DNA from: Mycobacterium sp. SMC-8
GTDB taxonomy: Bacteria > Actinomycetota > Actinomycetes > Mycobacteriales > Mycobacteriaceae
Reading direction: 5' to 3'
Assembly (NCBI RefSeq): GCF_025263565.1
Contig: NZ_CP079865.1
Coordinates: 4,092,001-4,156,000 of the forward strand
Length of the DNA: 64,000 bases
Made by a program: the position numbers and the translations under genes. This document shows, piece after piece, positions 1 through 64,000 of the stretch (position 1 is its first letter; every line of letters starts with the position of its first letter). The notes below the pieces were generated by a model. It was not told the DNA's origin. It saw nothing but the letters and a program-made list of their open reading frames with translations, and searched no databases.

Positions 1-2
1 AA

Positions 3-695
3 TACCGCAACCCGATGGTGGTGCGCATCGCCGGCTACGGCTACCAGAAAGGGTTCGGCGGACACTTCCACAACGACAACTCGATCACCGCGATCCGCGA
101 CCTGCCCGGCGTGATCGTCGCGTCACCTGCCCGGCCCGACGATGCCGCGGCGATGATGCGCACGTGTGTGGCGGCCGCGCGGGCGGCCGGCGTGGTGTGC
201 TTGTTCCTCGAACCGATCGCGCTGTACCACACCCGCGACCTGCACGACGACGGCGACGATCGATGGCTTGCTCCCGACAGTGGCGGCGCGGTGCCGATCG
301 GACGGGCGCGGGGCTACGGCGCCGGCCGCGATCTGACCATCCTCACCTTCGGCAACGGGCTGCGGATGAGCCTGCGGGTCGCGCGCAGACTCGCCGCACG
401 CGACATCGACGTGCGGGTGGTGGACCTGCGCTGGCTGGCACCGCTTCCGCTGGCCGACATGCTCGCCGAGGCCGAGTTGACCGGTCGGGTGCTCGTGGTC
501 GACGAGACCCGCGAGAGCGGCGGCGTCAGCGAGGGCATCTTGACGGCATTGATCGACCACGGCTACACCGGCGCGCTGGCGCGGGTGGCCAGCCACGACA
601 GCTACATTCCGCTCGGCGACGCTGCGTTAGAGGTGCTGCTGTCCGAGGAGACCGTGGAAGCGGCCGCGATCAAGCTGGTGTCGACCGGCCGCTGA
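3..695 (+). CDS. TPP-dependent dehydrogenase E1 beta-type protein (5' end outside window)
   Basis: This is the C-terminal part of a transketolase-like/2-oxoacid dehydrogenase E1 beta subunit. The frame is open to the window edge, and the residues before the first Met (YRNP) already fit the family, so the gene starts upstream. The visible part holds the end of the pyrimidine-binding domain (GYGYQKGFGGHFHNDNS) and the transketolase C-terminal domain (LTILTFGNGLRMSLRVA, then VLVVDETRESGGVSEGI). The family transfers acyl groups from 2-oxoacids using thiamine diphosphate with an alpha subunit. The exact substrate cannot be read from this fragment. The stop at 693-695 is followed by the convergent RNase D gene. 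Confidence 0.85.
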   Translation, partial: YRNPMVVRIAGYGYQKGFGGHFHNDNSITAIRDLPGVIVASPARPDDAAAMMRTCVAAARAAGVVCLFLEPIALYHTRDLHDDGDDRWLAPDSGGAVPIGRARGYGAGRDLTILTFGNGLRMSLRVARRLAARDIDVRVVDLRWLAPLPLADMLAEAELTGRVLVVDETRESGGVSEGILTALIDHGYTGALARVASHDSYIPLGDAALEVLLSEETVEAAAIKLVSTGR

Positions 696-756
696 CCGCA
701 CCTGGAAGCACCGGACGAGGGGTGGTGGCACTTCGTCGACGACGTCGACACGGTCG

Positions 757-2052
757 TCAGCCGGCAGCCGTGAGCGCCTTCGCCAGCACGGGCACGGTCA
801 GTTCACGCTGCCACTGACGCGCAGCCGATCCGCGCAGAAAAGCGTCCACCGCGGCGGTGGTGGCCTCGGTCCCGTCGACAGGCTGCCAGTCCCAACACAA
901 CCGGCGCACGAGCTCTGGTGCCAGCAGGTTCTCGACCGGCACCGAGATCTGTTGCGCGAGTGCGGACAGTTCGGTGCGCGCGGCCTCCAGCCGGGCCGCG
1001 GCCTCGGGCTTACGACGTGCCCACCGGGACGCCGGCGGGGGACCATTGGACGGCTCCAGGAGATCGGGCAGGTCGCCGGTCCGGGCCCGGGCCAACGCGT
1101 CCAGCCACACCTGAGCATTGCGCCGCTGCTTGGATCCACCGAAAATCGGTAGCGCCGTGAGCTTTTCGACGCTGTCCGGGTTCACTGTGGCGGCGTTGAC
1201 GATCGCGCTGTCGGGCAGGATGCGGCCGGGGGCGATGTCGCGCCGCCGCGCGATCTGGTCGCGGGTGGTCCACAGTTCCCGCACCGCGGCCAACGCGCGC
1301 GGATCGCGCACCTTGTGGATGCCCGAGGTCCGCCGCCAGCGATCGCGGCGCGTCGGAGTGGGCTCGACCGTGCGCAGGAACTCGAATTCCTGGGCCGCCC
1401 ACTCGGACTTGCCCTGCTGCTGCAGCACCTCGTCGATCGCGTGGCGCAGTTCGACGAGAACTTCGACATCCAGCGCCGCGTAATTCAGCCACTCGTCGGG
1501 CAACGGGCGCTTCGACCAGTCCGCCGCGCCGTGGCCCTTGGTCAGCTGCAGACCCAGCAGGCGCTGCACCATCGCCGCGAGGTTCACGCGTTCGTAGTTG
1601 GCCAGCCGTCCGGCCAGTTCGGTGTCGTAGAGCGACGGGGGCCGCATGCCGATCTCGGCCAGGCACGGCAGATCCTGGTCGGCGGCGTGCAGCACCCATT
1701 CGGCGTCGGCGAGCACTTCCGCCACGGGCGCGAGCACCTCGAGGGTGTCGCCGCCGTGGCTGACCGGGTCGATCAGTACCGTGCCCGCCCCCGCCCGCCG
1801 GATCTGAACCAGGTAGGCGCGGTTGGAGTACCGGAAGCCCGAGGCCCGCTCGGCATCGATCGCGAAGGGTCCGTGCCCGGCGGCCAGCCGATCCGCGGCC
1901 TCGGCGATCTCGTAGCGGCTGACGGACACCCCGGGCACGCCCTCGCGGGGGGTCAGCAGCGGTTCGGCATCGGGGACCTGCTCGTCGGCGCCGTCGGTGT
2001 GGTGGGCGTCGTCGGCGTCCAGCGACGAGCCTGGCGTGTCGGAATCGGACAT
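757..2052 (-). CDS. Ribonuclease D-like 3'-5' exonuclease with HRDC domain
   Basis: A 431-residue DEDD-family exonuclease. Exo motifs are visible: FAIDAERASGF (Asp66/Glu68), LHAADQDLPCL (around 121-131) and YAALDVEVL (Tyr191, Asp195), the last being the DEDDy-type motif. An HRDC nucleic-acid-binding region follows at about 240-315, then a second helical region. Family members trim the 3' ends of structured RNAs. I chose the ATG at 2052 because upstream in-frame codons are Arg/Pro-rich out-of-frame sequence of the next gene. The DUF3000 gene ends 5 bases upstream, so the two are co-transcribed, as I recall for Rv2681/Rv2680. Confidence 0.9.
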   Translation of the reverse strand: MSDSDTPGSSLDADDAHHTDGADEQVPDAEPLLTPREGVPGVSVSRYEIAEAADRLAAGHGPFAIDAERASGFRYSNRAYLVQIRRAGAGTVLIDPVSHGGDTLEVLAPVAEVLADAEWVLHAADQDLPCLAEIGMRPPSLYDTELAGRLANYERVNLAAMVQRLLGLQLTKGHGAADWSKRPLPDEWLNYAALDVEVLVELRHAIDEVLQQQGKSEWAAQEFEFLRTVEPTPTRRDRWRRTSGIHKVRDPRALAAVRELWTTRDQIARRRDIAPGRILPDSAIVNAATVNPDSVEKLTALPIFGGSKQRRNAQVWLDALARARTGDLPDLLEPSNGPPPASRWARRKPEAAARLEAARTELSALAQQISVPVENLLAPELVRRLCWDWQPVDGTEATTAAVDAFLRGSAARQWQRELTVPVLAKALTAAG

Positions 2053-2057
2053 ATGGT

Positions 2058-2639
2058 TCAGGCGCGGGTGCGGGAACTCAGGTCGGTCACCCCGGTGGGC
2101 GGCAGTCCCGCGGCGTGTTCGAGCACCTCGCAGAACGCCTCCACATGGGGGCCGAGTTCGAGGTCGGTGGCAGTCCAGGAGGCGCGCAGCTCCAACTGGT
2201 GGGCACGCGGCGGGCCCGAGATGTCCCCGTAGCGCACCGACGTGGTCGCGGTGACGGTGCCGCCCAGCGCGGTGACGTGGTCGCCGCGCGCGGCGAGCGC
2301 GTCGACGAGCCAACTCCATGCCACCTCGGGCAGCAGCGGATCAACGGCTTCCGAGGAGTCCAGGTCGGCCTGGATGTAGGCAACGAGGCGCATCGTGCCG
2401 TCCCAGGCGTCGGCGCCCTCGGGGTCGTGCAGCAGGATCAGCCGGCCGAATGCGTCACCCTCGGAACGTTCGGGGATGATCGCCGTCTCGGCGTGCTTGA
2501 CCTCGGCGCCCAGCGCATAACTGAACGGCGCCAGGCGTTGCGGCGGCCGGATCGGGCCCAGCTCGATCTCCGGCCGTACGGTGGTGGCATTCATCGCCGC
2601 CACCGCTTCACGGAATGGAGCCGGTTCGGCGGTGGTCAC
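2058..2639 (-). CDS. DUF3000 family protein
   Basis: A 193-residue soluble protein of the actinobacterial DUF3000 family, whose function is unknown. Recognisable stretches are [23 protein letters not shown] and AWSWLVDAL. No signal peptide, membrane segment or catalytic motif is seen. It lies immediately upstream of the RNase D gene with a 5-base gap and is divergent from hemE. The roughly 85-base gap to the hemE start must carry both promoters. Conserved coupling with an RNase D suggests, but does not show, a role in RNA metabolism. Confidence 0.85.
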
Positions 2640-2724
2640 GTCGTTTGACGCTAGCGGATTCGGCCAGGTCTGTGCTCATGGCGCGCCGATTCGGGCATCA
2701 GCGGGCATGGCAGCATGGTGGGCG

Positions 2725-3789
2725 ATGAACACGCGCCGTGAGCTGCCCGAATCCCCGTACCTGGCCGCCGTCGCCGGTCGCAAGCCGCTCCGGGTGCCGG
2801 TGTGGCTGATGCGACAGGCGGGCCGGTCGCTGCCCGAGTACCGGGAACTGCGGGCCAAGAACACCATGATGCAGGCCTGTTTCGACGCCGACCTGATCAC
2901 TGAGATCACGCTGCAGCCGGTGCGCAGGCATGGTGTCGATGCGGCCATTCTGTTCTCCGACATCGTGGTTCCGCTGCGGGCCGCCGGGATCGACCTCGAC
3001 ATCGTCCCCGACGTCGGACCGGTGATCGCGCATCCGATCCGCACGGCCGGCGACGTCGCCGGGATCCGCCCGCTGGAACCGGGCCAGGTGGCTCCGGTGG
3101 CCACCGCGGTGGGCCAGCTGGTCGCCGAGCTGGGCGACGTCCCGTTGATCGGGTTCGCCGGCGCGCCGTTCACTCTGGCGTCCTACCTGGTCGAGGGCGG
3201 GCCGAGCCGCAACCACGAACGCACCAAGGCGATGATGTTCGGCGAGACCGACACATGGCACGCGTTGATGGCCGCGCTGACCGACGTCACGATCGCGTTC
3301 CTGCGCACCCAGGTCGAGGCCGGGGTGGATGCCATCCAGGTGTTCGATTCGTGGGCGGGCACGCTGTCGCTGGCGGACTACCGGGCGTACGTGCTGCCGC
3401 ACAGCGCGCGCGTGTTCGCGTCGCTGGCCGGGTACGGGGTGCCGATGACGCACTTCGGGGTCGGCACCGCCGAGCTGCTGGGCGCCATGTCCGAGGCTGT
3501 CACCGGTCATGGAGTGCCCGCCGTGGTGGGCGTCGACTGGCGCACGGCGCTGCACGACGCCGCGACGCGGGTGCGGCCCGGAACTGCGCTGCAGGGCAAC
3601 CTGGACCCGGTGCTGCTGCTGGCCGGCTGGCCCGTGGTCGACCGTGCGGTGCGCGCGGTGGTGGAGGACGGCAGGCGGGCGATCGACGCCGGCGCGGTCG
3701 GGCATGTGTTCAACCTTGGGCACGGCGTGCTGCCGGCCACCGATCCCGCCGTGATCACCGACGCCGTGGCGCTGGTGCACGAGCTGTGA
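2725..3789 (+). CDS. hemE: Uroporphyrinogen decarboxylase
   Basis: A 354-residue enzyme that decarboxylates the four acetate side chains of uroporphyrinogen III to give coproporphyrinogen III in haem synthesis. The signature [17 protein letters not shown] (about 27-43) carries the substrate-binding arginines, [10 protein letters not shown] holds the conserved catalytic Asp, and [16 protein letters not shown] is a family block. The ATG at 2725 ([13 protein letters not shown]) fits the usual length; the in-frame extension upstream overlaps the divergent gene. Its stop overlaps the GTG start of hemY (GTGA at 3786-3789), so the two are translationally coupled. Confidence 0.96.
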
Positions 3790-5159
3790 GCGCGGCGGCT
3801 CCGCTGCGGTACTGCGTCGTCGGCGGCGGTATCTCGGGTCTGGCCGCGGCGTACCGGTTGCGCGTCGCCGCAGGCCCCGATGCGTCGATCACGGTGCTCG
3901 ACCCCGCCGACCGGCTGGGTGGGGTGCTGCGCACCGAACGTGTCGGCGGGCAACTCCTCGACGTCGGCGCGGAGGCGTTCGTCGCCCGTCGACCGGAAGT
4001 GCCGGCTCTGCTCAACGAGCTCGGGCTGGCCGGCCGACAGATCGCCACCTCGGGTGCACGGCCGCTGATCTACAGCGGGGGCAGGCTGCACCAGCTGCCC
4101 GCGGACACCGTGCAGGGCATTCCGTCGCGGCCGACCGCGTTGACCGGTTTGGTCGACGACGCCACCATCCGGTGGATGCTCGACGAGCCGCGGCGACCCT
4201 TCACCTGGCGGCAGGGCGCCGACCCGTCGGTGGCGGAGCTCGTCGGTGACCGGTTCGGCGAGCAGGTCGTGATCCGCTCGGTCGACCCGCTGCTGGGCGG
4301 GGTGTACGCCGGCTCCGCGGCGACCATCGGCATCCGCGCGGGCGCACCGACGGTCGCCGCGGCCCTCGACGGCGGGGCGCGCAATCTGACCGAGGCGGTG
4401 TCGCTGGCGCTGCCGCCGCCCCAGCCCGGCTCGGTGTTCGGCGCCATCGACGGCGGCTACCAGGTGCTGGTCGACGAACTGGTGCGGCAGGCGGATCTGG
4501 ACTGGGCGCAGGTCGCGGCGCACACCGTGCGCCCGGCGGGCAGCGGTTGGGAGGTGGTCGACGACGAGGGCGTCCGCTGGCCGGCCGACGCCGTGGTGCT
4601 CGCGGTGCCCGCACCGCGGCTGCCGGCGCTGATCGCCGACCTCGCCCCGCAGACCGCGGCGGCGGCCCGCCGGATCCCGGTGGCGTCGGCGGCGGTCGTG
4701 GCGCTGGCGCTGCCGGGCGGCACCCCACTGCCCGAACAGTCCGGGGTGCTCGTCGCCGGCCCCGGCCGGTTGCGCACCAAGGCGGTCACGCTGTCGTCGC
4801 GCAAGTGGGGACGACGGGCCAACGTGGAGATGGTGCGGCTGTCCTACGGCCGCTTCGGCGATGATCTCGCGGGCAGCACTGGCGACGAGGACCTGCTGAC
4901 CTGGGCGGCGCAGGATCTGACGACGTTGTTCGGCATCACGGTGGAACCCGTCGACGCGCGCGTGGTCCGCTGGATCGACGCGATGCCGCAGTACGGTCCG
5001 GGGCACGCCGCGCTGGTCGCCGAGCTGCGCGCCGGGCTGCCCAGGGGGCTCGCGGTCGCCGGCGCCTACCTGGACGGCATCGGTGTGCCCGCGTGTGTCG
5101 CGGCGGCGACCCGGGCGGTGGCCGCGCTGATGGTCGGCCCAGCGCCCGCCGCCCGATGA
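3786..5159 (+). CDS. hemY: Protoporphyrinogen/coproporphyrinogen oxidase (HemY type)
   Basis: A 457-residue FAD-dependent oxidase of haem synthesis. The N-terminal dinucleotide-binding motif [15 protein letters not shown] lies at residues 10-24, followed by the flavin-monooxygenase/amine-oxidase fold and a C-terminal FAD-contact region ([21 protein letters not shown]). In actinobacteria, HemY with HemQ runs the coproporphyrin-dependent route, oxidising coproporphyrinogen III. I set the GTG start at 3786 because it overlaps the hemE stop and places the GxGxxG motif at the expected distance. The 39-base gap to hemQ is consistent with one operon. Confidence 0.94.
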
Positions 5160-5198
5160 CGTGCTGGATCACAGCCGTGTGCGTGGCACGATAGGCGC

Positions 5199-5903
5199 AT
5201 GGCCAAGCTCGATTACGACGAACTGAACTCGACGATCCGCTACCTGATGTTCTCGGTGTTCGCGGTGAAACCGGGTGTGCTCGACACCGCGGATGACGCC
5301 CGGGCAGCCGTCGTCGACGAGACCGCGACCTTCCTGAAACGGCAGGAGGATTCGGGAGTGGTCGTGCGCGGCCTCTACGACGTCGCCGGGATGCGCGCGG
5401 ACGCCGATTTCATGATGTGGACCCACGCGCCGACCGTCGAGGCTCTGCAGAAGACCTACTCGGATTTGCGGCGCACCACCGCGCTGGGCCGGGCGTCCGC
5501 CCCGGTGTGGAGCAACGTGGCGCTGCACCGGCCGGCCGAGTTCAACAAGAGCCACATCCCGGCGTTTCTGGCCGGCGAGGAGCCCGGCGCCTACATCTGC
5601 GTCTACCCGTTCGTGCGGTCCCTGGAGTGGTACCTGCTTCCCGACGACGAGCGTCGCCGCATGCTCGCCGAGCACGGGATGGCCGCGCGCGGCTACAAGG
5701 ACGTGCGCGCAAACACGGTGCCGGCGTTCGCGCTCGGCGACTACGAATGGCTGCTGGCGTTCGAGGCGCCGGAACTGCACCGCATCGTCGACCTGATGCG
5801 GGATCTGCGGGCCACGGACGCGCGCCGTCACGTGCGCGAGGAGACGCCGTTCTTCACCGGCCCGCGGGTGTCGGTCGAGCAGCTGGTGGCCGCGCTGCCC
5901 TGA
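5199..5903 (+). CDS. hemQ: Coproheme decarboxylase (chlorite dismutase family)
   Basis: A 234-residue HemQ protein: the last enzyme of the coproporphyrin-dependent haem pathway, converting coproheme to haem b by two peroxide-dependent decarboxylations. Family blocks visible are [12 protein letters not shown] near the N-terminus, [21 protein letters not shown], and [32 protein letters not shown], which includes the proximal-His region. Its position directly after hemE-hemY is the classical actinobacterial arrangement and supports the HemQ rather than the chlorite dismutase reading. Confidence 0.94.
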
Positions 5904-5941
5904 TGCGGCAGCCGGCCATCGCCGTCACGACGGCCCAGGTG

Positions 5942-6361
5942 TCAGGACTGCTGTGACTCCGTCGGCACCAGCCGCAGCGAGATCGAGTTGATGCAGTAGC
6001 GCTGATCGGTCGGGGTCGGGTAGCCCTCACCCTCGAAGACGTGGCCCAGGTGACTGTGGCAGTTGGCGCACAGCACCTCGACCCGGCGCATGCCCAGCGA
6101 GTCGTCGCGCCGCAGGATCACCGCGTCAGAATCGGCCGGGTCGAAGAACGACGGCCAGCCGCAGTGCGACTCGAACTTCTCGGTGCTGCGGAACAATTCG
6201 GCGCCGCAGGCGCGGCACTGGTATACACCCTCGGTCTTGGTGTCGGTGTACTCACCGGTGAACGGACGCTCGGTACCGGCCCGCCGCAGCACCGCGAACT
6301 CCTGCGGCGTCAGCCGTTCGCGCCATTGGTCGTCGGTGAGTTCGAGCTTGGGACCTGTCAT
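5942..6361 (-). CDS. msrB: Peptide-methionine (R)-S-oxide reductase
   Basis: A 139-residue MsrB that reduces methionine-R-sulfoxide in proteins. Two CxxC zinc-binding pairs (CRACGAELF and CANCHSHLGHVF) and the C-terminal catalytic cysteine in QRYCINSISLRL are present. CGWPSFF is the substrate-pocket block. Length and motifs match the single-domain family. It converges on hemQ, with only 38 bases between the stops, and sits about 10 bases downstream of the start side of the minus-strand aftC stop. Confidence 0.95.
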   Translation of the reverse strand: MTGPKLELTDDQWRERLTPQEFAVLRRAGTERPFTGEYTDTKTEGVYQCRACGAELFRSTEKFESHCGWPSFFDPADSDAVILRRDDSLGMRRVEVLCANCHSHLGHVFEGEGYPTPTDQRYCINSISLRLVPTESQQS

Positions 6362-6371
6362 GGGTTTCAGG

Positions 6372-7646
6372 CTACTCGGACGACTTGACCGCCGGGGCCA
6401 GCTGCTTCATCCACGGCGGATCGATGCCCTCGTCGAGGCGGCCGTCCCGTTTGGCGTCGAGGTAGCGGAACAACAGCACGGAGAAGATCACCACCGCCAT
6501 CAGCGACCAGCCGAAGGTGATCTTCAGGTATTCCAGTGCGCGCCCGGTCGACGGAAGCTGCCACAGCAGCCAGCGGTCCATGGTCAGGAACCCGTACGCA
6601 GCCAGCCAGGCCACCCAGTTGCGGATCACCGAATTGGGCAGCACCACGGTCATCAGGAACGGGAACAGCACGATCGAGTAGTAGCCCTGCCCCAGCGACA
6701 GCACCAGCCAGGAGGTCACCAGCAGCACTCCGGACGAGGTCAGCATCCAGAAGAACGGATCGCGGGTTCGGTAGTAGCGGTACAGCAGCCACAGCGCGAT
6801 CACGCCGAGCACCACAAACGTGACCCGCAGCGCCATGATCAGCCACATCGGCAGGCCGTAGTAGATGCCGTTGCCCAGGATGGAGCTGTTGAAGTAGTCG
6901 CGGGTGGACAGGATGTACGGCACCGTGCGGGTAACGAAGTTCATCGGGTCGCTGATCAGCGGCCAGGCCGCGAGGTTGAACGCGACCGGCACCAGGAACG
7001 CGGTCACCAGCGCCCGCCACTGCCGGTTCAGCAGCGGCAGCAGCAGCAGCGGCGCGATCAGCGGTTTGACCACCAGGGTCAGGCCGATGGCTACCCCGGC
7101 CCACCATTCGTGGCTGCGGTTGCCGTCCAGCAGCCACCGGAAGAACAGCACCTCCAGCAGCAGGATGACGCCGTTGATGTTGCCGAACACCAGTGTGTTG
7201 GTGACGCTTTCGGTGCAGAACATCGCCAGCAGCAGCGCCGGCGCCGCCACCGAGGACAGCGTGTAGTTGAACAGCCGCAGAAGGAAATAGCCGGCCAGGA
7301 TGATCGCGACGGTATTGAAGAAGATGAACCAGTTGCGCGACGCGACCTCGGGCAAATAGCCGAACGGCGCGATGATCAGCGTGCCGCCCGGGGGATAGAG
7401 GTAGTGCGGGTCGACGTGGTCGAAGTGCTCGTTGTAGATGTCCCAGCCGAACTTGAAGTTGATGACAGCCCGGTAGACGGGCGCGAAGTCGTCGGTGATG
7501 TAGCGGTTGAAGACGAGCACGTAGCTGCGGTGGATCACCGCCATGATGGCCAACGGCCACAGGATGGATCGCAGCACCGACGCCGTGGTGGGAGGTGTCG
7601 TGCGAGGCCGGAAAACCGTCAGAACAAGATCGCGCACGCCCCGCAC
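6372..7646 (-). CDS. aftC: Alpha-(1->3)-arabinofuranosyltransferase AftC-like, GT-C membrane protein
   Basis: About 424 residues with roughly ten membrane segments of the DUF2029/GT87 GT-C type. In mycobacteria AftC adds alpha-1,3 branch arabinofuranose to arabinogalactan and lipoarabinomannan from decaprenyl-phosphoarabinose on the outer membrane face. Blocks matching the AftC I remember are ITDDFAPVYRAVINF, GWDIYNEHFDHVDPHYLYPP, ILSTRDYFNSSILGNG and YSIVLFPFLMTVVLPNSVI. GTG codons at 7646 and 7637 are both possible starts. No strong ribosome site distinguishes them. The much longer open frame upstream is antisense overlap with the next gene. Confidence 0.88.
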   Translation of the reverse strand: MRGVRDLVLTVFRPRTTPPTTASVLRSILWPLAIMAVIHRSYVLVFNRYITDDFAPVYRAVINFKFGWDIYNEHFDHVDPHYLYPPGGTLIIAPFGYLPEVASRNWFIFFNTVAIILAGYFLLRLFNYTLSSVAAPALLLAMFCTESVTNTLVFGNINGVILLLEVLFFRWLLDGNRSHEWWAGVAIGLTLVVKPLIAPLLLLPLLNRQWRALVTAFLVPVAFNLAAWPLISDPMNFVTRTVPYILSTRDYFNSSILGNGIYYGLPMWLIMALRVTFVVLGVIALWLLYRYYRTRDPFFWMLTSSGVLLVTSWLVLSLGQGYYSIVLFPFLMTVVLPNSVIRNWVAWLAAYGFLTMDRWLLWQLPSTGRALEYLKITFGWSLMAVVIFSVLLFRYLDAKRDGRLDEGIDPPWMKQLAPAVKSSE

Positions 7647-7672
7647 CGTACCGCAGGGTTCCCAGGGAACCG

Positions 7673-9232
7673 TCAGGCCGGGCAGTACGTGTCGGTGGAC
7701 GGAAGCTGACCGGTCTTGAGGTATTCGATCGCGGGGGGCAGGGCGCAGGGCGAGTAGATCGTCGCGCCGTGTCCGATGCCCTGCCACATCACCCGCCGGT
7801 TCGCCGAGCCGGCGTTGATGGCGGTGGCGGCCACGGCCGCGACGCCTTCGTTGCCGACGATCGGGTCGTTCTGCACGCCCAGCAGCAGGGTCGGGATCTC
7901 CAGGCCGCTGGGCTCTTTCGGGGCGCTGCCGCTGGGCCAGTTGAGGCACTTGACCATGTCCAACGCACCCACGGTGCCGAACTGCGGATACATCTTGCCC
8001 CACGCGACCACGAGTTCCCGGACCCGATCGGGGGTGGGCCGGTTCAGTGCGTCGCTGCAGGTGTTGACGAACTGTCCGTCGGTCTGGCGCAGGGTCTCGG
8101 CCTGGTTGATGAGGTTGTTGAATCGGTTGGTGTCGCCGTTGCGGGCGTCGGCGACGGCCAGTGCGAGCTCGTTGCCCGCGTCGACGCGGCCGGCGCGCGG
8201 GTAGCCCAGCGCGGTCGAGATGGCGTGGGCGACCGCGGCCACCGACGCCCCGCCGGGTCCGCGGCCCGCGCGCGCGTCGGCGAGCAGCGCGTCGACCGCA
8301 CCCAACGGATCGGGCCCGGCCGGACAGTTGGTGGCCAGGCACTGGGTGGCCCACGCGTCGAGCGCGGCCTGTTCGCCCTTGACCCGCTGTTCGGTCGCGG
8401 CTTCAGCCGAGATTCCCAGCGGCAGCGGCGAGTCCAGCAGCAGGCGGGCGACCTTGTTCGGATGCGACCCCGCGTAGGCCAGCGCCACCTGGGCGCCGTT
8501 GCCGATGCCGAGCAGGGCCAGTGCGGGCACGTCCCAGGTGGTGCGCAGCCGTTCGATGTCCTCGGCGGCATGCGCGTTGTCGTAGGCCGAGTCACCCGGG
8601 GCGATGGTGTCGGTGCAGCTGGTCGTCGCGGTCATGGTGATCGCTGCCAGGTTGGCGACGGGATCGTCGCCGGCCTGGAACTGGGCCTGCTCGAACATCT
8701 CCTGCCGGTCGAACAGGTCGCGGCAGTCCAGCGCCCCGGACATGCCGATGCCGCGGCGGTCCACCGACACGATCGGGTGGCTCGCGAGGACGTCGGCGCC
8801 CGCCCGGGACAGCCATACCGGCAGCTGCACCGATGACGGCACGTCCGAGCCTGTGGTCATCACGAGCGGGCCGGCGTCGGCGGGGGTCTGCACGGACGTC
8901 GCGCGCACCACGCCGATGCTCACGGTGCCGGTGGCGCCGTTGATCGGATCCAGGTCCGCGTCGTAGCTGGCGCAGTCGAGCTTCACCCCCGGCAGCGCTT
9001 CCACGGCCGCGGCGGCGAACACCCGCGAGGTGCAGTCCCGCCAGGAGAGGTCGTTCTTCGGAGCCTCGACGGCGGGCGGTCCGGCGGGTTGGTCGCTGGT
9101 TTGCGGCTCACCCTGGGGGCCGGCGCCGGAGTCGGTCGCGAAGCGGGGGTTGGCGGCCAGGCCGGGGGAGCAGGCCGCCAGCGGGAGCACGACGGCCATC
9201 GACAGCACGACAGCCGGCACCAGACGACGCAT
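7673..9232 (-). CDS. Lipoprotein-type alpha/beta hydrolase, TAP-like (Rv2672-like), nucleophile Ser apparently absent
   Basis: A 519-residue exported protein. MRRLVPAVVLSMAVVLPLAAC ends in a lipobox-like LAAC, so a lipidated Cys near residue 21 is likely. The fold is the alpha/beta hydrolase of the Hip1/tripeptidyl-aminopeptidase group with a C-terminal TAP-like block (IPTLLLGVQNDPIVGNEGV, GHGATIYS). At the nucleophile elbow, where Hip1-type proteins have GxSxG, this protein reads LLGIGNGAQVALAY, with Gly in place of Ser. It may therefore be catalytically inactive or use another residue. An in-frame GTG at 9241 is an alternative start. It is upstream of aftC in the same orientation (26-base gap). 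Confidence 0.82.
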   Translation of the reverse strand: MRRLVPAVVLSMAVVLPLAACSPGLAANPRFATDSGAGPQGEPQTSDQPAGPPAVEAPKNDLSWRDCTSRVFAAAAVEALPGVKLDCASYDADLDPINGATGTVSIGVVRATSVQTPADAGPLVMTTGSDVPSSVQLPVWLSRAGADVLASHPIVSVDRRGIGMSGALDCRDLFDRQEMFEQAQFQAGDDPVANLAAITMTATTSCTDTIAPGDSAYDNAHAAEDIERLRTTWDVPALALLGIGNGAQVALAYAGSHPNKVARLLLDSPLPLGISAEAATEQRVKGEQAALDAWATQCLATNCPAGPDPLGAVDALLADARAGRGPGGASVAAVAHAISTALGYPRAGRVDAGNELALAVADARNGDTNRFNNLINQAETLRQTDGQFVNTCSDALNRPTPDRVRELVVAWGKMYPQFGTVGALDMVKCLNWPSGSAPKEPSGLEIPTLLLGVQNDPIVGNEGVAAVAATAINAGSANRRVMWQGIGHGATIYSPCALPPAIEYLKTGQLPSTDTYCPA

Positions 9233-9259
9233 GGGCACCACAGTACTGACCGGCGGGTA

Positions 9260-9307
9260 TCTAGCTGCCGCGGCCGAGCCGCGAATCTAGCTGCCGCGGC
9301 CGAGCCG
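9260..9307. repeat. 22-bp direct repeat at the 3' end of the RibD-like gene
   Basis: TCTAGCTGCCGCGGCCGAGC and two further bases occur at 9260-9281 and again at 9286-9307. The second copy includes the last codons and stop of the RibD-like gene, so the first is a duplicated gene tail that lies just outside the reading frame. Confidence 0.8.
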
Positions 9308-10075
9308 GTCGCGGATGTAGCGCAGGTACAGATAACCGCGGTCGTCGGTGAGCGCGTGCAGCAGTTCCATGTCGCTGTGCACCTCGCCGGGGCCGGTGAC
9401 GATCCGGTTCGCCTCGCCGCCGACGAGCACCGGCGCGACCGTCAGGCACAGTTCGTCGAGCAGGTCCGCCTCGGTGAACATGCCGAGGATGGCCGGACCG
9501 CCTTCGGTGAGCACCCGCAGCAGACCGCGCTCGGCAAGCATCTGCAGCGCGGTGCGCAGGTCCACCGATCGCGGGTCGGCGCCGGAGGCGTCGAGCACCT
9601 CGGCGAGCCGGCCCAGTCGCCGGCGGGTGTCGTCGAGTGCGTCGGAGGTCGTCAGGATCAGCGGCGTCACCTCGGTGCGGTGGAAGAGCTTGAGGTCATG
9701 GTCGAGCTGCCCGGAGCGGGTGAGGACAGCGATCGGCGGCACCTCCGACTGACCCCTGCGCTGCCGCTCGAGGCGCGCGGCGGCGCCGAGCTGCGCGCCC
9801 GAGTAGTTCTCCACCCGCACCGTGGACGCCCCCACCAGGATGACGTCGGCGTGTTCGCGCAGCGCCGCGAACAGCGCGCGGTCCCCGGCACCGCCGAGCT
9901 CGCCGGATTTACCGCCGCTGGTCGCGCCGCCGTCGGCGGAGGCGATCATGTTGGCGCGCACCCAGCAGGACCGCAGCCCGTCGGGGTAGGTGTAGCGCGC
10001 TGCGAGATCGGCCGGACCGAGTTCCCCCACGCGGCCCAACAGTGTGAACTGCGTCCCGTCAGCGTCGCCGGACAT
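9287..10075 (-). CDS. RibD C-terminal-domain reductase (Rv2671-like)
   Basis: A 262-residue protein with the RibD C-terminal/dihydrofolate-reductase-like fold. Visible blocks are VRANMIASADGGATSGG (substrate/NADPH side), VILVGASTVRVENY, and RVLTEGGPAILGMFTEADLLDELCLT (GGP loop). The N-terminal deaminase domain of full RibD is absent. The M. tuberculosis counterpart is reported to act as an alternative dihydrofolate reductase when overproduced. I start at the ATG at 10075 (MSGDADGTQF); longer in-frame starts run into the divergent ATPase gene. The gap to that gene is 34 bases, so promoters must overlap. Confidence 0.86.
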   Translation of the reverse strand: MSGDADGTQFTLLGRVGELGPADLAARYTYPDGLRSCWVRANMIASADGGATSGGKSGELGGAGDRALFAALREHADVILVGASTVRVENYSGAQLGAAARLERQRRGQSEVPPIAVLTRSGQLDHDLKLFHRTEVTPLILTTSDALDDTRRRLGRLAEVLDASGADPRSVDLRTALQMLAERGLLRVLTEGGPAILGMFTEADLLDELCLTVAPVLVGGEANRIVTGPGEVHSDMELLHALTDDRGYLYLRYIRDRLGRGS

Positions 10076-10109
10076 ACGAAGAATCACAGCACGCCGATAG
10101 GGTGCGTGC

Positions 10110-11147
10110 ATGCACGGGTCCAGTGATGTCGCACATCTGGTAGATCGGCAGCCCAGCGTCACACCGGAACGTCTGATCGCTCAGCTGATCCCGCCGCCCA
10201 CATTCGCCGACGTGAGCTTCGACAGCTACCGCCCCGATCCAGCCGAACCGACGCAGGCCGCGGCGGTGCAGACCTGCCGGCAGTTCTGCGAGCAGGCCGA
10301 GCAGCGGCGCGCCGGCAAGAAGAAGCTGTTCGGCAAGCGGGAGGTGTTGCCCGGGGTCGGGGTGTACCTCGACGGTGGGTTCGGCGTCGGCAAGACCCAC
10401 CTGCTGGCCTCGTCCTACTACGCGGTGTCCGGCCAGAAGGCGTTCGCGACGTTCGGTGAGTTAACACAGTTGGCCGGGGTGTTCGGTTTCATCGAGTGCA
10501 TCGACCTGCTCTCCGACTACGTGCTGGTGTGCATCGACGAGTTCGAGCTCGACGACCCTGGCAACACCACGCTGATCTCGCGGCTGCTGTCCGCGCTTGT
10601 CGAGCGCGGCGTGTCGGTTGCCGCGACGTCGAACACGCTGCCCGAGCAGCTCGGGGAGGGGCGCTTCGCGGCGCAGGATTTCCTGCGCGAGATCCACACG
10701 CTGGCAGCGATGTTCACCACCGTGCGGATCGAGGGCCCGGACTACCGGCACCGCGATCTGCCGCCGGCGCCCGAGCCGCGGACCGACGCCGAGGTGGCCG
10801 AGCGGGCCGCGGAGGTGTCGGGCGCGACGCTCGACGACTTCGACGCGCTGTGCGCACACCTGGCCACGATGCACCCGTCCCGGTACCTGACGTTGATCGA
10901 AGGCGTGGCGGCGGTGTTCATCACCGGGGTGCACCCGATCGACGACCAGAACGTGGCGCTGCGGCTGGTGTCGCTGACCGACCGCCTCTACGACGCGGGC
11001 ATCCCGGTTGTCGCGTCGGGCACCAAGCTCGACACCATCTTCAGCGACGAGATGCTCGCGGGCGGCTTCCGGAAGAAATACCTGCGGGCCACGTCCCGCC
11101 TGCTGGCGCTGACCGCGGCCGGTCAGGCCGGCCGCACCATCACGTAG
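10110..11147 (+). CDS. zapE: ZapE/AFG1-family P-loop ATPase (Rv2670-like)
   Basis: A 345-residue ATPase. Walker A is GGFGVGKTHLL (around residues 90-100) and Walker B is YVLVCIDEFELDDPG. SNTLPEQLGEGRF and the LREIHTLAAMF block are typical of AFG1/ZapE proteins, which in other bacteria associate with the divisome and with proteolysis of membrane substrates. Function in mycobacteria is not known to me. The last 25 bases overlap the 3' end of the convergent GNAT gene, so the two cannot both be fully transcribed without generating complementary RNA. Confidence 0.87.
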   Translation: MHGSSDVAHLVDRQPSVTPERLIAQLIPPPTFADVSFDSYRPDPAEPTQAAAVQTCRQFCEQAEQRRAGKKKLFGKREVLPGVGVYLDGGFGVGKTHLLASSYYAVSGQKAFATFGELTQLAGVFGFIECIDLLSDYVLVCIDEFELDDPGNTTLISRLLSALVERGVSVAATSNTLPEQLGEGRFAAQDFLREIHTLAAMFTTVRIEGPDYRHRDLPPAPEPRTDAEVAERAAEVSGATLDDFDALCAHLATMHPSRYLTLIEGVAAVFITGVHPIDDQNVALRLVSLTDRLYDAGIPVVASGTKLDTIFSDEMLAGGFRKKYLRATSRLLALTAAGQAGRTIT

Positions 11148-11659
11148 TCCTGCTCCCAATGGGCGCCGAGACGGAACCGCTTAGTGCCCGCGACGGCGAA
11201 GCCGTGCTTGGCGTAGAAGCGCTGTGCGCGTTCGTTGCGCTGGTTCACCCCGAGCCACACGGACGCCGCGCCGAGCGTGTCCGCGTGCCGCAGCGCCGCG
11301 GTCATCAGCGCGGCGGCGGTGCCCGCGCCGTGAACCTCGGGCAGCACGTACATCTTGGACAGCTCCACCGTGGGGTGGGCGGTGACCGCCTCCGCGACGT
11401 CGGGGTCGTCGGGCACGCCGCGGATCATCATGGCGTAGCCGAGAATCCGACCCTCCTCGACGGCGGTGAGAACCGCTCGGTGCGGGTCGGCGAGGTACTC
11501 GGTGAACCGCTCGGGGGACAGGTTCTCGGTGATGAACGCCGCGATGTCGCCGGGTTCCGCCGAGGGCGGGCATGCCAGCGGGAAGGTGCGCGCGGCGACG
11601 TCGGCGAGTTCGGCGACGCGATCGGTGCCGGCGGGCTCGACTCTCAGCCGACGTTCCAT
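11123..11659 (-). CDS. GNAT-family N-acetyltransferase (Rv2669-like)
   Basis: A 178-residue acetyl-CoA-dependent acetyltransferase. The acetyl-CoA loop is MYVLPEVHGAGTAAALM (motif A, VxxxxxGxGxxxxL type) and RAQRFYAKHGFAVAG is motif B. The substrate is unknown. The start ATG at 11659 (MERRLRV) lies 16 bases inside the upstream gene, whose stop is at 11644-11646, so the pair is coupled. Its 3' end overlaps the convergent ATPase gene by 25 bases. Confidence 0.88.
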   Translation of the reverse strand: MERRLRVEPAGTDRVAELADVAARTFPLACPPSAEPGDIAAFITENLSPERFTEYLADPHRAVLTAVEEGRILGYAMMIRGVPDDPDVAEAVTAHPTVELSKMYVLPEVHGAGTAAALMTAALRHADTLGAASVWLGVNQRNERAQRFYAKHGFAVAGTKRFRLGAHWEQDYVMVRPA

Positions 11660-12147
11660 TGGGCCAGGCGGAATCCGGTGATCTTGTCCAGCAGCACGAC
11701 GTTGGACACCAGGTCGCGGTAGCAGTCCCACCAGACTCCGCCGGTGAACGGCCGGCCCGCCACGGCGCTTTGCATCATGTGCTGCAGCGCGTCAGGGGCG
11801 TCGCTGTTGCGTGACTCGTAGGCGTCGCCGGTCGGGGTGACGCCGCGGAACGAGAACGTGATCGCCATCGCGTACGGCGTCGGCATCTGGATCGGGGTGA
11901 CGGTGATGTCGGCCCGGTAGACCTGGTAGCGCGGCGCGCGCGGCGGATAGCCGAAGCCGGGCGGCGGGGGCGACGGCAGGATGTTGTTCACCGATACGTC
12001 GGCGACCAGGCCTTCGTATTCGACGCGCAGCGTCTCACCGAGACGCCCGATCGGAATGTCGGCCGCCGACGCCGTCGGTGCGGCGACACCGCCCAGGGCC
12101 GCCAGGGTGGCGAGCAGGAGTACGAGCCAGCGACGCATGCTTGGCAT
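11644..12147 (-). CDS. Exported protein of unknown function (Rv2668-like)
   Basis: A 167-residue secreted protein. A classical signal peptide (MPSMRRWLVLLLATLAALGG, then VAAPTASA with probable cleavage before ADIPIG) leads into a small beta-rich domain with blocks RVEYEGLVADVSVNNI, ITFSFRGVTPTG and GGVWWDCYRDLVSNVVLLD. No enzyme motif is seen. An internal ATG at 12138 (MRRWLV) is the alternative start. The gene precedes and overlaps the GNAT gene, in the order I recall from M. tuberculosis. Confidence 0.82.
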   Translation of the reverse strand: MPSMRRWLVLLLATLAALGGVAAPTASAADIPIGRLGETLRVEYEGLVADVSVNNILPSPPPPGFGYPPRAPRYQVYRADITVTPIQMPTPYAMAITFSFRGVTPTGDAYESRNSDAPDALQHMMQSAVAGRPFTGGVWWDCYRDLVSNVVLLDKITGFRLAQWNVG

Positions 12148-12186
12148 GATCGCACACCGGCGCCGGGCACTGGATGGTCTTGCCCG

Positions 12187-12612
12187 TCAGGACGCCCAGG
12201 GGCCGACGCCGCCGATCTTGTCGATGCGGATTCTGGTCAGGTATCCGGGCGGTGCGTCCGGTGGCGGGAAGCCCGAGTCCGGGGCGGACAGCGTCTGGGC
12301 CAGTTGCTCCAACAGTTCGGGTGCGCCACCTTCGACCACCCGGGCGGTCCCGGTGATCGCCAGGTAGGGGCGCATCGCTTTTCCGACACCCTCGGGCGAG
12401 AGGATCGTGAGCGCCACCCGGGGATCGCGTCGCACGTTGCGGACCTTCTGATGCTCGGCGAGGTGCGCGGTGACGAGTTCGTCGCCGTCCGGGGTGGACT
12501 GCAGGGCGACCCAGACGAGGGTGATCTGCGGGCTGCCGTCGGGGTTCAGGGTGACCAGCGTTGCGTCTGCGCCGTTGCCGATGAGCTCGCGGGCGGCGTC
12601 GTTGAGTTTCAT
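12187..12612 (-). CDS. PPOX-class (F420/flavin-dependent) split-barrel protein
   Basis: A 141-residue member of the pyridoxamine-phosphate-oxidase-like split barrel family common in mycobacteria, where many members bind F420 or flavin. Typical blocks are ATLVTLNPDGSPQITLVWVA, KVRNVRRDPRVALTIL, YLAITGTARVVEGG and LTRIRIDKIGGVGPWAS. The start at 12612 (MKLNDAARELI) gives the family length. It lies 28 bases downstream of ogt in the same direction. The substrate cannot be inferred. Confidence 0.86.
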   Translation of the reverse strand: MKLNDAARELIGNGADATLVTLNPDGSPQITLVWVALQSTPDGDELVTAHLAEHQKVRNVRRDPRVALTILSPEGVGKAMRPYLAITGTARVVEGGAPELLEQLAQTLSAPDSGFPPPDAPPGYLTRIRIDKIGGVGPWAS

Positions 12613-12640
12613 GCCACGTTCTACGCGGGTGCGGTGCCGT

Positions 12641-13243
12641 TCATTCCGTGGTTTCCATTGCCAGCAGCGCGGTCTTGGCGCGGGCGCCGCCGACGTACTG
12701 TCCGGTGCCACCACCGTCCGAACGCACCACGCGGTGGCAGGGGATGACCACGGGCAGGGGGTTACGGGCGCAGGCGGTGCCGACCGCGCGGACGGCGCGA
12801 GGGTTGCCGACGGCGGCGGCGACCTGGGCATAACTTTCTCGGTGCCCGTATCCGATTTTGCGCAGATGCTCGATGACGTCGCGGCGGAACCCGCCGGTCA
12901 GGCGCAGGTCCACCGGAAGGTCGAAGCTGGTGCGCCGCTTGCCGAAGTACTCGTCGAGCTGGCGGGCGACGGGATCCAGCCGGGCCGGGGCGTGCAGGAT
13001 GCGCGGGCTCAGCGTCTCGGCGAGCCTGGCCAGCACCGCGTCGTGGATCTCGACGTCGAACGCGACCCTGACCAGCCCGGCCGGGGTGGCCGCCAGCAGC
13101 AGGGTGCCGACGGGGGAGTCGACCGTGCGGTAGGCGAGGTCGAGGATTCCGTCGGCATCGGCCGCCGAGGCCAGGCTGCGGTGCAGGCGGGTCAGCGTGT
13201 CGCCGTCGTCTGGGGCTGATAGGTCGAACATGGTGGCGATCAT
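12641..13243 (-). CDS. ogt: Methylated-DNA-protein-cysteine methyltransferase
   Basis: A 200-residue O6-alkylguanine repair protein. The suicide active site is VVIPCHRVVRSDG, preceded by the helix-turn-helix region SYAQVAAAVGNPRAVRAVGTACARNP and followed by YVGGARAKTALLAME. The N-terminal 50 residues are longer than in minimal Ogt proteins. The start ATG at 13243 overlaps the stop of the upstream sigma gene (ATGA, 13240-13243), so alkylation repair is coupled to the sigma factor. A later ATG at 13231 is possible. Confidence 0.93.
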   Translation of the reverse strand: MIATMFDLSAPDDGDTLTRLHRSLASAADADGILDLAYRTVDSPVGTLLLAATPAGLVRVAFDVEIHDAVLARLAETLSPRILHAPARLDPVARQLDEYFGKRRTSFDLPVDLRLTGGFRRDVIEHLRKIGYGHRESYAQVAAAVGNPRAVRAVGTACARNPLPVVIPCHRVVRSDGGGTGQYVGGARAKTALLAMETTE

Positions 13244-13722
13244 GGGGTTTCGTCCTCTCGGTAGTGCGCCCGCAGGTTCCGGATGCCGTCGGCGGCGGCG
13301 CGGCGGGCCGCGGCGGGACTGTTGCCGAGGATGGTGGCGATCTCGCTGAACGGCAGTCCGGCGATGTGGTGGTAGGCCACCGCGTGCCGCTGCTTGTCGG
13401 GGAGACGCTGCAACGCCGCCCACAGATCCCCGTCGCGGCGTGCCGGGTCGGCCGTGACGTCGGCGCGCTCGGGCAGCGCGGCGACGGGCACGGCGCGTCG
13501 GTTGCGGGCCCGCCCGGCATCGACAGCGCGCCGGTGCGCGATGGTGACCAGCCAGGCCTCGACGTTGGCGTCCTCAGGCAGGCCGGGGTAGGCCCGCAGC
13601 GCCGACAGGAACGTCTCGGACCAGGCGTCCTCGGCGTCGTCCGGGCCGACGACCGCTCGGCACACCCGCAACACGGTGGCGCCGTGGCGGGCCACGATCT
13701 CTTCGAACGGTCGCACCTTCAC
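13240..13722 (-). CDS. ECF-type RNA polymerase sigma factor
   Basis: About 160 residues with region 2 (RHGATVLRVCRAVVGPDDAEDAWSETFL shortened here to its core VCRAVVGPDDAEDAWSETFL) and region 4 (LQRLPDKQRHAVAYHHIAGL, then FSEIATILGNSPAAARRAAA). The start is one of two GTG codons, at 13722 or 13716; earlier in-frame sequence overlaps clpC2. No anti-sigma gene is adjacent. The gene is followed by ogt with a 4-base overlap, so the sigma factor may respond to DNA alkylation. That is inference from position only. Confidence 0.85.
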   Translation of the reverse strand: MKVRPFEEIVARHGATVLRVCRAVVGPDDAEDAWSETFLSALRAYPGLPEDANVEAWLVTIAHRRAVDAGRARNRRAVPVAALPERADVTADPARRDGDLWAALQRLPDKQRHAVAYHHIAGLPFSEIATILGNSPAAARRAAADGIRNLRAHYREDETP

Positions 13723-13757
13723 ATCATGTAGACGCCGCGTCGGGCGCGGATGTGAGA

Positions 13758-14480
13758 TCACTGCGCGGAGAACGCCTCCAGCGCGTCGCGGAGCTCGCGC
13801 TCGAACCGGTTCCAGTCGACGCCGAGGCCGTGCAGCACGCCGTCGTCGTCCTCCTCTTCGTACAGGGCCAGCAGCAGGTGCTCGGTCCCGACGTAGTTGT
13901 GCCCCAGCCGCAGTGCCTGCCGGAAGGTCAGCTCGAGGGCTTTCTTGGCGCGGGTGTCGAACGGGATCAGCGCCGGGACGTCGGCCACTGCCGGTGGCAG
14001 CGTGACACGTCCGGCGGCCACGGCGACGTCGACGCCCTGGCCGGCGAGCAGGCGCGCCGCCAGCCCGGTCGGATCGGCGAACAGGCCGAGGATCAGGTGT
14101 GCGGGCAGGATCTCCGGATTGCCGGCGGCGTGCGCCCTGTTCTGCGCCTCGACGATCACGGCGCGGGCGCGGTCGGTGAACCGGCTGAAGCCGGCGTTGG
14201 GGTCCAGCGCGCCGGTGTCGGTGGGGGTCCGGGGGACGAACCGTTTCTGCGCGGCCTGTTTGGTGACGCCCATGCATCTGCCGATCTCGGTCCACGACGC
14301 GCCTGAGCGACGCGCCTGGTCGACGAAATGCCCGATCAGGTGATCGGCCACCTCGCCGAGGGCCTCGGCGGCCAGAACCGCATCGGTGAGTTGGTCAAGC
14401 GGCTCGTCGTGCACCCGGGTGATCACGTCGATGAGGTCGTCGAGACGGACGGGGTGGCTGATCTTCGCGGCATCACTCAT
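13758..14480 (-). CDS. clpC2: ClpC2-like protein: HTH plus Clp N-domain
   Basis: A 240-residue protein without ATPase modules. Residues about 60-80 (SGASWTEIGRCMGVTKQAAQ) look like a helix-turn-helix. From about residue 95 onward there is a Clp_N-type repeat region (FTDRARAVIVEAQNRAHAAG, ILPAHLILGLF, then ALELTFRQALRLGHNYVGTE and HLLLALY). The mycobacterial ClpC2 is reported to bind ClpC1-targeting cyclic peptides and to repress its own promoter. Two palindromes directly upstream of the start support autoregulation here. The ATG at 14480 fits both domain limits. Confidence 0.86.
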   Translation of the reverse strand: MSDAAKISHPVRLDDLIDVITRVHDEPLDQLTDAVLAAEALGEVADHLIGHFVDQARRSGASWTEIGRCMGVTKQAAQKRFVPRTPTDTGALDPNAGFSRFTDRARAVIVEAQNRAHAAGNPEILPAHLILGLFADPTGLAARLLAGQGVDVAVAAGRVTLPPAVADVPALIPFDTRAKKALELTFRQALRLGHNYVGTEHLLLALYEEEDDDGVLHGLGVDWNRFERELRDALEAFSAQ

Positions 14481-14482
14481 GC

Positions 14483-14527
14483 GTCAACCGTAGGTTGACG
14501 AACCGTTGTCGTCAACCCGTTGTTGAC
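14483..14527. promoter_or_regulatory. Twin palindromic operators upstream of clpC2
   Basis: GTCAACCGTAGGTTGAC (14483-14499, 7-bp arms, 3-base spacer) and GTCAACCCGTTGTTGAC (14511-14527, 6-bp arms) have centres 28 bp apart. They fill the 49-base gap between clpC2 and its upstream neighbour. The first begins only 3 bases before the clpC2 ATG, so binding would block transcription or initiation. The likely ligand is the HTH of ClpC2 itself. Confidence 0.7.
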
Positions 14528-14529
14528 GA

Positions 14530-15009
14530 TCAGCGGCGCGGATAGCCGCGGCGCACGGTGCGGTCGAGGATGCCCAGGGTTGCGCGCAGAGCGAGCTCGG
14601 ACACCACCGGGAAGATGCCGGCGTCCCGCCACTGCTGGTGAATGTCGGACCAGTCGTAGAACGAGGTGACCAGCGTGCCCTGCTCGGCGGGCTCCAGGCG
14701 GTAGCCGTAGACGTGGCCGATCTGCGGTTTGAGCCGGCCCAGGATGGTCCATGCGATCAATCGGTCCTGCTCGTAGTCGGTGATTCGCACCGTCACGTCG
14801 TAGCGGCCCAGTTCGGGATAGTCGTTGAGCGCCTCGCGGTCCATGTGCACGACGAAGGCGTCCCCGGCGCCGCGGACGGGCTCGCCGTCGGCGTCCTGCA
14901 GCATCCCGGTGGCGTCGATGGCGACATGGCCCTGCGGATCGCACAGGACGGCGAATATGTCGGCGGCGGGCGCGGCGATGGTGCGGGAAACCTCGATGCG
15001 ATCGGTCAT
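14530..15009 (-). CDS. SRPBCC (polyketide cyclase/START-like) family protein
   Basis: A 159-residue protein with the SRPBCC ligand-pocket pattern: IEVSRTIAAPAADIFAVLCD at the N-terminus, DYEQDRLIAWTIL in the middle and LVTSFYDWSDIHQQW towards the end. Such proteins bind hydrophobic ligands. No ligand can be named. Its 3' end is 2 bases from the clpC2 operator region. It is divergent from the AraC-type gene at 15088. Confidence 0.85.
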   Translation of the reverse strand: MTDRIEVSRTIAAPAADIFAVLCDPQGHVAIDATGMLQDADGEPVRGAGDAFVVHMDREALNDYPELGRYDVTVRITDYEQDRLIAWTILGRLKPQIGHVYGYRLEPAEQGTLVTSFYDWSDIHQQWRDAGIFPVVSELALRATLGILDRTVRRGYPRR

Positions 15010-15087
15010 CGCTCGATGGTGCCATGCCAGTGGTACGGGTCACTCTCGTGTTTCGCACCGCGTACAAGCCGGGAACCCGAGATCACC

Positions 15088-15441
15088 ATGAGGGCCAACG
15101 AGAAATCTTCGACAGAGCCTCGGATGCTGCGCCGGGCGTTGGACTTCATTCACGAGAACGCGCAGTACGACATCACGATTCGCGATATCGCCGCCGCGGC
15201 CGATGTCACGCCGCGGGCCATCCAATACGCGTTCCGCGAGCACATGGCGACCACGCCGCTCGAATACCTCAGGCGGATCAGGCTGGAGCGGGCGCACCGC
15301 GAACTGAAGTCCGCCGATCCGGCCTACGACACGGTGACCTCGATCGCGGGGCGGTGCGGGTTCAGCCACCCCGGACGGTTCAGTAGCGCTTATAAAGAGG
15401 TGTTCGGCATCGAGCCGAGTCGCACGCTGCGCTCGTCGTGA
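15088..15441 (+). CDS. AraC-family DNA-binding protein, HTH domain only
   Basis: A 117-residue protein made almost entirely of the AraC/XylS C-terminal HTH pair: LDFIHENAQYDITIRDIAAA, then DVTPRAIQYAFREHM, TPLEYLRRIRLERAHREL, and AGRCGFSHPGRFSSAYKEVF. The usual N-terminal sensing domain is missing. The frame stays open upstream, but that part is antisense to the SRPBCC gene and carries no recognisable domain, so I start at the ATG at 15088. It may be a natural single-domain regulator or a truncated remnant. Confidence 0.8.
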   Translation: MRANEKSSTEPRMLRRALDFIHENAQYDITIRDIAAAADVTPRAIQYAFREHMATTPLEYLRRIRLERAHRELKSADPAYDTVTSIAGRCGFSHPGRFSSAYKEVFGIEPSRTLRSS

Positions 15442-15481
15442 CGGCCGCCTCCGCGGAGACGCGCGGAGGGCACCATCGGGA

Positions 15482-15904
15482 TCACATCGGCGTGAAGCCG
15501 ACCCCGTTGAACTTGCCGGCCTGCCACCCCTGGGTGCCCATGCAGACCAGGGGGCGGCCGTCGGGGGCCTGGGCGGCGGATTGCCGCTTGGGGCAGGGGC
15601 TGCCGATGTCGCGGACCCCGACAAGTTCGTAGCTGATCTGCCAGAAACCGGTGTAGATCGGCGGCCACTGGTTCGGAATCCACCGGCACTGCAACGCTTC
15701 GCCGCCCGGGCCGCGTCCGAACGTGAAGCGGTCCATGTTGGTGCACGGGGCGGTGAGGTGCGCGTCGTAGACCATGCCCGGTACGTCGGTGTCGTAGCGG
15801 CCCGGCTTGTCGGGATACATCGGCCCCGGCTCCGCCGAGGCGGCCGGCGCGGTGCCGAAGACCGCAGCACCGAGCGCGGCTGCTGCGAGTGTTTCGCGGA
15901 TCAT
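15482..15904 (-). CDS. Small secreted protein of unknown function
   Basis: A 140-residue exported protein. The signal peptide MIRETLAAAALGAAVFGTAP followed by AASA gives a cleavage site before EPGPMYPD. The mature part has four cysteines (TAPCTNMDRF, ALQCRWIPN, GSPCPKRQ, LVCMGTQGW), likely forming two disulfides, and a Trp-rich C-terminus (GWQAGKFNGVGFTPM). This type is frequent in mycobacteria and has no assigned role. The in-frame sequence before the ATG at 15904 lacks signal-peptide character. Confidence 0.8.
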   Translation of the reverse strand: MIRETLAAAALGAAVFGTAPAASAEPGPMYPDKPGRYDTDVPGMVYDAHLTAPCTNMDRFTFGRGPGGEALQCRWIPNQWPPIYTGFWQISYELVGVRDIGSPCPKRQSAAQAPDGRPLVCMGTQGWQAGKFNGVGFTPM

Positions 15905-15999
15905 GTTCCACCCCTGGGTCGTCAGAAAAACCGTACCGGCGTACCGCGAGATTAGCGGGTGGGGCGGGGGCGCTGTGAGGTTTCGGTCCTGACGACGAT

Positions 16000-16036
16000 C
16001 TCGGCCCGCCACCCGGGGGGTTGGTGGCGGGCCGAG
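16000..16036. terminator. Strong hairpin, 14-bp stem
   Basis: CTCGGCCCGCCACC (16000-16013) pairs perfectly with 16023-16036 around a 9-base loop. There is no T-tract, which is common for mycobacterial terminators. It lies between the secreted-protein gene start and the downstream end of the hypothetical gene at 16177, so it could end transcripts from the latter. Confidence 0.6.
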
Positions 16037-16101
16037 CGTATCGGGTTCGTCTTGACGGTTGAATCAACCGAACACTGACGAAGCTATGGCCCGAACCTGA
16101 G

Positions 16102-16128
16102 AGAGACCTAATAGACAGTTAGGTCTCT
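16102..16128. terminator. Hairpin, 10-bp stem
   Basis: AGAGACCTAA (16102-16111) pairs with TTAGGTCTCT (16119-16128), 7-base loop. It is AT-richer than its surroundings and lies 48 bases downstream of the stop of the minus-strand gene at 16177. It is the nearest terminator candidate for that gene. Confidence 0.55.
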
Positions 16129-16176
16129 GCTTCGAAAACTCAGCCGGCGACACCGGTGAGTTCGACTTGTCCTCTG

Positions 16177-16488
16177 CTATCTGAGTCGCAGCACCGACGC
16201 CGGCACCCAGTGCGTCACCGGATCCTTCTCGCTGCCGTGCTTGATGGGGTAGGTGACCAGTCCCCACCACCGGCCCTGCTCGCTGAGGCCCCAGCACTTG
16301 AGCTGGCCCTCGACGATCGAATCCATCTGCAGGCCGTTCGGGTGGTAGCGACCCTCGCAGTGCGGTTCGCGAGGGAACAGTGCGACCAGGTCGACCAGGA
16401 CGGGTCGTGGGGGGTGGACGCGCCGGAAGACCGGGCGGAGAGGTTGACCGCCATGCCCGATTTTCTGCATCGCCACGCCTTCGATCAT
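16177..16488 (-). CDS. Hypothetical protein, 103 residues
   Basis: I do not recognise a named family. The protein ends HWVPASVLRLR and contains KCWGLSEQGRWWGLVTYPIK, a Trp-rich block that reads like real coding sequence and resembles small mycobacterial hypotheticals. Starts at 16488 (MIEGVAMQ) and 16470 (MQKIGHGG) are possible. The longer frame upstream runs into the ISL3 element, so the natural 5' region may have been altered by that insertion. Confidence 0.5.
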   Translation of the reverse strand: MIEGVAMQKIGHGGQPLRPVFRRVHPPRPVLVDLVALFPREPHCEGRYHPNGLQMDSIVEGQLKCWGLSEQGRWWGLVTYPIKHGSEKDPVTHWVPASVLRLR

Positions 16489-16602
16489 ATGTGGCGCCCC
16501 TAGTGTTCTAGTGGGCGCTTTTGTGCTGCTCAGCGGCGATTTTGGTTGGTGTGTAAGAGGTTCGGCGAGTCGGCTGTGAAACGGGCGACGCGCACGCGGT
16601 CG

Positions 16603-17886
16603 GGCCTTTAGGTTTTCGGGGTTACCACACCAACCGCAACCTTTAGGACGACTCGCGTGCGCGTCAGTACTGCATTTAACCGTCTCTTGGCCATTCCCGG
16701 AGCCACCGTCACCGAAGTCAGCATCGGCGACCGAGATGTCGAAGTGGTGCTGCGGCCCACCGCACGCCTGCTGAGCTGCCCGTGCGGCAAACGCCTCCGG
16801 TCGGTCTACGACCGGCGCCGCCGACGCTGGCGCCACCTCGATCTGGCCCATCGTCGGCTATGGCTGGTCTACGAGATCCGCCGCCTGGACTGCCCCGAGT
16901 GCGGCGTGATCACCGAGGAGCTGCCGTGGGCGCGGCCCGGTGCCCGCCACACCCGCGACTTCGAAGACACGGTGCTGTGGCTGGCCCAACGCACCGACCG
17001 CACATCGGTGGCCACGCTGATGCGCTGCGCCTGGGAAACCGTCACCGCCATCATCAACCGCGGCGTCGCCGAACTCCTCGATCAACGCCGACTCGACACC
17101 CTCTACCGCATCGGTGTCGACGAAGTCTGCTACCGCCACCCGCACCGCTACCTGACCATCATCGGCGATCACGACACCGGCACCGTCATCGACATCCAGC
17201 CCGGACGAAGCAAGGAATCACTAGCCAATTTCTATACCAGCCAACCAGATTCAATTCTCGATCGCATCGAGGCAGTAAGCATGGACTTCTCCAGCGTTTA
17301 CACCAGCACCACCGCCGAGCATCTGCCAGACGCTGTCATCTGCTACGACGGCTTCCACCTGATGCAGTGGGTCAACCGAGCTCTCGATCGCGTCTATGAC
17401 GGCGCGGCCACCGGCCCCGGCCGCGCCATGATGAGCACCGCGGACTGGAAAGCCGGCCGTTGGGCGCTGCGCACTGGTGAGGACAAACTCAGCGAGTCCA
17501 AACGCGACCTGGTCAACCACATCGCCAAGACCAACCGCCATATCGGACGGGCCTGGGCACTGAAAGAACAGGTCCGAGATCTCTACCGCTACGACCATCC
17601 ACCCGGTCAAGCCCGGCAACTTCTTAAAGCCTGGATCACCGCGGCCAAACGATCCCGCATTCCTGTCTTCATCTCGCTCGGCAAACGCTTTCAGGCCTAC
17701 TTCGAGCCGATCCTCGCCGCCATCGAACTCGGCATATCCAACGCCCTACTCGAAGGAATCAACGCCACGACCAGGCTGATCAACGCCCGCGGATACGGCC
17801 ACCACTCCGCCCAAACACTGGCCTCAATGATCTACCTCTGCCGCGGCGGACTCCACCCCCAGCTACCCACGAGAACCTGAGGAGCC
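16603..17886 (+). mobile_element. ISL3-family insertion sequence
   Basis: Imperfect terminal inverted repeats are visible: GGCCTTTAGGTTTTCGGGG from 16604 on the left, and GGCTCCTCAGGTTCTCGTGG on the complement at the right end (to 17886). The single transposase gene fills the element. No flanking 8-bp target duplication was found by eye, so the exact ends are uncertain by a few bases. Confidence 0.7.
16657..17880 (+). CDS. ISL3-family transposase
   Basis: A 407-residue DDE transposase of the ISL3 family. The N-terminal zinc ribbon CPCGKRLRSVYDRR...CPEC (about 41-80) precedes the catalytic domain: IGVDEVCYRHPHRYLTII (first Asp), AVSMDFSSVYTSTTAEHLPD (second Asp), and the C-terminal LLEGINATTRLINARGYG containing the Glu. 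Length and motifs are intact, so the element may be active. It starts at a GTG at 16657. Confidence 0.93.
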   Translation: MRVSTAFNRLLAIPGATVTEVSIGDRDVEVVLRPTARLLSCPCGKRLRSVYDRRRRRWRHLDLAHRRLWLVYEIRRLDCPECGVITEELPWARPGARHTRDFEDTVLWLAQRTDRTSVATLMRCAWETVTAIINRGVAELLDQRRLDTLYRIGVDEVCYRHPHRYLTIIGDHDTGTVIDIQPGRSKESLANFYTSQPDSILDRIEAVSMDFSSVYTSTTAEHLPDAVICYDGFHLMQWVNRALDRVYDGAATGPGRAMMSTADWKAGRWALRTGEDKLSESKRDLVNHIAKTNRHIGRAWALKEQVRDLYRYDHPPGQARQLLKAWITAAKRSRIPVFISLGKRFQAYFEPILAAIELGISNALLEGINATTRLINARGYGHHSAQTLASMIYLCRGGLHPQLPTRT

Positions 17887-17936
17887 GCTCATATGTTCGA
17901 AATGTGGTGGAGGGCAGTCGGACCGGGGAACGAAAA

Positions 17937-17959
17937 AGGCCCGGGACGAGCCCGGGCCT
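17937..17959 (-). terminator. Rho-independent terminator of the tRNA Gly-Cys-Val unit, now displaced
   Basis: AGGCCCGGG (17937-17945) pairs with CCCGGGCCT (17951-17959). Read on the minus strand, the stem is followed by a run of five T. It lies 7 bases outside the left attachment repeat, so before the phage-like element integrated it stood directly after the 3' end of tRNA-Val(GAC). Confidence 0.75.
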
Positions 17960-17965
17960 GTTGCT

Positions 17966-17998
17966 GAACGTGGTGCGCGATACTGGGATTGAACCAGT
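17966..17998. repeat. attL: 33-bp direct repeat of the tRNA-Val 3' end
   Basis: The 33 bases from GAACGTGGTG to TTGAACCAGT recur exactly at 29152-29184. The copy contains the CCA end, acceptor strand and most of the T arm of tRNA-Val(GAC), but the rest of the tRNA is absent here. This is the host-side remnant produced by site-specific integration. Confidence 0.92.
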
Positions 17999-18169
17999 AT
18001 TGTGAATAGCATCCGGTCGTGTCTCTGAACTGCACCAACAGGCCATTTACCTGCTGATATGGCACACAGTACCCACGGAAACACGCGGAAGCAAGCGGAA
18101 TGATCGGAATCTAATGTCTACTGTTGTTGCATATTTATTGCACGACGGCGGCACGGGAGGCGGCAGACA

Positions 18170-19318
18170 GTGACGCGTGATCGCAGGTCGTTCGGCCGAA
18201 TCAGGAAACTCCCATCCGGTCGCTACCAGGCCGCCTACCTCGGCCCCGACAACCGGCTCTACAAAGCCGACTCCACATTCGCCCAGAAGGTCGACGCCGA
18301 AGCCTGGCTCACCGACCGCCGCCGCGAGATCGACCGAGAACTGTGGTCACCGCCGGGGGAGAAGCCGAAGAAAGCGAAGAAGGCAGCGACCGCTTTCGAG
18401 GTGTACGCCGAGCAATGGGTGGAATCGCGGATGGTGCGAGGCAGACCGCTTAAGCCGCGCACCAAAGCGCACTACAAGAAACTCCTCGCCCAACACATCA
18501 CCCCGACCTTCAAGGGCAAGCCCATCGACAGCCTCACCCGCGAAGCCGTCGACCGCTGGTATCGCCGCCTCGATCCCGACACCCCCACCATCCGGGCGCA
18601 CTCCTACTCCCTGCTGCGCGCCATCCTGGGCACAGCCGTAGACGACAAACTCCTCGACTCCAACCCCTGTCAGGTCCGGGGCGCAGGTACCGCCGAACGC
18701 AGGATTAGACCCAAACCGCTGACGGTCGGACAGTTGGCCACTCTCACCGCCTCCATGCCCGAGCGGCTACAGGCGATGGTGCTCCTCGGCTCCTGGACCG
18801 CTCTACGGTTCGGCGAACTGGTCGAGCTGCGCCGCAAGGACATCGACATCGACAGCGGCGTCGTCATGGTGCGGCGCGCAGCCGTTCGCGTCGACGGGGG
18901 ATGGACAGTTGGACAACCCAAAAGCGATGCCGGCGCCCGCGACGTGGCGATTCCCCCGAACATCATTCCCGCCCTCACCGAGCATCTGAAACGTCATGTG
19001 GACAGCGGCAAGGACGCGCTGTTGTTCCCCGCCGCCAGTGGTGGGCACCTCCAGCCGTCCACTCTTTACCGCCACTTCTATAAGGCCCGTACCGCGGCGA
19101 AGCGAGAAGACTTGCGATGGCACGACTTGCGGCACTCCGGTGCCGTCCTCGCCGCGCAGTCCGGTGCAACACTGGCCGAACTCATGGCCCGCCTCGGCCA
19201 CTCCACCCCGCAAGCCGCCATGCGCTACCAGCACGCCGCCCAGGGTCGCGACCAACAAATCGCGCACCGCATGGCCGAAATCGTTGCCGAATCGACCGCC
19301 GCGCCGACGCCCCGCTAA
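18170..19318 (+). CDS. int: Tyrosine-type site-specific integrase
   Basis: A 382-residue tyrosine recombinase that would integrate the element into tRNA-Val. The N-terminal arm-binding region (FGRIRKLPSGRYQAAYLGPD) and a SAM-like core-binding domain (about 75-165) precede the catalytic domain. Catalytic residues visible: Arg in WTALRFGELVELR, HDLRHSG (HxxR), LGHSTPQAAMRYQH (His and nucleophile Tyr). The GTG at 18170 is the start. It lies about 170 bases inside attL, the usual int-att arrangement. Confidence 0.95.
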   Translation: MTRDRRSFGRIRKLPSGRYQAAYLGPDNRLYKADSTFAQKVDAEAWLTDRRREIDRELWSPPGEKPKKAKKAATAFEVYAEQWVESRMVRGRPLKPRTKAHYKKLLAQHITPTFKGKPIDSLTREAVDRWYRRLDPDTPTIRAHSYSLLRAILGTAVDDKLLDSNPCQVRGAGTAERRIRPKPLTVGQLATLTASMPERLQAMVLLGSWTALRFGELVELRRKDIDIDSGVVMVRRAAVRVDGGWTVGQPKSDAGARDVAIPPNIIPALTEHLKRHVDSGKDALLFPAASGGHLQPSTLYRHFYKARTAAKREDLRWHDLRHSGAVLAAQSGATLAELMARLGHSTPQAAMRYQHAAQGRDQQIAHRMAEIVAESTAAPTPR

Positions 19319-19752
19319 ACAAGGCACCCCATCGGCGGCTACGTAAACAGCAAGCCTGTCGCCGAGGTCGACCAACGTCGAAAGGGCGCAGGTCGAGATG
19401 TACGTGAACGTGAAGATGCGGCCAGGCGTCGTCAAGCACGCGACCGACCTCAACGCCCTGATGACTTCAACACCACCTCGGTGCTGCGCTGCGGTATCCC
19501 CATCTGTGTAAAGAACGCCCTGCTCGACACGCCCGGGCGCTGGCGTGACACGCCGCGTGAATTCATCGAAATTCGATCAGCCGGCCATGCCGATTAACCA
19601 AAGGGTTATAACGATTCGATAACGAAGTTCCACGTGAAACTTTGAAACATAAGGAATCACTGTGAAAGCGGTGGCTTTTGGTTAAAGACATTTACATCGG
19701 GCGGGGTTTTGTCAACTACCGTTTGTCGGCGTCCGGTCCTACCGTCCATTTC
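19319..19752. other. Intergenic control region between int and the xis-like gene
   Basis: No convincing gene. The stretch becomes AT-richer towards its right end. It contains GTTAT...ATAAC inverted repeats around 19605-19624 and GTTCCACGTGAAAC at 19627-19640, which differs by one base from the ParB-binding parS consensus GTTTCACGTGAAAC. A promoter for the rightward phage-like genes is expected here. Confidence 0.5.
19627..19640. promoter_or_regulatory. parS-like palindrome
   Basis: GTTCCACGTGAAAC matches 13 of 14 positions of the bacterial parS consensus. It lies 113 bases before the xis-like start. It could bind host ParB or an element-encoded regulator. Only sequence similarity supports it. 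Confidence 0.45.
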
Positions 19753-19935
19753 ATGAAAAACGCACCAACTGCCAGTCGGCCGTTGAACCTGCGGGAGGCC
19801 GCCGCTTTCCTCGGAGTCACCGACCGGACCGTCCGCAATTACATCGCCCAAGGCCTCATCAAGGCCCACCGCGTCGGCCCCAAACTCCTGCGAATTGACT
19901 CCACCGAACTCGCCCGATTTCTGGAGGCCGGCTGA
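19753..19935 (+). CDS. Small helix-turn-helix protein, excisionase-like
   Basis: A 60-residue protein consisting of a winged/MerR-like HTH of the excisionase type: PLNLREAAAFLGVTDRTVRN then YIAQGLIKAHRVGPKLLRID and STELARFLEAG. In such elements this protein is the recombination directionality factor and/or repressor. The ATG at 19753 is the first that leaves the HTH at the N-terminus. It opens the rightward gene cluster. Confidence 0.8.
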   Translation: MKNAPTASRPLNLREAAAFLGVTDRTVRNYIAQGLIKAHRVGPKLLRIDSTELARFLEAG

Positions 19936-19965
19936 AAGGCGGTAAAGACCAGAAGAAAGAAAACA

Positions 19966-20310
19966 ATGAATTCAGAAAAAGAAAGTGGCCCCGCCACCAA
20001 CGAGGCCACCATCAGCGAAACCAACAACTGCTCCGAGTATATCGCCGGTCTGAAACGCCGCCGGGAAGCCGCGCGCCGCCTGCCCCGACTGGAGTGCTGC
20101 ACCACCTCGGACCCCTGGACCCACCGCCGCGCCGACCGCATCACCGAGCAGTACATCGACGGCTACAAGGCCACCGCCCAACACCTGTTGGCCAACGGGC
20201 TGGCCCCCACGCCAAACCTTCACGCGATGCGCGCCATGTGGAAACGCGGCGGCCACGACCAGCGCATCGCCATGCAAATCGCCGAACTTTGGGAGACCCC
20301 CGCAGCATGA
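19966..20310 (+). CDS. Phage-like hypothetical protein, 114 residues
   Basis: Not recognised. The protein is charged and soluble, with two adjacent cysteines (RLECCTTSDPWTHRRADRI) and a helical C-terminus (HAMRAMWKRGGHDQRIAMQI). It starts 30 bases after the xis-like stop and its own stop overlaps the next start (ATGA at 20307-20310). Its place before the ATPase suggests a replication or regulatory accessory role. Confidence 0.7.
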   Translation: MNSEKESGPATNEATISETNNCSEYIAGLKRRREAARRLPRLECCTTSDPWTHRRADRITEQYIDGYKATAQHLLANGLAPTPNLHAMRAMWKRGGHDQRIAMQIAELWETPAA

Positions 20311-20594
20311 CCGAACACACCATCCTCATCGAAACGATCGACGGCGAACCGATGCTGTCCGCAGACGCCCTCAGCCTGCTTTTCGGCGTCGACACCGAAG
20401 ACATCACCAAGTTCTCCAAAGAGCACAGCACCGCCGCCGGAACCGTCTTCCCCCAAACCTGGCTACAGGCGGGCCGTCGCCGCGCACGGGAAGCCGCTGC
20501 CGCCACCGGAGAAAACGACATCCTCAGTGCGCTTTCCTTCTGGGCAGCACGTGACCGCAACGCCGTCGTCATTCCAGTCGAGGAGGGCATGTGA
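20307..20594 (+). CDS. Phage-like hypothetical protein, 95 residues
   Basis: Not recognised by name. MLSADALSLLFGVDTEDITK resembles the N-terminal part of small phage DNA-binding or ParB-accessory proteins, followed by a basic helical segment (QAGRRRAREAAAATGE). It overlaps its neighbours by 4 bases on both sides (ATGA at 20307, GTGA at 20591), which indicates coupled translation. Confidence 0.68.
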   Translation: MTEHTILIETIDGEPMLSADALSLLFGVDTEDITKFSKEHSTAAGTVFPQTWLQAGRRRAREAAAATGENDILSALSFWAARDRNAVVIPVEEGM

Positions 20595-21802
20595 CAGCGG
20601 TCTACGACGACCCGTCAACCGAGGAACCCAACCTCCTCGCCCAGATCATCACCGCCGCCGAACTGCACCACGAAGTCTTCCCCGACCTCGTCCAGTTCGT
20701 CCACGGCATCGTCATCGAAGGGTTCGGCATCGTCGCCGGACCACCGAAACTCGGAAAGAGTTGGTGGACACTGAACCTCGCCCTCGCCGTCTCCGCTGGC
20801 GGCCGAGCGTTCGGGAAAATCCCCGTCGAGCAACGCGACGTGCTGCTCCTGGCGCTGGAGGACTCCCAACGCCGCCTCCAAAGCCGAATCCGCGCAGTGT
20901 GGGGAAGCGACATTCCACCCCACCGGCTGCACATCCTGACCTCGGTGCAGCCCGGACTGCTCATCCCCACCATCACCACATGGCTGCAAACCCACCCCGG
21001 CGGTCTGATCGTCCTCGACACCCTCGGTCGGGCACGCCAGCAACGCCGACGCGGCGACGACGCCTACCTCGCCGACTACCAGGCCGGCGTCGCCCTCAAG
21101 AACGTGGTCGACGCCTTCCCCGGCAGCGCACTCCTCTCCGTCCACCACACCCGCAAAGCGTCCAGTGACGATTTCGTAGACGACCTGTCCGGCACCCTCG
21201 GCCTAGCCGGGTCCGCCGACTACGTGCTGGTCCTGCGGCGCCAACGCAACAGCAACGACGCCACCCTCCAAGTCACCGGACGGGACGCACCCGAAGGGGA
21301 GTACGCCTTCTCCACCGCCGAGGGAGCCTGGACCCTGTCAGGCAACGGACTGGCCGAAGCCGCTGCTGAAGCCGAGAGCCGCAAAGAGAGTCGCAATCTC
21401 GGTGATAACGCGCTCAAGGTTCTCGCCTACGTCAACGAGCATCCGTCCGGGGTCACACCCGAAGCAGTCGCCGAACATCTGGGCATCAACAACAACGATG
21501 CAGGCACATATCTACGGCGACTCCACTCCAAAGGACGCATTGACAGACCCACCAGGGGCTTCTACACCCCTGTATGTGTGTCTGAAGTGTCTGAACTGTC
21601 TGAAACGACGGTTCATCCAATCGACATTCAGACACAAAAGACACTTCAGACACCTTTATGTGCTGTCTGTGAGTGCGTAATTGCAAACCCTGACACCGCA
21701 CCTACATGGAACGAGTCGACTTACTGCGACGACTGTTCCGAAACAATCGACCACACCCTCGATGAACTAATGGCAATGGCCGATGAGGAACCGAATGGCT
21801 AA
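20591..21802 (+). CDS. RepA-like P-loop ATPase with winged-helix and zinc-finger C-terminus
   Basis: A 403-residue protein. Walker A is VAGPPKLGKSWWTLNLA (around 48-64), VLLLALEDSQRRLQSR and GGLIVLDTLGRARQ (Walker B) follow, and LLSVHHTRKASSDDF is the sensor-like block of RecA-fold RepA/AAA_25 proteins. A winged-helix region (ALKVLAYVNEHPSGVTPEAV) and a C-terminal zinc finger (CAVCECV...YCDDC) come next. It probably acts in element replication as a helicase or loader. No separate primase domain is seen. Confidence 0.84.
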   Translation: MTAVYDDPSTEEPNLLAQIITAAELHHEVFPDLVQFVHGIVIEGFGIVAGPPKLGKSWWTLNLALAVSAGGRAFGKIPVEQRDVLLLALEDSQRRLQSRIRAVWGSDIPPHRLHILTSVQPGLLIPTITTWLQTHPGGLIVLDTLGRARQQRRRGDDAYLADYQAGVALKNVVDAFPGSALLSVHHTRKASSDDFVDDLSGTLGLAGSADYVLVLRRQRNSNDATLQVTGRDAPEGEYAFSTAEGAWTLSGNGLAEAAAEAESRKESRNLGDNALKVLAYVNEHPSGVTPEAVAEHLGINNNDAGTYLRRLHSKGRIDRPTRGFYTPVCVSEVSELSETTVHPIDIQTQKTLQTPLCAVCECVIANPDTAPTWNESTYCDDCSETIDHTLDELMAMADEEPNG

Positions 21803-22016
21803 ACGAAAATCCCGCCTCTGCCGCGACTGCCGAAAAGCAAAGACAACATCGGTCACGGCGTTGTGCATCGCCTGCCGACCCGCAGACGCAATACCCGCCA
21901 TCCACCGCGACAGGGAAATGGTCAGCTTCGGCGGCATCACCCTGACCGAAAACCAAGCCATCAACTTTGCCAACGCAATCATCGACACCATCGAAACGAG
22001 TAGGAGCACACCATGA
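21795..22016 (+). CDS. Small zinc-ribbon protein, 73 residues
   Basis: Two CxxC pairs are visible (LCRDCRKAKTTS and LCIACRPADA), so it should bind one zinc ion. The rest is a short helical tail. No named family. The start at 21795 overlaps the end of the ATPase gene by 8 bases; an ATG at 21783 is also in frame. Its stop overlaps the next start (ATGA). Confidence 0.62.
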   Translation: MAKRKSRLCRDCRKAKTTSVTALCIACRPADAIPAIHRDREMVSFGGITLTENQAINFANAIIDTIETSRSTP

Positions 22017-22216
22017 AAATCCGATTCCTCCGAGTCCTCGGCAGCCGCGCACAACACCCCACCGTCCTCGCCATCGCCGACGACTACGCCGTCCGCTGGG
22101 ACCCCAAAGACGACTGGTCCTGCACCTGCGACGAACTCACCTTCCCCGAATGCCCACACGTCGACGCCGTCGAGGCACTGCTCGACCCCCGGGTGACAGG
22201 ACCCAAGAAGAAATGA
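22013..22216 (+). CDS. Small SWIM-like zinc-finger protein, 67 residues
   Basis: The C-terminal half reads DDWSCTCDELTFPECPHVDA, a CxC...CxH arrangement like a SWIM zinc finger, and the N-terminal half is a short beta-rich segment. SWIM modules bind DNA or protein. It starts and ends in 4-base overlaps with its neighbours (22013 and 22213). It is well formed but its function is unknown. Confidence 0.65.
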   Translation: MKIRFLRVLGSRAQHPTVLAIADDYAVRWDPKDDWSCTCDELTFPECPHVDAVEALLDPRVTGPKKK

Positions 22217-22479
22217 CCGACCCCTTCATCGACCTCAACGACTTCATCAGACTGCATCTCGAAGACGACGGCCTGCGAGTCGGCCTCATCCCAAGCGATG
22301 GCGGCATCGCCATCCTGCTCACCCTCGCCACCGACCTCGGCAAGTTCGTAGTCGGCCTCAACGCCAACCACCTCCAGATCATCTACGCGATCTTGCAGAA
22401 CATCGCCAACTTCACCACCGAGGAGTACAAGGCCACCTACGACCAACTCGCGGCCCTCGCTCAACAGGAGGAATCGTGA
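22213..22479 (+). CDS. Phage-like hypothetical protein, 88 residues
   Basis: Not recognised. An acidic protein with a hydrophobic central stretch (GGIAILLTLATDLGKFVVGL) that is more like a buried helix than a membrane segment because charged residues flank it closely, then LQIIYAILQNIANFTTEEYK. Its stop overlaps the GTG start of the HNH gene. Confidence 0.62.
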   Translation: MTDPFIDLNDFIRLHLEDDGLRVGLIPSDGGIAILLTLATDLGKFVVGLNANHLQIIYAILQNIANFTTEEYKATYDQLAALAQQEES

Positions 22480-22850
22480 CAGCCAGACCTTGCCTCAGCT
22501 GCGGCGACCTCACCCCAACCGGCACCTACTGCACCGACTGCAAACCACCCGACAAGAGCAGCGCCACCGCACGCGGCTACGACTGGCAATGGACCAAGCT
22601 CAGCCGACGAGCCCGACGCCTTCAGCCCTTCTGCAGCGTGTGCAACGGCACCACCGACCTGCAAGCCGACCACAGCCCAGAAGCGTGGCGACGGAAGGAC
22701 GCCGGACTGCCCATCCGCCTGCAAGACATCGACGTCGTCTGCGGAGCCCACAACCGCGAGCGAGGCCGCGCACGACCCACCCCCGTGGAGGTCAAACCGA
22801 CCGATAGCCGACCCGTGGGCAAGGCAAAGTTTGAGAGTGAGACCGCGTGA
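22476..22850 (+). CDS. HNH endonuclease-type protein
   Basis: A 124-residue protein next to the terminase. An N-terminal zinc knuckle (CLSCGDLTPTGTYCTDC) is followed by an HNH core: FCSVCNGTTDLQADHSPEAW supplies CxxC and the DH pair, and DIDVVCGAHNRERG supplies the final Cys and Asn. Phage HNH proteins beside terminase often assist DNA cleavage during packaging. The GTG start at 22476 overlaps the previous stop and its own stop overlaps the terminase start. Confidence 0.83.
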   Translation: MTARPCLSCGDLTPTGTYCTDCKPPDKSSATARGYDWQWTKLSRRARRLQPFCSVCNGTTDLQADHSPEAWRRKDAGLPIRLQDIDVVCGAHNRERGRARPTPVEVKPTDSRPVGKAKFESETA

Positions 22851-24310
22851 AGTCCGGGGCGAAGGGCGCGATTCAGGCCGCTCCCTTGCGCTTCAGCCGC
22901 TACCCGGAGGAACGCGCTGCTCGTCGGCTTAAGTTCATCGCTGACTACTTGGTGGTGCCGAAGGGTGTGGGCGCGGGGAAGCCGGTGCGGCTCCGCGACT
23001 TCCAGACCGACATCGTGGAAGCTGCGTTCGCCGAGGGTATCCGCACCGCTCTGGTGTCGATTCCGAGGGCTAATGGCAAGACCGCTCTCGCGGCCATGCT
23101 GGCCGTAGCGGAGCTGTTCGTCGGTGACGCGTCGGCGGAGGTGTTGGTCGTCGCCAGCGACCAGAGGCAGGCCGCTATCACCCTCCGAATGGCCAGACGG
23201 ATGATTGAGCTCAACCCGAAGTTGGCGGACCGGGCGCACATCTACGCGGACCGCATTCTGGTGCCCCACAACGACTCCATGCTGCTGCCGCTGCCGGCCG
23301 AACCGGGTGCGCTGCACGGGCACGACCCCTCGCTGCTCATCGTGGACGAGTTGCACGTCGTCACCGAGGACGTGTGGGAGGCGGTCACGTCGGTCACCGG
23401 CAAGCGGCCCGAGTCGCTGACGTTGGCCATATCGACGCCCGCCGCGTCACCGGATTCGGTGATGTGGCGGCTCGTGCAGCATGGGCGCGACGCAGACGAC
23501 CCGGCCTTCACGCTGCGGGAGTACATGGCCCCGGAGGGCTGCGACACCACCGACCGTGAGGCATGGCGGATTGCGAACCCGGCGTTGGCGTGTGAGAAGC
23601 CGTTCTTGTCCGAGGACGGGATGGAGGCGGCGCGGCGCACCATCCGCGAACCCGTCTTCCGGCAGTTGCGGCTAGGGCAGTGGGTGACCGGTATCGAGGC
23701 GTGGCTGCCGTTCGGTGCGTGGGATGCCTGCGTAGGCGATAGGACCACGCAGCCCACGGGGGAGCGTGTCGTGCTGGCGTTCGACGGTTCAGCGTCGGGC
23801 GACTCTACAGCGCTGGTCGGCTGCACGGTGGGGGAGAAACCTCACCTGTGGGTCGAGGGGTTGTGGGAGAACCCCGGCGATGAACGCTGGCGTGTACCCC
23901 GGGAGGACGTCGACCTGGCGGTGGCGATGGCGTTCGACAAGTACAAGGTGGTCGAGTTGGCTGCCGACCCGTGGGGCTGGCGCTCCGAGATCGAGGGATG
24001 GGCGAAGCGGCACGGTGAGAAACGCGTCGTGGAATGGAACACCGCTCACGCCGCCCGTATGGCCCCGGCCACGGACCGCATGTATCAGGCGGTGGCCACC
24101 AAATCTCTTACCCACGACGGTGACCAACGGTTGGCGGCTCACATCGCGCATTGCGTGGCGAAGCCGACCCCGATGGGTGACCTCGTCAGTAAGGACAAGC
24201 GGGGGTCGCCCCGAAAGATAGATGCGGCTGTCGCAGGCATTGTGGCGTTTGACCGCGCCTCGTTCCATCACATCAACAAACCCCGAAAGAGAGCAGTAGG
24301 TTTCAGATGA
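22847..24310 (+). CDS. Terminase large subunit
   Basis: A 487-residue packaging motor. The ATPase half has Walker A SIPRANGKTALAAMLAV and Walker B SLLIVDELHVVTEDVWEAV. The nuclease half starts at VLAFDGSASGDSTALVGCTV with its metal-binding Asp, and continues with ELAADPWGWRSEIEGW. It cuts and pumps DNA into the prohead through the portal. No clear small terminase subunit is adjacent; the HNH or one of the small upstream proteins may serve. GTG start at 22847. Confidence 0.93.
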   Translation: MKSGAKGAIQAAPLRFSRYPEERAARRLKFIADYLVVPKGVGAGKPVRLRDFQTDIVEAAFAEGIRTALVSIPRANGKTALAAMLAVAELFVGDASAEVLVVASDQRQAAITLRMARRMIELNPKLADRAHIYADRILVPHNDSMLLPLPAEPGALHGHDPSLLIVDELHVVTEDVWEAVTSVTGKRPESLTLAISTPAASPDSVMWRLVQHGRDADDPAFTLREYMAPEGCDTTDREAWRIANPALACEKPFLSEDGMEAARRTIREPVFRQLRLGQWVTGIEAWLPFGAWDACVGDRTTQPTGERVVLAFDGSASGDSTALVGCTVGEKPHLWVEGLWENPGDERWRVPREDVDLAVAMAFDKYKVVELAADPWGWRSEIEGWAKRHGEKRVVEWNTAHAARMAPATDRMYQAVATKSLTHDGDQRLAAHIAHCVAKPTPMGDLVSKDKRGSPRKIDAAVAGIVAFDRASFHHINKPRKRAVGFR

Positions 24311-25623
24311 ACGATTTACTTACCACGCTGTTGCAGAAGGTCGACGAGCCCGCCGCGAAATATGCGGACTTGGAACGCTATTACACCGCGACGCAGCCGT
24401 TGACGTTCTTGTCCCCGGAGGCGAAGACAGCGTTGGGGGACAGGTTCGGCCGGATGGCTGCGAACCTCCCCCGCCTCGCGGTCACGAGTTTGGCCGAACG
24501 GCTCCGCGTGGTCGGATTCGACGGTGTCGACGTGTTCGACGACTGGCAGCGCAACGACATGGACGAGCTGTCCGCAGTGGCCATCCGCGAAGCCCTGCTG
24601 CTGGGTTCGGCGTATGTGCTTGTGTGGGTGGACCGTTACGGCCGACCACAGGTCAGTGTCGAGTCAGCCAAGCAGATGTCATGCCTGCGCGACGCAGGCA
24701 CGAGACGCATCACGCACACCCTGAAGCGTTGGGAGACAGCCACAACGACCGAAGCCGTGCTTTACGGGCCGGACGAGATTGTCCGGTACCGGGCCAACGC
24801 CACCGGGGCGACCACGAACGGGTTTCATGCTGTGGAGTCCATCAGCAACCCGTTGGGTGTGCCGCCGGTCGTCAGGCTGTTGAACTCTGACCGCATCCTC
24901 GACGAGGGGGTTTCTGAGATAGAGGATTTGAAGCCTGTCGCAGACCTGCTTAACAAGCTGCTGGCGGATTTGGCTGTGGCGTCGGAGTATTCGGCGCGTA
25001 GCCGCCGATGGGCTACCGGTTTGGAACTGGACGAACGACCCATCCTCGACGACGACGGCAACGACACCGGCGAAACCGAACCAGTGAATCCTATCGACGA
25101 AGGCATGCGGATGATGGTTTCTGAATCCGAAAACACGAAATTCGGGCAATTGGACGGCGCGGACCTCGGAGGCTTCACCAACGCCGTAGACATTGTGCTG
25201 GGAATGGTGTCTGCCACGTCGGCGATGCCGATGCATTACCTCGGCGTGATGAACAATCAGCCGGCCAGCGCTGACGCGCTGCGCGCCAGTGAAGCGTCGC
25301 TCACCGCAAGAGCCGAGGCCCGCCAGAAGCAGTTCGGACGCGCATTCGAGGACGTGGCACGCCTCATCGTGGCTGTCCGGGACGGGGTGGACCCGCTCAA
25401 CGTCGATGTCCGGGTGAAGTGGGCTGACGCGTCCACCCGAAGTGTCGCCCAGGAGGCGGACGCGGTGACCAAAATGTTCGCCGCCGGTCTGCTGCCCGCC
25501 TCCTACGCCCTGCAACGACTCGGCTACAGCGACAGCGAGATTGAGGCTATCCGTATCGCCCGACGCACCGAAGCACTCGACACGGTAGGCGTGAATCTGC
25601 AAGCCCTGCCGAGGTCGGCGTGA
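24307..25623 (+). CDS. Portal protein (SPP1 Gp6-like)
   Basis: A 438-residue portal subunit of the Gp6-like type: LPRLAVTSLAERLRVVGFDG, EALLLGSAYVLVWVDRYGRP, ISNPLGVPPVVRLLN and TSAMPMHYLGVMNNQPASAD are the usual blocks. Twelve subunits form the DNA entry vertex. It overlaps the terminase stop by 4 bases and the next gene start by 4 bases, so it belongs to the same coupled run. Confidence 0.92.
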   Translation: MNDLLTTLLQKVDEPAAKYADLERYYTATQPLTFLSPEAKTALGDRFGRMAANLPRLAVTSLAERLRVVGFDGVDVFDDWQRNDMDELSAVAIREALLLGSAYVLVWVDRYGRPQVSVESAKQMSCLRDAGTRRITHTLKRWETATTTEAVLYGPDEIVRYRANATGATTNGFHAVESISNPLGVPPVVRLLNSDRILDEGVSEIEDLKPVADLLNKLLADLAVASEYSARSRRWATGLELDERPILDDDGNDTGETEPVNPIDEGMRMMVSESENTKFGQLDGADLGGFTNAVDIVLGMVSATSAMPMHYLGVMNNQPASADALRASEASLTARAEARQKQFGRAFEDVARLIVAVRDGVDPLNVDVRVKWADASTRSVAQEADAVTKMFAAGLLPASYALQRLGYSDSEIEAIRIARRTEALDTVGVNLQALPRSA

Positions 25624-26243
25624 CCGCCGTCGAGGACTTCCAGTCCGAAACCGAAACCCTGGCCGCCACGGTGCAACGTCACGTCCTGATGCTGTACGCC
25701 GCCTATCTTGCCGGGGAGCTTCCCGAGCAGGACGTCGTGCCGCTCATCGTCGCCGCCATCAACCAAGCCACCTCGGCGGCCGTGGCTTTGGGGGATGTGT
25801 GGCTGGTCGCACAGATTGAGGAACGGACCGGCGCAGCCGCGTTAGCGACCGGCGTTCCGCCGACCGACGACGCCGACCGGCTCACGAAGGCCGTCAGCAC
25901 CGTCCTCGCTGAGCGTGACAGCGCGTCACTCTCAAATCTGGAACCCGACCCCACCGTCACGCGCCTGGACCGACTGGCGCGGTCGGAGACGTTCGAGGCC
26001 GCCCAGAACGGGACGTGGCAGGCGATGCAGCAACAACCCCTAGTCGAGGGATGGGTCCGGCAGATGGAGGCCGGCAGGTGTCAGCTCTGTGAGTGGTGGT
26101 CCCGGGACAGCCGCGTGTGGCCGAAAGCCCACCCTTTCCAACGCCATAAGGGCTGCAACTGCCAGCCCCGAATCGTGCTGGCCGACAACATCAAATCCAC
26201 CGGATACACCAGAAGATTGGAGAGAAATGCCCGAGCAAGCTGA
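25620..26243 (+). CDS. MuF-like capsid morphogenesis protein
   Basis: A 207-residue protein in the MuF position after portal. The C-terminal CQLCEWWSRDSRVWPKAHPF and HKGCNCQPRIV (four Cys plus His) form the conserved zinc-like block seen in actinophage MuF-type minor head proteins. The N-terminal 120 residues are helical. It starts with a GTG overlapping the portal stop. The next gene begins inside its last 17 bases. Confidence 0.78.
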   Translation: MTAVEDFQSETETLAATVQRHVLMLYAAYLAGELPEQDVVPLIVAAINQATSAAVALGDVWLVAQIEERTGAAALATGVPPTDDADRLTKAVSTVLAERDSASLSNLEPDPTVTRLDRLARSETFEAAQNGTWQAMQQQPLVEGWVRQMEAGRCQLCEWWSRDSRVWPKAHPFQRHKGCNCQPRIVLADNIKSTGYTRRLERNARAS

Positions 26244-26670
26244 AGACACGGACACCCCCGACGACCTTCCCTTGCAATCGCAGGAAACGGGAGACGAACC
26301 CGATTTGGAATCGGGAAACCTCGAAGGGTCCGATTTGGAATCGGACCCCGAGATGTTCCCACTTGCCTACGTCGAACAACTGCGGCAGGAAAACGGCAAG
26401 TACCGGCAGCGCGCACAGCAGGCCGACACGTACGCCGAACGACTGCACACCGAATTAGTACGGGCCACTGGCAGGTTGGCCGACCCCACCGACCTGCCGT
26501 ACATCGAGGACCATCTTGTCGACGCCAACAAAATGGCGGACGCCATCACCGAACTGCTCAACCGCAAACCGCATTTGGCGGCCCGTCGCGCGTCCGGCGA
26601 CATCGGGCAGGGACACAACCCCTCGGCGGGAACCGTGGACCTGGCCGCGATATTGCGGGGTACCGGCTAA
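26227..26670 (+). CDS. Scaffold-like protein
   Basis: A 147-residue protein, strongly acidic at the N-terminus with a duplicated DLESGNLEGSDLESDPE segment, then a coiled-coil-prone stretch (YVEQLRQENGKYRQRAQQAD) and a C-terminal tail. These are standard features of phage scaffolding proteins that guide capsid assembly. It lies directly before the capsid gene. The ATG at 26227 overlaps the end of the MuF-like gene. Confidence 0.82.
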   Translation: MPEQAEDTDTPDDLPLQSQETGDEPDLESGNLEGSDLESDPEMFPLAYVEQLRQENGKYRQRAQQADTYAERLHTELVRATGRLADPTDLPYIEDHLVDANKMADAITELLNRKPHLAARRASGDIGQGHNPSAGTVDLAAILRGTG

Positions 26671-26722
26671 TACCCTCAGGGGGTATCCTGTAGGGGTCGG
26701 TCCTGGTGGCCGGCCCCTACAG
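26670..26722 (+). promoter_or_regulatory. Two tandem hairpins between scaffold and capsid genes
   Basis: ATACCC (26670-26675) pairs with GGGTAT (26681-26686). Then CTGTAGGGG and four more bases (26688-26700) pair with 26710-26722, giving a 13-bp stem with a 9-base loop (one G-T pair). The first overlaps the scaffold stop codon. There is no T-tract. They could be a partial terminator, an RNA processing site or a stabiliser setting capsid mRNA level. Confidence 0.6.
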
Positions 26723-26802
26723 CGTCCTGGCGGCGATGGGTCTCCCCGAACCCTCTTGAGGGTTGCGTTTGAAACGCGACCCCCTGTCACGCAAGGACTC
26801 CC

Positions 26803-27648
26803 ATGACTGAAACCACTGCCGCCAATCCGGAGCTGCTTGCCGACCAGGTATCCAGCCTGCTCGTTCAGCCCCTCGAAGCCGCCTCCGTCGTTCTCTCCAG
26901 CGGCCCCCGCATCTTCGACACCTCCGGCGTTCTCCGCATCCCGAAGCTCGTCTCCGGCTCCACCCCGACGTTCGTCGGTGAAGGTGGGCTCATCCCGGAC
27001 GACGCCGACGTCGACTTCGACGAGTTGGTCCTGATGCCGACCGAGCGTAAGAGCATTAAAACCATTCTGAAGTACACCGATGAGTTGGTGCGACAGTCCG
27101 TCATCGGCATTGACGCGGTGTTGAAAGCCCGTCTCGTCAAGGATGTTTCGGACGCCCTGGACAACGCTCTGCTGAAGGGCACCGGAGCATCGGACACCAT
27201 CACCGGCATCATCAACCAGCCCGACGTCCAGACCCACGTGTGGGACCCCACGGACCCGGATTCCATGCTGGACGCCATCGGCCTGGCCGTGGCCGCCGAG
27301 GTGACCCCGAATCGGTGGTTCCTCAACGGTGCCGATTTCGTTGCCCTTCGGAAGGTGAAGGAAGCGACCGGCTCGAAGAAGTACGTGCTGGAGTCCGACC
27401 TGACCAAGGACGCCACCTACCGACTTTTCGGAATCTCCGTCCAGGTGACGAACAAGCTGGCACCGGGGGATGCCATCCTGGCCGACATGTCGCAGGTGGC
27501 CATCGCCCGCGACATCGCACCCTCAGTCAAGGTGCTCACCGAGCGGTACGCCGAGTACGGAATGGTCGGCCTCCGGGTCCAGTGCCGTTACGACCTCGGC
27601 CTCCTGCACCCCGAAGGTGTCATCTACCTCACCGAGGGCGGCAGCTAA
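26803..27648 (+). CDS. Major capsid protein, HK97 fold
   Basis: A 281-residue capsid subunit of the HK97 family. Typical blocks: VLRIPKLVSGSTPTFVGEGG, LMPTERKSIKTILKYTDELV (E-loop/spine helix region), ALDNALLKGTG, and YAEYGMVGLRVQCRYDLGLL at the C-terminal P-domain. The protein is shorter than many siphophage capsids, in line with a small head. No protease gene is seen nearby, so maturation cleavage may be absent. It starts at an ATG 132 bases after the scaffold stop. Confidence 0.92.
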   Translation: MTETTAANPELLADQVSSLLVQPLEAASVVLSSGPRIFDTSGVLRIPKLVSGSTPTFVGEGGLIPDDADVDFDELVLMPTERKSIKTILKYTDELVRQSVIGIDAVLKARLVKDVSDALDNALLKGTGASDTITGIINQPDVQTHVWDPTDPDSMLDAIGLAVAAEVTPNRWFLNGADFVALRKVKEATGSKKYVLESDLTKDATYRLFGISVQVTNKLAPGDAILADMSQVAIARDIAPSVKVLTERYAEYGMVGLRVQCRYDLGLLHPEGVIYLTEGGS

Positions 27649-27966
27649 GTGGCCGTAGAGGCTGAACAGGTGGCGGCGTTCCTCGGACAACCAGAGAACG
27701 CCGCCACCCTGGCCACCGCCGAGCAGGCCATCCCGGTTGTCTCCACGATGCTGCGGGCCTACGTCCGTGGTGGAGCCGGTTGGGAGTCGAACGACGAGCT
27801 TGACGCGGTGATCGTCGCCGCAGCGGCCCGCATGGTGTCCAACCCGTCAGGGCTGGCACACGACGACACCGCCGGACCCTTCACCCGCAGCGTCCGGGGC
27901 GCATTCCAAGGCTGGACACTCGCGGAACTGTTCGTGTTGAACCGCTACAGAAAGACGGCGCTATGA
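27649..27966 (+). CDS. Head-tail connector (gp6-like adaptor)
   Basis: A 105-residue mostly helical protein, starting at the base after the capsid stop. VAAFLGQPENAATLATAEQA, then TMLRAYVRGGAGWESNDELD and FQGWTLAELFVLNRYRKTAL, resemble phage adaptor proteins that bind below the portal ring. The end overlaps the next gene by 4 bases. Identification rests on position and general pattern. Confidence 0.75.
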   Translation: MAVEAEQVAAFLGQPENAATLATAEQAIPVVSTMLRAYVRGGAGWESNDELDAVIVAAAARMVSNPSGLAHDDTAGPFTRSVRGAFQGWTLAELFVLNRYRKTAL

Positions 27967-28307
27967 CCCTCCCGGCCCGTCACACGGTCGGATGGCACAC
28001 CGTCGACACCGGAGCCGTAGACGGCGAAGGCAACCCCGTCATCGAGTACCTTCCCTCGCTCGACGAACCGGGCACACCGACCGCCGTCATCGGCTGGGCG
28101 ACACCGCAATCCACCGAACCCGAGATAGGTCGCGTCATCCACGACATCGACCTTTTTGTGCCACCGTCGGTCGCCGGACAGCCCGCCGATGTTGTGGACC
28201 TCCCGGATGGCCAGTACGAGGTCGTTGGGTGGCCGCTGGACTGGACCCACGGCCCCCACCGGTACGCCCCCGGTAAGGTCGTGCAACTCAAACGGGTGAC
28301 CGGCTGA
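27963..28307 (+). CDS. Head-completion (stopper-like) protein
   Basis: A 114-residue beta-rich protein. HTVGWHTVDTGAVDGEGNPV, DIDLFVPPSVAGQPADVVDL and DGQYEVVGWPLDWTHGPHRY match small phage head-closure proteins. It is the last rightward structural gene. The next genes that would normally follow (tail terminator, tube, tape measure) are missing. Confidence 0.72.
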   Translation: MTLPARHTVGWHTVDTGAVDGEGNPVIEYLPSLDEPGTPTAVIGWATPQSTEPEIGRVIHDIDLFVPPSVAGQPADVVDLPDGQYEVVGWPLDWTHGPHRYAPGKVVQLKRVTG

Positions 28308-28317
28308 TGGACAGCAG

Positions 28318-28351
28318 TGCGCCCCGGCCCTTGTCTGGGGGCCGAGGCGCA
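28318..28351. terminator. Bidirectional terminator-like hairpin
   Basis: TGCGCC at 28318-28323 and GGCCC inside it pair with GGGCC and GGCGCA (28346-28351), with a small internal mismatch. It lies between the convergent head-gene cluster and the minus-strand gene ending at 28365, where a shared terminator is expected. Confidence 0.65.
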
Positions 28352-28364
28352 TCTGTTTGCGTTC

Positions 28365-28649
28365 CTAGCTCGGTTCAGTGGTCGCGTTCTCAATCGCCTT
28401 CGTGAGCGTGTCGCGTAGGTACACAGCTTGGTCGACGCTGAGCCACGCCTCGGTACCGTCGTCTACCTCGTCGGGACCCGCCTCGATTCCAATCATGATC
28501 GGCTCCGCGAACCCATCATGTATCGAAGTCCAGACCGACACGTGGCGTAGCTTTCCTATGATGCTGGAGCCGTCAACGCCATCAGTCCAGTTGTGCTCTC
28601 TGTGATCGTCGTCGGTGTTGGTGCACCAATCGAACGCGCACTTGCTCAT
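28365..28649 (-). CDS. Phage-element hypothetical protein, 94 residues
   Basis: Not recognised. The protein starts MSKCAFDWCTNTDDDHREHN (Cys, Cys, His, a possible metal site), then carries a beta-rich segment (HVSVWTSIHDGFAEPIMIGI) and ends in a helix (WLSVDQAVYLRDTLTKAIEN). The C-terminal pattern is like that of the next gene (the two share a DQA...L helix), so they may be paralogues. The start overlaps that gene's stop by 4 bases. Confidence 0.66.
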   Translation of the reverse strand: MSKCAFDWCTNTDDDHREHNWTDGVDGSSIIGKLRHVSVWTSIHDGFAEPIMIGIEAGPDEVDDGTEAWLSVDQAVYLRDTLTKAIENATTEPS

Positions 28650-29056
28650 CGCTGGACCCACCCATCAATTAATGCTGCCGACTCCAGCAGGAGCGCCGCC
28701 AAGATCCGCGCCTGGTCGGAGTTCAGGCTTGCCGGTGCCCCGTCGATGTATACCGATGGCGCTTCACCATTGCTGCCGTCGTCGATATGGCCGTCACGGT
28801 GCTGGATGCAGGCAGTACTGACGAACACATCGGAGTCGATCACGTGGCGGTTGTAGCCGAGGATGACCCGGCGACCCTCACCGCCAGAACCCCAATCGTC
28901 GATTGTGTCTGCGCCTGCCGGCGATGCGGGCTCGGTGGCGCAGGCGTGGGTGTGGGCGCCGATTCCACCGCAGCATGTGCGGGTCGTCGAATCGACGGTC
29001 CAGGCGGGATCAGCCCATGGGGCGTCCGCGATGTTGTGGTCGGTTTCCGTACTCAT
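28646..29056 (-). CDS. Phage-element hypothetical protein, 136 residues (DUF6907-like)
   Basis: Cysteines and histidines cluster in the N-terminal half (TRTCCGGIGAHTHACA), and the C-terminus reads APSVYIDGAPASLNSDQARI then LAALLLESAALIDGW, a pattern common in actinobacterial DUF6907-type proteins. Function unknown. It is the first gene of a two-gene minus-strand unit beside attR, opposite to all other genes of the element, so it may be expressed from the integrated state. Confidence 0.66.
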   Translation of the reverse strand: MSTETDHNIADAPWADPAWTVDSTTRTCCGGIGAHTHACATEPASPAGADTIDDWGSGGEGRRVILGYNRHVIDSDVFVSTACIQHRDGHIDDGSNGEAPSVYIDGAPASLNSDQARILAALLLESAALIDGWVQR

Positions 29057-29151
29057 GCCAGCCTCCAGGTTGGGACTGACCGGGGCGGCTATTGCACGTT
29101 AGTTGCACGGGATTCACAAAGCGGGTCTAGATACATGCTCTGACCTGCATC

Positions 29152-29184
29152 GAACGTGGTGCGCGATACTGGGATTGAACCAGT
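29152..29184. repeat. attR: 33-bp direct repeat inside tRNA-Val(GAC)
   Basis: Exact copy of 17966-17998. Here it forms the 3' part of the intact tRNA gene, so the element supplies the functional 3' end after integration. Confidence 0.92.
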
Positions 29185-29231
29185 GACCTCTTCCGTGTCA
29201 GGGAAGCGCTCTCCCGCTGAGCTAATCGCGC
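29157..29231 (-). tRNA. tRNA-Val (GAC)
   Basis: Minus-strand cloverleaf with a perfect 7-bp acceptor stem (GCGCGAT/ATCGCGC), D arm GCTCAGCGGGAGAGC, anticodon loop CTGACAC (anticodon GAC), T arm ACTGGTTCAATCCCAGT and encoded CCA. It hosts the element at its 3' end. Confidence 0.96.
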
Positions 29232-29243
29232 CGGGAACACCTT

Positions 29244-29317
29244 TGGAGGTGGAGACGGGAATCGAACCCGTGTGCACGGCTTTGCAGGCCGTTGCCTCAC
29301 CACTCGGCCACTCCACC
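29244..29317 (-). tRNA. tRNA-Cys (GCA)
   Basis: Acceptor stem GGTGGAG/CTCCACC, anticodon loop with GCA, T arm ACGGGTTCGATTCCCGT, discriminator U and encoded CCA. It is 12 bases upstream of tRNA-Val and presumably in one transcript with it. Confidence 0.96.
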
Positions 29318-29342
29318 GCTGGGGTTGATGCCTGCACCCTCG

Positions 29343-29415
29343 AGCGGATGACGGGATTCGAACCCGCGACCCTCACCTTGGCAAGGTGATGCGCTACCAA
29401 CTGCGCTACATCCGC
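29343..29415 (-). tRNA. tRNA-Gly (GCC)
   Basis: Acceptor stem GCGGATG/CATCCGC, D arm GCGCAGTTGGTAGCGC, anticodon GCC, T arm GCGGGTTCGAATCCCGT. CCA is not encoded (next bases are CGA). First gene of the Gly-Cys-Val cluster. Confidence 0.95.
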
Positions 29416-29510
29416 GTGCCACGTGCGAGATCGTCGCCCGTCGCGATGCAGAACGATAGTCCAGGCAGCTAGGCAGACACAAATCCCTTGCTCGCGCGGC
29501 GCGCCGCGGC

Positions 29511-29924
29511 TCAGAACAGCTCATATGCCTGGCGGGATATCGCGAAGCCGCGGCCGTGGGAGTTGGAGCAGCGGATGCCCGAGGGTTCGCTCTCACAGCT
29601 CAATCCGCCGCCGACCCGTAACTGGCCGTAGTCCAGGGCCGGGCCGCTGCCCAGTGCGGTGTCGCCGGCGCACACGAATCGGGCGGGGCCGGTGGGTCCC
29701 AGGTAGATGCCCTGTCCGTAGTCGGTGAAGTCCGGGCAGTCGGCCGGCCGCGGGGGAGGCGTCCAGTCACGGGCCGCGATGTCGCAGCGCACCGAGTCCT
29801 CGGCGAGGATGCAGCCGATGTTGCCGCTCGGCGAGGTGAAGCCGACGACGTCGGCTCCGGCGGCAGAGCAGAGCGTCAGGGCGGCCGAAATCACGACAGT
29901 GGCGGCGAGCGCCCAACGCTTCAT
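29511..29924 (-). CDS. Secreted DUF6636-type protein (Rv2644c-like)
   Basis: A 137-residue exported protein. Signal peptide MKRWALAATVVISAALTLCS with cleavage near AGA|DVVGF, then the repeat-like block FTSPSGNIGCILAEDSVRCD and, at the C-terminus, LSCESEPSGIRCSNSHGRGF. Cysteines are paired and probably oxidised. Function unknown. It lies just upstream of the tRNA cluster, as in M. tuberculosis to my memory. Confidence 0.82.
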   Translation of the reverse strand: MKRWALAATVVISAALTLCSAAGADVVGFTSPSGNIGCILAEDSVRCDIAARDWTPPPRPADCPDFTDYGQGIYLGPTGPARFVCAGDTALGSGPALDYGQLRVGGGLSCESEPSGIRCSNSHGRGFAISRQAYELF

Positions 29925-30048
29925 ACGGCGACATTAGCGGCGCCATGCCCTGCGCCGCGCCCCGAAAACGGCGATTGCCTGCCAGCGGATTCTTGGGGGA
30001 CGAGTGCCGCGTGCTAGTCTTCTGCCTCGTTCGCATCGCCGAATATCC

Positions 30049-30123
30049 GGTCTCGTAGCTCAGTGGGAGAGCGTCCGCCTCACACGCGGAAGGTCGCTGG
30101 TTCGAACCCAGCCGGGACCACCA
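30049..30123 (+). tRNA. tRNA-Val (CAC)
   Basis: Acceptor stem GGTCTCG/CGGGACC, D arm GCTCAGTGGGAGAGC, anticodon CAC in CCTCACACG, T arm GCTGGTTCGAACCCAGC, encoded CCA. Opposite in orientation to the Val-Cys-Gly cluster. Confidence 0.96.
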
Positions 30124-30411
30124 GCAAACAGCTCAGGGGTATGTCCCGATAATCGCTCATCCGTGTCCCCGCGGTTCGCCGGTGGACGTGCTGGTCGCCG
30201 CCGGAGGGGCGGCTTGACTGCCGGCGATCAGCTTCGCAGGGCAGACGGTCGCGGCGACGATCGACGGTGATCACCTTTTCTGACCCCCGGGATCATTGCC
30301 GGATAAGCAGCCATCAGACCCGCTGACCGCATTGGCACCCGATGGTCTGCTTGCCCGCCCCAGCACGGTCCCATCCCGGCGAAGCAATAGGCGGCGGCCC
30401 CCGCCAGTTCG

Positions 30412-31896
30412 CACGAGCAATGATCAATACCTGTGGATGAGGCCCGAGGAGGCGGCCTGAAAGTGGGCGCACCTTCCCGAGGATGATCATCACGGAATCA
30501 GGTATTCGATCAAGACCGGCGTTGGCGCGCTGGTTGGGAAGGTACGCCCATGCTCACCGTAGTTCACGATGCCGAGGAGGCCAACGGCGGCGAGGCCGGC
30601 CGGTCGTTGTTGGACGAGATCGTCCGCGACGGGGCCCGGCAGATGTTGGCCGCTGCACTGCAGGCCGAGGTCGCCGCGTACGTAGCCGCATTCGCTGATC
30701 AGCTCGACGAGAACGGTCACCGACTGGTGGTCCGCAACGGCTATCACCAGCCGCGTGAGGTGTTGACCGCGGCCGGTGCCGTGCTGGTGAAGGCGCCGCG
30801 GGTCAACGATCGCCGTGTCGACCCCGATTCTGGTGAGCGGCAGCGGTTTTCCTCGGCGATCCTGCCGGCCTGGGCACGCAAGTCTCCGCAGATGAGTGAG
30901 GTGCTGCCGCTGCTGTATCTGCACGGCCTATCAACCAGCGACTTCGGGCCCGCACTCGAGCAGTTCCTCGGCTCGGGTGCCGGGTTGTCGGCCACCACGA
31001 TCACCGGTCTGACCGCGCAGTGGCAAGACGAAGCCCGTACGTTCGCTGCCCGGGACCTGTCCGGCAGCGACTACGTCTACCTGTGGGTCGACGGCATTCA
31101 CCTCAAGGTCCGCCTGGACCAGGAGAAGCTGTGCCTGCTGGTGATGCTCGGCGTGCGCGCTGACGGCCGCAAAGAGCTCGTGGCGATCACCGACGGCTAT
31201 CGGGAGTCATGCGAGTCGTGGGCGGATCTGCTGCGCGACTGCAAACGCCGCGGCATGACCGCCCCAGTGCTGGCCGTCGGCGATGGCGCGCTCGGGTTCT
31301 GGAAGGCGGTGCGGGAGGTATTCCCGTCGACCAAGGAGCAGCGCTGCTGGTTCCACAAGCAGGCCAACGTCCTGGCCGGGCTGCCGAAGTCAGCGCATCC
31401 GGCCGCGCTGGCGGCCATCAAGGACATCTACAACGCCGAAGACATCGACAAAGCTCAGGTCGCGGTCAAGGCCTTCGCGGTTGCCTTCGGCGCGAAGTAC
31501 CCGAAAGTGGTCGCCAAGATTGTCGACGACCTCGATGTCCTGCTGGAGTTCTACCACTACCCCGCCGAGCACTGGATCCATCTGCGTACCACGAATCCGA
31601 TCGAAAGTACCTTCGCCACAGTGCGTTTGAGAACGAAGGTCACCAAGGGTCCGGGATCGCGGGCCGCTGGATTGGCCATGGCCTACAAGCTGATCGACGC
31701 CGCGCAGGCCCGCTGGCGGGCCGTCAACGCCCCACATCTGGTCGCCCTCGTCCGCGCCGGAGCGGTCTTCCACAAAGGCAAACTGCTCGAACGACCCACC
31801 GACATCACCCCACCGACACCACCGTCAGACGGCGATCAGCACACCGAAACGGAGGTCGCCTGAAACACCCCGATCCACAGGTATTGACAATTGCTC
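30412..31896 (+). mobile_element. IS256-family insertion sequence with 9-bp target duplication
   Basis: Inverted ends contain GAGCAAT followed two bases later by TCAATACCTGTGGAT on the left (30415-30438) and its complement on the right (31873-31896). The host sequence CCAGTTCGC occurs directly outside both ends (30403-30411 and 31897-31905). This is the 8-9 bp duplication expected for the family. The element looks complete. Confidence 0.86.
30550..31863 (+). CDS. IS256-family (mutator-type) transposase
   Basis: A 437-residue DDE transposase. LWVDGIHLKVRLDQEKLCLL holds the first Asp, LAVGDGALGFWKAVREVFPS the second, and HLRTTNPIESTFATVRLRTK the Glu with the family's NPIES motif; RCWFHKQANVLAGLPKS is the C/H block. 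Full length, no frameshift, so probably functional. It starts at an ATG after the left inverted repeat. Confidence 0.95.
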   Translation: MLTVVHDAEEANGGEAGRSLLDEIVRDGARQMLAAALQAEVAAYVAAFADQLDENGHRLVVRNGYHQPREVLTAAGAVLVKAPRVNDRRVDPDSGERQRFSSAILPAWARKSPQMSEVLPLLYLHGLSTSDFGPALEQFLGSGAGLSATTITGLTAQWQDEARTFAARDLSGSDYVYLWVDGIHLKVRLDQEKLCLLVMLGVRADGRKELVAITDGYRESCESWADLLRDCKRRGMTAPVLAVGDGALGFWKAVREVFPSTKEQRCWFHKQANVLAGLPKSAHPAALAAIKDIYNAEDIDKAQVAVKAFAVAFGAKYPKVVAKIVDDLDVLLEFYHYPAEHWIHLRTTNPIESTFATVRLRTKVTKGPGSRAAGLAMAYKLIDAAQARWRAVNAPHLVALVRAGAVFHKGKLLERPTDITPPTPPSDGDQHTETEVA

Positions 31897-32187
31897 CCAG
31901 TTCGCCTCGGGATGCGCTGTCGGACACAGCGCCGTCTGACCTCGTCGCAATCGCGGCAGAAACCGCAGCCGATGTTGATGGGCGGACAATCCCGATCGCC
32001 TGGCGTTACCTGGCGAGACCGTGGACACCGCGCTGCCGACCTCGGCGACGATGCCGACGTCTCGTGCCCGACCACCATGCCTCGGTAGCGGTGATCTTGA
32101 CGAGTACTTCGGTCGGGTGCTCGATCTTGGTGTCCGGAACTCCTTGACAACGACCCCACCTGGTCCGTCGTACATAACTGCCCTCAT

Positions 32188-32438
32188 GGCGACCCCGTCT
32201 GCCTGGGACCGTCTGTGCCGCTTCTCCTTTCGAATCGTCGTCATTGGTCCAGCCGACGTGGTGCATATCGCTGCCATTATCACGCGGCGTTCGACGTAGC
32301 TCCCACTCGGGAATGACGGCGGGAAGTTACCGACTCGCGTCTTCGTGCCCAAAGGTCCAATGCCGCTGCGCTTTTTGGCCACTGCAGGGTGGTTTTGCCA
32401 CATCGTTGCCGGGTATGCGGCGCCGGACATCAACCCCG
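32188..32438. other. Intergenic stretch between ADH remnant and IS630 copy 1
   Basis: About 250 bases upstream of the ADH remnant start. No gene or clear repeat seen. It presumably held the ADH promoter before IS630 copy 1 inserted at its right end. Confidence 0.4.
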
Positions 32439-33500
32439 CTAGTGTCTCGCGTCTGAATTTGGTTTACGGGTATGGGGCAGGATGTCGTCTGCGGATTTGG
32501 TCCACACGAATGGGTGGCAGCGCTGATTCCAGCCTTGGATGAACGCGGCGATGGCGGCCATCAGTTCTTTGACGCTGTTGAACGAGCCACGGCGGATGGC
32601 TTGGCGGGTGATGATCGAGAAGAACACCTCGACCATGTTCAGCCAGGATCCTGAGGTCGGCGTGAAATGCAGTGTCACGCGGGGGTTCTTGTCCAGCCAG
32701 GCGTTGATGTCGGCATGCTTGTGGGTGTGGTAGTTGTCGCACACCACGTGCAGTTTCCGTCGGGGGTAAGCGCGGGCGACCGCTTTGAGGAAGTCGAGGA
32801 ACTCCGCTTTGCCGTGCCGCTCATAGCAGCGGTCGGTCACCTTGCCGGTGGCGATCTCGAGTGCGGCAAACAAGGTGGCGGTGCCGTTGCGCTGGTAGTC
32901 ATGGGTCGCTTTTTCGGGCAACCCGGGACGCAGCGGCAGGATCGGCTGGGTCCGGTTGAGGGCTTGAATCTGGGACTTTTCATCTACGCACAACACGATC
33001 GCGTTGGTCGGCGGGTTCAAGTAGAGGCCGATTACGTCGCGGACCTTGGCCTCCAGCTCCGGGTCGGTGGAGAACTTGAAGGTCTCCCGGCGCCAGGGTT
33101 TGACCCCGTAACGGCGCCAGGCCCGGGCGACCGTGGCGTCCCCCACGCCGAGGTGTTTACCGAGCAGTCGACTCGACCAGTGGGTGACCGCCAAAACCTC
33201 CGGCGGCGGCTCCAGGGTGGCTGCCAGGATCGCCGCGTCGTCGACAGTCTTGGGTCGACCGCTGCGAGGCTCGTCGGCAAGTCCATCAATCCCGTACGCG
33301 GCGAATCGATCCCGCCATTTGATCACCGTCGGTCGCGAGACTCCCACCTGCCGGGCTGCGCCAGAGGTGCCGGCACCATTAGCCACCGCCAGCACGATCG
33401 GGGCCCGCTCGACATGACCGGCAGATGCCGTCGTCGACCGCGTCCACGACTCCAACGTCACGCGATCCTCAGAACTGATCACCAGCGCAGATGACGGCAT
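32439..33500 (-). CDS. IS630-family transposase, copy 1
   Basis: A 353-residue Tc1/mariner-like DDE transposase: two N-terminal HTH modules (SGAARQVGVSRPTVIKWRDR; LLGKHLGVGDATVARAWRRY), then VLCVDEKSQIQALNRTQPIL (first Asp), LHVVCDNYHTHKHADINAWL (second Asp) and FTPTSGSWLNMVEVFFSIIT (Glu). Its TAG stop uses the duplicated TA plus one flanking host base, so the stop is made by the target site. It differs from copy 2 at HVERAPIVL (Pro instead of Arg). Confidence 0.94.
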   Translation of the reverse strand: MPSSALVISSEDRVTLESWTRSTTASAGHVERAPIVLAVANGAGTSGAARQVGVSRPTVIKWRDRFAAYGIDGLADEPRSGRPKTVDDAAILAATLEPPPEVLAVTHWSSRLLGKHLGVGDATVARAWRRYGVKPWRRETFKFSTDPELEAKVRDVIGLYLNPPTNAIVLCVDEKSQIQALNRTQPILPLRPGLPEKATHDYQRNGTATLFAALEIATGKVTDRCYERHGKAEFLDFLKAVARAYPRRKLHVVCDNYHTHKHADINAWLDKNPRVTLHFTPTSGSWLNMVEVFFSIITRQAIRRGSFNSVKELMAAIAAFIQGWNQRCHPFVWTKSADDILPHTRKPNSDARH

Positions 33501-33544
33501 ACACCATCATCCCACACTGTAAACTAATTAATGACGCATGACAC
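32442..33544 (-). mobile_element. IS630-family insertion sequence, copy 1 (minus)
   Basis: Ends read GTGTCTCGCGTC on the left and, on the complement at the right, GTGTCATGCGTC. A TA dinucleotide flanks each side (32440-32441 and 33545-33546), the family's target duplication, within a CTAG site. It is nearly identical to the copy at 38458-39561 in opposite orientation (one-base length difference plus few substitutions). Confidence 0.9.
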
Positions 33545-35171
33545 TAGCCTCGACGTTTCGTGAAATAGGCTGTTGACACGACCTGTAATGCACGGAAGTG
33601 CCTGTCCTGTTTGAGAAAATGTGACTTGTCTAGGGTCCATGTTCACAAAGCGGGAAGGCACTCCGTAGGTGAAGCGTAGCGCGGTTCGTTCTCTGCTGGT
33701 GGATTCAGGTCGCGAGTCGTTGGTCTCGTCGGCCGGCGGGCTGCTGTTGGCTCGGACGCTGCACGTCTCGGGACTGGAAAAGGCCATGTCAGAGGTCTTG
33801 AAGCGGTGGCGGGCACCACGAACCCTGCACGACCCGGCCAAGGTGCTCACCGATGTCGCGATCGCGGTGGCACTCGGCGGTGACTGTGCCGCCGATATCG
33901 CGGTGGTGCGTGCTCAGCCCGAGCTGTTCGGGGCGGTGGCCTCCGATGCCACCGTGTCACGTCTGATCGCCACGCTGGCCGGCGACGTCGATGCCGCCGT
34001 TGCGGCGATCCGCGCGGCCCGGGCAGCAGCCCGCGCGCACATATGGCGGCGCCAGCAACCGCTGGCCGGTACCTCAGGCAGCCAGGTCATCGTCGATCTG
34101 GACGCCACCCTGGTGACCGCCCACAGCGACAAACAGGGCGCCACCCCAACCTTCAAGTACGGATACGGGTTTCATCCCATGCTCGCCTTCGTCGACCACG
34201 GCAGCCACGGATCCGGTGAAGCCCTGGTCGGGTTGCTGCGACCCGGCTCAGCCGGCTCCAACAGCGCTGCTGACCACATCAGTGTCCTGGATGCCGCGTT
34301 GGCCCAACTGCCCGAACCCGAACGGGCCCGGGTGCTGGTGCGCACCGACACCGGTGGCGGGGTCAAGGACTTCCTGCACCACATCACCGACCTGGGACTG
34401 CAGTACTCAGTCGGGTTCTACGGCATGCCCCCGATCGTCGAAGCGCTGCGCCGGGTCCCGCGGCGGGCGTGGCGGGCTGCCCTCGACGGCGACGGCACAC
34501 CACGCGAGGGCGCCCAGGTCGCTGAGTTGACCCGCTACCTGCCCGACACGCTGAAAGGCTGGCCGGCAGGGATGCGGGTCATCGCCCGCCGAGAACGTCC
34601 CCATCCCGGCGCGCAGTTGCGCCTGACCGATGACAACGGGTGGCGGATCACGTGCTTTGCGACCAACACCCGCGGTTGGTCGATCTGCGATCTCGAAGTC
34701 CGGCACCGTCAACGCGCCCGCGCGGAAGACCGCATCCGCAACCTCAAAGACACCGGACTGACCAACCTGCCGTTTCACGGGTTCGCCCAGAATCAGATCT
34801 GGCTGGAGATCACCCTGCTGGCCGCTGACCTGCTGGTCTGGACCCAAGTCCTGGCCTTCACCGGCCACCCGGCCAGAGGCTGGGAACCCAAACGACTACG
34901 CCTGCGCCTGCTTGCCGTCGCCGGACGCATCATCACCTCAGGGCGTCGCCGCTACCTACGGCTGCCAAGAGGCTGGCCGTGGAGCGACCTCATCGAATTC
35001 GGCTGGACCGCACTGCAACCCACCTAAAACACAGAAACCATTCCGACGAGCAAAGGACCCAGGAGCACCGGCGAGACGCAACGCCGGAACCCCAGGCCGC
35101 CCACGTCAGAACCGCCCACTCACGCCACGAAAAGACCTCAACTACCCGCCACGTGAAAGATCGAGGCTAGG
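33544..35171 (+). mobile_element. IS1380-family insertion sequence
   Basis: CTAGCCTCGACGTTTCGTG at the left (33544-33562) is matched on the complement at the right by CTAGCCTCGATCTTTCACGTG (ending at 35170). The single transposase gene is intact. IS630 copy 1 is inserted in the TA of the left terminal CTAG, so the original outermost base context was split. Confidence 0.78.
33669..35027 (+). CDS. IS1380-family transposase
   Basis: A 452-residue DDE transposase: SGSQVIVDLDATLVTAHSDK (first Asp), RARVLVRTDTGGGVKDFLHH (second Asp), and RQRARAEDRIRNLKDTGLTN (Glu, YREtIG-like helix of IS4/IS1380). GFHPMLAFVDHGSHGSGEAL is a typical block. GTG start at 33669. A divergent fragment of another IS1380 transposase lies at 51875-52153. 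Confidence 0.93.
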   Translation: MKRSAVRSLLVDSGRESLVSSAGGLLLARTLHVSGLEKAMSEVLKRWRAPRTLHDPAKVLTDVAIAVALGGDCAADIAVVRAQPELFGAVASDATVSRLIATLAGDVDAAVAAIRAARAAARAHIWRRQQPLAGTSGSQVIVDLDATLVTAHSDKQGATPTFKYGYGFHPMLAFVDHGSHGSGEALVGLLRPGSAGSNSAADHISVLDAALAQLPEPERARVLVRTDTGGGVKDFLHHITDLGLQYSVGFYGMPPIVEALRRVPRRAWRAALDGDGTPREGAQVAELTRYLPDTLKGWPAGMRVIARRERPHPGAQLRLTDDNGWRITCFATNTRGWSICDLEVRHRQRARAEDRIRNLKDTGLTNLPFHGFAQNQIWLEITLLAADLLVWTQVLAFTGHPARGWEPKRLRLRLLAVAGRIITSGRRRYLRLPRGWPWSDLIEFGWTALQPT

Positions 35172-35187
35172 AGGCGCTACGAAAGCA

Positions 35188-36329
35188 ATGAGTTATCGCG
35201 GTCCCTGCAAAGTTCGTATTGAGGAAAAAGAGATCCCGGCGATCGAGCACCCCAACGATGCGATCGTTCGGGTGGAATTGGCGGCGATCTAGTGGTTCGG
35301 ATCTGCACCTCTATCACGGCTTGATGCCCGACACCCGGATCGGGCACACCTTCGGACACGAGTTCATCGGAGTGGTGGAGAAAGTCGGCCCCACTGTAGA
35401 GAACATCCAGCCCGGTGATCGGGTGATGGTGCCGTTCAACATCTACTGCGGCTCATGCTACTTCTGTGCCAGAGGCCTCTACTCCAATTGTCACAACGTG
35501 AACCCCAACGCCACTGCGGTGGGTGGCATCTACGGCTACTCGCATACGTGCGGTGGGTACGACGGCGCTCAGGCCGAGTACGTGCGGGTGCCCTTCGCCG
35601 ACGTCGGTCCATCGGTGATCCCCGACTGGATGGAAAGTGAAGACGCATTGCTCTGCACCGATGCCCTTTCGACGGGATACTTCGGCGCTCAGCTCGGGGA
35701 CATCGCCGAGGGAGACACCGTCATCGTGTTCGGCGCCGGGCCGGTCGGTCTGTATGCAGCGAAAAGTTCCTGGTTGATGGGGGCCGGCCGCGTCATCGTC
35801 ATCGACCATCAGGAGTACCGCTTGCAGAAGGCCCGGGAGTTCGCGGATGCCGAGACCTACAACTTCGGTGAGTACGGCGACATCGTGCTGGAGATGAAGA
35901 AAGTCACCGACTTCCTGGGCGCCGACGTCGCGATCGACGCGGTCGGTGCGGAGGCGGACGGAAACCTCATGCAGCACGTGACGACGGCGAAGTTCAAAAT
36001 GCAGGGCGGCTCTCCAGTGGCTCTCAACTGGGCGATCGACTCGGTGCGCAAAGGCGGAACCGTTTCGGTGGTCGGCGCCTACGGGCCGATGTTCAGCGCG
36101 GTGAAGTTCGGCGATGCCATGAACAAGGGCCTCACGATCAACGCCAACCAGTGCCCGGTGAAGCGGCAGTGGCCGCGGTTGTGGTCGCATATCGAGAATG
36201 GCTACATCAAGCCGAATGACATTGTCACGCACCGCATCCCACTTCGAGCATATTGCCGAGGGCTACCACATCTTCTCTTCCAAGCTCGACAACAACATCA
36301 AGCCGGTCGTCGTCGTCAACCACAACTGA
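35188..36329 (+). pseudogene. Zn-dependent alcohol dehydrogenase with two frameshifts
   Basis: An otherwise full-length (about 380-residue) class III-type ADH. It opens MSYRGPCKVRIEEKEIPAIE after a good AGGAGG site, and hits TAG at 35290 because of one extra base before the ICGSDLH zinc motif; the frame resumes as SGSDLHLYHGLMPDTRIGHT. Structural-zinc cysteines (NIYCGSCYFCARGLYSNC) and the NAD-binding GAGPVGLYAAK are intact. A second one-base shift near 36246 breaks HRIPL from EHIAEGYHIFSSKL. It may be a recent pseudogene, or sequencing error could explain both shifts. Confidence 0.82.
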
Positions 36330-36349
36330 TGGACCCAAGGAGAACTGTC

Positions 36350-36922
36350 ATGACCCAGACTTCGCAGCGCGTGCCCGCCTACACGGCCGACCATCCGCCG
36401 GTACCGGACAGCGAGGCTCTTCGAGCGCGTATCCACGGATGGGGCGCGGATCTCAACAAGGAGGATCGACCGTCCGTCCCCAAACTGAAGTTCCTTGAGA
36501 CCGGGGCGCATTGGGACTTCCCCGAGCGGCAGCCCGAGAAGTGGCCGCGTGAAAGGTCCGTCGAACATCGATTCCTGACTCCGGTGTTCGGTACCGCGCA
36601 GCCACCCAGCGGTTTGTCGGGGACTATGCGGAAGTTCGCTTACAAGTTCAGTGAAGGCCGCGCCGCCCATTGGATGATCTTGCTCTACGCCGACCGAGTG
36701 GATGCCCTCGAGCACCACCTTCGCTCGCTGGTCACCTTGCGGCCCGACAACCCGATCACCGAGTCGGGCGTGAAAGCCGAATTCAGTCACAACGGGCTTC
36801 GGTCGCGGTTCGGCCGCAAGCGGGTCGATGTGAGACACATGTGGATCGACCCGGTCATCGTCGCCGGTCCGTGGATCCTGTCCATCTATCTCGTGCGAAG
36901 GGTTCTCAGGCGCCGTAAGTAA
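36350..36922 (+). CDS. Conserved-looking hypothetical protein, 190 residues
   Basis: No family recognised. It is preceded by AAGGAGAAC, a good ribosome site, 20 bases after the ADH stop, so it was probably in an operon with it. The protein is polar with FAYKFSEGRAAHWMILLYAD in the middle and a hydrophobic C-terminal segment (WIDPVIVAGPWILSIYLVRR) ending in Arg/Lys, suggesting a single C-terminal membrane anchor. Confidence 0.7.
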   Translation: MTQTSQRVPAYTADHPPVPDSEALRARIHGWGADLNKEDRPSVPKLKFLETGAHWDFPERQPEKWPRERSVEHRFLTPVFGTAQPPSGLSGTMRKFAYKFSEGRAAHWMILLYADRVDALEHHLRSLVTLRPDNPITESGVKAEFSHNGLRSRFGRKRVDVRHMWIDPVIVAGPWILSIYLVRRVLRRRK

Positions 36923-37175
36923 CGATGGGCGCACGCCGACGATCCCCTGCCGCTACTGCCGGCAGTCGCACTTGCCGGGGGGATGGCGCTGTTCTATCTC
37001 GGTGATGTCGCTTACTGGTGGCGCGATTATCGACAGATCCCGGTCGACCGGACCGCCACCGGGTGTGCCGCCGCGGCGACCTTGCCGGTTCTGTTGACAT
37101 CCTTGCGATCGCAGCGCTCGGTGTGCTCACCGGCATCGGATGGGTCTGGCTGGCCTGGGAACTATGGCGATGACC
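36923..37175 (+). pseudogene. Low-temperature-requirement protein A (LtrA) remnant
   Basis: In frame after the previous stop the DNA reads HADDPLPLLPAVALAGGMAL then FYLGDVAYWWRDYRQIPVDR, the late part of LtrA-type membrane proteins. A shift follows and the other frame gives ALGVLTGIGWVWLAWELWR. Only the C-terminal membrane segments remain, with no start. LtrA genes often stand near stress genes in mycobacteria. Confidence 0.62.
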
Positions 37176-37283
37176 GCGCATCGGCCCCGGCGTCGCGGGG
37201 CAGGTCCGTTGACACAACACGGCAGTGCGTGGGGCGTAAAAGTCGGTTGAGCGTCGACCGACAACGAAAGAGCAAGTGACGCA

Positions 37284-38039
37284 ATGCATGACATCGACAG
37301 GAGGATGATGGCACACAAACGACGCCTTTCGGGGCGCACGATCGCGGTGCTGGCCGCCGACGGGTTCGAGAAGGTCGAACTGGTGGTTCCGCTACGTGCG
37401 CTGCAGCTTTCGGGCGCGAAGGTGGACATCGTGTCACTGCGCGAAGGCCGAATACGCGGGGTGAACCTGCACATGCCCGCCAGCCGCGTCGGCGTGGACA
37501 AGGTGGTCACCGACGCCGACCCCGACGACTACGACGGACTGCTGCTTCCCGGCGGCTTCATCAACCCCGATCTACTGCGGCAGTCGGCGGACGCACGAGA
37601 TTTCGTGCGTGCCTTCGACCACGGCCGAAAGCCGATCGTCACCCTGTGTCACGGTCCATGGGTGCTGGCGTCGGCGGGACTGCTCACGGGACGGACCCTC
37701 ACGTCGTGGCCCGGCATCCGCGATGATCTCGTGAACGCGGGCGCGACGTGGCTTGACCGCGAGGTGGTGCGCGACCGCAATCTGGTCACAAGCCGCGGGC
37801 CTCAGGACCTGAAAGCGTTCGTGCCTGCGATGCTGGACATCTTCGCCGAACCGACGAGTCAACAGCAGACGGTGTCCAGCCCTACCGGCTCCGATCCTGC
37901 GCGCAACGAGCCCATCGGTTGGGCGGTCGCCGCATTGCGCTGGTCGCCGAAGCCCTCGGCGGCAGCTCTCGCCGGGGTGGGTGCTGCCACGCTGGCGGCA
38001 GCGTTGCGCAGCCCGATGGCGGTCAGACGAGGGGGTTGA
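37284..38039 (+). CDS. DJ-1/PfpI-family protein with hydrophobic C-terminal tail
   Basis: A 251-residue protein. GRTIAVLAADGFEKVELVVP is the N-terminal strand/Glu region and PIVTLCHGPWVLASAGLLTG contains the nucleophile-elbow Cys followed by His, as in PfpI/YhbO deglycase-protease proteins. The last 50 residues (WSPKPSAAALAGVGAATLAA) are an Ala-rich extension that could be a membrane anchor and is not part of the fold. Alternative ATGs at 37305 and 37308 follow an AGGAGG. It is probably a stress-protection protein. Confidence 0.86.
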   Translation: MHDIDRRMMAHKRRLSGRTIAVLAADGFEKVELVVPLRALQLSGAKVDIVSLREGRIRGVNLHMPASRVGVDKVVTDADPDDYDGLLLPGGFINPDLLRQSADARDFVRAFDHGRKPIVTLCHGPWVLASAGLLTGRTLTSWPGIRDDLVNAGATWLDREVVRDRNLVTSRGPQDLKAFVPAMLDIFAEPTSQQQTVSSPTGSDPARNEPIGWAVAALRWSPKPSAAALAGVGAATLAAALRSPMAVRRGG

Positions 38040-38457
38040 TGGTGTCATTGCTCTCCACGCGGCGTGCTTCCTGTTGCTCTTGCTGACGGCGTGGTGGACT
38101 GCGGCCTCCGCAGCTGCTGGAACAGAACCTCGGGCACCCGGAGCTTCGGAGATTTCCTGAGGCGCCATGGCCGGTTGGCTCGCACCATACCGACTGGCCC
38201 GTTGGGTGGCACCTTGACACAAGGGGGTGAATGCAAACCTGCGCCTTCGGCGCGGCGGGAGCAGGAAATCGGCCGCTCCATCGCCCAGCCTTTAGGAGCA
38301 GGCGCGCGGCGCATCCGATGAATGAGCCTGCGATATACGTTTCTCGTCTATCGGATAGGGTGATCTCATCGCGGAAAACATTGCAGAGCACAAGGATTGC
38401 GGCTATCGGGTTCGTCCGCTGAGTTCGCACTATCCTTCCCGAAATTCTAAACGGCTA
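38040..38457. other. Intergenic stretch between PfpI gene and IS630 copy 2
   Basis: About 415 bases. No gene that I can support; short open frames on both strands lack family resemblance. The stretch ends in a CTAG site where IS630 copy 2 is inserted. Confidence 0.4.
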
Positions 38458-39561
38458 GTGTCATGCGTCATTAATTAGTTTTACAGTGTGGGATGATGGT
38501 GTATGCCGTCATCTGCGCTGGTGATCAGTTCTGAGGATCGCGTGACGTTGGAGTCGTGGACGCGGTCGACGACGGCATCTGCCGGTCATGTCGAGCGGGC
38601 CCGGATCGTGCTGGCGGTGGCTAATGGTGCCGGCACCTCTGGCGCAGCCCGGCAGGTGGGAGTCTCGCGACCGACGGTGATCAAATGGCGGGATCGATTC
38701 GCCGCGTACGGGATTGATGGACTTGCCGACGAGCCTCGCAGCGGTCGACCCAAGACTGTCGACGACGCGGCGATCCTGGCAGCCACCCTGGAGCCGCCGC
38801 CGGAGGTTTTGGCGGTCACCCACTGGTCGAGTCGACTGCTCGGTAAACACCTCGGCGTGGGGGACGCCACGGTCGCCCGGGCCTGGCGCCGTTACGGGGT
38901 CAAACCCTGGCGCCGGGAGACCTTTAAGTTCTCCACCGACCCGGAGCTGGAGGCCAAGGTCCGCGACGTAATCGGCCTCTACTTGAACCCGCCGACCAAC
39001 GCGATCGTGTTGTGCGTAGATGAAAAGTCCCAGATTCAAGCCCTCAACCGGACCCAGCCGATCCTGCCGCTGCGTCCCGGGTTGCCCGAAAAAGCGACCC
39101 ATGACTACCAGCGCAACGGCACCGCCACCTTGTTTGCCGCACTCGAGATCGCCACCGGCAAGGTGACCGACCGCTGCTATGAGCGGCATGGCAAAGCGGA
39201 GTTCCTCGACTTCCTCAAAGCGGTCGCCCGCGCTTACCCCCGACGGAAACTGCACGTGGTGTGCGACAACTACCACACCCACAAGCATGCCGACATCAAC
39301 GCCTGGCTGGACAAGAACCCCCGCGTGACACTGCATTTCACGCCGACCTCAGGATCCTGGCTGAACATGGTCGAGGTGTTCTTCTCGATCATCACCCGCC
39401 AAGCCATCCGCCGTGGCTCGTTCAACAGCGTCAAAGAACTGATGGCCGCCATCGCCGCGTTCATCCAAGGCTGGAATCAGCGCTGCCACCCATTCGTGTG
39501 GACCAAATCCGCAGACGACATCCTGCCCCATACCCGTAAACCAAATTCAGACGCGAGACAC
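38458..39561 (+). mobile_element. IS630-family insertion sequence, copy 2 (plus)
   Basis: Same terminal repeats as copy 1 (GTGTCATGCGTC left, GTGTCTCGCGTC on the complement at right) with TA at 38456-38457 and 39562-39563. Opposite in orientation to copy 1, so the two frame a 4.9-kb segment. Confidence 0.9.
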
Positions 39562-39564
39562 TAG
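38503..39564 (+). CDS. IS630-family transposase, copy 2
   Basis: A 353-residue protein identical to copy 1 except at least one substitution (HVERARIVL here). Both HTH modules and the three acidic catalytic positions are intact. As in copy 1, the TAG stop (39562-39564) is formed by the duplicated TA plus the next host base G. Confidence 0.94.
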   Translation: MPSSALVISSEDRVTLESWTRSTTASAGHVERARIVLAVANGAGTSGAARQVGVSRPTVIKWRDRFAAYGIDGLADEPRSGRPKTVDDAAILAATLEPPPEVLAVTHWSSRLLGKHLGVGDATVARAWRRYGVKPWRRETFKFSTDPELEAKVRDVIGLYLNPPTNAIVLCVDEKSQIQALNRTQPILPLRPGLPEKATHDYQRNGTATLFAALEIATGKVTDRCYERHGKAEFLDFLKAVARAYPRRKLHVVCDNYHTHKHADINAWLDKNPRVTLHFTPTSGSWLNMVEVFFSIITRQAIRRGSFNSVKELMAAIAAFIQGWNQRCHPFVWTKSADDILPHTRKPNSDARH

Positions 39565-39850
39565 AGGCCAAGCCCGGCAAAGAAAGCGCTGTCGAGGAAT
39601 TCTTGATCTCTGCCCTGCCGCTCGTAGAGCAGGAACCGGACACGAAGCCGTGGCTCGCGGTTCGATTCGGCCCGTCGACATTCGGGATCGTCGACGCGTT
39701 CCCGGACGAGGCGGCGCTCGAGGCAGCATCTTGGGGGCGCCGTGTGAAAAGCTCTCGCAGAAAGAGCCGATGAGCTGTTCGCCTCGCCACCAGACATCAG
39801 CCGACTCGATGTTCTGGCCAGCTGTTGCGCGTCATCGACGGTGACCATGT
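39565..39850 (+). pseudogene. Antibiotic-biosynthesis-monooxygenase (ABM) domain remnant
   Basis: Directly after IS630 copy 2 the frame reads EAKPGKESAVEEFLISALPL, then VEQEPDTKPWLAVRFGPSTF and GIVDAFPDEAALEAA, a clear ABM ferredoxin-like domain. A frameshift follows, and the end of the domain (ADELFASPPDISRLDVLAS) is in another frame. The 5' end was removed by the IS630 insertion. Confidence 0.75.
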
Positions 39851-39891
39851 CGGAGTCACTGGCCGTGGCGATGGACCAGGTAGGTATGAGA

Positions 39892-39919
39892 ACGGCCCCG
39901 CTCGGGTGAGCGGGGCCGT
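39892..39919. terminator. Perfect 12-bp-stem hairpin at the left edge of three-gene transposon copy 1
   Basis: ACGGCCCCGCTC (39892-39903) and its complement (39908-39919) around a 4-base loop. The same stem with an 8-base loop occurs at 52182-52213 after the ATPase gene of the second copy, so it belongs to the transposon and probably ends its transcript. Confidence 0.72.
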
Positions 39920-39985
39920 GGTGGTCTCGGTGACGGGATCGTCGTCGAGGTGATGCAGTTGTGGTCGGGCTGGTGGGGATCTCGG

Positions 39986-40801
39986 TCAGTCTGAGGCTGT
40001 TTCGCTGATGGCGATGCGGGCGGCTTTCTCCCCGACGATGGAATGACCGGCGGCGAACGCTGCCGTCAACGCGTGCAGGGCCAGGTTGTTGACTGCCCGC
40101 GGGTGGCCGCGGGAGGCGTTGTGAATCAAGGTGACGGCATCGTCGGCGAACAGGACATCGGAGCGGCCGGCGATCTTGGTGTGATGGCTGATGTAGTCAG
40201 CAGTATCCGCTGCGGTCATGCCGGGCAGGGTGTAGCGGACCGCGATGCGCTGATCCAGGGCGGCCAAGACACCGAGACGCAGGCGGTGCCGCAGGGTAGG
40301 TTGGCCAACCAGCACCACCGCGAACGGGGACCCGGAATCCATATCGTGGTTGGTCAGCAGCCGGATCGCTTCGAGTTGATGATTGTCGAGCAGATGGGCC
40401 TCATCGACGACGAGCACCGGGTTGCGACCCCGTTCGGCATGTTCAGCGGCCAAGGCGTCGGCGGCCTGCGGCGCGAGGCGGGCGGTGTGAAAGACCGGGG
40501 TGTGCCCGAGGGCAGCGACGATGTGGGTGAGCATGCCGCGCACTCCGATGGTGGGGTTGGCCAGGTAGATGATGACGTGCCGGGCCGGGTCCAGGGCGGT
40601 CGCGGCGGCGCGGATGGCCACCGTTTTGCCGGCGCCGACTTCACCGGTGATGACCCCGATGGCGCATTGATTGACACACCACCCGATGCGGGCGATTGCT
40701 TCACTGTGGCCGGGGTGGCGGTGCAGCATCGACGGCGCCAGATTCCGTCCGAACGGCATCCGGGTGAAACCCCAATGCGATTGCAGGCGTTCGATACTCA
40801 T
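39986..40801 (-). CDS. ExeA/TniB-type transposition ATPase, copy 1
   Basis: A 271-residue AAA+ ATPase. Walker A is VITGEVGAGKTVAIRAAAT (about 49-67), Walker B is NPVLVVDEAHLLDNHQLEAI, and VVLVGQPTLRHRLRL plus RGHPRAVNNLALHAL are ExeA-family blocks. In IS21/Mu/Tn7-like systems such an ATPase chooses targets and activates the transposase. Its start overlaps the transposase stop by 4 bases. This copy is intact; the copy at 52280 carries a frameshift. Confidence 0.9.
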   Translation of the reverse strand: MSIERLQSHWGFTRMPFGRNLAPSMLHRHPGHSEAIARIGWCVNQCAIGVITGEVGAGKTVAIRAAATALDPARHVIIYLANPTIGVRGMLTHIVAALGHTPVFHTARLAPQAADALAAEHAERGRNPVLVVDEAHLLDNHQLEAIRLLTNHDMDSGSPFAVVLVGQPTLRHRLRLGVLAALDQRIAVRYTLPGMTAADTADYISHHTKIAGRSDVLFADDAVTLIHNASRGHPRAVNNLALHALTAAFAAGHSIVGEKAARIAISETASD

Positions 40802-41723
40802 GCCGGCACCCCGTCTTCCTCGGCAGCGTTGTCGAGGTCGGTGATCGACAGCTGACCGGGCAGCTCATCTGCGTCGGCGGTGGGTCCGTAGAGGGCGTGG
40901 TAGCCGATACGTTCATCGTGGCGCAGCTGCTCGTGGTGGGCGGCGGCGGTCAACGCCAGGTAGTCGATCCCCGTCGCTGCCGGTGGCGTGTCTCGGGTTT
41001 CGGGTCGGGCTTTCGGATGCGCGTGGCGGGTGATGGTATGCGCGATCGCCGCACCGAAACTGGTGTCTCGGTAGCGGACCTCGATGGTCTCCAGATCGAA
41101 CGGGCTGAAGATCAGCTCGACCTTGCGTCCGGCCAGGGCAGGATCGACTCGGTAGGTGTTGGCATGCAGCGAGACGGTGGCGGTCTTGGTCACCGTGCGA
41201 AACTCTGACCACAGGAACGCCTCGGTCAGATCCGCCGCCGTCGGTGACGCGGGCAACCCGCCGAGTCGGTCCCAGCCGTCCTCCCACCGGGTCAGCGGGG
41301 CTTGTCCGGTTTCGGAGTGGGTGCGGCGTTGGTATTCGGTTTCAACCCACGCCATGAACAGCCGGTTGAGCTCCAACAACGCCGCACGGTGATCGATCCC
41401 TGCGGCGGTCAGGTCTTCGGCGGTGGTGTCGGTGACCTCGACGAGGAACTGGTCGCGCACCGTGCGGAAAAATCGTTCGATTTTGCCGCGTCCTTGCGGG
41501 CGCCCCGGGGTCGAATGGATCAGCCGGATACCGAGTTTCGCGCACGCCCGCAGCAGCCAGGCATCGACGAACGCGGAGCCGTTGTCGACATAGATCGACG
41601 CGGGGACGCCGCGGGTGGCCAGCGCCGGTTTCAGGGCGGCCGCCAGGCGCACGGTGTCTTCGGCGAACCCGAACCGGTGCCCCACCACCACCCGAGAGTG
41701 GTCGTCGAGGAACGCGAACAGGT

Positions 41724-42115
41724 GAAGCGCCCCAGGTTTGATGCCGCATCTTTCTGAGTTGGAAGGATGCAAACCATGCCGAAGAAGATCGACCCGAACG
41801 TCAGGGAGCGCTGTGTGCGGCAGGTGCTGGATACCTTGCCGCTGTACCCGTCGGTGACTGCCGCGTGTGAGGCCGTCGCGCGGCGTGAGGGCGTTGGGAA
41901 GGAATCGGTGCGCCGCTGGGTCGTGCAGGCTCAGATCGACGGGGGTCAGCGTCAGGGCGCTACGAGCGAGGAGCTCGCTGAGATCAAGGAGCTCAAGGCC
42001 AAGGTGCGCCGGCTTGAGGAGGATAACGAGATTCTGCGGCGGGCCTCGATTTTCTTCGCGGGGGAACTCGACCCCCGCAACCGATGATCGTCGCGTTCAT
42101 CGACGAGCTGCGGGC
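41724..42115 (+). mobile_element. IS3-family element remnant (left part)
   Basis: Left part of an IS3-type element: the end TGATGCCGCATCTTTCTGAG, a complete orfA and the first 10-11 codons of orfB, which is then cut off by the left end of the next IS3 element at 42116. The element's right half is missing. Confidence 0.72.
41767..42087 (+). CDS. IS3-family OrfA (remnant element)
   Basis: A 106-residue HTH/leucine-zipper protein: VTAACEAVARREGVGKESVR is the HTH and LKAKVRRLEEDNEILRRASI the zipper. Stop overlaps an orfB start (ATGA at 42084-42087), but orfB is truncated after MIVAFIDELRA, so no functional transposase can be made. Confidence 0.85.
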   Translation: MQTMPKKIDPNVRERCVRQVLDTLPLYPSVTAACEAVARREGVGKESVRRWVVQAQIDGGQRQGATSEELAEIKELKAKVRRLEEDNEILRRASIFFAGELDPRNR

Positions 42116-42166
42116 TGATCCGCCCCGGCGTGTCCGGAGAGTTCTTCTGTTGGGAAGGATGGGCAC

Positions 42167-42493
42167 GTGGGAACGAAGTCATCGAAGCGGTATCCAGACG
42201 AGCTGAAGGCGCGAGCGGTGCAGATGGTGGCCGATCTGCGCAGCGACACGGTCTCGGAGTGGGAGGCGATGGGCCGGGTTGCTGATCTGCTGGGCGTCGG
42301 TACCGCCGAGACGGTGCGCAAATGGGTCCGCCAGGCCGAGATCGACGCCGGAGATCGGGCTGGGCAGACCAGCGAGGAATCCGAGGTCCTGCGCAAGCTG
42401 CGCCGGGAGAACGCCGAACTCAAGCGGGCCAACGCGATTTTGAAGGCGGCGTCGGTTTTCTTCGCTGCCGAGCTCGACCGGCCGTCTCAGTAG
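42167..42493 (+). CDS. IS3-family OrfA
   Basis: A 108-residue protein with HTH (WEAMGRVADLLGVGTAETVR) and leucine-zipper (VLRKLRRENAELKRANAILK) of the IS3 family. It overlaps the orfB frame in the -1 direction, the usual arrangement for programmed frameshifting into OrfAB. No clear slippery heptamer was found by eye in this copy. Confidence 0.9.
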   Translation: MGTKSSKRYPDELKARAVQMVADLRSDTVSEWEAMGRVADLLGVGTAETVRKWVRQAEIDAGDRAGQTSEESEVLRKLRRENAELKRANAILKAASVFFAAELDRPSQ

Positions 42494-43143
42494 TCGTGGA
42501 GTTCATCAGCGCCCACCAGCACATGCGTGTGGGCGCTGATGGTCTCAAGTGGGGTGTCGAGTCGATGTGCGCCGTGCTCTCGGAGTTCGGCGTCGTGATC
42601 GCCCCGTCGACGTATTACGCCCACCGCGCCCGCCGTGGCCCCTCGAAGGCGGACTGGACTGATGCGCAGGTGATCGACGCCATCTGGCGGCTGCGCCGAT
42701 CCAACAAGCTGTTCGCGGTTCTGGGTGCCCGTAAGACGTGGATTGTGTTGCGTACCAACGGACTCGATGTCTCACGGTGTGTTGTGGAGCGGGTCATGCG
42801 GGAGATGGGTTGGCGGGGTGCGTGCAAGCGCCGCCGGGTGCGCACCACCATTGCTGATCCGGCAGCAACGCGAGCTCCGGATCGGGTCGCGCGGCATTTC
42901 GTCGCCGGCGCGCCGGACCGTTTGTGGGTGGCCGATTTCACGTACTGCCGGACCCGTGCCGGCTGGGCCTACACAGCGTTCGTGACCGACGTCTACGCCC
43001 GCAAGATCGTAGGCTGGAAGGTGGCCACCGAGATGACCCAGAAGCTGGTGACCGATGCGATCAACCACGCCATAGATACCAGGAAGCGTTCTGGTGCAAC
43101 ATTTTTGGATGATCTGATCCATCACAGCGATGCGGGCTCTCAA

Positions 43144-44622
43144 GGCGGATTCAACTGGTCGTCGCAACACCTTGATCACGGAGGTGTGGTGTGGCCAAGC
43201 GTAAGGACGCGGAATCGGTTGGTAGGCGACGGCAGTGGGCGGCTGACCGTGCGTTGCGGCCTGCGATGCGCTCACCAGGGCGCCCGGACCCGTCGCGGTC
43301 GGTGCAGCGTCAGTTTTGGCGGCTGATCGCCCAGGGTGTCTCCACCGACGACGCAGCCGCAGAGGTCGGCGTGTCGACACCGGTGGCGACCAGGTGGTTC
43401 CACCACGCTGGCGGCATGACGCCGATCAGTCTGGATGAGCCCACGGGCCGGTATCTGTCGTTCGCCGAGCGGGAGGAGATCGCACTGCTACGCGCCCAGG
43501 GCGCCGGGGTGCGTGAGATCGCCCGCGAGATCAAGCGTGACCCCTCGACAGTTTCGCGGGAACTGCGGCGCAACGCAGCCACCCGCAGCGGCACGCAGGT
43601 GTACCGCGCAGGGGTGGCGCAGTGGAAGGCCCAGCAAGCAGCAAAGCGCCCGAAACCCGCGAAACTGGCAGTCAACCCGCAGCTGCGTGAGTACGTGCAG
43701 CAGCGGCTCGATGGCAGTGTCCGCGGACCCGACGGCACCGCCGTCGCAGGTCCGCAGACCAAGGCCTGGAACGGCCGCAACAAGCCGCACCGACAAGACC
43801 GACGGTGGTCGACAGCATGGAGCCCGGAACAGATTGCCCACCGCTTACCGCTGGATTTCCCCGATGATGAGTCCATGCGCATCAGCCATGAGGCGATCTA
43901 TCAGTCCTTGTTCATCGAGGGGCGTGGGGCGCTCAAACGGGAATTGGTCGCGTGCCTGCGGACCGGTCGTGCGCTGCGGGTCCCGCGGGCCAGGACACAG
44001 AACAAACCGCAGGGACATGTCACCGCGGACGTCGTGATCAGCAAACGCCCTGCCGAAGCCGCCGATCGCGCAGTTCCTGGGCATTGGGAGGGTGATTTGA
44101 TCATCGGTGCGGGCCGGTCGGCGATTGCCACCGTGGTGGAACGCAAGAGCCGCTCGGTGATGCTGGTTCACCTTCCCCGCCTCGAGGGGTGGGGTCTGGC
44201 GCCGCCGGTGAAGAACGGGCCGGCGCTCAGCGGCTACGGCGCCGAGGCGATGAACGCTGCCCTGATCGCCTCACTGGCACAGCTACCCAAGCAGCTGCGT
44301 CAGACGTTGACATGGGACCGCGGCAAAGAGTTGGCCGCGCACGCCCAGTTCACCTTCGACACCGGAACGAAGGTGTTTTTCGCCGACCCGCACTCGCCAT
44401 GGCAGCGGCCTACTAACGAGAACACCAATGGCGTTCTGCGTCAGTACTTTCCGAAAGGCACCGACTTATCTCGATGGTCGGCTCAAGACCTCGAAGCGGT
44501 CGCACTGACGCTCAACAACCGACCCCGAAAGGTCCTCGGCTGGAAGACTCCCGCCGAAGTCTTTGCCCAACAGCTACACTCACTCCAACAACCCGGTGTT
44601 GCAACGACCGATTGAACCCGCC
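43144..44622 (+). mobile_element. IS30-family insertion sequence with 3-bp target duplication
   Basis: The 28-bp inverted ends differ at only a few positions; their inner part GGTCGTCGCAACACC (left) matches GGTCGTTGCAACACC (right, complement). CAA is duplicated at 43141-43143 and 44623-44625. The element is complete. Confidence 0.9.
43191..44615 (+). CDS. IS30-family transposase
   Basis: A 474-residue DDE transposase. The N-terminal HTHs (WRLIAQGVSTDDAAAEVGVS; LSFAEREEIALLRAQGAGVR with EIAREIKRDPSTVSRELRRN) are typical of IS30. Catalytic blocks: PGHWEGDLIIGAGRSAIATV (first Asp), RQTLTWDRGKELAAHAQF (second Asp), SPWQRPTNENTNGVLRQYFP (Glu). Starts with GTG after a GGAGG site. The stop lies within the right inverted repeat. 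Confidence 0.95.
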   Translation: MAKRKDAESVGRRRQWAADRALRPAMRSPGRPDPSRSVQRQFWRLIAQGVSTDDAAAEVGVSTPVATRWFHHAGGMTPISLDEPTGRYLSFAEREEIALLRAQGAGVREIAREIKRDPSTVSRELRRNAATRSGTQVYRAGVAQWKAQQAAKRPKPAKLAVNPQLREYVQQRLDGSVRGPDGTAVAGPQTKAWNGRNKPHRQDRRWSTAWSPEQIAHRLPLDFPDDESMRISHEAIYQSLFIEGRGALKRELVACLRTGRALRVPRARTQNKPQGHVTADVVISKRPAEAADRAVPGHWEGDLIIGAGRSAIATVVERKSRSVMLVHLPRLEGWGLAPPVKNGPALSGYGAEAMNAALIASLAQLPKQLRQTLTWDRGKELAAHAQFTFDTGTKVFFADPHSPWQRPTNENTNGVLRQYFPKGTDLSRWSAQDLEAVALTLNNRPRKVLGWKTPAEVFAQQLHSLQQPGVATTD

Positions 44623-44961
44623 CAATATACGGCGGTAGCGTTCACTGAACACTTGGCCGCTGAAGGGATCCTGCCCTCAGTCGGATCGGTGGGCGATAGC
44701 TTCGACAACGCCTTGGCCGAATCGGTGAACAGCAGCTACAAGACCGAACTCATCGACCACCAGCCGCCGTATCCCGGTGCCGCCGACCTCTCGCTGGCAA
44801 CCGCCGAATGGGTGGCTTTCTACAACCGGCAGCGACCGAATGGCTACTGCCAGGACCTGACTCCGGACCGGGCCGAAGCCCTCTATTACCATCGCCAACG
44901 GCACCCTCATACCGAGGAGGCACTCAGATAAGAGAACCTCCCGACATGCCGGGGTGGATCA

Positions 44962-45079
44962 CCCGCGGCACTGACCACCTGAACCATCACCTCGAAGAAT
45001 CACACGACGACGTCGTACACCACGTCCCTGGACTTGACCGAAATCCTTCCGTCAGGACTTACACAGACCATCTGACACC
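44962..45079. other. 118-bp remnant between IS3 right end and CGAACAGGT
   Basis: Not coding. It ends ACAGACCATCTGACACCCCC next to the duplicated target and could be the right tip of an older insertion (IS256-like ends came to mind) whose body was replaced by the IS3 elements. Confidence 0.4.
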
Positions 45080-45734
45080 CCCGAACAGGTAGGTTTTGCG
45101 GTCCCCGACCCGCGGGCCATGCAGCGCATCGCCGACCCACAGTTCATTGGGGTCGGCAGCTTCGAAGCGACCGAACACCTCGACTGCCTGCCCGGCGGTC
45201 GGGCCCATCACCTCACACCGATGGAAGTGGCGCAGCAGCGTCGACTCCGAGGGCGCCCACCCCGTCGCGGTGCGCAGGATCCGCGCCACCTGAGCCACCG
45301 TGCGGGCCGGGTTCTCCCGTTTCAAAGAGACCGCCAGCTCCAACACACCGGTGTCGGTGCGGGTGCCCAGCCGCAGTGGCTCCGGGACCAGTGCTTCGAA
45401 CCCGCCGGCCCGGTAGCGGCGGATCCAGCGGTCCAGGGTCGGTCGCGCTATCTGCACCCCGGTGCCGAACGGATCGACATGCCGGCGCTCGGCGATCTGA
45501 CGAACCAGCTTGCCGCGCTGCTTGGTCGACAGCCCTTCCTCCAGGGCGGGGCAGATCAGCTGATACCGGAACAACCCGATCGCTTGGGCTCGTTCCCGAC
45601 GTTTGTGGTCTTCCAACGACACCGCGACGTTCTCCTCACACCTGTGACGGCCCGGCCCGAAACCAGTGCCGGGCAGGTGCCTTGGCGAGAATCACCGAAC
45701 ATCGCCCCCTCGCGTCAGGGGCAACTGGTGTTGC

Positions 45735-46334
45735 TCACCACCGCCGAGCAGCCGGTGGCCAGTCAGGCGCCAACAGTCGGCCGCCGCTGACCGTCACCAT
45801 CACCAGCGGTGCCGTCACCACGCCCAGCACCCCAGCCGGGCCGAAGCGCGCAGCGATCGCCGCCGCGGCTGCGGCGACGGCGGTCACGAGGTCACGCCAA
45901 CCGCAGCCAGACCCGTCCGGGATCACCACGTCGATGCCGGTGCGGACCGCGACCTGGACGAACCAGGCCCGCAGCGGTTCCACCCGCCCAGCCAGTCGGC
46001 GCAACCACCCCCGCACCGTGCTCCTCGGCAAGTCCAGGTTGGCTGCGATGCGGCGATGTCCCCAACCGTGGTCCCGCAACGCCAACGCATTCCAAATGGT
46101 CTGTGCCGCATACCCTCTGCGCAGCAGCGTCATCACCGGCAGCAGCACGTGAGTGGCCCGGCATGACCGGCAACGCCCCCGCCGTGGCCGCACCGGGCCG
46201 ATGACGCCGTGGATGCGGCGAACACGGGCGAAACCCCACCCACCCAGCACTCCGCCCGGGCAGGATGGGCAGCCGATCTGGCCGGCGGCAAGCCGCGATT
46301 CGACGTGAACAAGATCAGCCTCTACCGTCACCAT
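45735..46334 (-). CDS. DUF6431-like zinc-ribbon/HTH protein of the three-gene transposon
   Basis: A 199-residue protein. A zinc ribbon (CPSCPGGVLGGWGFARVRRI ... CRSCRATHVLLP) is followed by a HTH (HRRIAANLDLPRSTVRGWLR) and a hydrophobic Ala-rich C-terminus (LVTAVAAAAAAIAARFGPAG). I associate this arrangement with DUF6431 proteins that accompany DDE/ExeA transposons in mycobacteria. It probably binds transposon DNA. It is 113 bases upstream of the transposase start, in the same direction. Confidence 0.72.
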   Translation of the reverse strand: MVTVEADLVHVESRLAAGQIGCPSCPGGVLGGWGFARVRRIHGVIGPVRPRRGRCRSCRATHVLLPVMTLLRRGYAAQTIWNALALRDHGWGHRRIAANLDLPRSTVRGWLRRLAGRVEPLRAWFVQVAVRTGIDVVIPDGSGCGWRDLVTAVAAAAAAIAARFGPAGVLGVVTAPLVMVTVSGGRLLAPDWPPAARRW

Positions 46335-46354
46335 GAGTGCCTCCGTGCACTACA

Positions 46355-46400
46355 GCGCGGCACCCTGCGAGCCCGCCAAGACTTCAGCGGGGTGCCGCGC
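46355..46400. repeat. Inverted repeat upstream of the DUF6431-like gene
   Basis: GCGCGGCACCC (46355-46365) is complementary to 46390-46400, with a 24-base loop. It may be an operator or mark the right end of the transposon. Confidence 0.45.
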
Positions 46401-46556
46401 GACCCATCAGTACGTCCTCACCCTGACAGTGCACACCAACACGGACGACTGACTACCCCGTGGTCATCATCCCGAGAGACGGCCAACACCAACAAGCTCT
46501 GACGCCATGGCGTTTGCCGCGGCTGTTGTCGCGAACTGCAAGCCTGTTGCACGCGG

Positions 46557-47276
46557 TTACTGACCCGCGGACCCGGCGAGTGTCGCGGCAAGGTCGCGTA
46601 CCGGCGTATTGGTTTCTTGCGAGATTCTTCTCAGCATCGCGAACGCGCGGGAAGCATCGACGCCGAAGCGTTCCATGATGATGCCCTTCGCCTGTCCGAT
46701 GATGTCGCGAGAGGCCAACGCGGTCCGGAACTGGTCCGCTTGTCGTCGGTTGAGAAAGGCAAGTGGGGCGTGGTCGGCCAGCATCGCACCGATGGCCTTC
46801 GAACGTGCGCCGAAGGCATGAAACCGAAATCCGAACAGAGTCAGAGCCACGCCGTTGTCACCAGGAACGTCAACCGGAAAGGACAAGACGCTGCGCACCC
46901 CGGCGGTCGCTGCGTGTGGTGCAAATCGCGGCCAGCGCGCATCAGTACCCAGATCATTGCAGCAAACAGCTACTCCGGCGCTGATTGCGTCCAAGCACGG
47001 ACCATGCCCCGCCACTTGCTGAACGCTGTCGAGTGAAGCGGCCAGCTGTGTGTTCGCCACGATCGTATGCAGCCCGCCGTTGTCGATCACCGAGATCTTG
47101 GCGAAGTCCGCTCCGGGTACCAACGGCGAAGACGAGACGACCAGTCGGCCGAGTGCCTCCTCGATGTCACCGCCGGCCAGCGCCCCCACAAGTCCCGGTC
47201 CTGTGGACTGAACCGCCCCACCGCGGCGTGCGCGCGGAGTTGGCCCGGGATCAGCGATATCGATTACTGCGACCAT
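46557..47276 (-). CDS. GAF-ANTAR domain regulator
   Basis: A 239-residue cytosolic protein. An N-terminal GAF domain (LGRLVVSSSPLVPGADFAKI ... GHGPCLDAISAGVAVCCNDL) precedes a C-terminal ANTAR domain (ALASRDIIGQAKGIIMERFG VDASRAFAMLRRIS, split here), which binds dual-hairpin RNA antiterminators. Abundant in mycobacteria. I chose the ATG at 47276; a GTG at 47321 is possible. It neighbours a STAS gene, suggesting a stress-signalling cluster. Confidence 0.88.
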   Translation of the reverse strand: MVAVIDIADPGPTPRARRGGAVQSTGPGLVGALAGGDIEEALGRLVVSSSPLVPGADFAKISVIDNGGLHTIVANTQLAASLDSVQQVAGHGPCLDAISAGVAVCCNDLGTDARWPRFAPHAATAGVRSVLSFPVDVPGDNGVALTLFGFRFHAFGARSKAIGAMLADHAPLAFLNRRQADQFRTALASRDIIGQAKGIIMERFGVDASRAFAMLRRISQETNTPVRDLAATLAGSAGQ

Positions 47277-47555
47277 GCCGAGGCCGTTCCGTGCACGGTA
47301 TCGCGAATCGGCGAAAAGCACTGTAAGATAACCGATTGCGATCTCATCATGAAGCCCCCCGGGGTGCGCTATCCGTCACTTCGTCACACGACGATGCCTG
47401 CCGAATGGACTACAGACATCGACCCGGCAGATCAACAAATCGGATACGCCGTGGACCTCGTGGAGCCACCTATGCGCATCGCACCCGGCATACGGGATTC
47501 ACGCACAGCTGCACACGGTCATGCCGACCTGGTAGATGTCGAGGCTCTAGCGCAA

Positions 47556-47930
47556 TCAGCGCAGAAGCATGGCCTCGTCCACGGTCGCGAAGATCTCGAA
47601 TCGCTCGATCAGATCCGCAGCGGCGAGCGCCTCCGCGACCGGGCCGGTCGGTGACACAATCAGGCAAAATGACGTGTCAGCCTCTCCGGCCAACGCCGAA
47701 GCGCCGGCGAGGGCGACGACGAATGCGTTGTCGACCGACGTGGCGCGTGACAGCTCAAGCACCAACTGTGCTGCTTCTCGTGCTAATTCGTCGGCGACCA
47801 AGCGGCCCAGCAACGATGGTTTATGACGGTCGACGTTCCCGGACGCGGAGACAATGCTCGTTCCGTCGGGAAGTCGTCGCACGATGAAGGGGTGTCCATC
47901 CTGCTTGTCGTCGGCTTCCTTCTCGCTCAC
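47556..47930 (-). CDS. STAS-domain anti-sigma factor antagonist
   Basis: A 124-residue STAS protein: GTSIVSASGNVDRHKPSLLG, then AAQLVLELSRATSVDNAFVV containing the Ser-Val region where phosphorylation occurs in SpoIIAA-type proteins (LSRATSVDN here), and DLIERFEIFATVDEAML. I start at the GTG at 47930 because GGAGGTG stands 7 bases before it. Such proteins release sigma factors from anti-sigma partners in the SigF pathway. Confidence 0.86.
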   Translation of the reverse strand: MSEKEADDKQDGHPFIVRRLPDGTSIVSASGNVDRHKPSLLGRLVADELAREAAQLVLELSRATSVDNAFVVALAGASALAGEADTSFCLIVSPTGPVAEALAAADLIERFEIFATVDEAMLLR

Positions 47931-48581
47931 TCTGTCACCTCCCGCAAGTCTCCATCGGCGATTCAATCCGGCCGAATGGCTGTCCGATATCCGCCGACGG
48001 CCTCGGTGTTACCCGATTCGCGCCACAGAGATTCAGACTGACTTCTTGGAGGTTCGGGGCTAAGGGGTCGAGTGTCTCGTCATTGACTCGTCATCGCTGA
48101 GAATGCCTTGCCGCGGAAGCTCACGCTCACCATGCGCCCACATCTTCCGTGCCCTCGATCGCGGCCATCCGTGGCAGCGCAAATTCCGGCGACGCCGACG
48201 AGTCCCGTACTTGGCTCGCGCGTCGCTGAAAATCGCTGTTTTCAAGGCTTTCGGGATTCGAGGATAAGCGTCAATGGAGTTTGGCGGTTCGATATGCTGG
48301 TACGTAGCAATTACCGCTGGCCAGGGTGATCAACCACCGCTGACCAGGGTGGTGGAGTACAATCAAGCTGTCCCGGCACGAAGGGAGGTGGACGGCTCCG
48401 GCTTGTCGTCGTTCCACGGCGCTTGTTCCAGACGTAGAGATGACCGGTGGCCCGTAGTGAATTCCGCGACGAGCCTGCCGCTCACCGATCTTCCCTCGGA
48501 TCTAGCGAAGAGAAGTTGAGTCGGCCCAGCGCGGCCAGGCCAGTTGCTTGGGCATCGTCCGCTACCGTCGAAGGGGCATCC
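47931..48581. other. 650-bp intergenic region between STAS and PucR genes
   Basis: No gene supported. The two genes diverge, so it should carry both promoters. The repeated GACCAGGGTGG/GGCCAGGGTGATC-like words near 48318-48352 (CCAGGGTG twice) may be a regulator site. An in-frame extension of the PucR gene to 48447 lacks conserved sequence. Confidence 0.4.
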
Positions 48582-49838
48582 ATGTCAGAACTGCACTCGC
48601 GTGACTTTCGCCGGGCTCGCGAACTCGCGAAGGCCAACGAGGAGCTGGAAGCCGCGGTGCGCCGGTTGAAGGCCCGCACGCGCACACATGAGTTGCTGGA
48701 GGCGGCCCTCGCGGCGGGTACAGGCGTAGAAGGAGTCGTCGAATCGCTTCATCGATTGACGGGTTATTCGGTCAGCGTCGAAGACAAATTCGGCAACCTC
48801 CTCGCGTGGTCTGGACCCGGGCGACCACTGCACTACCTGAAACCCCGGCCCAGTCAGCGGGACCAGCTTCTGCGCTTGTTGTCCGCACAGGCCGGGCCTG
48901 TGCGCATGGGGAACCGCGTATGCGTCCTGATACAGTCGCGCGCCGAAATTCTCGGTGTCGTGGCGCTCGTCGACGCTGGCGACGCAGTCGACGACGACCA
49001 GCTGTTCGCCCTCCGATATGGCAGCAGAGCGCTGGGACTGGAGCTTTCGCATCAGCGGAGCCTCGCTGAAATGCAGCTGAATCTGCGGCGGGAACTGGTT
49101 GACGACCTGCTCGCGGGTACCGACGCGAACGGGGCCTACGCGCGCGCTGAGGCGATGGGCTACGATCTACGCCGTCCGCACTACGTCGTGGTCATCCACT
49201 CCGGGCACGGCGCCGGCAAGACCGATATCTGCGCCGTGAGCCGTGCCGCGGCCAACCTGCATCTCGACTTCTTGGTTGGTCAACAGGAGGGTTTCATTGT
49301 CGTTCTCGTCGACCGCCATCCTGATGCCACCGTCCTACACAAAGAGGTCAGCCGACAACTCGGCCACCTGGCGAGTGCGATCGGTATCGGATCACTCTGC
49401 GAGGCGCCCAGCGATATTCCACAGTCGTACCTCAGGGCTCGCCGCGCGGCGAGCATCCGGTTGAACTCGGCCAATCCCCACGGTGCGTCGGACTACGACG
49501 ATCTCGGCTTCTATCACCTGGTGGATGCGGCACATTCTGCCTGCGTCGCTGAAGAGTACATGCGCGAATGGTTGGGGGCGCTGATCGACTACGACGCCGA
49601 AAAGGGCTCCGACATGGTGCACACCTTGATCCAGTACCTCGAATGCGGCGGAAATTACGATGAATCCGCGGCCGCTCTGCACGTTCACCGCAGCACGTTG
49701 CGGTACCGGCTCGGCCGGATCGCGGATCTCACGGGCTTCGACCTGCGCGATGTCGACACCCGCTTCAACTTGCACGCTGCGACGCGCGTGTGGCGCTTCC
49801 TCAGCCCGCAACGCCGTGAGGATCAACCGGCGGACTGA
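48582..49838 (+). CDS. PucR-family transcriptional regulator (GGDEF-like, C-terminal HTH)
   Basis: A 418-residue regulator. Residues 1-45 form a charged coiled coil (RARELAKANEELEAAVRRLK). A GAF-like sensing segment follows (LTGYSVSVEDKFGNLLAWSG), then the GGDEF-like middle part, and a C-terminal PucR HTH (CGGNYDESAAALHVHRSTLR YRLGRIADLTG, split here). PucR proteins respond to metabolites or stress. The ATG at 48582 follows GAAGGGG and removes a low-complexity extension. It is 120 bases before hsp20. Confidence 0.86.
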   Translation: MSELHSRDFRRARELAKANEELEAAVRRLKARTRTHELLEAALAAGTGVEGVVESLHRLTGYSVSVEDKFGNLLAWSGPGRPLHYLKPRPSQRDQLLRLLSAQAGPVRMGNRVCVLIQSRAEILGVVALVDAGDAVDDDQLFALRYGSRALGLELSHQRSLAEMQLNLRRELVDDLLAGTDANGAYARAEAMGYDLRRPHYVVVIHSGHGAGKTDICAVSRAAANLHLDFLVGQQEGFIVVLVDRHPDATVLHKEVSRQLGHLASAIGIGSLCEAPSDIPQSYLRARRAASIRLNSANPHGASDYDDLGFYHLVDAAHSACVAEEYMREWLGALIDYDAEKGSDMVHTLIQYLECGGNYDESAAALHVHRSTLRYRLGRIADLTGFDLRDVDTRFNLHAATRVWRFLSPQRREDQPAD

Positions 49839-49959
49839 TTGGATCCGACCCCAGCGCACGAAGCCACAGAGCGGAAATCGTCTCGACGGCGCGAGGCGTT
49901 CGACCGCACTGCTGCGACATCCTTGCACCATACCGGCGAGCGACAGAGAGGGAACCAAC

Positions 49960-50427
49960 ATGACTTTGTCGATGCAGCGATCGGCTGGCCAAGCACAGAG
50001 ATGGCGTCCGATCCGCGAGCTCGAGAATCTCTACACCGAGATGGACCGGCTGGCGCAATCGATGTTCGGTGGACGGGAGGGCGACGGCGCCTGGTCGCCA
50101 GCCGCCGACATCATCGAGACCGACAGCGCCTACATCGTCGAGATCGAGCTCCCAGGGGTGCGCCGCGAAGACCTCGATGTCTCGATGAACGGCAACGAGC
50201 TCGTGGTTACCGGCGAGGTGAAGGAACGCAAGCGTGAGGGCCTGTTGCGTCGGCGCACCCGGCGGATCGGTGAGTTCGAGTTCCGAGTCACGCTGCCCGG
50301 CGATCTGCGAATCGGCGAGATCGAAGCGTCGTTGGCATATGGGCTGCTCAGGGTCTACGTCCCGAAGGAACAGCGCACGACGACGAACAAGATCACTGTG
50401 AATGAGTCGGACGACCGAACACACTGA
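49960..50427 (+). CDS. Hsp20/alpha-crystallin small heat-shock protein
   Basis: A 155-residue chaperone of the Hsp18 class. The alpha-crystallin domain runs from about residue 45 to 140 (WSPAADIIETDSAYIVEIEL, ELVVTGEVKERKREG, FEFRVTLPGDLRIGEIEASL) and ends LLRVYVPKE, close to the family's A-x-x-x-n-G-v-L motif (ASLAYGLLRVYVP). GAGAGGGAACC precedes the ATG at 49960. It holds unfolding proteins during stress. Probably in the same transcript as the PucR gene. Confidence 0.92.
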   Translation: MTLSMQRSAGQAQRWRPIRELENLYTEMDRLAQSMFGGREGDGAWSPAADIIETDSAYIVEIELPGVRREDLDVSMNGNELVVTGEVKERKREGLLRRRTRRIGEFEFRVTLPGDLRIGEIEASLAYGLLRVYVPKEQRTTTNKITVNESDDRTH

Positions 50428-50603
50428 ATGCTTGTAGAGGTTGCTCGTGGAGGGGGGACGACAGTTCCGCAATCCGACATGCGTTCGGTAGACGACTGTC
50501 GTAGCCAAGCCCAGATCCACACACCCGTGGGGCGGGCCGGCGATAAAATCGTCGTTACGTGAGCGGCAGCCGCCGACCGCGCAATGCACGCTGGGAGCAA
50601 CAG

Positions 50604-51596
50604 ATGAGCCAGGCGCCCGTCAATCAGGCAGCTGAGGTTCGGACAACTGACGTCGACGAGGCGACCGACGCCGGTGGGTCGTTTCTATGTGGCCGCCGAG
50701 CTGGCTCCGACCGGTACCACCGCGGTGAACATGCAGATGAAAGCGCTGCAGCTTCCCATGGTGACCGTCGGCCAAGTTGGCTTCGGCGTGGATATCGAGA
50801 TCCGCGCTGATGAGGTCACGCCTACTACATCGATGCACCGCTATCAGGATCGGCGGTGAATCGCTGGCGTGACGGCGAGTCTATCCGCACGACGACCGGG
50901 GCCGCCGCCCTGTTCACACCGGGTACGCCTTGCGTGCTCGACTGTGACCAGGTCTGTCTCAAGATATCCGAATCACAGATGCGATGGCAGCTCGAAGCAA
51001 TGCTCAACAAGCCGGTGCGCAAACGAATTACGTTCGATCGGCGGATCAATCTGAATACCGCCGCCGAATGCGATTGGTACTACTTGTTGCGGCTCTTGGC
51101 GCGGCAAGCCTGGCAGCCGGGGGGCCTTCTGAACCATCAGCTCGCCGTGGGAAACCTGCAACTTCTGCTGATTCAGGGGCTATTGCAGCTACAGCCCCAC
51201 AACTACACCGACGCGCTGAGTGGACGTGAGGGGCCAGCCAGTGCAGCGGTGGCGAAGCGGGTGATCGACCTGATGCATGCTCATTCACAGAAGCCCTGGA
51301 GTACGGCCGAACTGGCACGAGTGACGGGGGTCAGCGCGCGAGCACTTCAGCGATCGTTCGAGAGGTCCGGCCACCCCTCGCCGATGGTGTATCTGCGGCG
51401 GCATCGACTGCACCATGTGCGTGCAGAACTGATCGCTCACTCTCCGCCCTCGGTCACGGTGACGATGGTCGCAGGCCGATGGGGATTCCTGCATCTGGGC
51501 CGGTTCGCCATTCAGTATCGTCAGCTCTTCGGGGAAAGCCCCTCGCAGACGCTTCGGTCCAGCGCCCAGCCGCCCCGCCCCGTCCCGTCTTCTTGA
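50604..51596 (+). pseudogene. AraC-family regulator with two compensating frameshifts
   Basis: The AraC_binding_2-type sensor is split over frames: VRTTDVDEATDA (frame of 50604), then VGRFYVAAELAPTGTTAVNM and VTVGQVGFGVDIEIRADE in the +1 frame, then GHAYYIDAPLSGSAVNRWRD and the rest back in the first frame. The C-terminal HTH pair is intact (KPWSTAELARVTGVSARALQ; GRWGFLHLGRFAIQYRQLFG). Shifts lie near 50680 and 50813 and cancel. In the original frame a stop occurs at 50808-50810. A shorter protein from 50856 could still be made. Confidence 0.78.
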
Positions 51597-51874
51597 TTTG
51601 CACGCCCCCATCGCGAGAAGCGTTGTGCGACTGGGTCTCCGCATGTGGATACTCGCCGGCGCGCGCATCCGCAGCGGGAATGTTCACCTGGCAGGCCTGC
51701 ATTCGGCGGTGTCTTAGCCTCGATCCACCGATCAGCTGTTTGCGTGGTGATGAGTTCGATTGTGCGGCTTGATTCTGGTGTGTGCAGTGGTGTGCGTACC
51801 AGGGATCGCCCGGCCTCGCTGTCGGGTTGTTCCTGTTGGTCTTTCGCGTCGCGGGATGGGTTGAGAGGACCTGG
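51597..51874. other. Intergenic stretch, right tip of an IS1380-like remnant
   Basis: No gene supported. The part next to 51875 probably holds the terminal sequence of the degenerate IS1380 element that follows. Confidence 0.35.
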
Positions 51875-52153
51875 TTAGGCGATGATGGGCCGATTTTGGT
51901 GAGACAGGCTGCCGAACAGGGTGTTCCAGGCATGTTCCCAGGGCCAGTCTCGTGGTAGGTGCAGGGTCAGCCGGCGGGCTGAGGACGCGATACGGGCTGG
52001 GACGCTGATCAGCGTTCGGCGGATGGTAGCGGTGCGGGCTTTGGCCAACGGTCCCCTGGTAAGGGTCGCGGCGGCGCGGGTGAGGTTGAACGCCATGGTG
52101 GCCATGACCAGCCAGGTGTTGCCCGTCGCTGTGGATGAGGATATGGGCATCAT
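51875..52153 (-). pseudogene. IS1380-family transposase fragment (C-terminus)
   Basis: From NTWLVMATMAFNLTRAAATL through RRTLISVPARIASSARRLTL to HLPRDWPWEHAWNTLF this is the C-terminal helical part of an IS1380 transposase. No catalytic residues remain. It differs from the intact IS1380 at 33669, so it is from another element. It abuts the second three-gene transposon, which may have truncated it. Confidence 0.78.
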
Positions 52154-52181
52154 CGAGTTTGGTGACGAGTGGCCGATGGGA

Positions 52182-52213
52182 ACGGCCCCGCTCGGTGTGG
52201 TGAGCGGGGCCGT
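52182..52213. terminator. Transposon hairpin, copy 2
   Basis: The 12-bp stem ACGGCCCCGCTC/GAGCGGGGCCGT is the same as at 39892-39919, here with an 8-base loop. Conserved stem and changed loop indicate a functional RNA or terminator. Confidence 0.7.
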
Positions 52214-52279
52214 GGTCGTCGTCGTGACGGGGTCGTCGTCGTGGTGACGTGGTGTTCGTCGCGGTGAAGCGACTTGGGT

Positions 52280-53096
52280 TCAGTCGGTTGCTGTTTCGCT
52301 GATGGCGATGCGTGCGGCTTTCTCTCCGACGATGGAGTGACCGGCGGCGAACGCGGCGGTCAGGGCGTGCAGGGCGAGGTTGTTGACCGCGCGGGGGTGC
52401 CCGCGCGAGGCATTGTGGATCAAGGTGATCGCGTCGTCGGCGAATAGGTACGTCGGAGCGGCCGGCGATTTTGGTGTGGTGGTTGATGTAGTCGGCGGTG
52501 TCGTCTGGTGTCATGCCGGGCAGGGTGTAGCGCACTGCGATGCGCTGGTCCAGGGCGGCCAGGACTCCGAGACGTAGCCGGTGGCGCAGGGTGGGTTGGC
52601 CGACGAGTACGACGGCGAATGGGGATCCGGAGTCCATGTCGTGGTTGGTCAGCAGCCGGATCGCTTCTAGTTGATGGTTGTCGAGCAGGTGGGCTTCATC
52701 GACGACCAGCACGGGGCTGCGGCCGCGTTCGGCGTGTTCGGCGGCCAGAGCGTCGGCGGCCTGGGGTGCCAGTCGGGCGGTGTGAAAGACCGGGGTGTGT
52801 CCGAGGGCAGCCACGATGTGGGTGAGCATGCCGCGCACGCCGATGGTGGGGTTGGCCAGGTAGATGATGACGTGTCGCGCCGGATCCAAGGAGGTGGCTG
52901 CGGCGCGGATGGCCACGGTTTTGCCGGCACCGACTTCGCCGGTGATGACTCCGATGGCGCATTGGTCCACACACCAGGAGATCCGGGCGATCGCTTCGCT
53001 GTGTCCGGGATAGCGGTGCAGCATCGAGGGGGCGAGGTCGCGTCCGAACGGCATCCGGGAGAATCCCCAGTGTGATTGCAGTCGTTGAATACTCAC
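52280..53096 (-). pseudogene. ExeA-type ATPase of copy 2, frameshifted
   Basis: About 90% identical by eye to the ATPase at 39986. Walker A and B are intact. One extra base near 52449-52453 follows GRSDV, after which the open frame continues as unrelated Arg-rich sequence; in the restored frame the protein ends RIAISETATD at 52280. The element copy is therefore inactive for this function. Confidence 0.85.
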
Positions 53097-54274
53097 GCCG
53101 AGGCCTCACCTTCATGGTCAGAGTTCTCGGCACCGAGGTCGGTCAACGCGAGCTGTCCGAGGACCTGGTCGTTGACCACAATGTCGTCGGTGGCTGTGAC
53201 CTCGGTGCCGTAGAGGGCGTGGTAGCCGATGCGTTCATCGTCACGCAGTTGGGCGTGGTGGGCGGCGGCGGTCAATGCCAGGTAGTCGATCCCGGTCGCC
53301 GCCGGCGCAGGCGCTGGGCCAGCGGCCTCGGGTCGGGCTTTCGGGTGAGCGTGGCGGGTGATGGTGTGCGGCGCCGCGGCGCCGAAGCTTTGATCGCGGT
53401 AGCGGACCTCGATGGTGTGCAGGTCGAACGGGGAGAACACCAGCTCCACGCGGCGCCCGGCCAGGGCGGGGTCGACTCGGTAGGTGTTGGAGTGCAGCGA
53501 CACGGTGGCGGTCTTGGTCACCACGCGAAACTCCGACCACAAGAACGCTTCGGTCAGATCCGCGGCGGTCGGCAATGCCGGTGACCCGCCGAGCCGGTCG
53601 AAGCCGGCTTCCCACCGTGCCAGTGGTGCCTGTTCGGTCTCGGAATGAGTCCGTCGGTGGTATTCGGTTTCGACCCAGGCCATGAACAGCCGGTTGAGTT
53701 CCAACAACGCCGCGGTGTGGGCGACCCCGGCCGCTGTGAGGTCCTCGCTGCTGGTGTCGGTGACCTCGACGAGGAACTGTTCGCGCACGGTGCGGAAGAA
53801 CCGTTCGATCTTGCCTCGGCCTTGCGGGCGCCCGGGCGCGGAGTGCACCAGCCGGATCCCGAGTTTCGCGCACGCCCGCAGCAGCCAGGCATCGACGAAC
53901 GCCGAGCCGTTGTCGACATAGATTCCGGCGGGCACTCCGCGGGCGGCCAGCGCGGGTTTGAGCGCGGCGGCCAGGCGCACGGTGTCTTCGGCGAATCCGA
54001 ACCGGTGCCCGACGACCAGCCGGGAATGGTCGTCGAGGAAGGCGAACAGGTAGGTTTTGCGGTCCCCGACCCGCGGGCCATGCAAAGCGTCGCCGACCCA
54101 CAGTTCGTTGGGGTCAGCGGCTTCGAACCGGCCGAACACCTCCGTGCTCTGACCTGCGGCCGGGCCCATCAGCTCGCACCGATGGAAGTGGCGCAGCAGG
54201 GTCGATTCCGAGGGCGCCCACCCGGTCGCGGTGCGCAGGATGCGAGCCACCTGCGCGGCGGTGCGGGCCGGGTT
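53093..54274 (-). pseudogene. DDE transposase of copy 2, N-terminus removed by IS21
   Basis: Residues from PARTAAQVARILRTATGW to the C-terminus are present, including VGDALHGPRVGDRK, KTYLFAFLDDHSRLVVGHRF, IYVDNGSAFVDAWLLRACAK and GRPQGRGKIERFFRTVREQF. The coding sequence runs straight into the IS21 end at 54275. The C-terminus is longer than in copy 1 (VTATDDIVVNDQVLGQ). It overlaps the ATPase start by 4 bases. An internal GTG/ATG start could yield a 385-residue product without the HTH. Confidence 0.86.
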
Positions 54275-54332
54275 TGCGTTTCGTCAAGTGATTTGGCCCC
54301 ACCGTCGTCATGAATTTTGGCCCCAGCTTGGG

Positions 54333-55133
54333 TCAGTCGGCGCGTTTGGCTCGGGTGGCGGTTTTGCTGGTGCGTAGTCGGTAGGACTTGGTGCCGGTTT
54401 CGAGGATGTGGGCGTTGAAGGTGACGCGGTCGACGATGGCAGCAACGAGGCGGGGGTCGGGGAAGACGGTGCCCCACTCGCTGAACGGCAGGTTGGTGGC
54501 AATCGCCACGGACGCGCGTTCTTCGCGTTCGGTGATGATCTGGAACAGCAGTTCTGCTCCGCGAGGGTCGATTTGGACGTATCCGAGTTCATCGAGACAG
54601 AGCAGATCCAGGCGTCCGTAGCGGGCAACGACCCGGGACAGGATGCGCTCGTCGGCGGCTTCGACGAGTTCGTTGACCAGTTGCGCGGTGGTGACGTATC
54701 GGACTCGACGGCCCTGCTCGCAGGCCGCCAGCCCCAGCCCGATGAGCAGATGCGATTTGCCGGTTCCGGAGTCCCCGAGCAGCACAACCGGCTCGCCGGC
54801 ATCCATGTAATGCCCGGCGGCCAGCTGCCCCAGCAGCGCCGGGGTGATGCCGGGTACGGCGTCAATGTTGAACTCCGCCAACCGTTTCAGCCGCGGGAAC
54901 TTGGCGTCGTTGATGCGCCGGGCGCGGCGCCGTTCAGTGCGGTCGTCGACTTCGGCGGCCAGCACCTCGGCGAGGTAGCGCAGATGGGTGTGGCGTTCCC
55001 GGTCGGCGATCTCGGCCAGGCGGGCGGCTTCGGTGCGCACCGTGGGCAGGTGCAGTTCGCGTGCCGCGGCGCCGATGGAGGCTTGCGCGGCGGCATCAGC
55101 GGTCGCCGGCTTGGTGGTGGCGGTGGTGGTCAT
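54333..55133 (-). CDS. istB: IS21-family helper ATPase IstB
   Basis: A 266-residue AAA+ protein: Walker A PVVLLGDSGTGKSHLLIGLG (about 112-131), Walker B LDLLCLDELGYVQIDPRGAE, and the sensor block VAIATNLPFSEWGTVFPDPR. An N-terminal helical extension of about 70 residues mediates IstA contact in this family. Its start overlaps the istA stop (ATGA, 55130-55133). Confidence 0.95.
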   Translation of the reverse strand: MTTTATTKPATADAAAQASIGAAARELHLPTVRTEAARLAEIADRERHTHLRYLAEVLAAEVDDRTERRRARRINDAKFPRLKRLAEFNIDAVPGITPALLGQLAAGHYMDAGEPVVLLGDSGTGKSHLLIGLGLAACEQGRRVRYVTTAQLVNELVEAADERILSRVVARYGRLDLLCLDELGYVQIDPRGAELLFQIITEREERASVAIATNLPFSEWGTVFPDPRLVAAIVDRVTFNAHILETGTKSYRLRTSKTATRAKRAD

Positions 55134-56659
55134 GAGTCACTTCCGGTCAGCAGGTCGTCGTAGTCGGTCAGCGAGGGTGCGGGCCGGTCGTAGCGGGCCA
55201 GGGCACCGATCGCAGCGATCGGCGCCTGCGGGGTGGTGTCGCGGCGGGCTTCGATGATCACCGCCTCGGGATCCAGGCATCCGGAGGTGACCGCGCGGTC
55301 CATCGCGGTGATCAGCGCGGCCGTCGGCAGGCTGCGGTGCGCCAGCAGCACGGTGATCAGAGCGCGGGTGCCCTTGGCGTCGCCGCGGGCGGTGCGGGCG
55401 GCATCCCAGTACCGCTGATGGCTGGTGGTGAACACGCCGCGGGCCTTGGCCTGGGCCAGGGCGGTCGCCCCGGGCAGCGCCCCAGGTTTGGTGGCCAGGA
55501 CCTCCAGGTAGTGGTCCAGGGCGAGGACTTCGACGTAGCGTCCGGCGGCACGTTCGTGGCGGGCCACCAACCGGGGACCGTCATAGATCTCGACGCTGCG
55601 GGCGGCCAGACGCACCGGTAGACGCCGCCCGGCGTAGCGGGCCGGCACGGAGTAGAAGCATTGCCGCACAGACACTCTGGCCCGATTATCAACCCGCGCG
55701 TGCAGCAGCCTCGCGCAGTCGAACCCCTCAGCCGGCAGCCCCATCAACGCAGCGGCCTCGGCGGCGAACGCCGCCCCGACAGTGATCGGGCGCCCGGTAA
55801 TCACCCGGTCGTCGTCGAGGACGTCGGCAGCGGCGATCACCTCGTTGAGCTCGGCCAGGGAGGCGACCGTGGGGACCGGGACGAGGTGGCGTCGCCGGAA
55901 CCGGCCGATCTCACCTTCCACACCGCCCTTCTCATGCGCTCCCTCGACGCCTGGGCGGCAGAAGAACGAGTCGAACCCGTAGTGACTGCGCAGCGCGGTG
56001 AACCGTTCAGACTCGGTACGGTCGCGACCTTTGAGGACCCGGATCACCGCCGGTTTGAGGTTGTCATACCGGATCCGGGCCGGCACCCCACCGAAGTACT
56101 CGAACGCCAGGACGTGGCCCTCCAGGAACGCCTCCTGGGCCTGGGTGGCGAACGCGACGTGAAATGCTTTGCCCGAGTGGGACAGTCGCATCACGAACAT
56201 CCAGCACTTCACCACCAGACCGGCGATCGTGGCGTAGAACTCACCGAAATCGACCTCCGCCTCGGCACCGGCCTCATGGGCCTGCGGGACCGACACCTCC
56301 TGCTGGTCCAGGCCCAACTCGACCCGCCGACGCGCGACATACCGCGACACCGTCACCTCCGCACACGTAGCCCCATGCTCGGCGACCAGACGCTGCCAGA
56401 TCCGCCGAGCGGTGTGGCGTTGCTTGCGCGGAGCCTGCTTGTCGGCGATCAGCCAGGCGTCGATCACCGACACCCACTCATCGATCGCCGGCCGGGGCCG
56501 CGCCGGATAGGCCTTGCGCGGCGGGGGCACCGCATCAGCGAGTGCCTGGCGCACCGTCCGCCGATGGGTGCCATGGCGATCTGCTAACTCACGGATCGAC
56601 AAGCCCTCGCGCCGCCGGTCCTTCCTGATCTTCTCGAACAGCTCCACGCGTGACCGCAT
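55130..56659 (-). CDS. istA: IS21-family transposase IstA
   Basis: A 509-residue transposase. Two N-terminal HTHs (LSIRELADRHGTHRRTVRQA; ARRIWQRLVAEHGATCAEVT), then the DDE core: AEAEVDFGEFYATIAGLVVK (first Asp), RIRYDNLKPAVIRVLKGRD (second Asp), GAHEKGGVEGEIGRFRRRHL (Glu), and a Mu-type C-terminal barrel. ATG at 56659 chosen; the longer frame extends into the terminal repeats. No frameshift. Confidence 0.95.
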   Translation of the reverse strand: MRSRVELFEKIRKDRRREGLSIRELADRHGTHRRTVRQALADAVPPPRKAYPARPRPAIDEWVSVIDAWLIADKQAPRKQRHTARRIWQRLVAEHGATCAEVTVSRYVARRRVELGLDQQEVSVPQAHEAGAEAEVDFGEFYATIAGLVVKCWMFVMRLSHSGKAFHVAFATQAQEAFLEGHVLAFEYFGGVPARIRYDNLKPAVIRVLKGRDRTESERFTALRSHYGFDSFFCRPGVEGAHEKGGVEGEIGRFRRRHLVPVPTVASLAELNEVIAAADVLDDDRVITGRPITVGAAFAAEAAALMGLPAEGFDCARLLHARVDNRARVSVRQCFYSVPARYAGRRLPVRLAARSVEIYDGPRLVARHERAAGRYVEVLALDHYLEVLATKPGALPGATALAQAKARGVFTTSHQRYWDAARTARGDAKGTRALITVLLAHRSLPTAALITAMDRAVTSGCLDPEAVIIEARRDTTPQAPIAAIGALARYDRPAPSLTDYDDLLTGSDS

Positions 56660-56839
56660 CCTGACCGACCTCCCTGACGACCGCCAGGGACGACGGTGCG
56701 ACAGGAAAGATCTGAACGAGGGTGGGGCCAAAATTCGTGACGACACACCGCCCCACCCGGCCGGAAACGCTCACCCACCCACCGGGGCCAAAATTGGTGA
56801 CGAACACCGACCAAAGTGGGGCCAAGTCAGGTGACCACA

Positions 56840-57111
56840 CTCACATCGGTGCTGTCCCCAACACTTCCTGGCTCGCCGGCACGGTCGAGCTCGACGACCA
56901 CGGCTACGTGTCGACTGGGCCGGCAGCACTCTCCTCGGAGGCGGGCCGCAGTCAGAGACGGATGCACCGTCAACCGATGATGCTGGAGACCAGTCGACCG
57001 GGTGTATTCGCGGCGGGCGATGTGCGTAGCGGCTCGGTCAAGCGCGTGGCCTCCGCCGTCGGCGAAGGGGCCATGGCAATCCGGCACATCCACGAGTACT
57101 TCGGTGCCTGA
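56840..57111 (+). pseudogene. Thioredoxin-reductase-like protein, 3' remnant
   Basis: Only the C-terminal FAD-binding part is left: HIGAVPNTSWLAGTVELDDH, GYVSTGPAAL, then SRPGVFAAGDVRSGSVKRVA and SAVGEGAMAIRHIHEYFGA. The GDVR...KR and AVGEG blocks are standard for the TrxB group, especially the larger cyclic-nucleotide-domain fused type of actinobacteria. IS21 replaced everything upstream. Confidence 0.85.
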
Positions 57112-57170
57112 CCGTGTCCCGATGAGAGCTTCCCGGGCGACGGATGAGCGGCGCGCGGTCACGGTGCTGC

Positions 57171-57593
57171 TCACCGTTTGAGCCGGCGCGACCTCGCGCC
57201 GCGCACAACGTGGTGTCGGCTGTGTGCGAGCCGGTCCAACCGGGACAGGGCCACGCCTAATTCGCCGATCACCGGGAGTTCTCCGTCGGGATCGCAGATG
57301 GCCAGCAGCCGTTGCACCGCCGGGCTGGCGACGATCGCCCAGTCCACGTCACTGCGCGTGCAGTGCACGCTGATGTAGAACAGCGCGGTGAAACCCTGAC
57401 TACCGAAGAAGTCGACCGCACGCAGATCGAGCACCAACTGCCGCGAAACGCGGGTGTGACGCTCGACGTAGCGGGCGAGCGCACGGCCGTTGACGGCGTC
57501 GATCTCGCCGATCACCGCGACCGCAACGCGGTGCGGGGCGCAAGGACGTACTGCGAATGTCGCGTTGCCGCAACGCTGCTGCTGGTCGGTGTG
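57171..57593 (-). pseudogene. STAS-domain protein, 5' end disrupted by IS3
   Basis: The STAS domain is well preserved: GNATFAVRPCAPHRVAVAVI, GEIDAVNGRALARYVERHTR, LVLDLRAVDFFGSQGFTALF with the phosphorylatable-Ser region (FFGSQGF), and an Arg-rich tail. No start codon lies in frame before the IS3 junction. After removal of the IS3 and one AGG the frame continues only a short way to a stop, so the natural start is unclear. It was probably an anti-sigma antagonist. Confidence 0.72.
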
Positions 57594-57671
57594 AGGTGAG
57601 CCCCCTGTAGTGGTCCAGTCGTTGTGGGACTCTGTTGCCCGAGTGTTCGGGCAGGAAGAATCAACGACGAC

Positions 57672-57959
57672 ATGGCAACGAACAAACGCCGGCGGCACAC
57701 CCCGGATCAGATCATCCGCAAGCTCGCCGAGGGCAACAAGCTCCTGGGGACCGGCCAGGAGCTGGCCGAGGTGTGCCGGCACCTGGAGATCACCGAGTCG
57801 ACCTGGCATCGCTGGGTGGCCCAGTACGGCGGCATGAAGGCCAACGAGGCCAAACGACTCAAGGAGCTCGAAGCCGAGAACGCCCGGCTCAAGAAGCTGG
57901 TCGCCAACCAGGCCCTCGATATCGACATGCTCAAGGAGATCTCGTCGGGAAATTTCTGA
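57672..57959 (+). CDS. IS3-family OrfA
   Basis: A 95-residue protein: HTH (RRHTPDQIIRKLAEGNKLLG, VCRHLEITESTWHRWVAQYG) and leucine zipper (RLKELEAENARLKKLVANQA). Near the end, GGGAAAT (57947-57953) is placed exactly as X XXY YYZ in the OrfA frame four codons before the stop, allowing -1 slippage into OrfB. Confidence 0.9.
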   Translation: MATNKRRRHTPDQIIRKLAEGNKLLGTGQELAEVCRHLEITESTWHRWVAQYGGMKANEAKRLKELEAENARLKKLVANQALDIDMLKEISSGNF

Positions 57960-58810
57960 CCCCGAACCGCAAGCGCAGCGCGGTCGTAGCGCTGCGTGAG
58001 CGGTTCGGGGTGTCGGAGCGCCGCGCCTGCTCGGTCGTCGGCTTGCACCGCTCCACGATGCGACTGGCACCGGCGCCGGTGACCACCGAGGAGGCTGAGC
58101 TGCGGGCGTGGCTGCGCCGGTTCTCGGTTGACCGTCCGCGCTGGGGGTGGCGCCGGGCCGCGAAGATGGCGCGGCGAGCCGGCTGGAAGGCCAACAACAA
58201 GCGTATCCGCCGGCTGTGGCGTGAGGAGGGTCTGCGGGTGCCGCAGCGGCGCCGCAAGAAGCGGCTGACCGGGATCGGCGTCGCCGTGGGTGCGATGTCC
58301 CCGATCCGTCCGAATGTGATCTGGGCGATGGACTTTCAGTTCGACACCACCTCCGATGGGCGCACCCTTAAGATGCTCAACGTCATCGACGAGTTCACCC
58401 GCGAAGCCCTCGCCATCGAGGTGGATCGGTCCATCAACGCTGACGGGGTCGTCGATGTCCTGGACCGTCTGGCGCTCACGCACGGGGCACCACATTACGT
58501 GCGGTTCGACAACGGGCCTGAGTTCGTCGCGCATGCCGTGTCTGATTGGTGCCGATTCAACAGTGCCGGTTCACTTTTCATCGATCCCGGCTCGCCGTGG
58601 CAGAACGCGTGGATCGAATCATTCAACGGCCGACTGCGTGACGAACTGCTCAACCTGTGGCGCTTCGATTCGCTGCTGGAAGCCCGCGTGATCATCGAGG
58701 ACTGGCGAGCCGATTACAACTCCAATCGGCCCCACTCCGCCCACGGTGACCGCACCCCAACCGAGTTTGCCCTACAGTGGGCCGCGACCCATCAACCGAA
58801 AGTCGCATAG
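57941..58810 (+). CDS. IS3-family OrfB (expressed as OrfAB by -1 frameshift)
   Basis: About 290 residues in the -1 frame relative to OrfA. HTH_21 region RPRWGWRRAAKMARRAGWKA, then the rve core: VIWAMDFQFDTTSDGRTLKM (first Asp), APHYVRFDNGPEFVAHAVSD (second Asp), SPWQNAWIESFNGRLRDELL (Glu). I place the beginning at the slippage zone because no start codon with a ribosome site is evident. Confidence 0.9.
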   Translation, partial: LVGKFLTPNRKRSAVVALRERFGVSERRACSVVGLHRSTMRLAPAPVTTEEAELRAWLRRFSVDRPRWGWRRAAKMARRAGWKANNKRIRRLWREEGLRVPQRRRKKRLTGIGVAVGAMSPIRPNVIWAMDFQFDTTSDGRTLKMLNVIDEFTREALAIEVDRSINADGVVDVLDRLALTHGAPHYVRFDNGPEFVAHAVSDWCRFNSAGSLFIDPGSPWQNAWIESFNGRLRDELLNLWRFDSLLEARVIIEDWRADYNSNRPHSAHGDRTPTEFALQWAATHQPKVA

Positions 58811-58841
58811 CGACTGGACCACCGAACGGGTCCCCCTCAGG

Positions 58842-59164
58842 TGTCGCCCGCAACGGTGTGGTTGGTGGGTTCAGTACCGACGGCGACCATCCTCATCTCC
58901 AATGCGTCATTGCAAAGAAGCCTTCATGGGGTAAGGGACGTCTTGCACGTGCCCAGCTACCGCCGTCAGGCTGCGCCATGAGGCGCGTACGCGGCTGGAC
59001 ACTCAACCTGGAGTCAGCCTAGTACGAAATTCGTAGGCTGTGGCCCACTCGGCACGATCGCGAGTTTCGTTTCGTACGGCTGGTTTTGTGCGCCTCGCCT
59101 GCGCGATTGCTGACGCGGTCGTCAATCCGCGCGTTCGGCGCGACGGAATCCGTAGCCGGAGCCG
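58842..59164. other. Intergenic region between IS3 and the sigma factor gene
   Basis: About 320 bases. On the minus strand ATGs at 58896 and 58890 open MRMVAVGTEPTNHTVAGDT, which reaches the IS3 junction and may have been the 5' end of the STAS gene, although the frame does not match without a shift. No other gene seen. Confidence 0.4.
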
Positions 59165-60025
59165 TCAGCCGATCTGCTCACGCAGCGTGGCCAACGCGCG
59201 GGCGAGCAGCCGCGACACATGCATCTGCGACACGCCGATCTGCTCGGCGATCTGGCTCTGCGTGCGGTTCTCGAAGAAGCGCAACTGCAGGACGATACGG
59301 TCGCGCTCAGGCAATTTCGCCAGCAGAGGCTGTACCGTCTGAACGTCGATGACGCGCTGGATGTTGTCATCGGGCGCGCCGATGGTGTCCATCAACGTCA
59401 ATCCGTCACCGTCGCCGTTGAGCACAGTTTCCTGCTCGGTGGAACGGGTGGAATATGCATTCGCGGCGACCAGGCCCTCGACGATCTCCTCACGATCCAT
59501 CCCGAGATACTCGGCGAGCTCACTCGGGGTTGGTGCGCGGTTCAGCGTATGGGTGAGCTCCGATTTGGCGCCATTGAGACGGATATTGAGCTCTTTGAGG
59601 CGACGGGGCACTTTCAGGGACCAGCCGTGGTCGCGGAAGTGGCGGCGGACCTCGCCCATCATCGTGGGGACGGCGAAGGCCAGGAAATCGTTGGCGGCGT
59701 CGACGTCGAACCGGTTGACGGCGTTGAGCAGGCCGACACGGGCCACCTGGACGAGATCCTCGTGCGCTTCGCCGCGACCGCGGAAGCGGCGCGCGATGTG
59801 ATCGGCCAGGGGCAGGCAGCGTTCGATGATCGCTGCGCGCTGGCGCTGGAAGGCCGCCGATTGCGCGTCAAGAGCCGCGAGTTCGCGGAACATGTCGACC
59901 ACGTCGTCGTAGGCGCCGCTGTTGCGGCGGCGGGTAGGGATATGTTGCCGGGGTTCGATCGTCGCGGTCTGGGTGGTCGCGGTGTCAATGGTGTCAATGG
60001 TCTTGGGGTGTTCAATTGTCTGCAC
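59165..60025 (-). CDS. SigF/SigB-type alternative sigma factor
   Basis: A 286-residue sigma-70 group 3 protein (SigB/F/G subfamily). Region 2: IARRFRGRGEAHEDLVQVAR then VGLLNAVNRFDVDAANDFLA; region 3: LNRAPTPSELAEYLGMDREE; region 4: LPERDRIVLQLRFFENRTQS then QIAEQIGVSQMHVSRLLARA. The first 50 residues are Thr-rich and unconserved; the start is a GTG at 60025. No anti-sigma gene is adjacent here, but STAS genes lie at 47.5 and 57.2 kb. Confidence 0.93.
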   Translation of the reverse strand: MQTIEHPKTIDTIDTATTQTATIEPRQHIPTRRRNSGAYDDVVDMFRELAALDAQSAAFQRQRAAIIERCLPLADHIARRFRGRGEAHEDLVQVARVGLLNAVNRFDVDAANDFLAFAVPTMMGEVRRHFRDHGWSLKVPRRLKELNIRLNGAKSELTHTLNRAPTPSELAEYLGMDREEIVEGLVAANAYSTRSTEQETVLNGDGDGLTLMDTIGAPDDNIQRVIDVQTVQPLLAKLPERDRIVLQLRFFENRTQSQIAEQIGVSQMHVSRLLARALATLREQIG

Positions 60026-60440
60026 GGGTCACGCTTTCGGGTCGTGAACGTGACGGTGAGATGCTCGGTGCCGGCCGACTCGACGTCGGGCCGGTGGGTG
60101 ATCTGCCTCGGCGAGCGAGGGCTTTGATTGGGGGAGCATCAGGTCACGTCGTGGACCGCTCACTAGCGATTGGCATTCGGACCAACGGATCACGCCGGGT
60201 GCTCGACATGCGCTTGCTGCGGTAGGTAGGTCGCCGTCTATCGAAACGCCTGGTTGATCAAGCGGTTTCTGTTTTCGATGACGGTGACGCTCGTTCATCA
60301 CCTGTTACCGACAATACGGGTCCGATCGGCAAGCGCAACCCCATGGCGGGGGTTATCAGGCTTCTGTGCTGCCGTGCACCCCTGATGGGTCCGGCCAACG
60401 CAGGTCACGGCCCGCGCGAGCGCGGACCGTGACCCTGCGG

Positions 60441-60596
60441 TTAGAACCAGACTTTGCGTCCGCCGACGGGCCGCCCCACAGCGCCCAGGATCCACAGGAT
60501 AACGCCGACGACGACGAGGATTGCGCCGATGGTGTACAGGATCGAGAGGCTGGTGAAGTAACCGATCAGCAGAAGGATGATTCCGAGGATGATCAT
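60441..60596 (-). CDS. DUF6131-family small membrane protein, 51 residues
   Basis: A 51-residue peptide with two close hydrophobic segments: MIILGIILLLIGYFTSLSIL and YTIGAILVVVGVILWILGAV, ending GRPVGGRKVWF. The conserved end and length fit DUF6131, frequent in mycobacteria and often linked to stress regulons. Function unknown. It is a gene of its own in the gap between the sigma factor and the YihY gene. Confidence 0.85.
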   Translation of the reverse strand: MIILGIILLLIGYFTSLSILYTIGAILVVVGVILWILGAVGRPVGGRKVWF

Positions 60597-60886
60597 GTGT
60601 GCTCCGATCCGAGGCATGCGGGGTCAAGAACTGCGGGCAGTGAGTTACCGAAATGTCATACTTTGAAACTTCCGCCGGTGAGGCCGTCCTGATCCAGGTG
60701 CCAGGCGCCCGCTTATCTCGGGATCACCGGCGGTAGGAGTCCGGCCGCGGGTCCGACCGTCGACGGCGCCGGCAGCATTGCGGTCCCCACCGCGCCGCGC
60801 GTTTGGCGGGGGATGACGGCGGGCATCAACCGCCCATGACGCACCAGGTGGGAAGCCTTCAGCGCCAACAGCAGTCACCGCTTCCG

Positions 60887-62113
60887 ATGAACGTCAAGAA
60901 GCGCAGCCCGCTCGCTGTGGCGGGGGCGTTCGCCGCCGGTGTGGCAACCGGCGTACTGACCCGGTCGGGACGCGCCAAGCTAAAGCCCGAGCCGCCCTTT
61001 CACGGGCCGGCTGCGGATCCGGCCGAGGGCCGTGCGGCCGGTTTCGACCATGCCGGGACCGAAGAGGCAGACGCGGCCCTCGCCGTGGAGGGCAACCCGC
61101 CCGCCGATGATCCGAAGAAACCCGACTCGCCGAGCGACCTGACCCGCCCCTCGCTGATGTTCGTCCTCCGGCAGACCGCCAGCCAGTTCAGCCGAGACCA
61201 ATGCACCGACCTGGCCGCCGCGCTGACCTACTACGCGGTGTTGTCGCTCTTTCCGGCGCTGGTGGTGGTGATGTCACTGCTGGGAGTACTGGGTCAGGGA
61301 GAACGCACCGCGGACTCGATCCTGCAGATCATCGACGACGTCAGCCCCGGAGCAGCCGTCGACGTGTTGCGCGAGCCGATCGAGAACCTGGTCAACTCCC
61401 CGTCGGCGGGCATCGCGCTGGTGGCGGGCGTGCTCGGCGCGCTGTGGTCAGCGTCCGGGTTCGTCGGGGCGTTCGGTCGTGCGATGAACAGGATCTACGA
61501 GGTCGAAGAGGGCCGGCCGGCGTGGAAGCTGCGGGCCCAGCAGCTGCTGCTCACGCTGGTGGGTCTCGTCGTCGCGGCGGCGGTGGTCCTGCTGCTGGCG
61601 GTGAGCGGACCGGTCGCCGAGGCCGTCGGCGGTTACCTCGGCATCGGTCAAACCGGGTTGGCGATCTGGAATGTCGCGCGATGGCCGGCGTTACTGGCAC
61701 TCGTGATCGTCGGAGTGGCGATGCTGTACTACCTCAGCCCGAACGTGCGCCAGCCCAGGTTCCGCTGGATCAGCGTCGGCGCCGCCATCGCGATCCTCAC
61801 CTGGGTGGTGGCCTCACTCGGCTTCGGGTTCTACGTCGCCAGTTTCGGCAACTACAACAAGACTTTCGGCACCCTGGCCGGTGTCATCGTCTTCCTGCTG
61901 TGGGTGTGGCTGACCAACTTGGCACTACTGTTCGGCGCCGAGATCGACGCCGAACTGGAGCGTGGGCGTCAGCTTCAGGCCGGGATCAAGGCCGAGGACA
62001 CACTCAAGCTCCCGTTGCGCGACACCACGGTGATCGACAAGAACCGGGTGAAGGAGCGCCAGAATCGGCTGCGTGGACGAAAGCTGCGCCGCTCCCGAGG
62101 CCGACAGGGCTGA
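60887..62113 (+). CDS. YihY/BrkB-family integral membrane protein
   Basis: A 408-residue membrane protein. After a disordered, acidic N-terminus (about 95 residues) come six membrane segments: LAAALTYYAVLSLFPALVVV, GIALVAGVLGALWSASGFVG, LLLTLVGLVVAAAVVLLLAV, ALLALVIVGVAMLYYLSPNV, and two later ones ending VIVFLLWVWLTNLALLFGAE. The DLAAALTYYAVLSLFPAL block is the family hallmark. Function is uncertain (once misnamed RNase BN). Starts at 60887 or 60836 are both possible. Confidence 0.88.
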   Translation: MNVKKRSPLAVAGAFAAGVATGVLTRSGRAKLKPEPPFHGPAADPAEGRAAGFDHAGTEEADAALAVEGNPPADDPKKPDSPSDLTRPSLMFVLRQTASQFSRDQCTDLAAALTYYAVLSLFPALVVVMSLLGVLGQGERTADSILQIIDDVSPGAAVDVLREPIENLVNSPSAGIALVAGVLGALWSASGFVGAFGRAMNRIYEVEEGRPAWKLRAQQLLLTLVGLVVAAAVVLLLAVSGPVAEAVGGYLGIGQTGLAIWNVARWPALLALVIVGVAMLYYLSPNVRQPRFRWISVGAAIAILTWVVASLGFGFYVASFGNYNKTFGTLAGVIVFLLWVWLTNLALLFGAEIDAELERGRQLQAGIKAEDTLKLPLRDTTVIDKNRVKERQNRLRGRKLRRSRGRQG

Positions 62114-62125
62114 GCCGTTTGTCCG

Positions 62126-62329
62126 ATGAAAATGCCGGGTACGGAGCGGGGCATGAGCGTGGTGCGTCGTGGTCGTTCCTTCATCCGTCGCGGAGCGAAG
62201 GTGCAGCGCAGGGTGGCGCTGGTCCAACTCCTGTTCTGGCCGGTGCTGGTTGGTAGCGGCCTGGCCGCCGGCGCGACCGACCTGGCATTGCGGCGGCACC
62301 GCACCGCGACCACACCCACAGCCGCATAG
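62126..62329 (+). CDS. Small basic membrane-associated protein, 67 residues (uncertain)
   Basis: A short open frame 12 bases after the YihY stop. It has a very basic N-terminus (VVRRGRSFIRRGAKVQRRVA) and one hydrophobic segment (LVQLLFWPVLVGSGLAAGAT). Spacing suggests an operon with the YihY gene. No family recognised and no strong ribosome site; an internal ATG (MSVVRRG) at 62153 is possible. Confidence 0.42.
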   Translation: MKMPGTERGMSVVRRGRSFIRRGAKVQRRVALVQLLFWPVLVGSGLAAGATDLALRRHRTATTPTAA

Positions 62330-62455
62330 ATCGCGCCTCCCGGTGCAACGGCACCGCGTCGACCTCGACGTGTCGGCAACCTGTGTGACACGGCGGTCCG
62401 CGATGGGTTGTCCTAACATCCGACGCCCTGCCACCTGCTGCTTTAGGCTGTCGGC

Positions 62456-64000
62456 ATGCGGTTGGGGTGGCCGTTGGTGGGTCGCGGACGGGAGACGCGG
62501 CTCGTCGAGGCGGCGCTGTCGAGCCCCGACACCGCGGGCGTGGTGATCTCCGGACACGCCGGGGTCGGGAAGAGTCGGATCGCCGCGGCGGCACTGGATG
62601 AGGCGGCCACACGGGGGAAGGACGTGCGTTGGATCGCCGGATCCTCGGCGGCCCGCGGCGTTCCGCTGGGCGCGATGGCATCCTGGGCGGACCCGGCGGA
62701 CACCCATGCGCTGCAATCGGTGTGCGGGGTGATCGAACGGCTGACTGCGGCAACGCAACCCGTCGTGGTGGGTGTCGACGATGCGCATCAGCTCGACGAC
62801 ATGTCGATCTTCGTGCTTCATCAAATAGTCCAGCGGCGCACCGGGAAGCTGGTTGTGACCCTGCGGTCGGGGGAAACCGTTCCCGGCGGACTGGCCGAGC
62901 TGTGGAAGCTCGGGGATTTCGAATGGCTCGAACTCGGCCCGCTGTCCCGGGAGGACACCGGGGCCCTGCTGGCGGTGAGTCTCGGCCGGTCGGTCGACCC
63001 GGACTCCGTCAGCCGCCTGCACCAACTGACCGGCGGCAACGTGCTCTATCTGCGCCACATCGTCGAGCACGAGGTGGCGCAGGGCCGGCTCGCGCAGCGG
63101 CACGACCACTGGCGGTGGAACGGCGAACCGTCTGTACCGCCCACCCTCGTCGAGCTCATCGAGTCCCGCATCGGGTCGCTGCGGCCCGAGGTCGCCACGG
63201 TGATCGAGGTGCTCTCCGTCGGCGAGCCTCTGGAACTTGCTGCGCTGCAACGGATCACCGACCCCGAGGTGGTTGAAGAGGCTGACGTTCTCGGGTTGAT
63301 CAGCCTGGACCAGACGGGCCCCCGGACCGAGGTCCGGGTGGCCCACCCGCTCTACGGGGAGGTGCGGCGAAACCGCGCCGCACCGACCCGCCTGCGGCGG
63401 CTGCGCGGACTCGTGGCCGCCGAACTGGCCGCCGGGGCCGACCGCGACGACGTTCGTGTACTCGTGCGCCGCGCGGCGCTGACCGTCGAGTCCGATCTCG
63501 ACATCGACGCCGATCTGCTCTGTCGCGCGGCGCAGGGGGCGGTGTGCCTGGCCGATCTGCCGCTTGCCGAGCGGCTTGCCGAGGCCGCGATGTACGCCGG
63601 TGCGACGTCAGAGGCGCAGTTCATCCGGGCGCACGCGCTGTCCTGGCTGGGCCGCGGCGAGGTGGCCGAAGAAGTGCTCACCGAGGTCGACACCACCGCG
63701 CTGAGCGAAGACGATTTCGCGCGGTACACCTTCTTCCGGGCCAGCAACATGTTGTGGGCTCTCGCCCAGCCGGCACGCGCACAGGAGATCATCGCGGCCG
63801 CGGCACATCTGACGTCCGCACGGGCACGGCGCAACGTCGACGCGGTTCGCGCGGTGCATGCTTTCGCCACCGACCGCCCGGGAGAGGCACTGGCCGCCGC
63901 CCGCGACCTCACGTTGCAGGATCTGCCGCCCGTGGTCGGCGGGGAAGTGGCGTGGGTGCTGGCCAACATCTACGGCGACGCCGGGCGCACGGCGGAGGCG
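62456..64000 (+). CDS. LuxR-family (LAL-type) ATPase regulator, 3' end outside window
   Basis: The first 515 codons of a large regulator. It opens MRLGWPLVGRGRETRLVEAA, with Walker A VISGHAGVGKSRIAAAALDE (about 31-50) and Walker B QPVVVGVDDAHQLDDMSIFV, then a STAND/AAA lid and TPR-like helices. Proteins of this layout usually end with a LuxR HTH, which is not in the window. The frame stays open to 64000. The ATG at 62456 puts Walker A at the usual distance. Confidence 0.85.
   Translation, partial: MRLGWPLVGRGRETRLVEAALSSPDTAGVVISGHAGVGKSRIAAAALDEAATRGKDVRWIAGSSAARGVPLGAMASWADPADTHALQSVCGVIERLTAATQPVVVGVDDAHQLDDMSIFVLHQIVQRRTGKLVVTLRSGETVPGGLAELWKLGDFEWLELGPLSREDTGALLAVSLGRSVDPDSVSRLHQLTGGNVLYLRHIVEHEVAQGRLAQRHDHWRWNGEPSVPPTLVELIESRIGSLRPEVATVIEVLSVGEPLELAALQRITDPEVVEEADVLGLISLDQTGPRTEVRVAHPLYGEVRRNRAAPTRLRRLRGLVAAELAAGADRDDVRVLVRRAALTVESDLDIDADLLCRAAQGAVCLADLPLAERLAEAAMYAGATSEAQFIRAHALSWLGRGEVAEEVLTEVDTTALSEDDFARYTFFRASNMLWALAQPARAQEIIAAAAHLTSARARRNVDAVRAVHAFATDRPGEALAAARDLTLQDLPPVVGGEVAWVLANIYGDAGRTAEA

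What the first reader, a model, noticed from the sequence alone, without database searches (positions are those of the whole stretch)
17966..29184. Tail-less phage-like element in tRNA-Val: possible capsid-forming satellite related to phiRv1/phiRv2
The element encodes integration, replication, packaging and a complete head (terminase, portal, MuF, scaffold, capsid, two completion proteins) within 11.2 kb, but no tail, tape measure, lysis or capsid protease gene. This gene set is what defines capsid-forming phage-inducible islands, which make their own small heads and borrow helper tails. All ORFs look intact, so this copy may still be mobile, unlike the phiRv copies interrupted in M. tuberculosis.
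Basis: partly seen in the sequence, partly recalled or inferred. Interest (0 to 1): 0.82.

Follow-up and report, generated by a model that had tools for sequence, protein, structure and literature searches.

The report
Tail-less phage satellite in a mycobacterium
An 11-kilobase DNA parasite in a mycobacterial chromosome carries the genes for its own virus head but no recognisable tail, and its tail-docking protein resembles that of one particular group of phages, which suggests whose tails it borrows.

Summary
Window 17966-29184 is an intact element with a perfect 33-bp att repeat, the right copy in tRNA-Val(gac). It encodes integrase, HTH/Xis, AAA_25 replication protein, HNH, TerL, portal, MuF, scaffold, HK97-type capsid, adaptor and stopper. 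No tail, lysis, protease or TerS gene was recognised. A capsid-forming satellite is the best reading.

Support from relatives: (1) 28 sampled island portals form one clade (100/100) apart from 9 phage or other portals. (2) 31 att-delimited mycobacterial islands are 10,050-11,320 bp (SD 3.2%) because their parts compensate (r=-0.79; 0 of 20,000 shuffles as tight). A 32nd, 12,855 bp, carries an IS. That fits a capsid-volume limit better than random decay. (3) Head genes are under purifying selection (dN/dS 0.04-0.21). (4) Portal, TerL and capsid are at most 36% identical to their best listed phage matches, but the stopper is 45% identical end to end to Avanivirus gp10, and two of three tailed prophages examined with this stopper carry Avani-type tails. 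Predicted helper: a phage with such a tail.

The kind is known (candidate mycobacterial PICIs, 2023; 'prophage-like elements', 2014). Sequence kinship to phiRv1/phiRv2 was not tested. Helper, particles and transfer are not shown.

The parts
17966..17998 (.). attL, 33-bp repeat
18170..19318 (+). tyrosine integrase
   Evidence: PF00589, phrog_1
19678..19935 (+). HTH_17 protein, excisionase/AlpA-like role inferred
   Evidence: PF12728, phrog_66
19966..20310 (+). orf3, unknown, shared with some related islands
20307..20594 (+). orf4, unknown
   Evidence: no PHROG hit
20591..21802 (+). AAA_25 ATPase, replication protein inferred
   Evidence: PF13481; helicase/primase PHROGs
21783..22479 (+). three small ORFs (orf6, orf7, orf8), unknown
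22476..22850 (+). HNH endonuclease
   Evidence: phrog_144, 2e-9
22847..24310 (+). terminase large subunit
   Evidence: PF03354, PF20441; phrog_9
24307..25623 (+). portal, SPP1 gp6-like
   Evidence: PF05133; phrog_104
25620..26243 (+). MuF/VG15-like head protein
   Evidence: phrog_1657, 2e-6; PF25310 below its cut-off
26227..26670 (+). scaffold
   Evidence: phrog_4708, 9e-7; start
26803..27648 (+). major capsid protein, HK97 type
   Evidence: PF05065, 6e-32
27649..27966 (+). Ad1 head-tail adaptor
   Evidence: phrog_137; fold
27963..28307 (+). Hc1 stopper, 45% identical to Avanivirus gp10
   Evidence: phrog_763
28365..28661 (-). m1, unknown
28646..29056 (-). m2, unknown
29152..29184 (.). attR, 33-bp repeat inside tRNA-Val

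Best explanation
The element is an intact, tail-less, capsid-encoding phage satellite. Inferred cycle: on helper infection or induction, Int and the HTH/Xis protein excise it from tRNA-Val; the AAA_25 protein starts its replication; HNH and TerL cut and package unit-length DNA into a small SPP1-like procapsid built from portal, MuF, scaffold and capsid; Ad1 and Hc1 close the head; Hc1 receives the helper's tail; helper lysis releases particles. About 10.8 kb is the capacity of this head, which keeps element length fixed. The head belongs to a satellite lineage, while the stopper matches the tail module of Avanivirus-like phages, so a phage with that kind of tail is the predicted helper. Shown by sequence: gene set, intact frames, att and an empty site in a relative, tail-less family, length constancy, selection on head genes, stopper resemblance. 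Inferred: helper dependence, small capsid, packaging, tail docking, and the helper's identity (weaker than the rest, about 0.5).
For: Gene set. Portal clade of islands 100/100. Length 10,758 +/- 348 bp in 31 islands with compensation between parts, also within subclades and in independent contrasts; the long 32nd island carries a transposase gene. dN/dS 0.04-0.21 against the sibling. No tail or lysis family displayed among 136 representatives of ORFs inside 31 other islands. Stopper 45% identical to Avani gp10 while no other head protein has a strong BLASTP match to Avani; prophages L195 and L196 carry the stopper with Avani-type tails. Metagenome contigs with integrase next after the head genes: L039, L018, L206.
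Against: No TerS or protease recognised. No helper, particle or transfer shown. The sibling in DSM 45541 has an interrupted stopper gene, so some copies decay. Island L153 carries a tail terminator. Prophage L197 has the stopper but little of the Avani tail; 4 of 24 Mycobacterium phage records with the stopper, and every Gordonia one displayed, are not among the 60 rows displayed for the Avani major tail protein. With L148 the smaller subclade loses length significance (n=10, p=0.11). The integrase-downstream order also occurs in L036/L209/L232, where it may be a second element.
Confidence: 0.8

Rival explanations
1. A decayed prophage remnant that lost its tail and lysis genes, as similar mycobacterial elements were read in 2014.
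For: PMC3986857 (passages) describes elements of about 9-13 kb with such genes and calls several of them remnants. The sibling's stopper gene is broken.
Against: Constant length with compensation, purifying selection, intact ORFs, and one separate portal clade. Independent decay of larger phages should not stop at one size and one gene border.
Confidence: 0.08
2. A complete small phage with an unrecognised or very short tail of its own, needing no helper.
For: Several small ORFs are unknown.
Against: The structural operon ends at the stopper and is followed by two opposite-strand ORFs and attR; no lysis family was hit; the stopper is of a long-tailed phage type.
Confidence: 0.06
3. A resident anti-phage island that uses head or neck proteins to spoil helper assembly and is not itself packaged.
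For: PICIs are reported to interfere with helper reproduction (PMC6092414, passages). m1, m2 and orf3 have unknown function.
Against: Full packaging genes are kept under selection (portal to Ad1 tested), length is clamped, and ten small or replication proteins gave no PADLOC hit except an HTH match of the Xis.
Confidence: 0.06

Closest known systems
Candidate PICIs of Mycobacterium (PMC10654092; abstract and passages seen)
   Same: Integrase plus major capsid gene in a small island, some in tRNA genes, with terminase and scaffold genes in some
   Different: Nothing in the passages seen sets this element apart; they name no helper and report no fixed length
cf-PICIs (described in PMC10690885 and PMC11389934, passages seen; the founding paper was not read)
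   Same: Own capsid, portal, connectors, TerL and HNH; no tail
   Different: No TerS or maturation protease recognised here; helper use not shown
MulchRoom/MiniFlayer satellites of Streptomyces (PMC10690885, passages seen)
   Same: Actinobacterial satellites with packaging and capsid genes; helper tails on MulchRoom
   Different: They have direct terminal repeats, parasitise virulent helpers and have no obvious replicase; direct sequence comparison was not made
Avanivirus phages (Avani record)
   Same: HNH, TerL, portal, MuF, scaffold, capsid, adaptor, stopper in the same order; stopper 45% identical
   Different: About 54-59 kb; Avani also has TerS and tail genes; its other head proteins have no strong BLASTP match to the element

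Membership tests
Capsid-forming PICI (cf-PICI) | Own capsid, portal and head-tail connectors | tested here: met
Capsid-forming PICI (cf-PICI) | TerL and HNH endonuclease | tested here: met
Capsid-forming PICI (cf-PICI) | Small terminase subunit (TerS) | tested here: not met
   no profile hit; a divergent TerS cannot be excluded
Capsid-forming PICI (cf-PICI) | Head maturation protease | tested here: not met
   no protease family hit; related phages' MuF-type genes are sometimes so annotated
Capsid-forming PICI (cf-PICI) | No tail genes | tested here: met
   relatives with the L153 exception
Capsid-forming PICI (cf-PICI) | Helper-dependent tails, induction and transfer | not testable with these tools
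   needs experiment
Classical Gram-positive PICI (PMC6092414) | Absence of phage structural genes | tested here: not met
Classical Gram-positive PICI (PMC6092414) | att site never used by prophages | not tested
   no prophage att survey was made
Mycobacterial candidate PICI (PMC10654092) | Integrase plus major capsid gene in a phage-like region | tested here: met
phiRv1/phiRv2 lineage | Sequence homology of capsid or integrase | not tested
   no phiRv sequence was fetched; kind, size and site compared only through PMC3986857 and PMC10654092 passages

The most novel reading that the evidence does not exclude
A large actinobacterial satellite lineage has two working rules. Its genome length is clamped near 10.75 kb by its own capsid. 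Its tail specificity sits in one exchangeable plug, the stopper, taken from the helper's tail module and mounted on a head unlike the helper's. The window copy would then be a satellite of phages with Avani-type tails, and many small 'prophage-like elements' of mycobacteria would be working parasites of nameable phages, not relics.
Probability: 0.5. Interest if true: 0.75.

Novelty: new member of a known kind. Interest (0 to 1): 0.58.

Why it matters
Such islands are common in mycobacteria (portal matches in 56 of 248 genomes, some of them weak or fragmentary) and have been called remnants or only candidate PICIs. The fixed length and the selection on head genes argue that they work. The stopper points to a testable helper group; the passages I saw of the published candidates name none. 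If right, it opens mycobacterial satellites to experiment in a phylum where PMC10023795 (passages seen) says validation lags behind.

Tried and rejected
Near-DNA search of the whole element in phage records: no match. Direct terminal repeats: none in the IMG/VR contigs of 7 kb or more of the first set nor in the 38 further loci, so IMG/VR lengths were not used as proof of free genomes; many of these contigs end at the last head gene. L008 first looked permuted but is more likely cut inside the AAA gene with unmatched DNA at its right end. The L155/L156 att core was not found in L039. phrog_104 rang in none of the 14 named control genomes and PF05065 in four others, so this route told nothing on phiRv. 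TerS was sought and not found. Contig-length peak among portal homologues: of 118 longest-contig values copied (2 of 120 rows had none), 52 lie at 6-18 kb and 25 of these at 10-12 kb; suggestive only, as these contigs could not be read.

Rows dropped before counts. Of 71 portal places listed, 52 were fetched (51 with E below 1e-120, plus G231) and 19 weaker or fragmentary ones were not. Length test: 53 loci including the window; L174 left out as contrast, L140 and L163 without Ad1, 16 without a repeat, L124 (16 bp) and L142 (17 bp) below the 20-bp limit; 32 remained, 4 of them accepted by me without a tRNA call (L144, L148, L155, L156); L148 is reported both in and out. Of the IMG/VR repeats, I counted 4 as tRNA-type by eye (L009, L038, L041, L042) and left out L007, L048 and L072. 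Portal tree: 28 of 129 satellite portals, 9 others; Avani, a very long branch, was left out. The 7 Avani controls were not traced one by one.
Full report
Observation. The element sits between two perfect 33-bp repeats (17966-17998 and 29152-29184); the right copy is the 3' part of tRNA-Val(gac). Left to right it encodes integrase, HTH/Xis, two small proteins, AAA_25 ATPase, three small ORFs, HNH, TerL, portal, MuF-like protein, scaffold, capsid, Ad1 and Hc1, then two ORFs on the other strand. The ORFs are open. Mycolicibacterium iranicum DSM 45541 (85% over a 686-bp flank) has an uninserted tRNA-Val at the same tRNA cluster (L084). An ISL3 transposase gene (16657-17880) lies just left of attL.

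Family. The portal alignment gave 80 IMG/VR loci (best 80 of 148), mostly 9-13 kb or shorter fragments, with the order HNH-TerL-portal-(MuF)-scaffold-capsid-Ad1, and matches in 56 of 248 Mycobacterium genomes. Of 71 places listed there I fetched 52. Gene maps, read by eye, showed compact islands of one plan wherever the portal match was about 42% or better. The one weak match fetched, L174 (28%), looks like a tailed prophage: an 823-residue ORF downstream and a weak Avani gp18 match. In an IQ-TREE of 37 portals, 28 island portals (of 129 at hand) form one clade with 100/100 support against 9 others: six named tailed phages, an unverified faecal scaffold, L174 and a Nesterenkonia locus whose context I did not examine. 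A first FastTree of 139 rows gave the same grouping with weak support, 0.44.

Tail genes. Inside 31 att-delimited islands other than the window (30 plus L148), 444 ORFs were called: 219 matched window proteins, 25 were under 60 residues, and 200 were reduced to 136 representatives. The PHROG and Pfam families displayed for these are integrase, regulators, replication, head, neck and a transposase, with no tail or lysis family; 25 of 94 and 25 of 29 families are displayed. An earlier scan of 132 representatives of downstream ORFs, host flanks included, with 7 Avani controls, displayed 25 of 101 families: tail families as expected from the controls, a tail terminator with two members, one of which is in island L153, and endolysin-type matches (phrog_102, two members; phrog_971, one) that I did not trace. 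L153 goes one gene beyond the head-tail border.

Length. With att repeats of 20 bp or more, 31 islands including the window measure 10,050-11,320 bp, mean 10,758, SD 348. Their sites include tRNA-Val, Ala, Leu, Pro, Gly, Met, Asn, Tyr, Arg, Phe and Ser. The three segments (attL to portal, portal to Ad1 end, Ad1 end to attR) have SDs of 490, 340 and 499 bp; shuffled among islands they give 773 bp on average, and none of 20,000 shuffles reached 348. Left part and rest are anticorrelated (r=-0.79). The effect holds within portal subclades (n=22, p=0.00045; n=9, p=0.00135) and in independent contrasts (r=-0.57, 29 contrasts). The 32nd island, L148, is 12,855 bp and carries a DUF772/DDE transposase gene; with it the whole set still gives no shuffle as low (SD 504), but the smaller subclade plus L148 gives p=0.11. 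Four IMG/VR loci with tRNA-type repeats measure 10,742-10,811 bp by the positions. I read this as the packaging limit of a small head. About 11 kb is close to satellite P4 in its T=4 head (recalled), so T=4 is the natural prediction.

Selection and exchange. Against the sibling island of DSM 45541 (L173), dN/dS is 0.04 (portal), 0.21 (MuF), 0.16 (scaffold), 0.12 (capsid) and 0.17 (Ad1); against L125 and L123 it is 0.10-0.43 with high dS. The stopper was not tested. The sibling shares one 87.7%-identical DNA stretch, window 24284-28355, from the TerL/portal border to just past the stopper; a 297-bp piece of m2 is 91% identical and two left-hand pieces are 72-73%. TerL is 36% and the integrase 27% identical as protein. 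So packaging and integration modules are swapped around a shared head. The sibling's stopper gene is interrupted by an in-frame stop; the window copy is open.

Mobility. The order expected of an excised circle, integrase next after the head genes, is seen in metagenome contigs L039 (stopper, about 0.25 kb, integrase), L018 and L206; no labelled integrase lies there in the chromosomal maps. Tandem copies could give the same order, and L036/L209/L232 (one contig) shows a distant integrase downstream that may belong to a second element. For the window copy, mobility rests on intact genes and the empty site in a relative.

Literature. PMC3986857 (passages) describes such elements in 2014 as prophage-like elements and remnants and lists phiRv2 as 10.8 kb in tRNA-Val. 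PMC10654092 (passages) calls integrase-plus-capsid regions candidate PICIs and counts phiRv1/phiRv2 among PICI-like elements. PMC10690885 (passages) gives the cf-PICI gene set and the Streptomyces satellites. PMC11389934 (passages) reports three cfPICI capsid radiations. PMC6092414 (passages) gives classical PICI features. PMC10023795 (passages) says actinobacterial validation lags. [quoted passage not shown] In the listings of searches I saw no report of the length clamp or of an Avani-type stopper on these islands; they cover open-licence PMC papers only.

Verdict. A real, intact member of a known kind, with two new quantitative pointers: fixed length, and a stopper that points to a helper group.

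Noticed in passing
window 16657-17880 and about 30550-51600: An ISL3 transposase abuts attL, and the right flank holds many transposase genes of several families.
   Followed up: partly
L173/L001, after Ad1: The sibling satellite's stopper gene is interrupted by an in-frame stop; the window copy is open.
   Followed up: partly
L003-L082: TerL comes in two divergent types (about 35% or about 60-79% identical to the window's) behind closely related portals, and capsids also fall into groups (about 40-50% or about 55-86%), so modules are mixed.
   Followed up: partly
L146:6626-7780 and L168:4815-5936: Capsid genes of 384 and 373 residues whose match to the window capsid is split, as if about 100 residues were inserted.
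   Followed up: no
L153:5151-5630: A tail terminator (PF23841) follows Ad1 in an island otherwise of the satellite plan.
   Followed up: partly
P0121 against window 27963-28307: The stopper homologue is identical up to residue 64 and then diverges, as after recombination inside the gene.
   Followed up: no
L176 (MT836167) and L177 (MT835972): Unannotated 12-14 kb phage-labelled scaffolds from human faeces: one has a portal 31% identical to the window's, grouping with Isolde in the tree, the other an integrase 48% identical.
   Followed up: no
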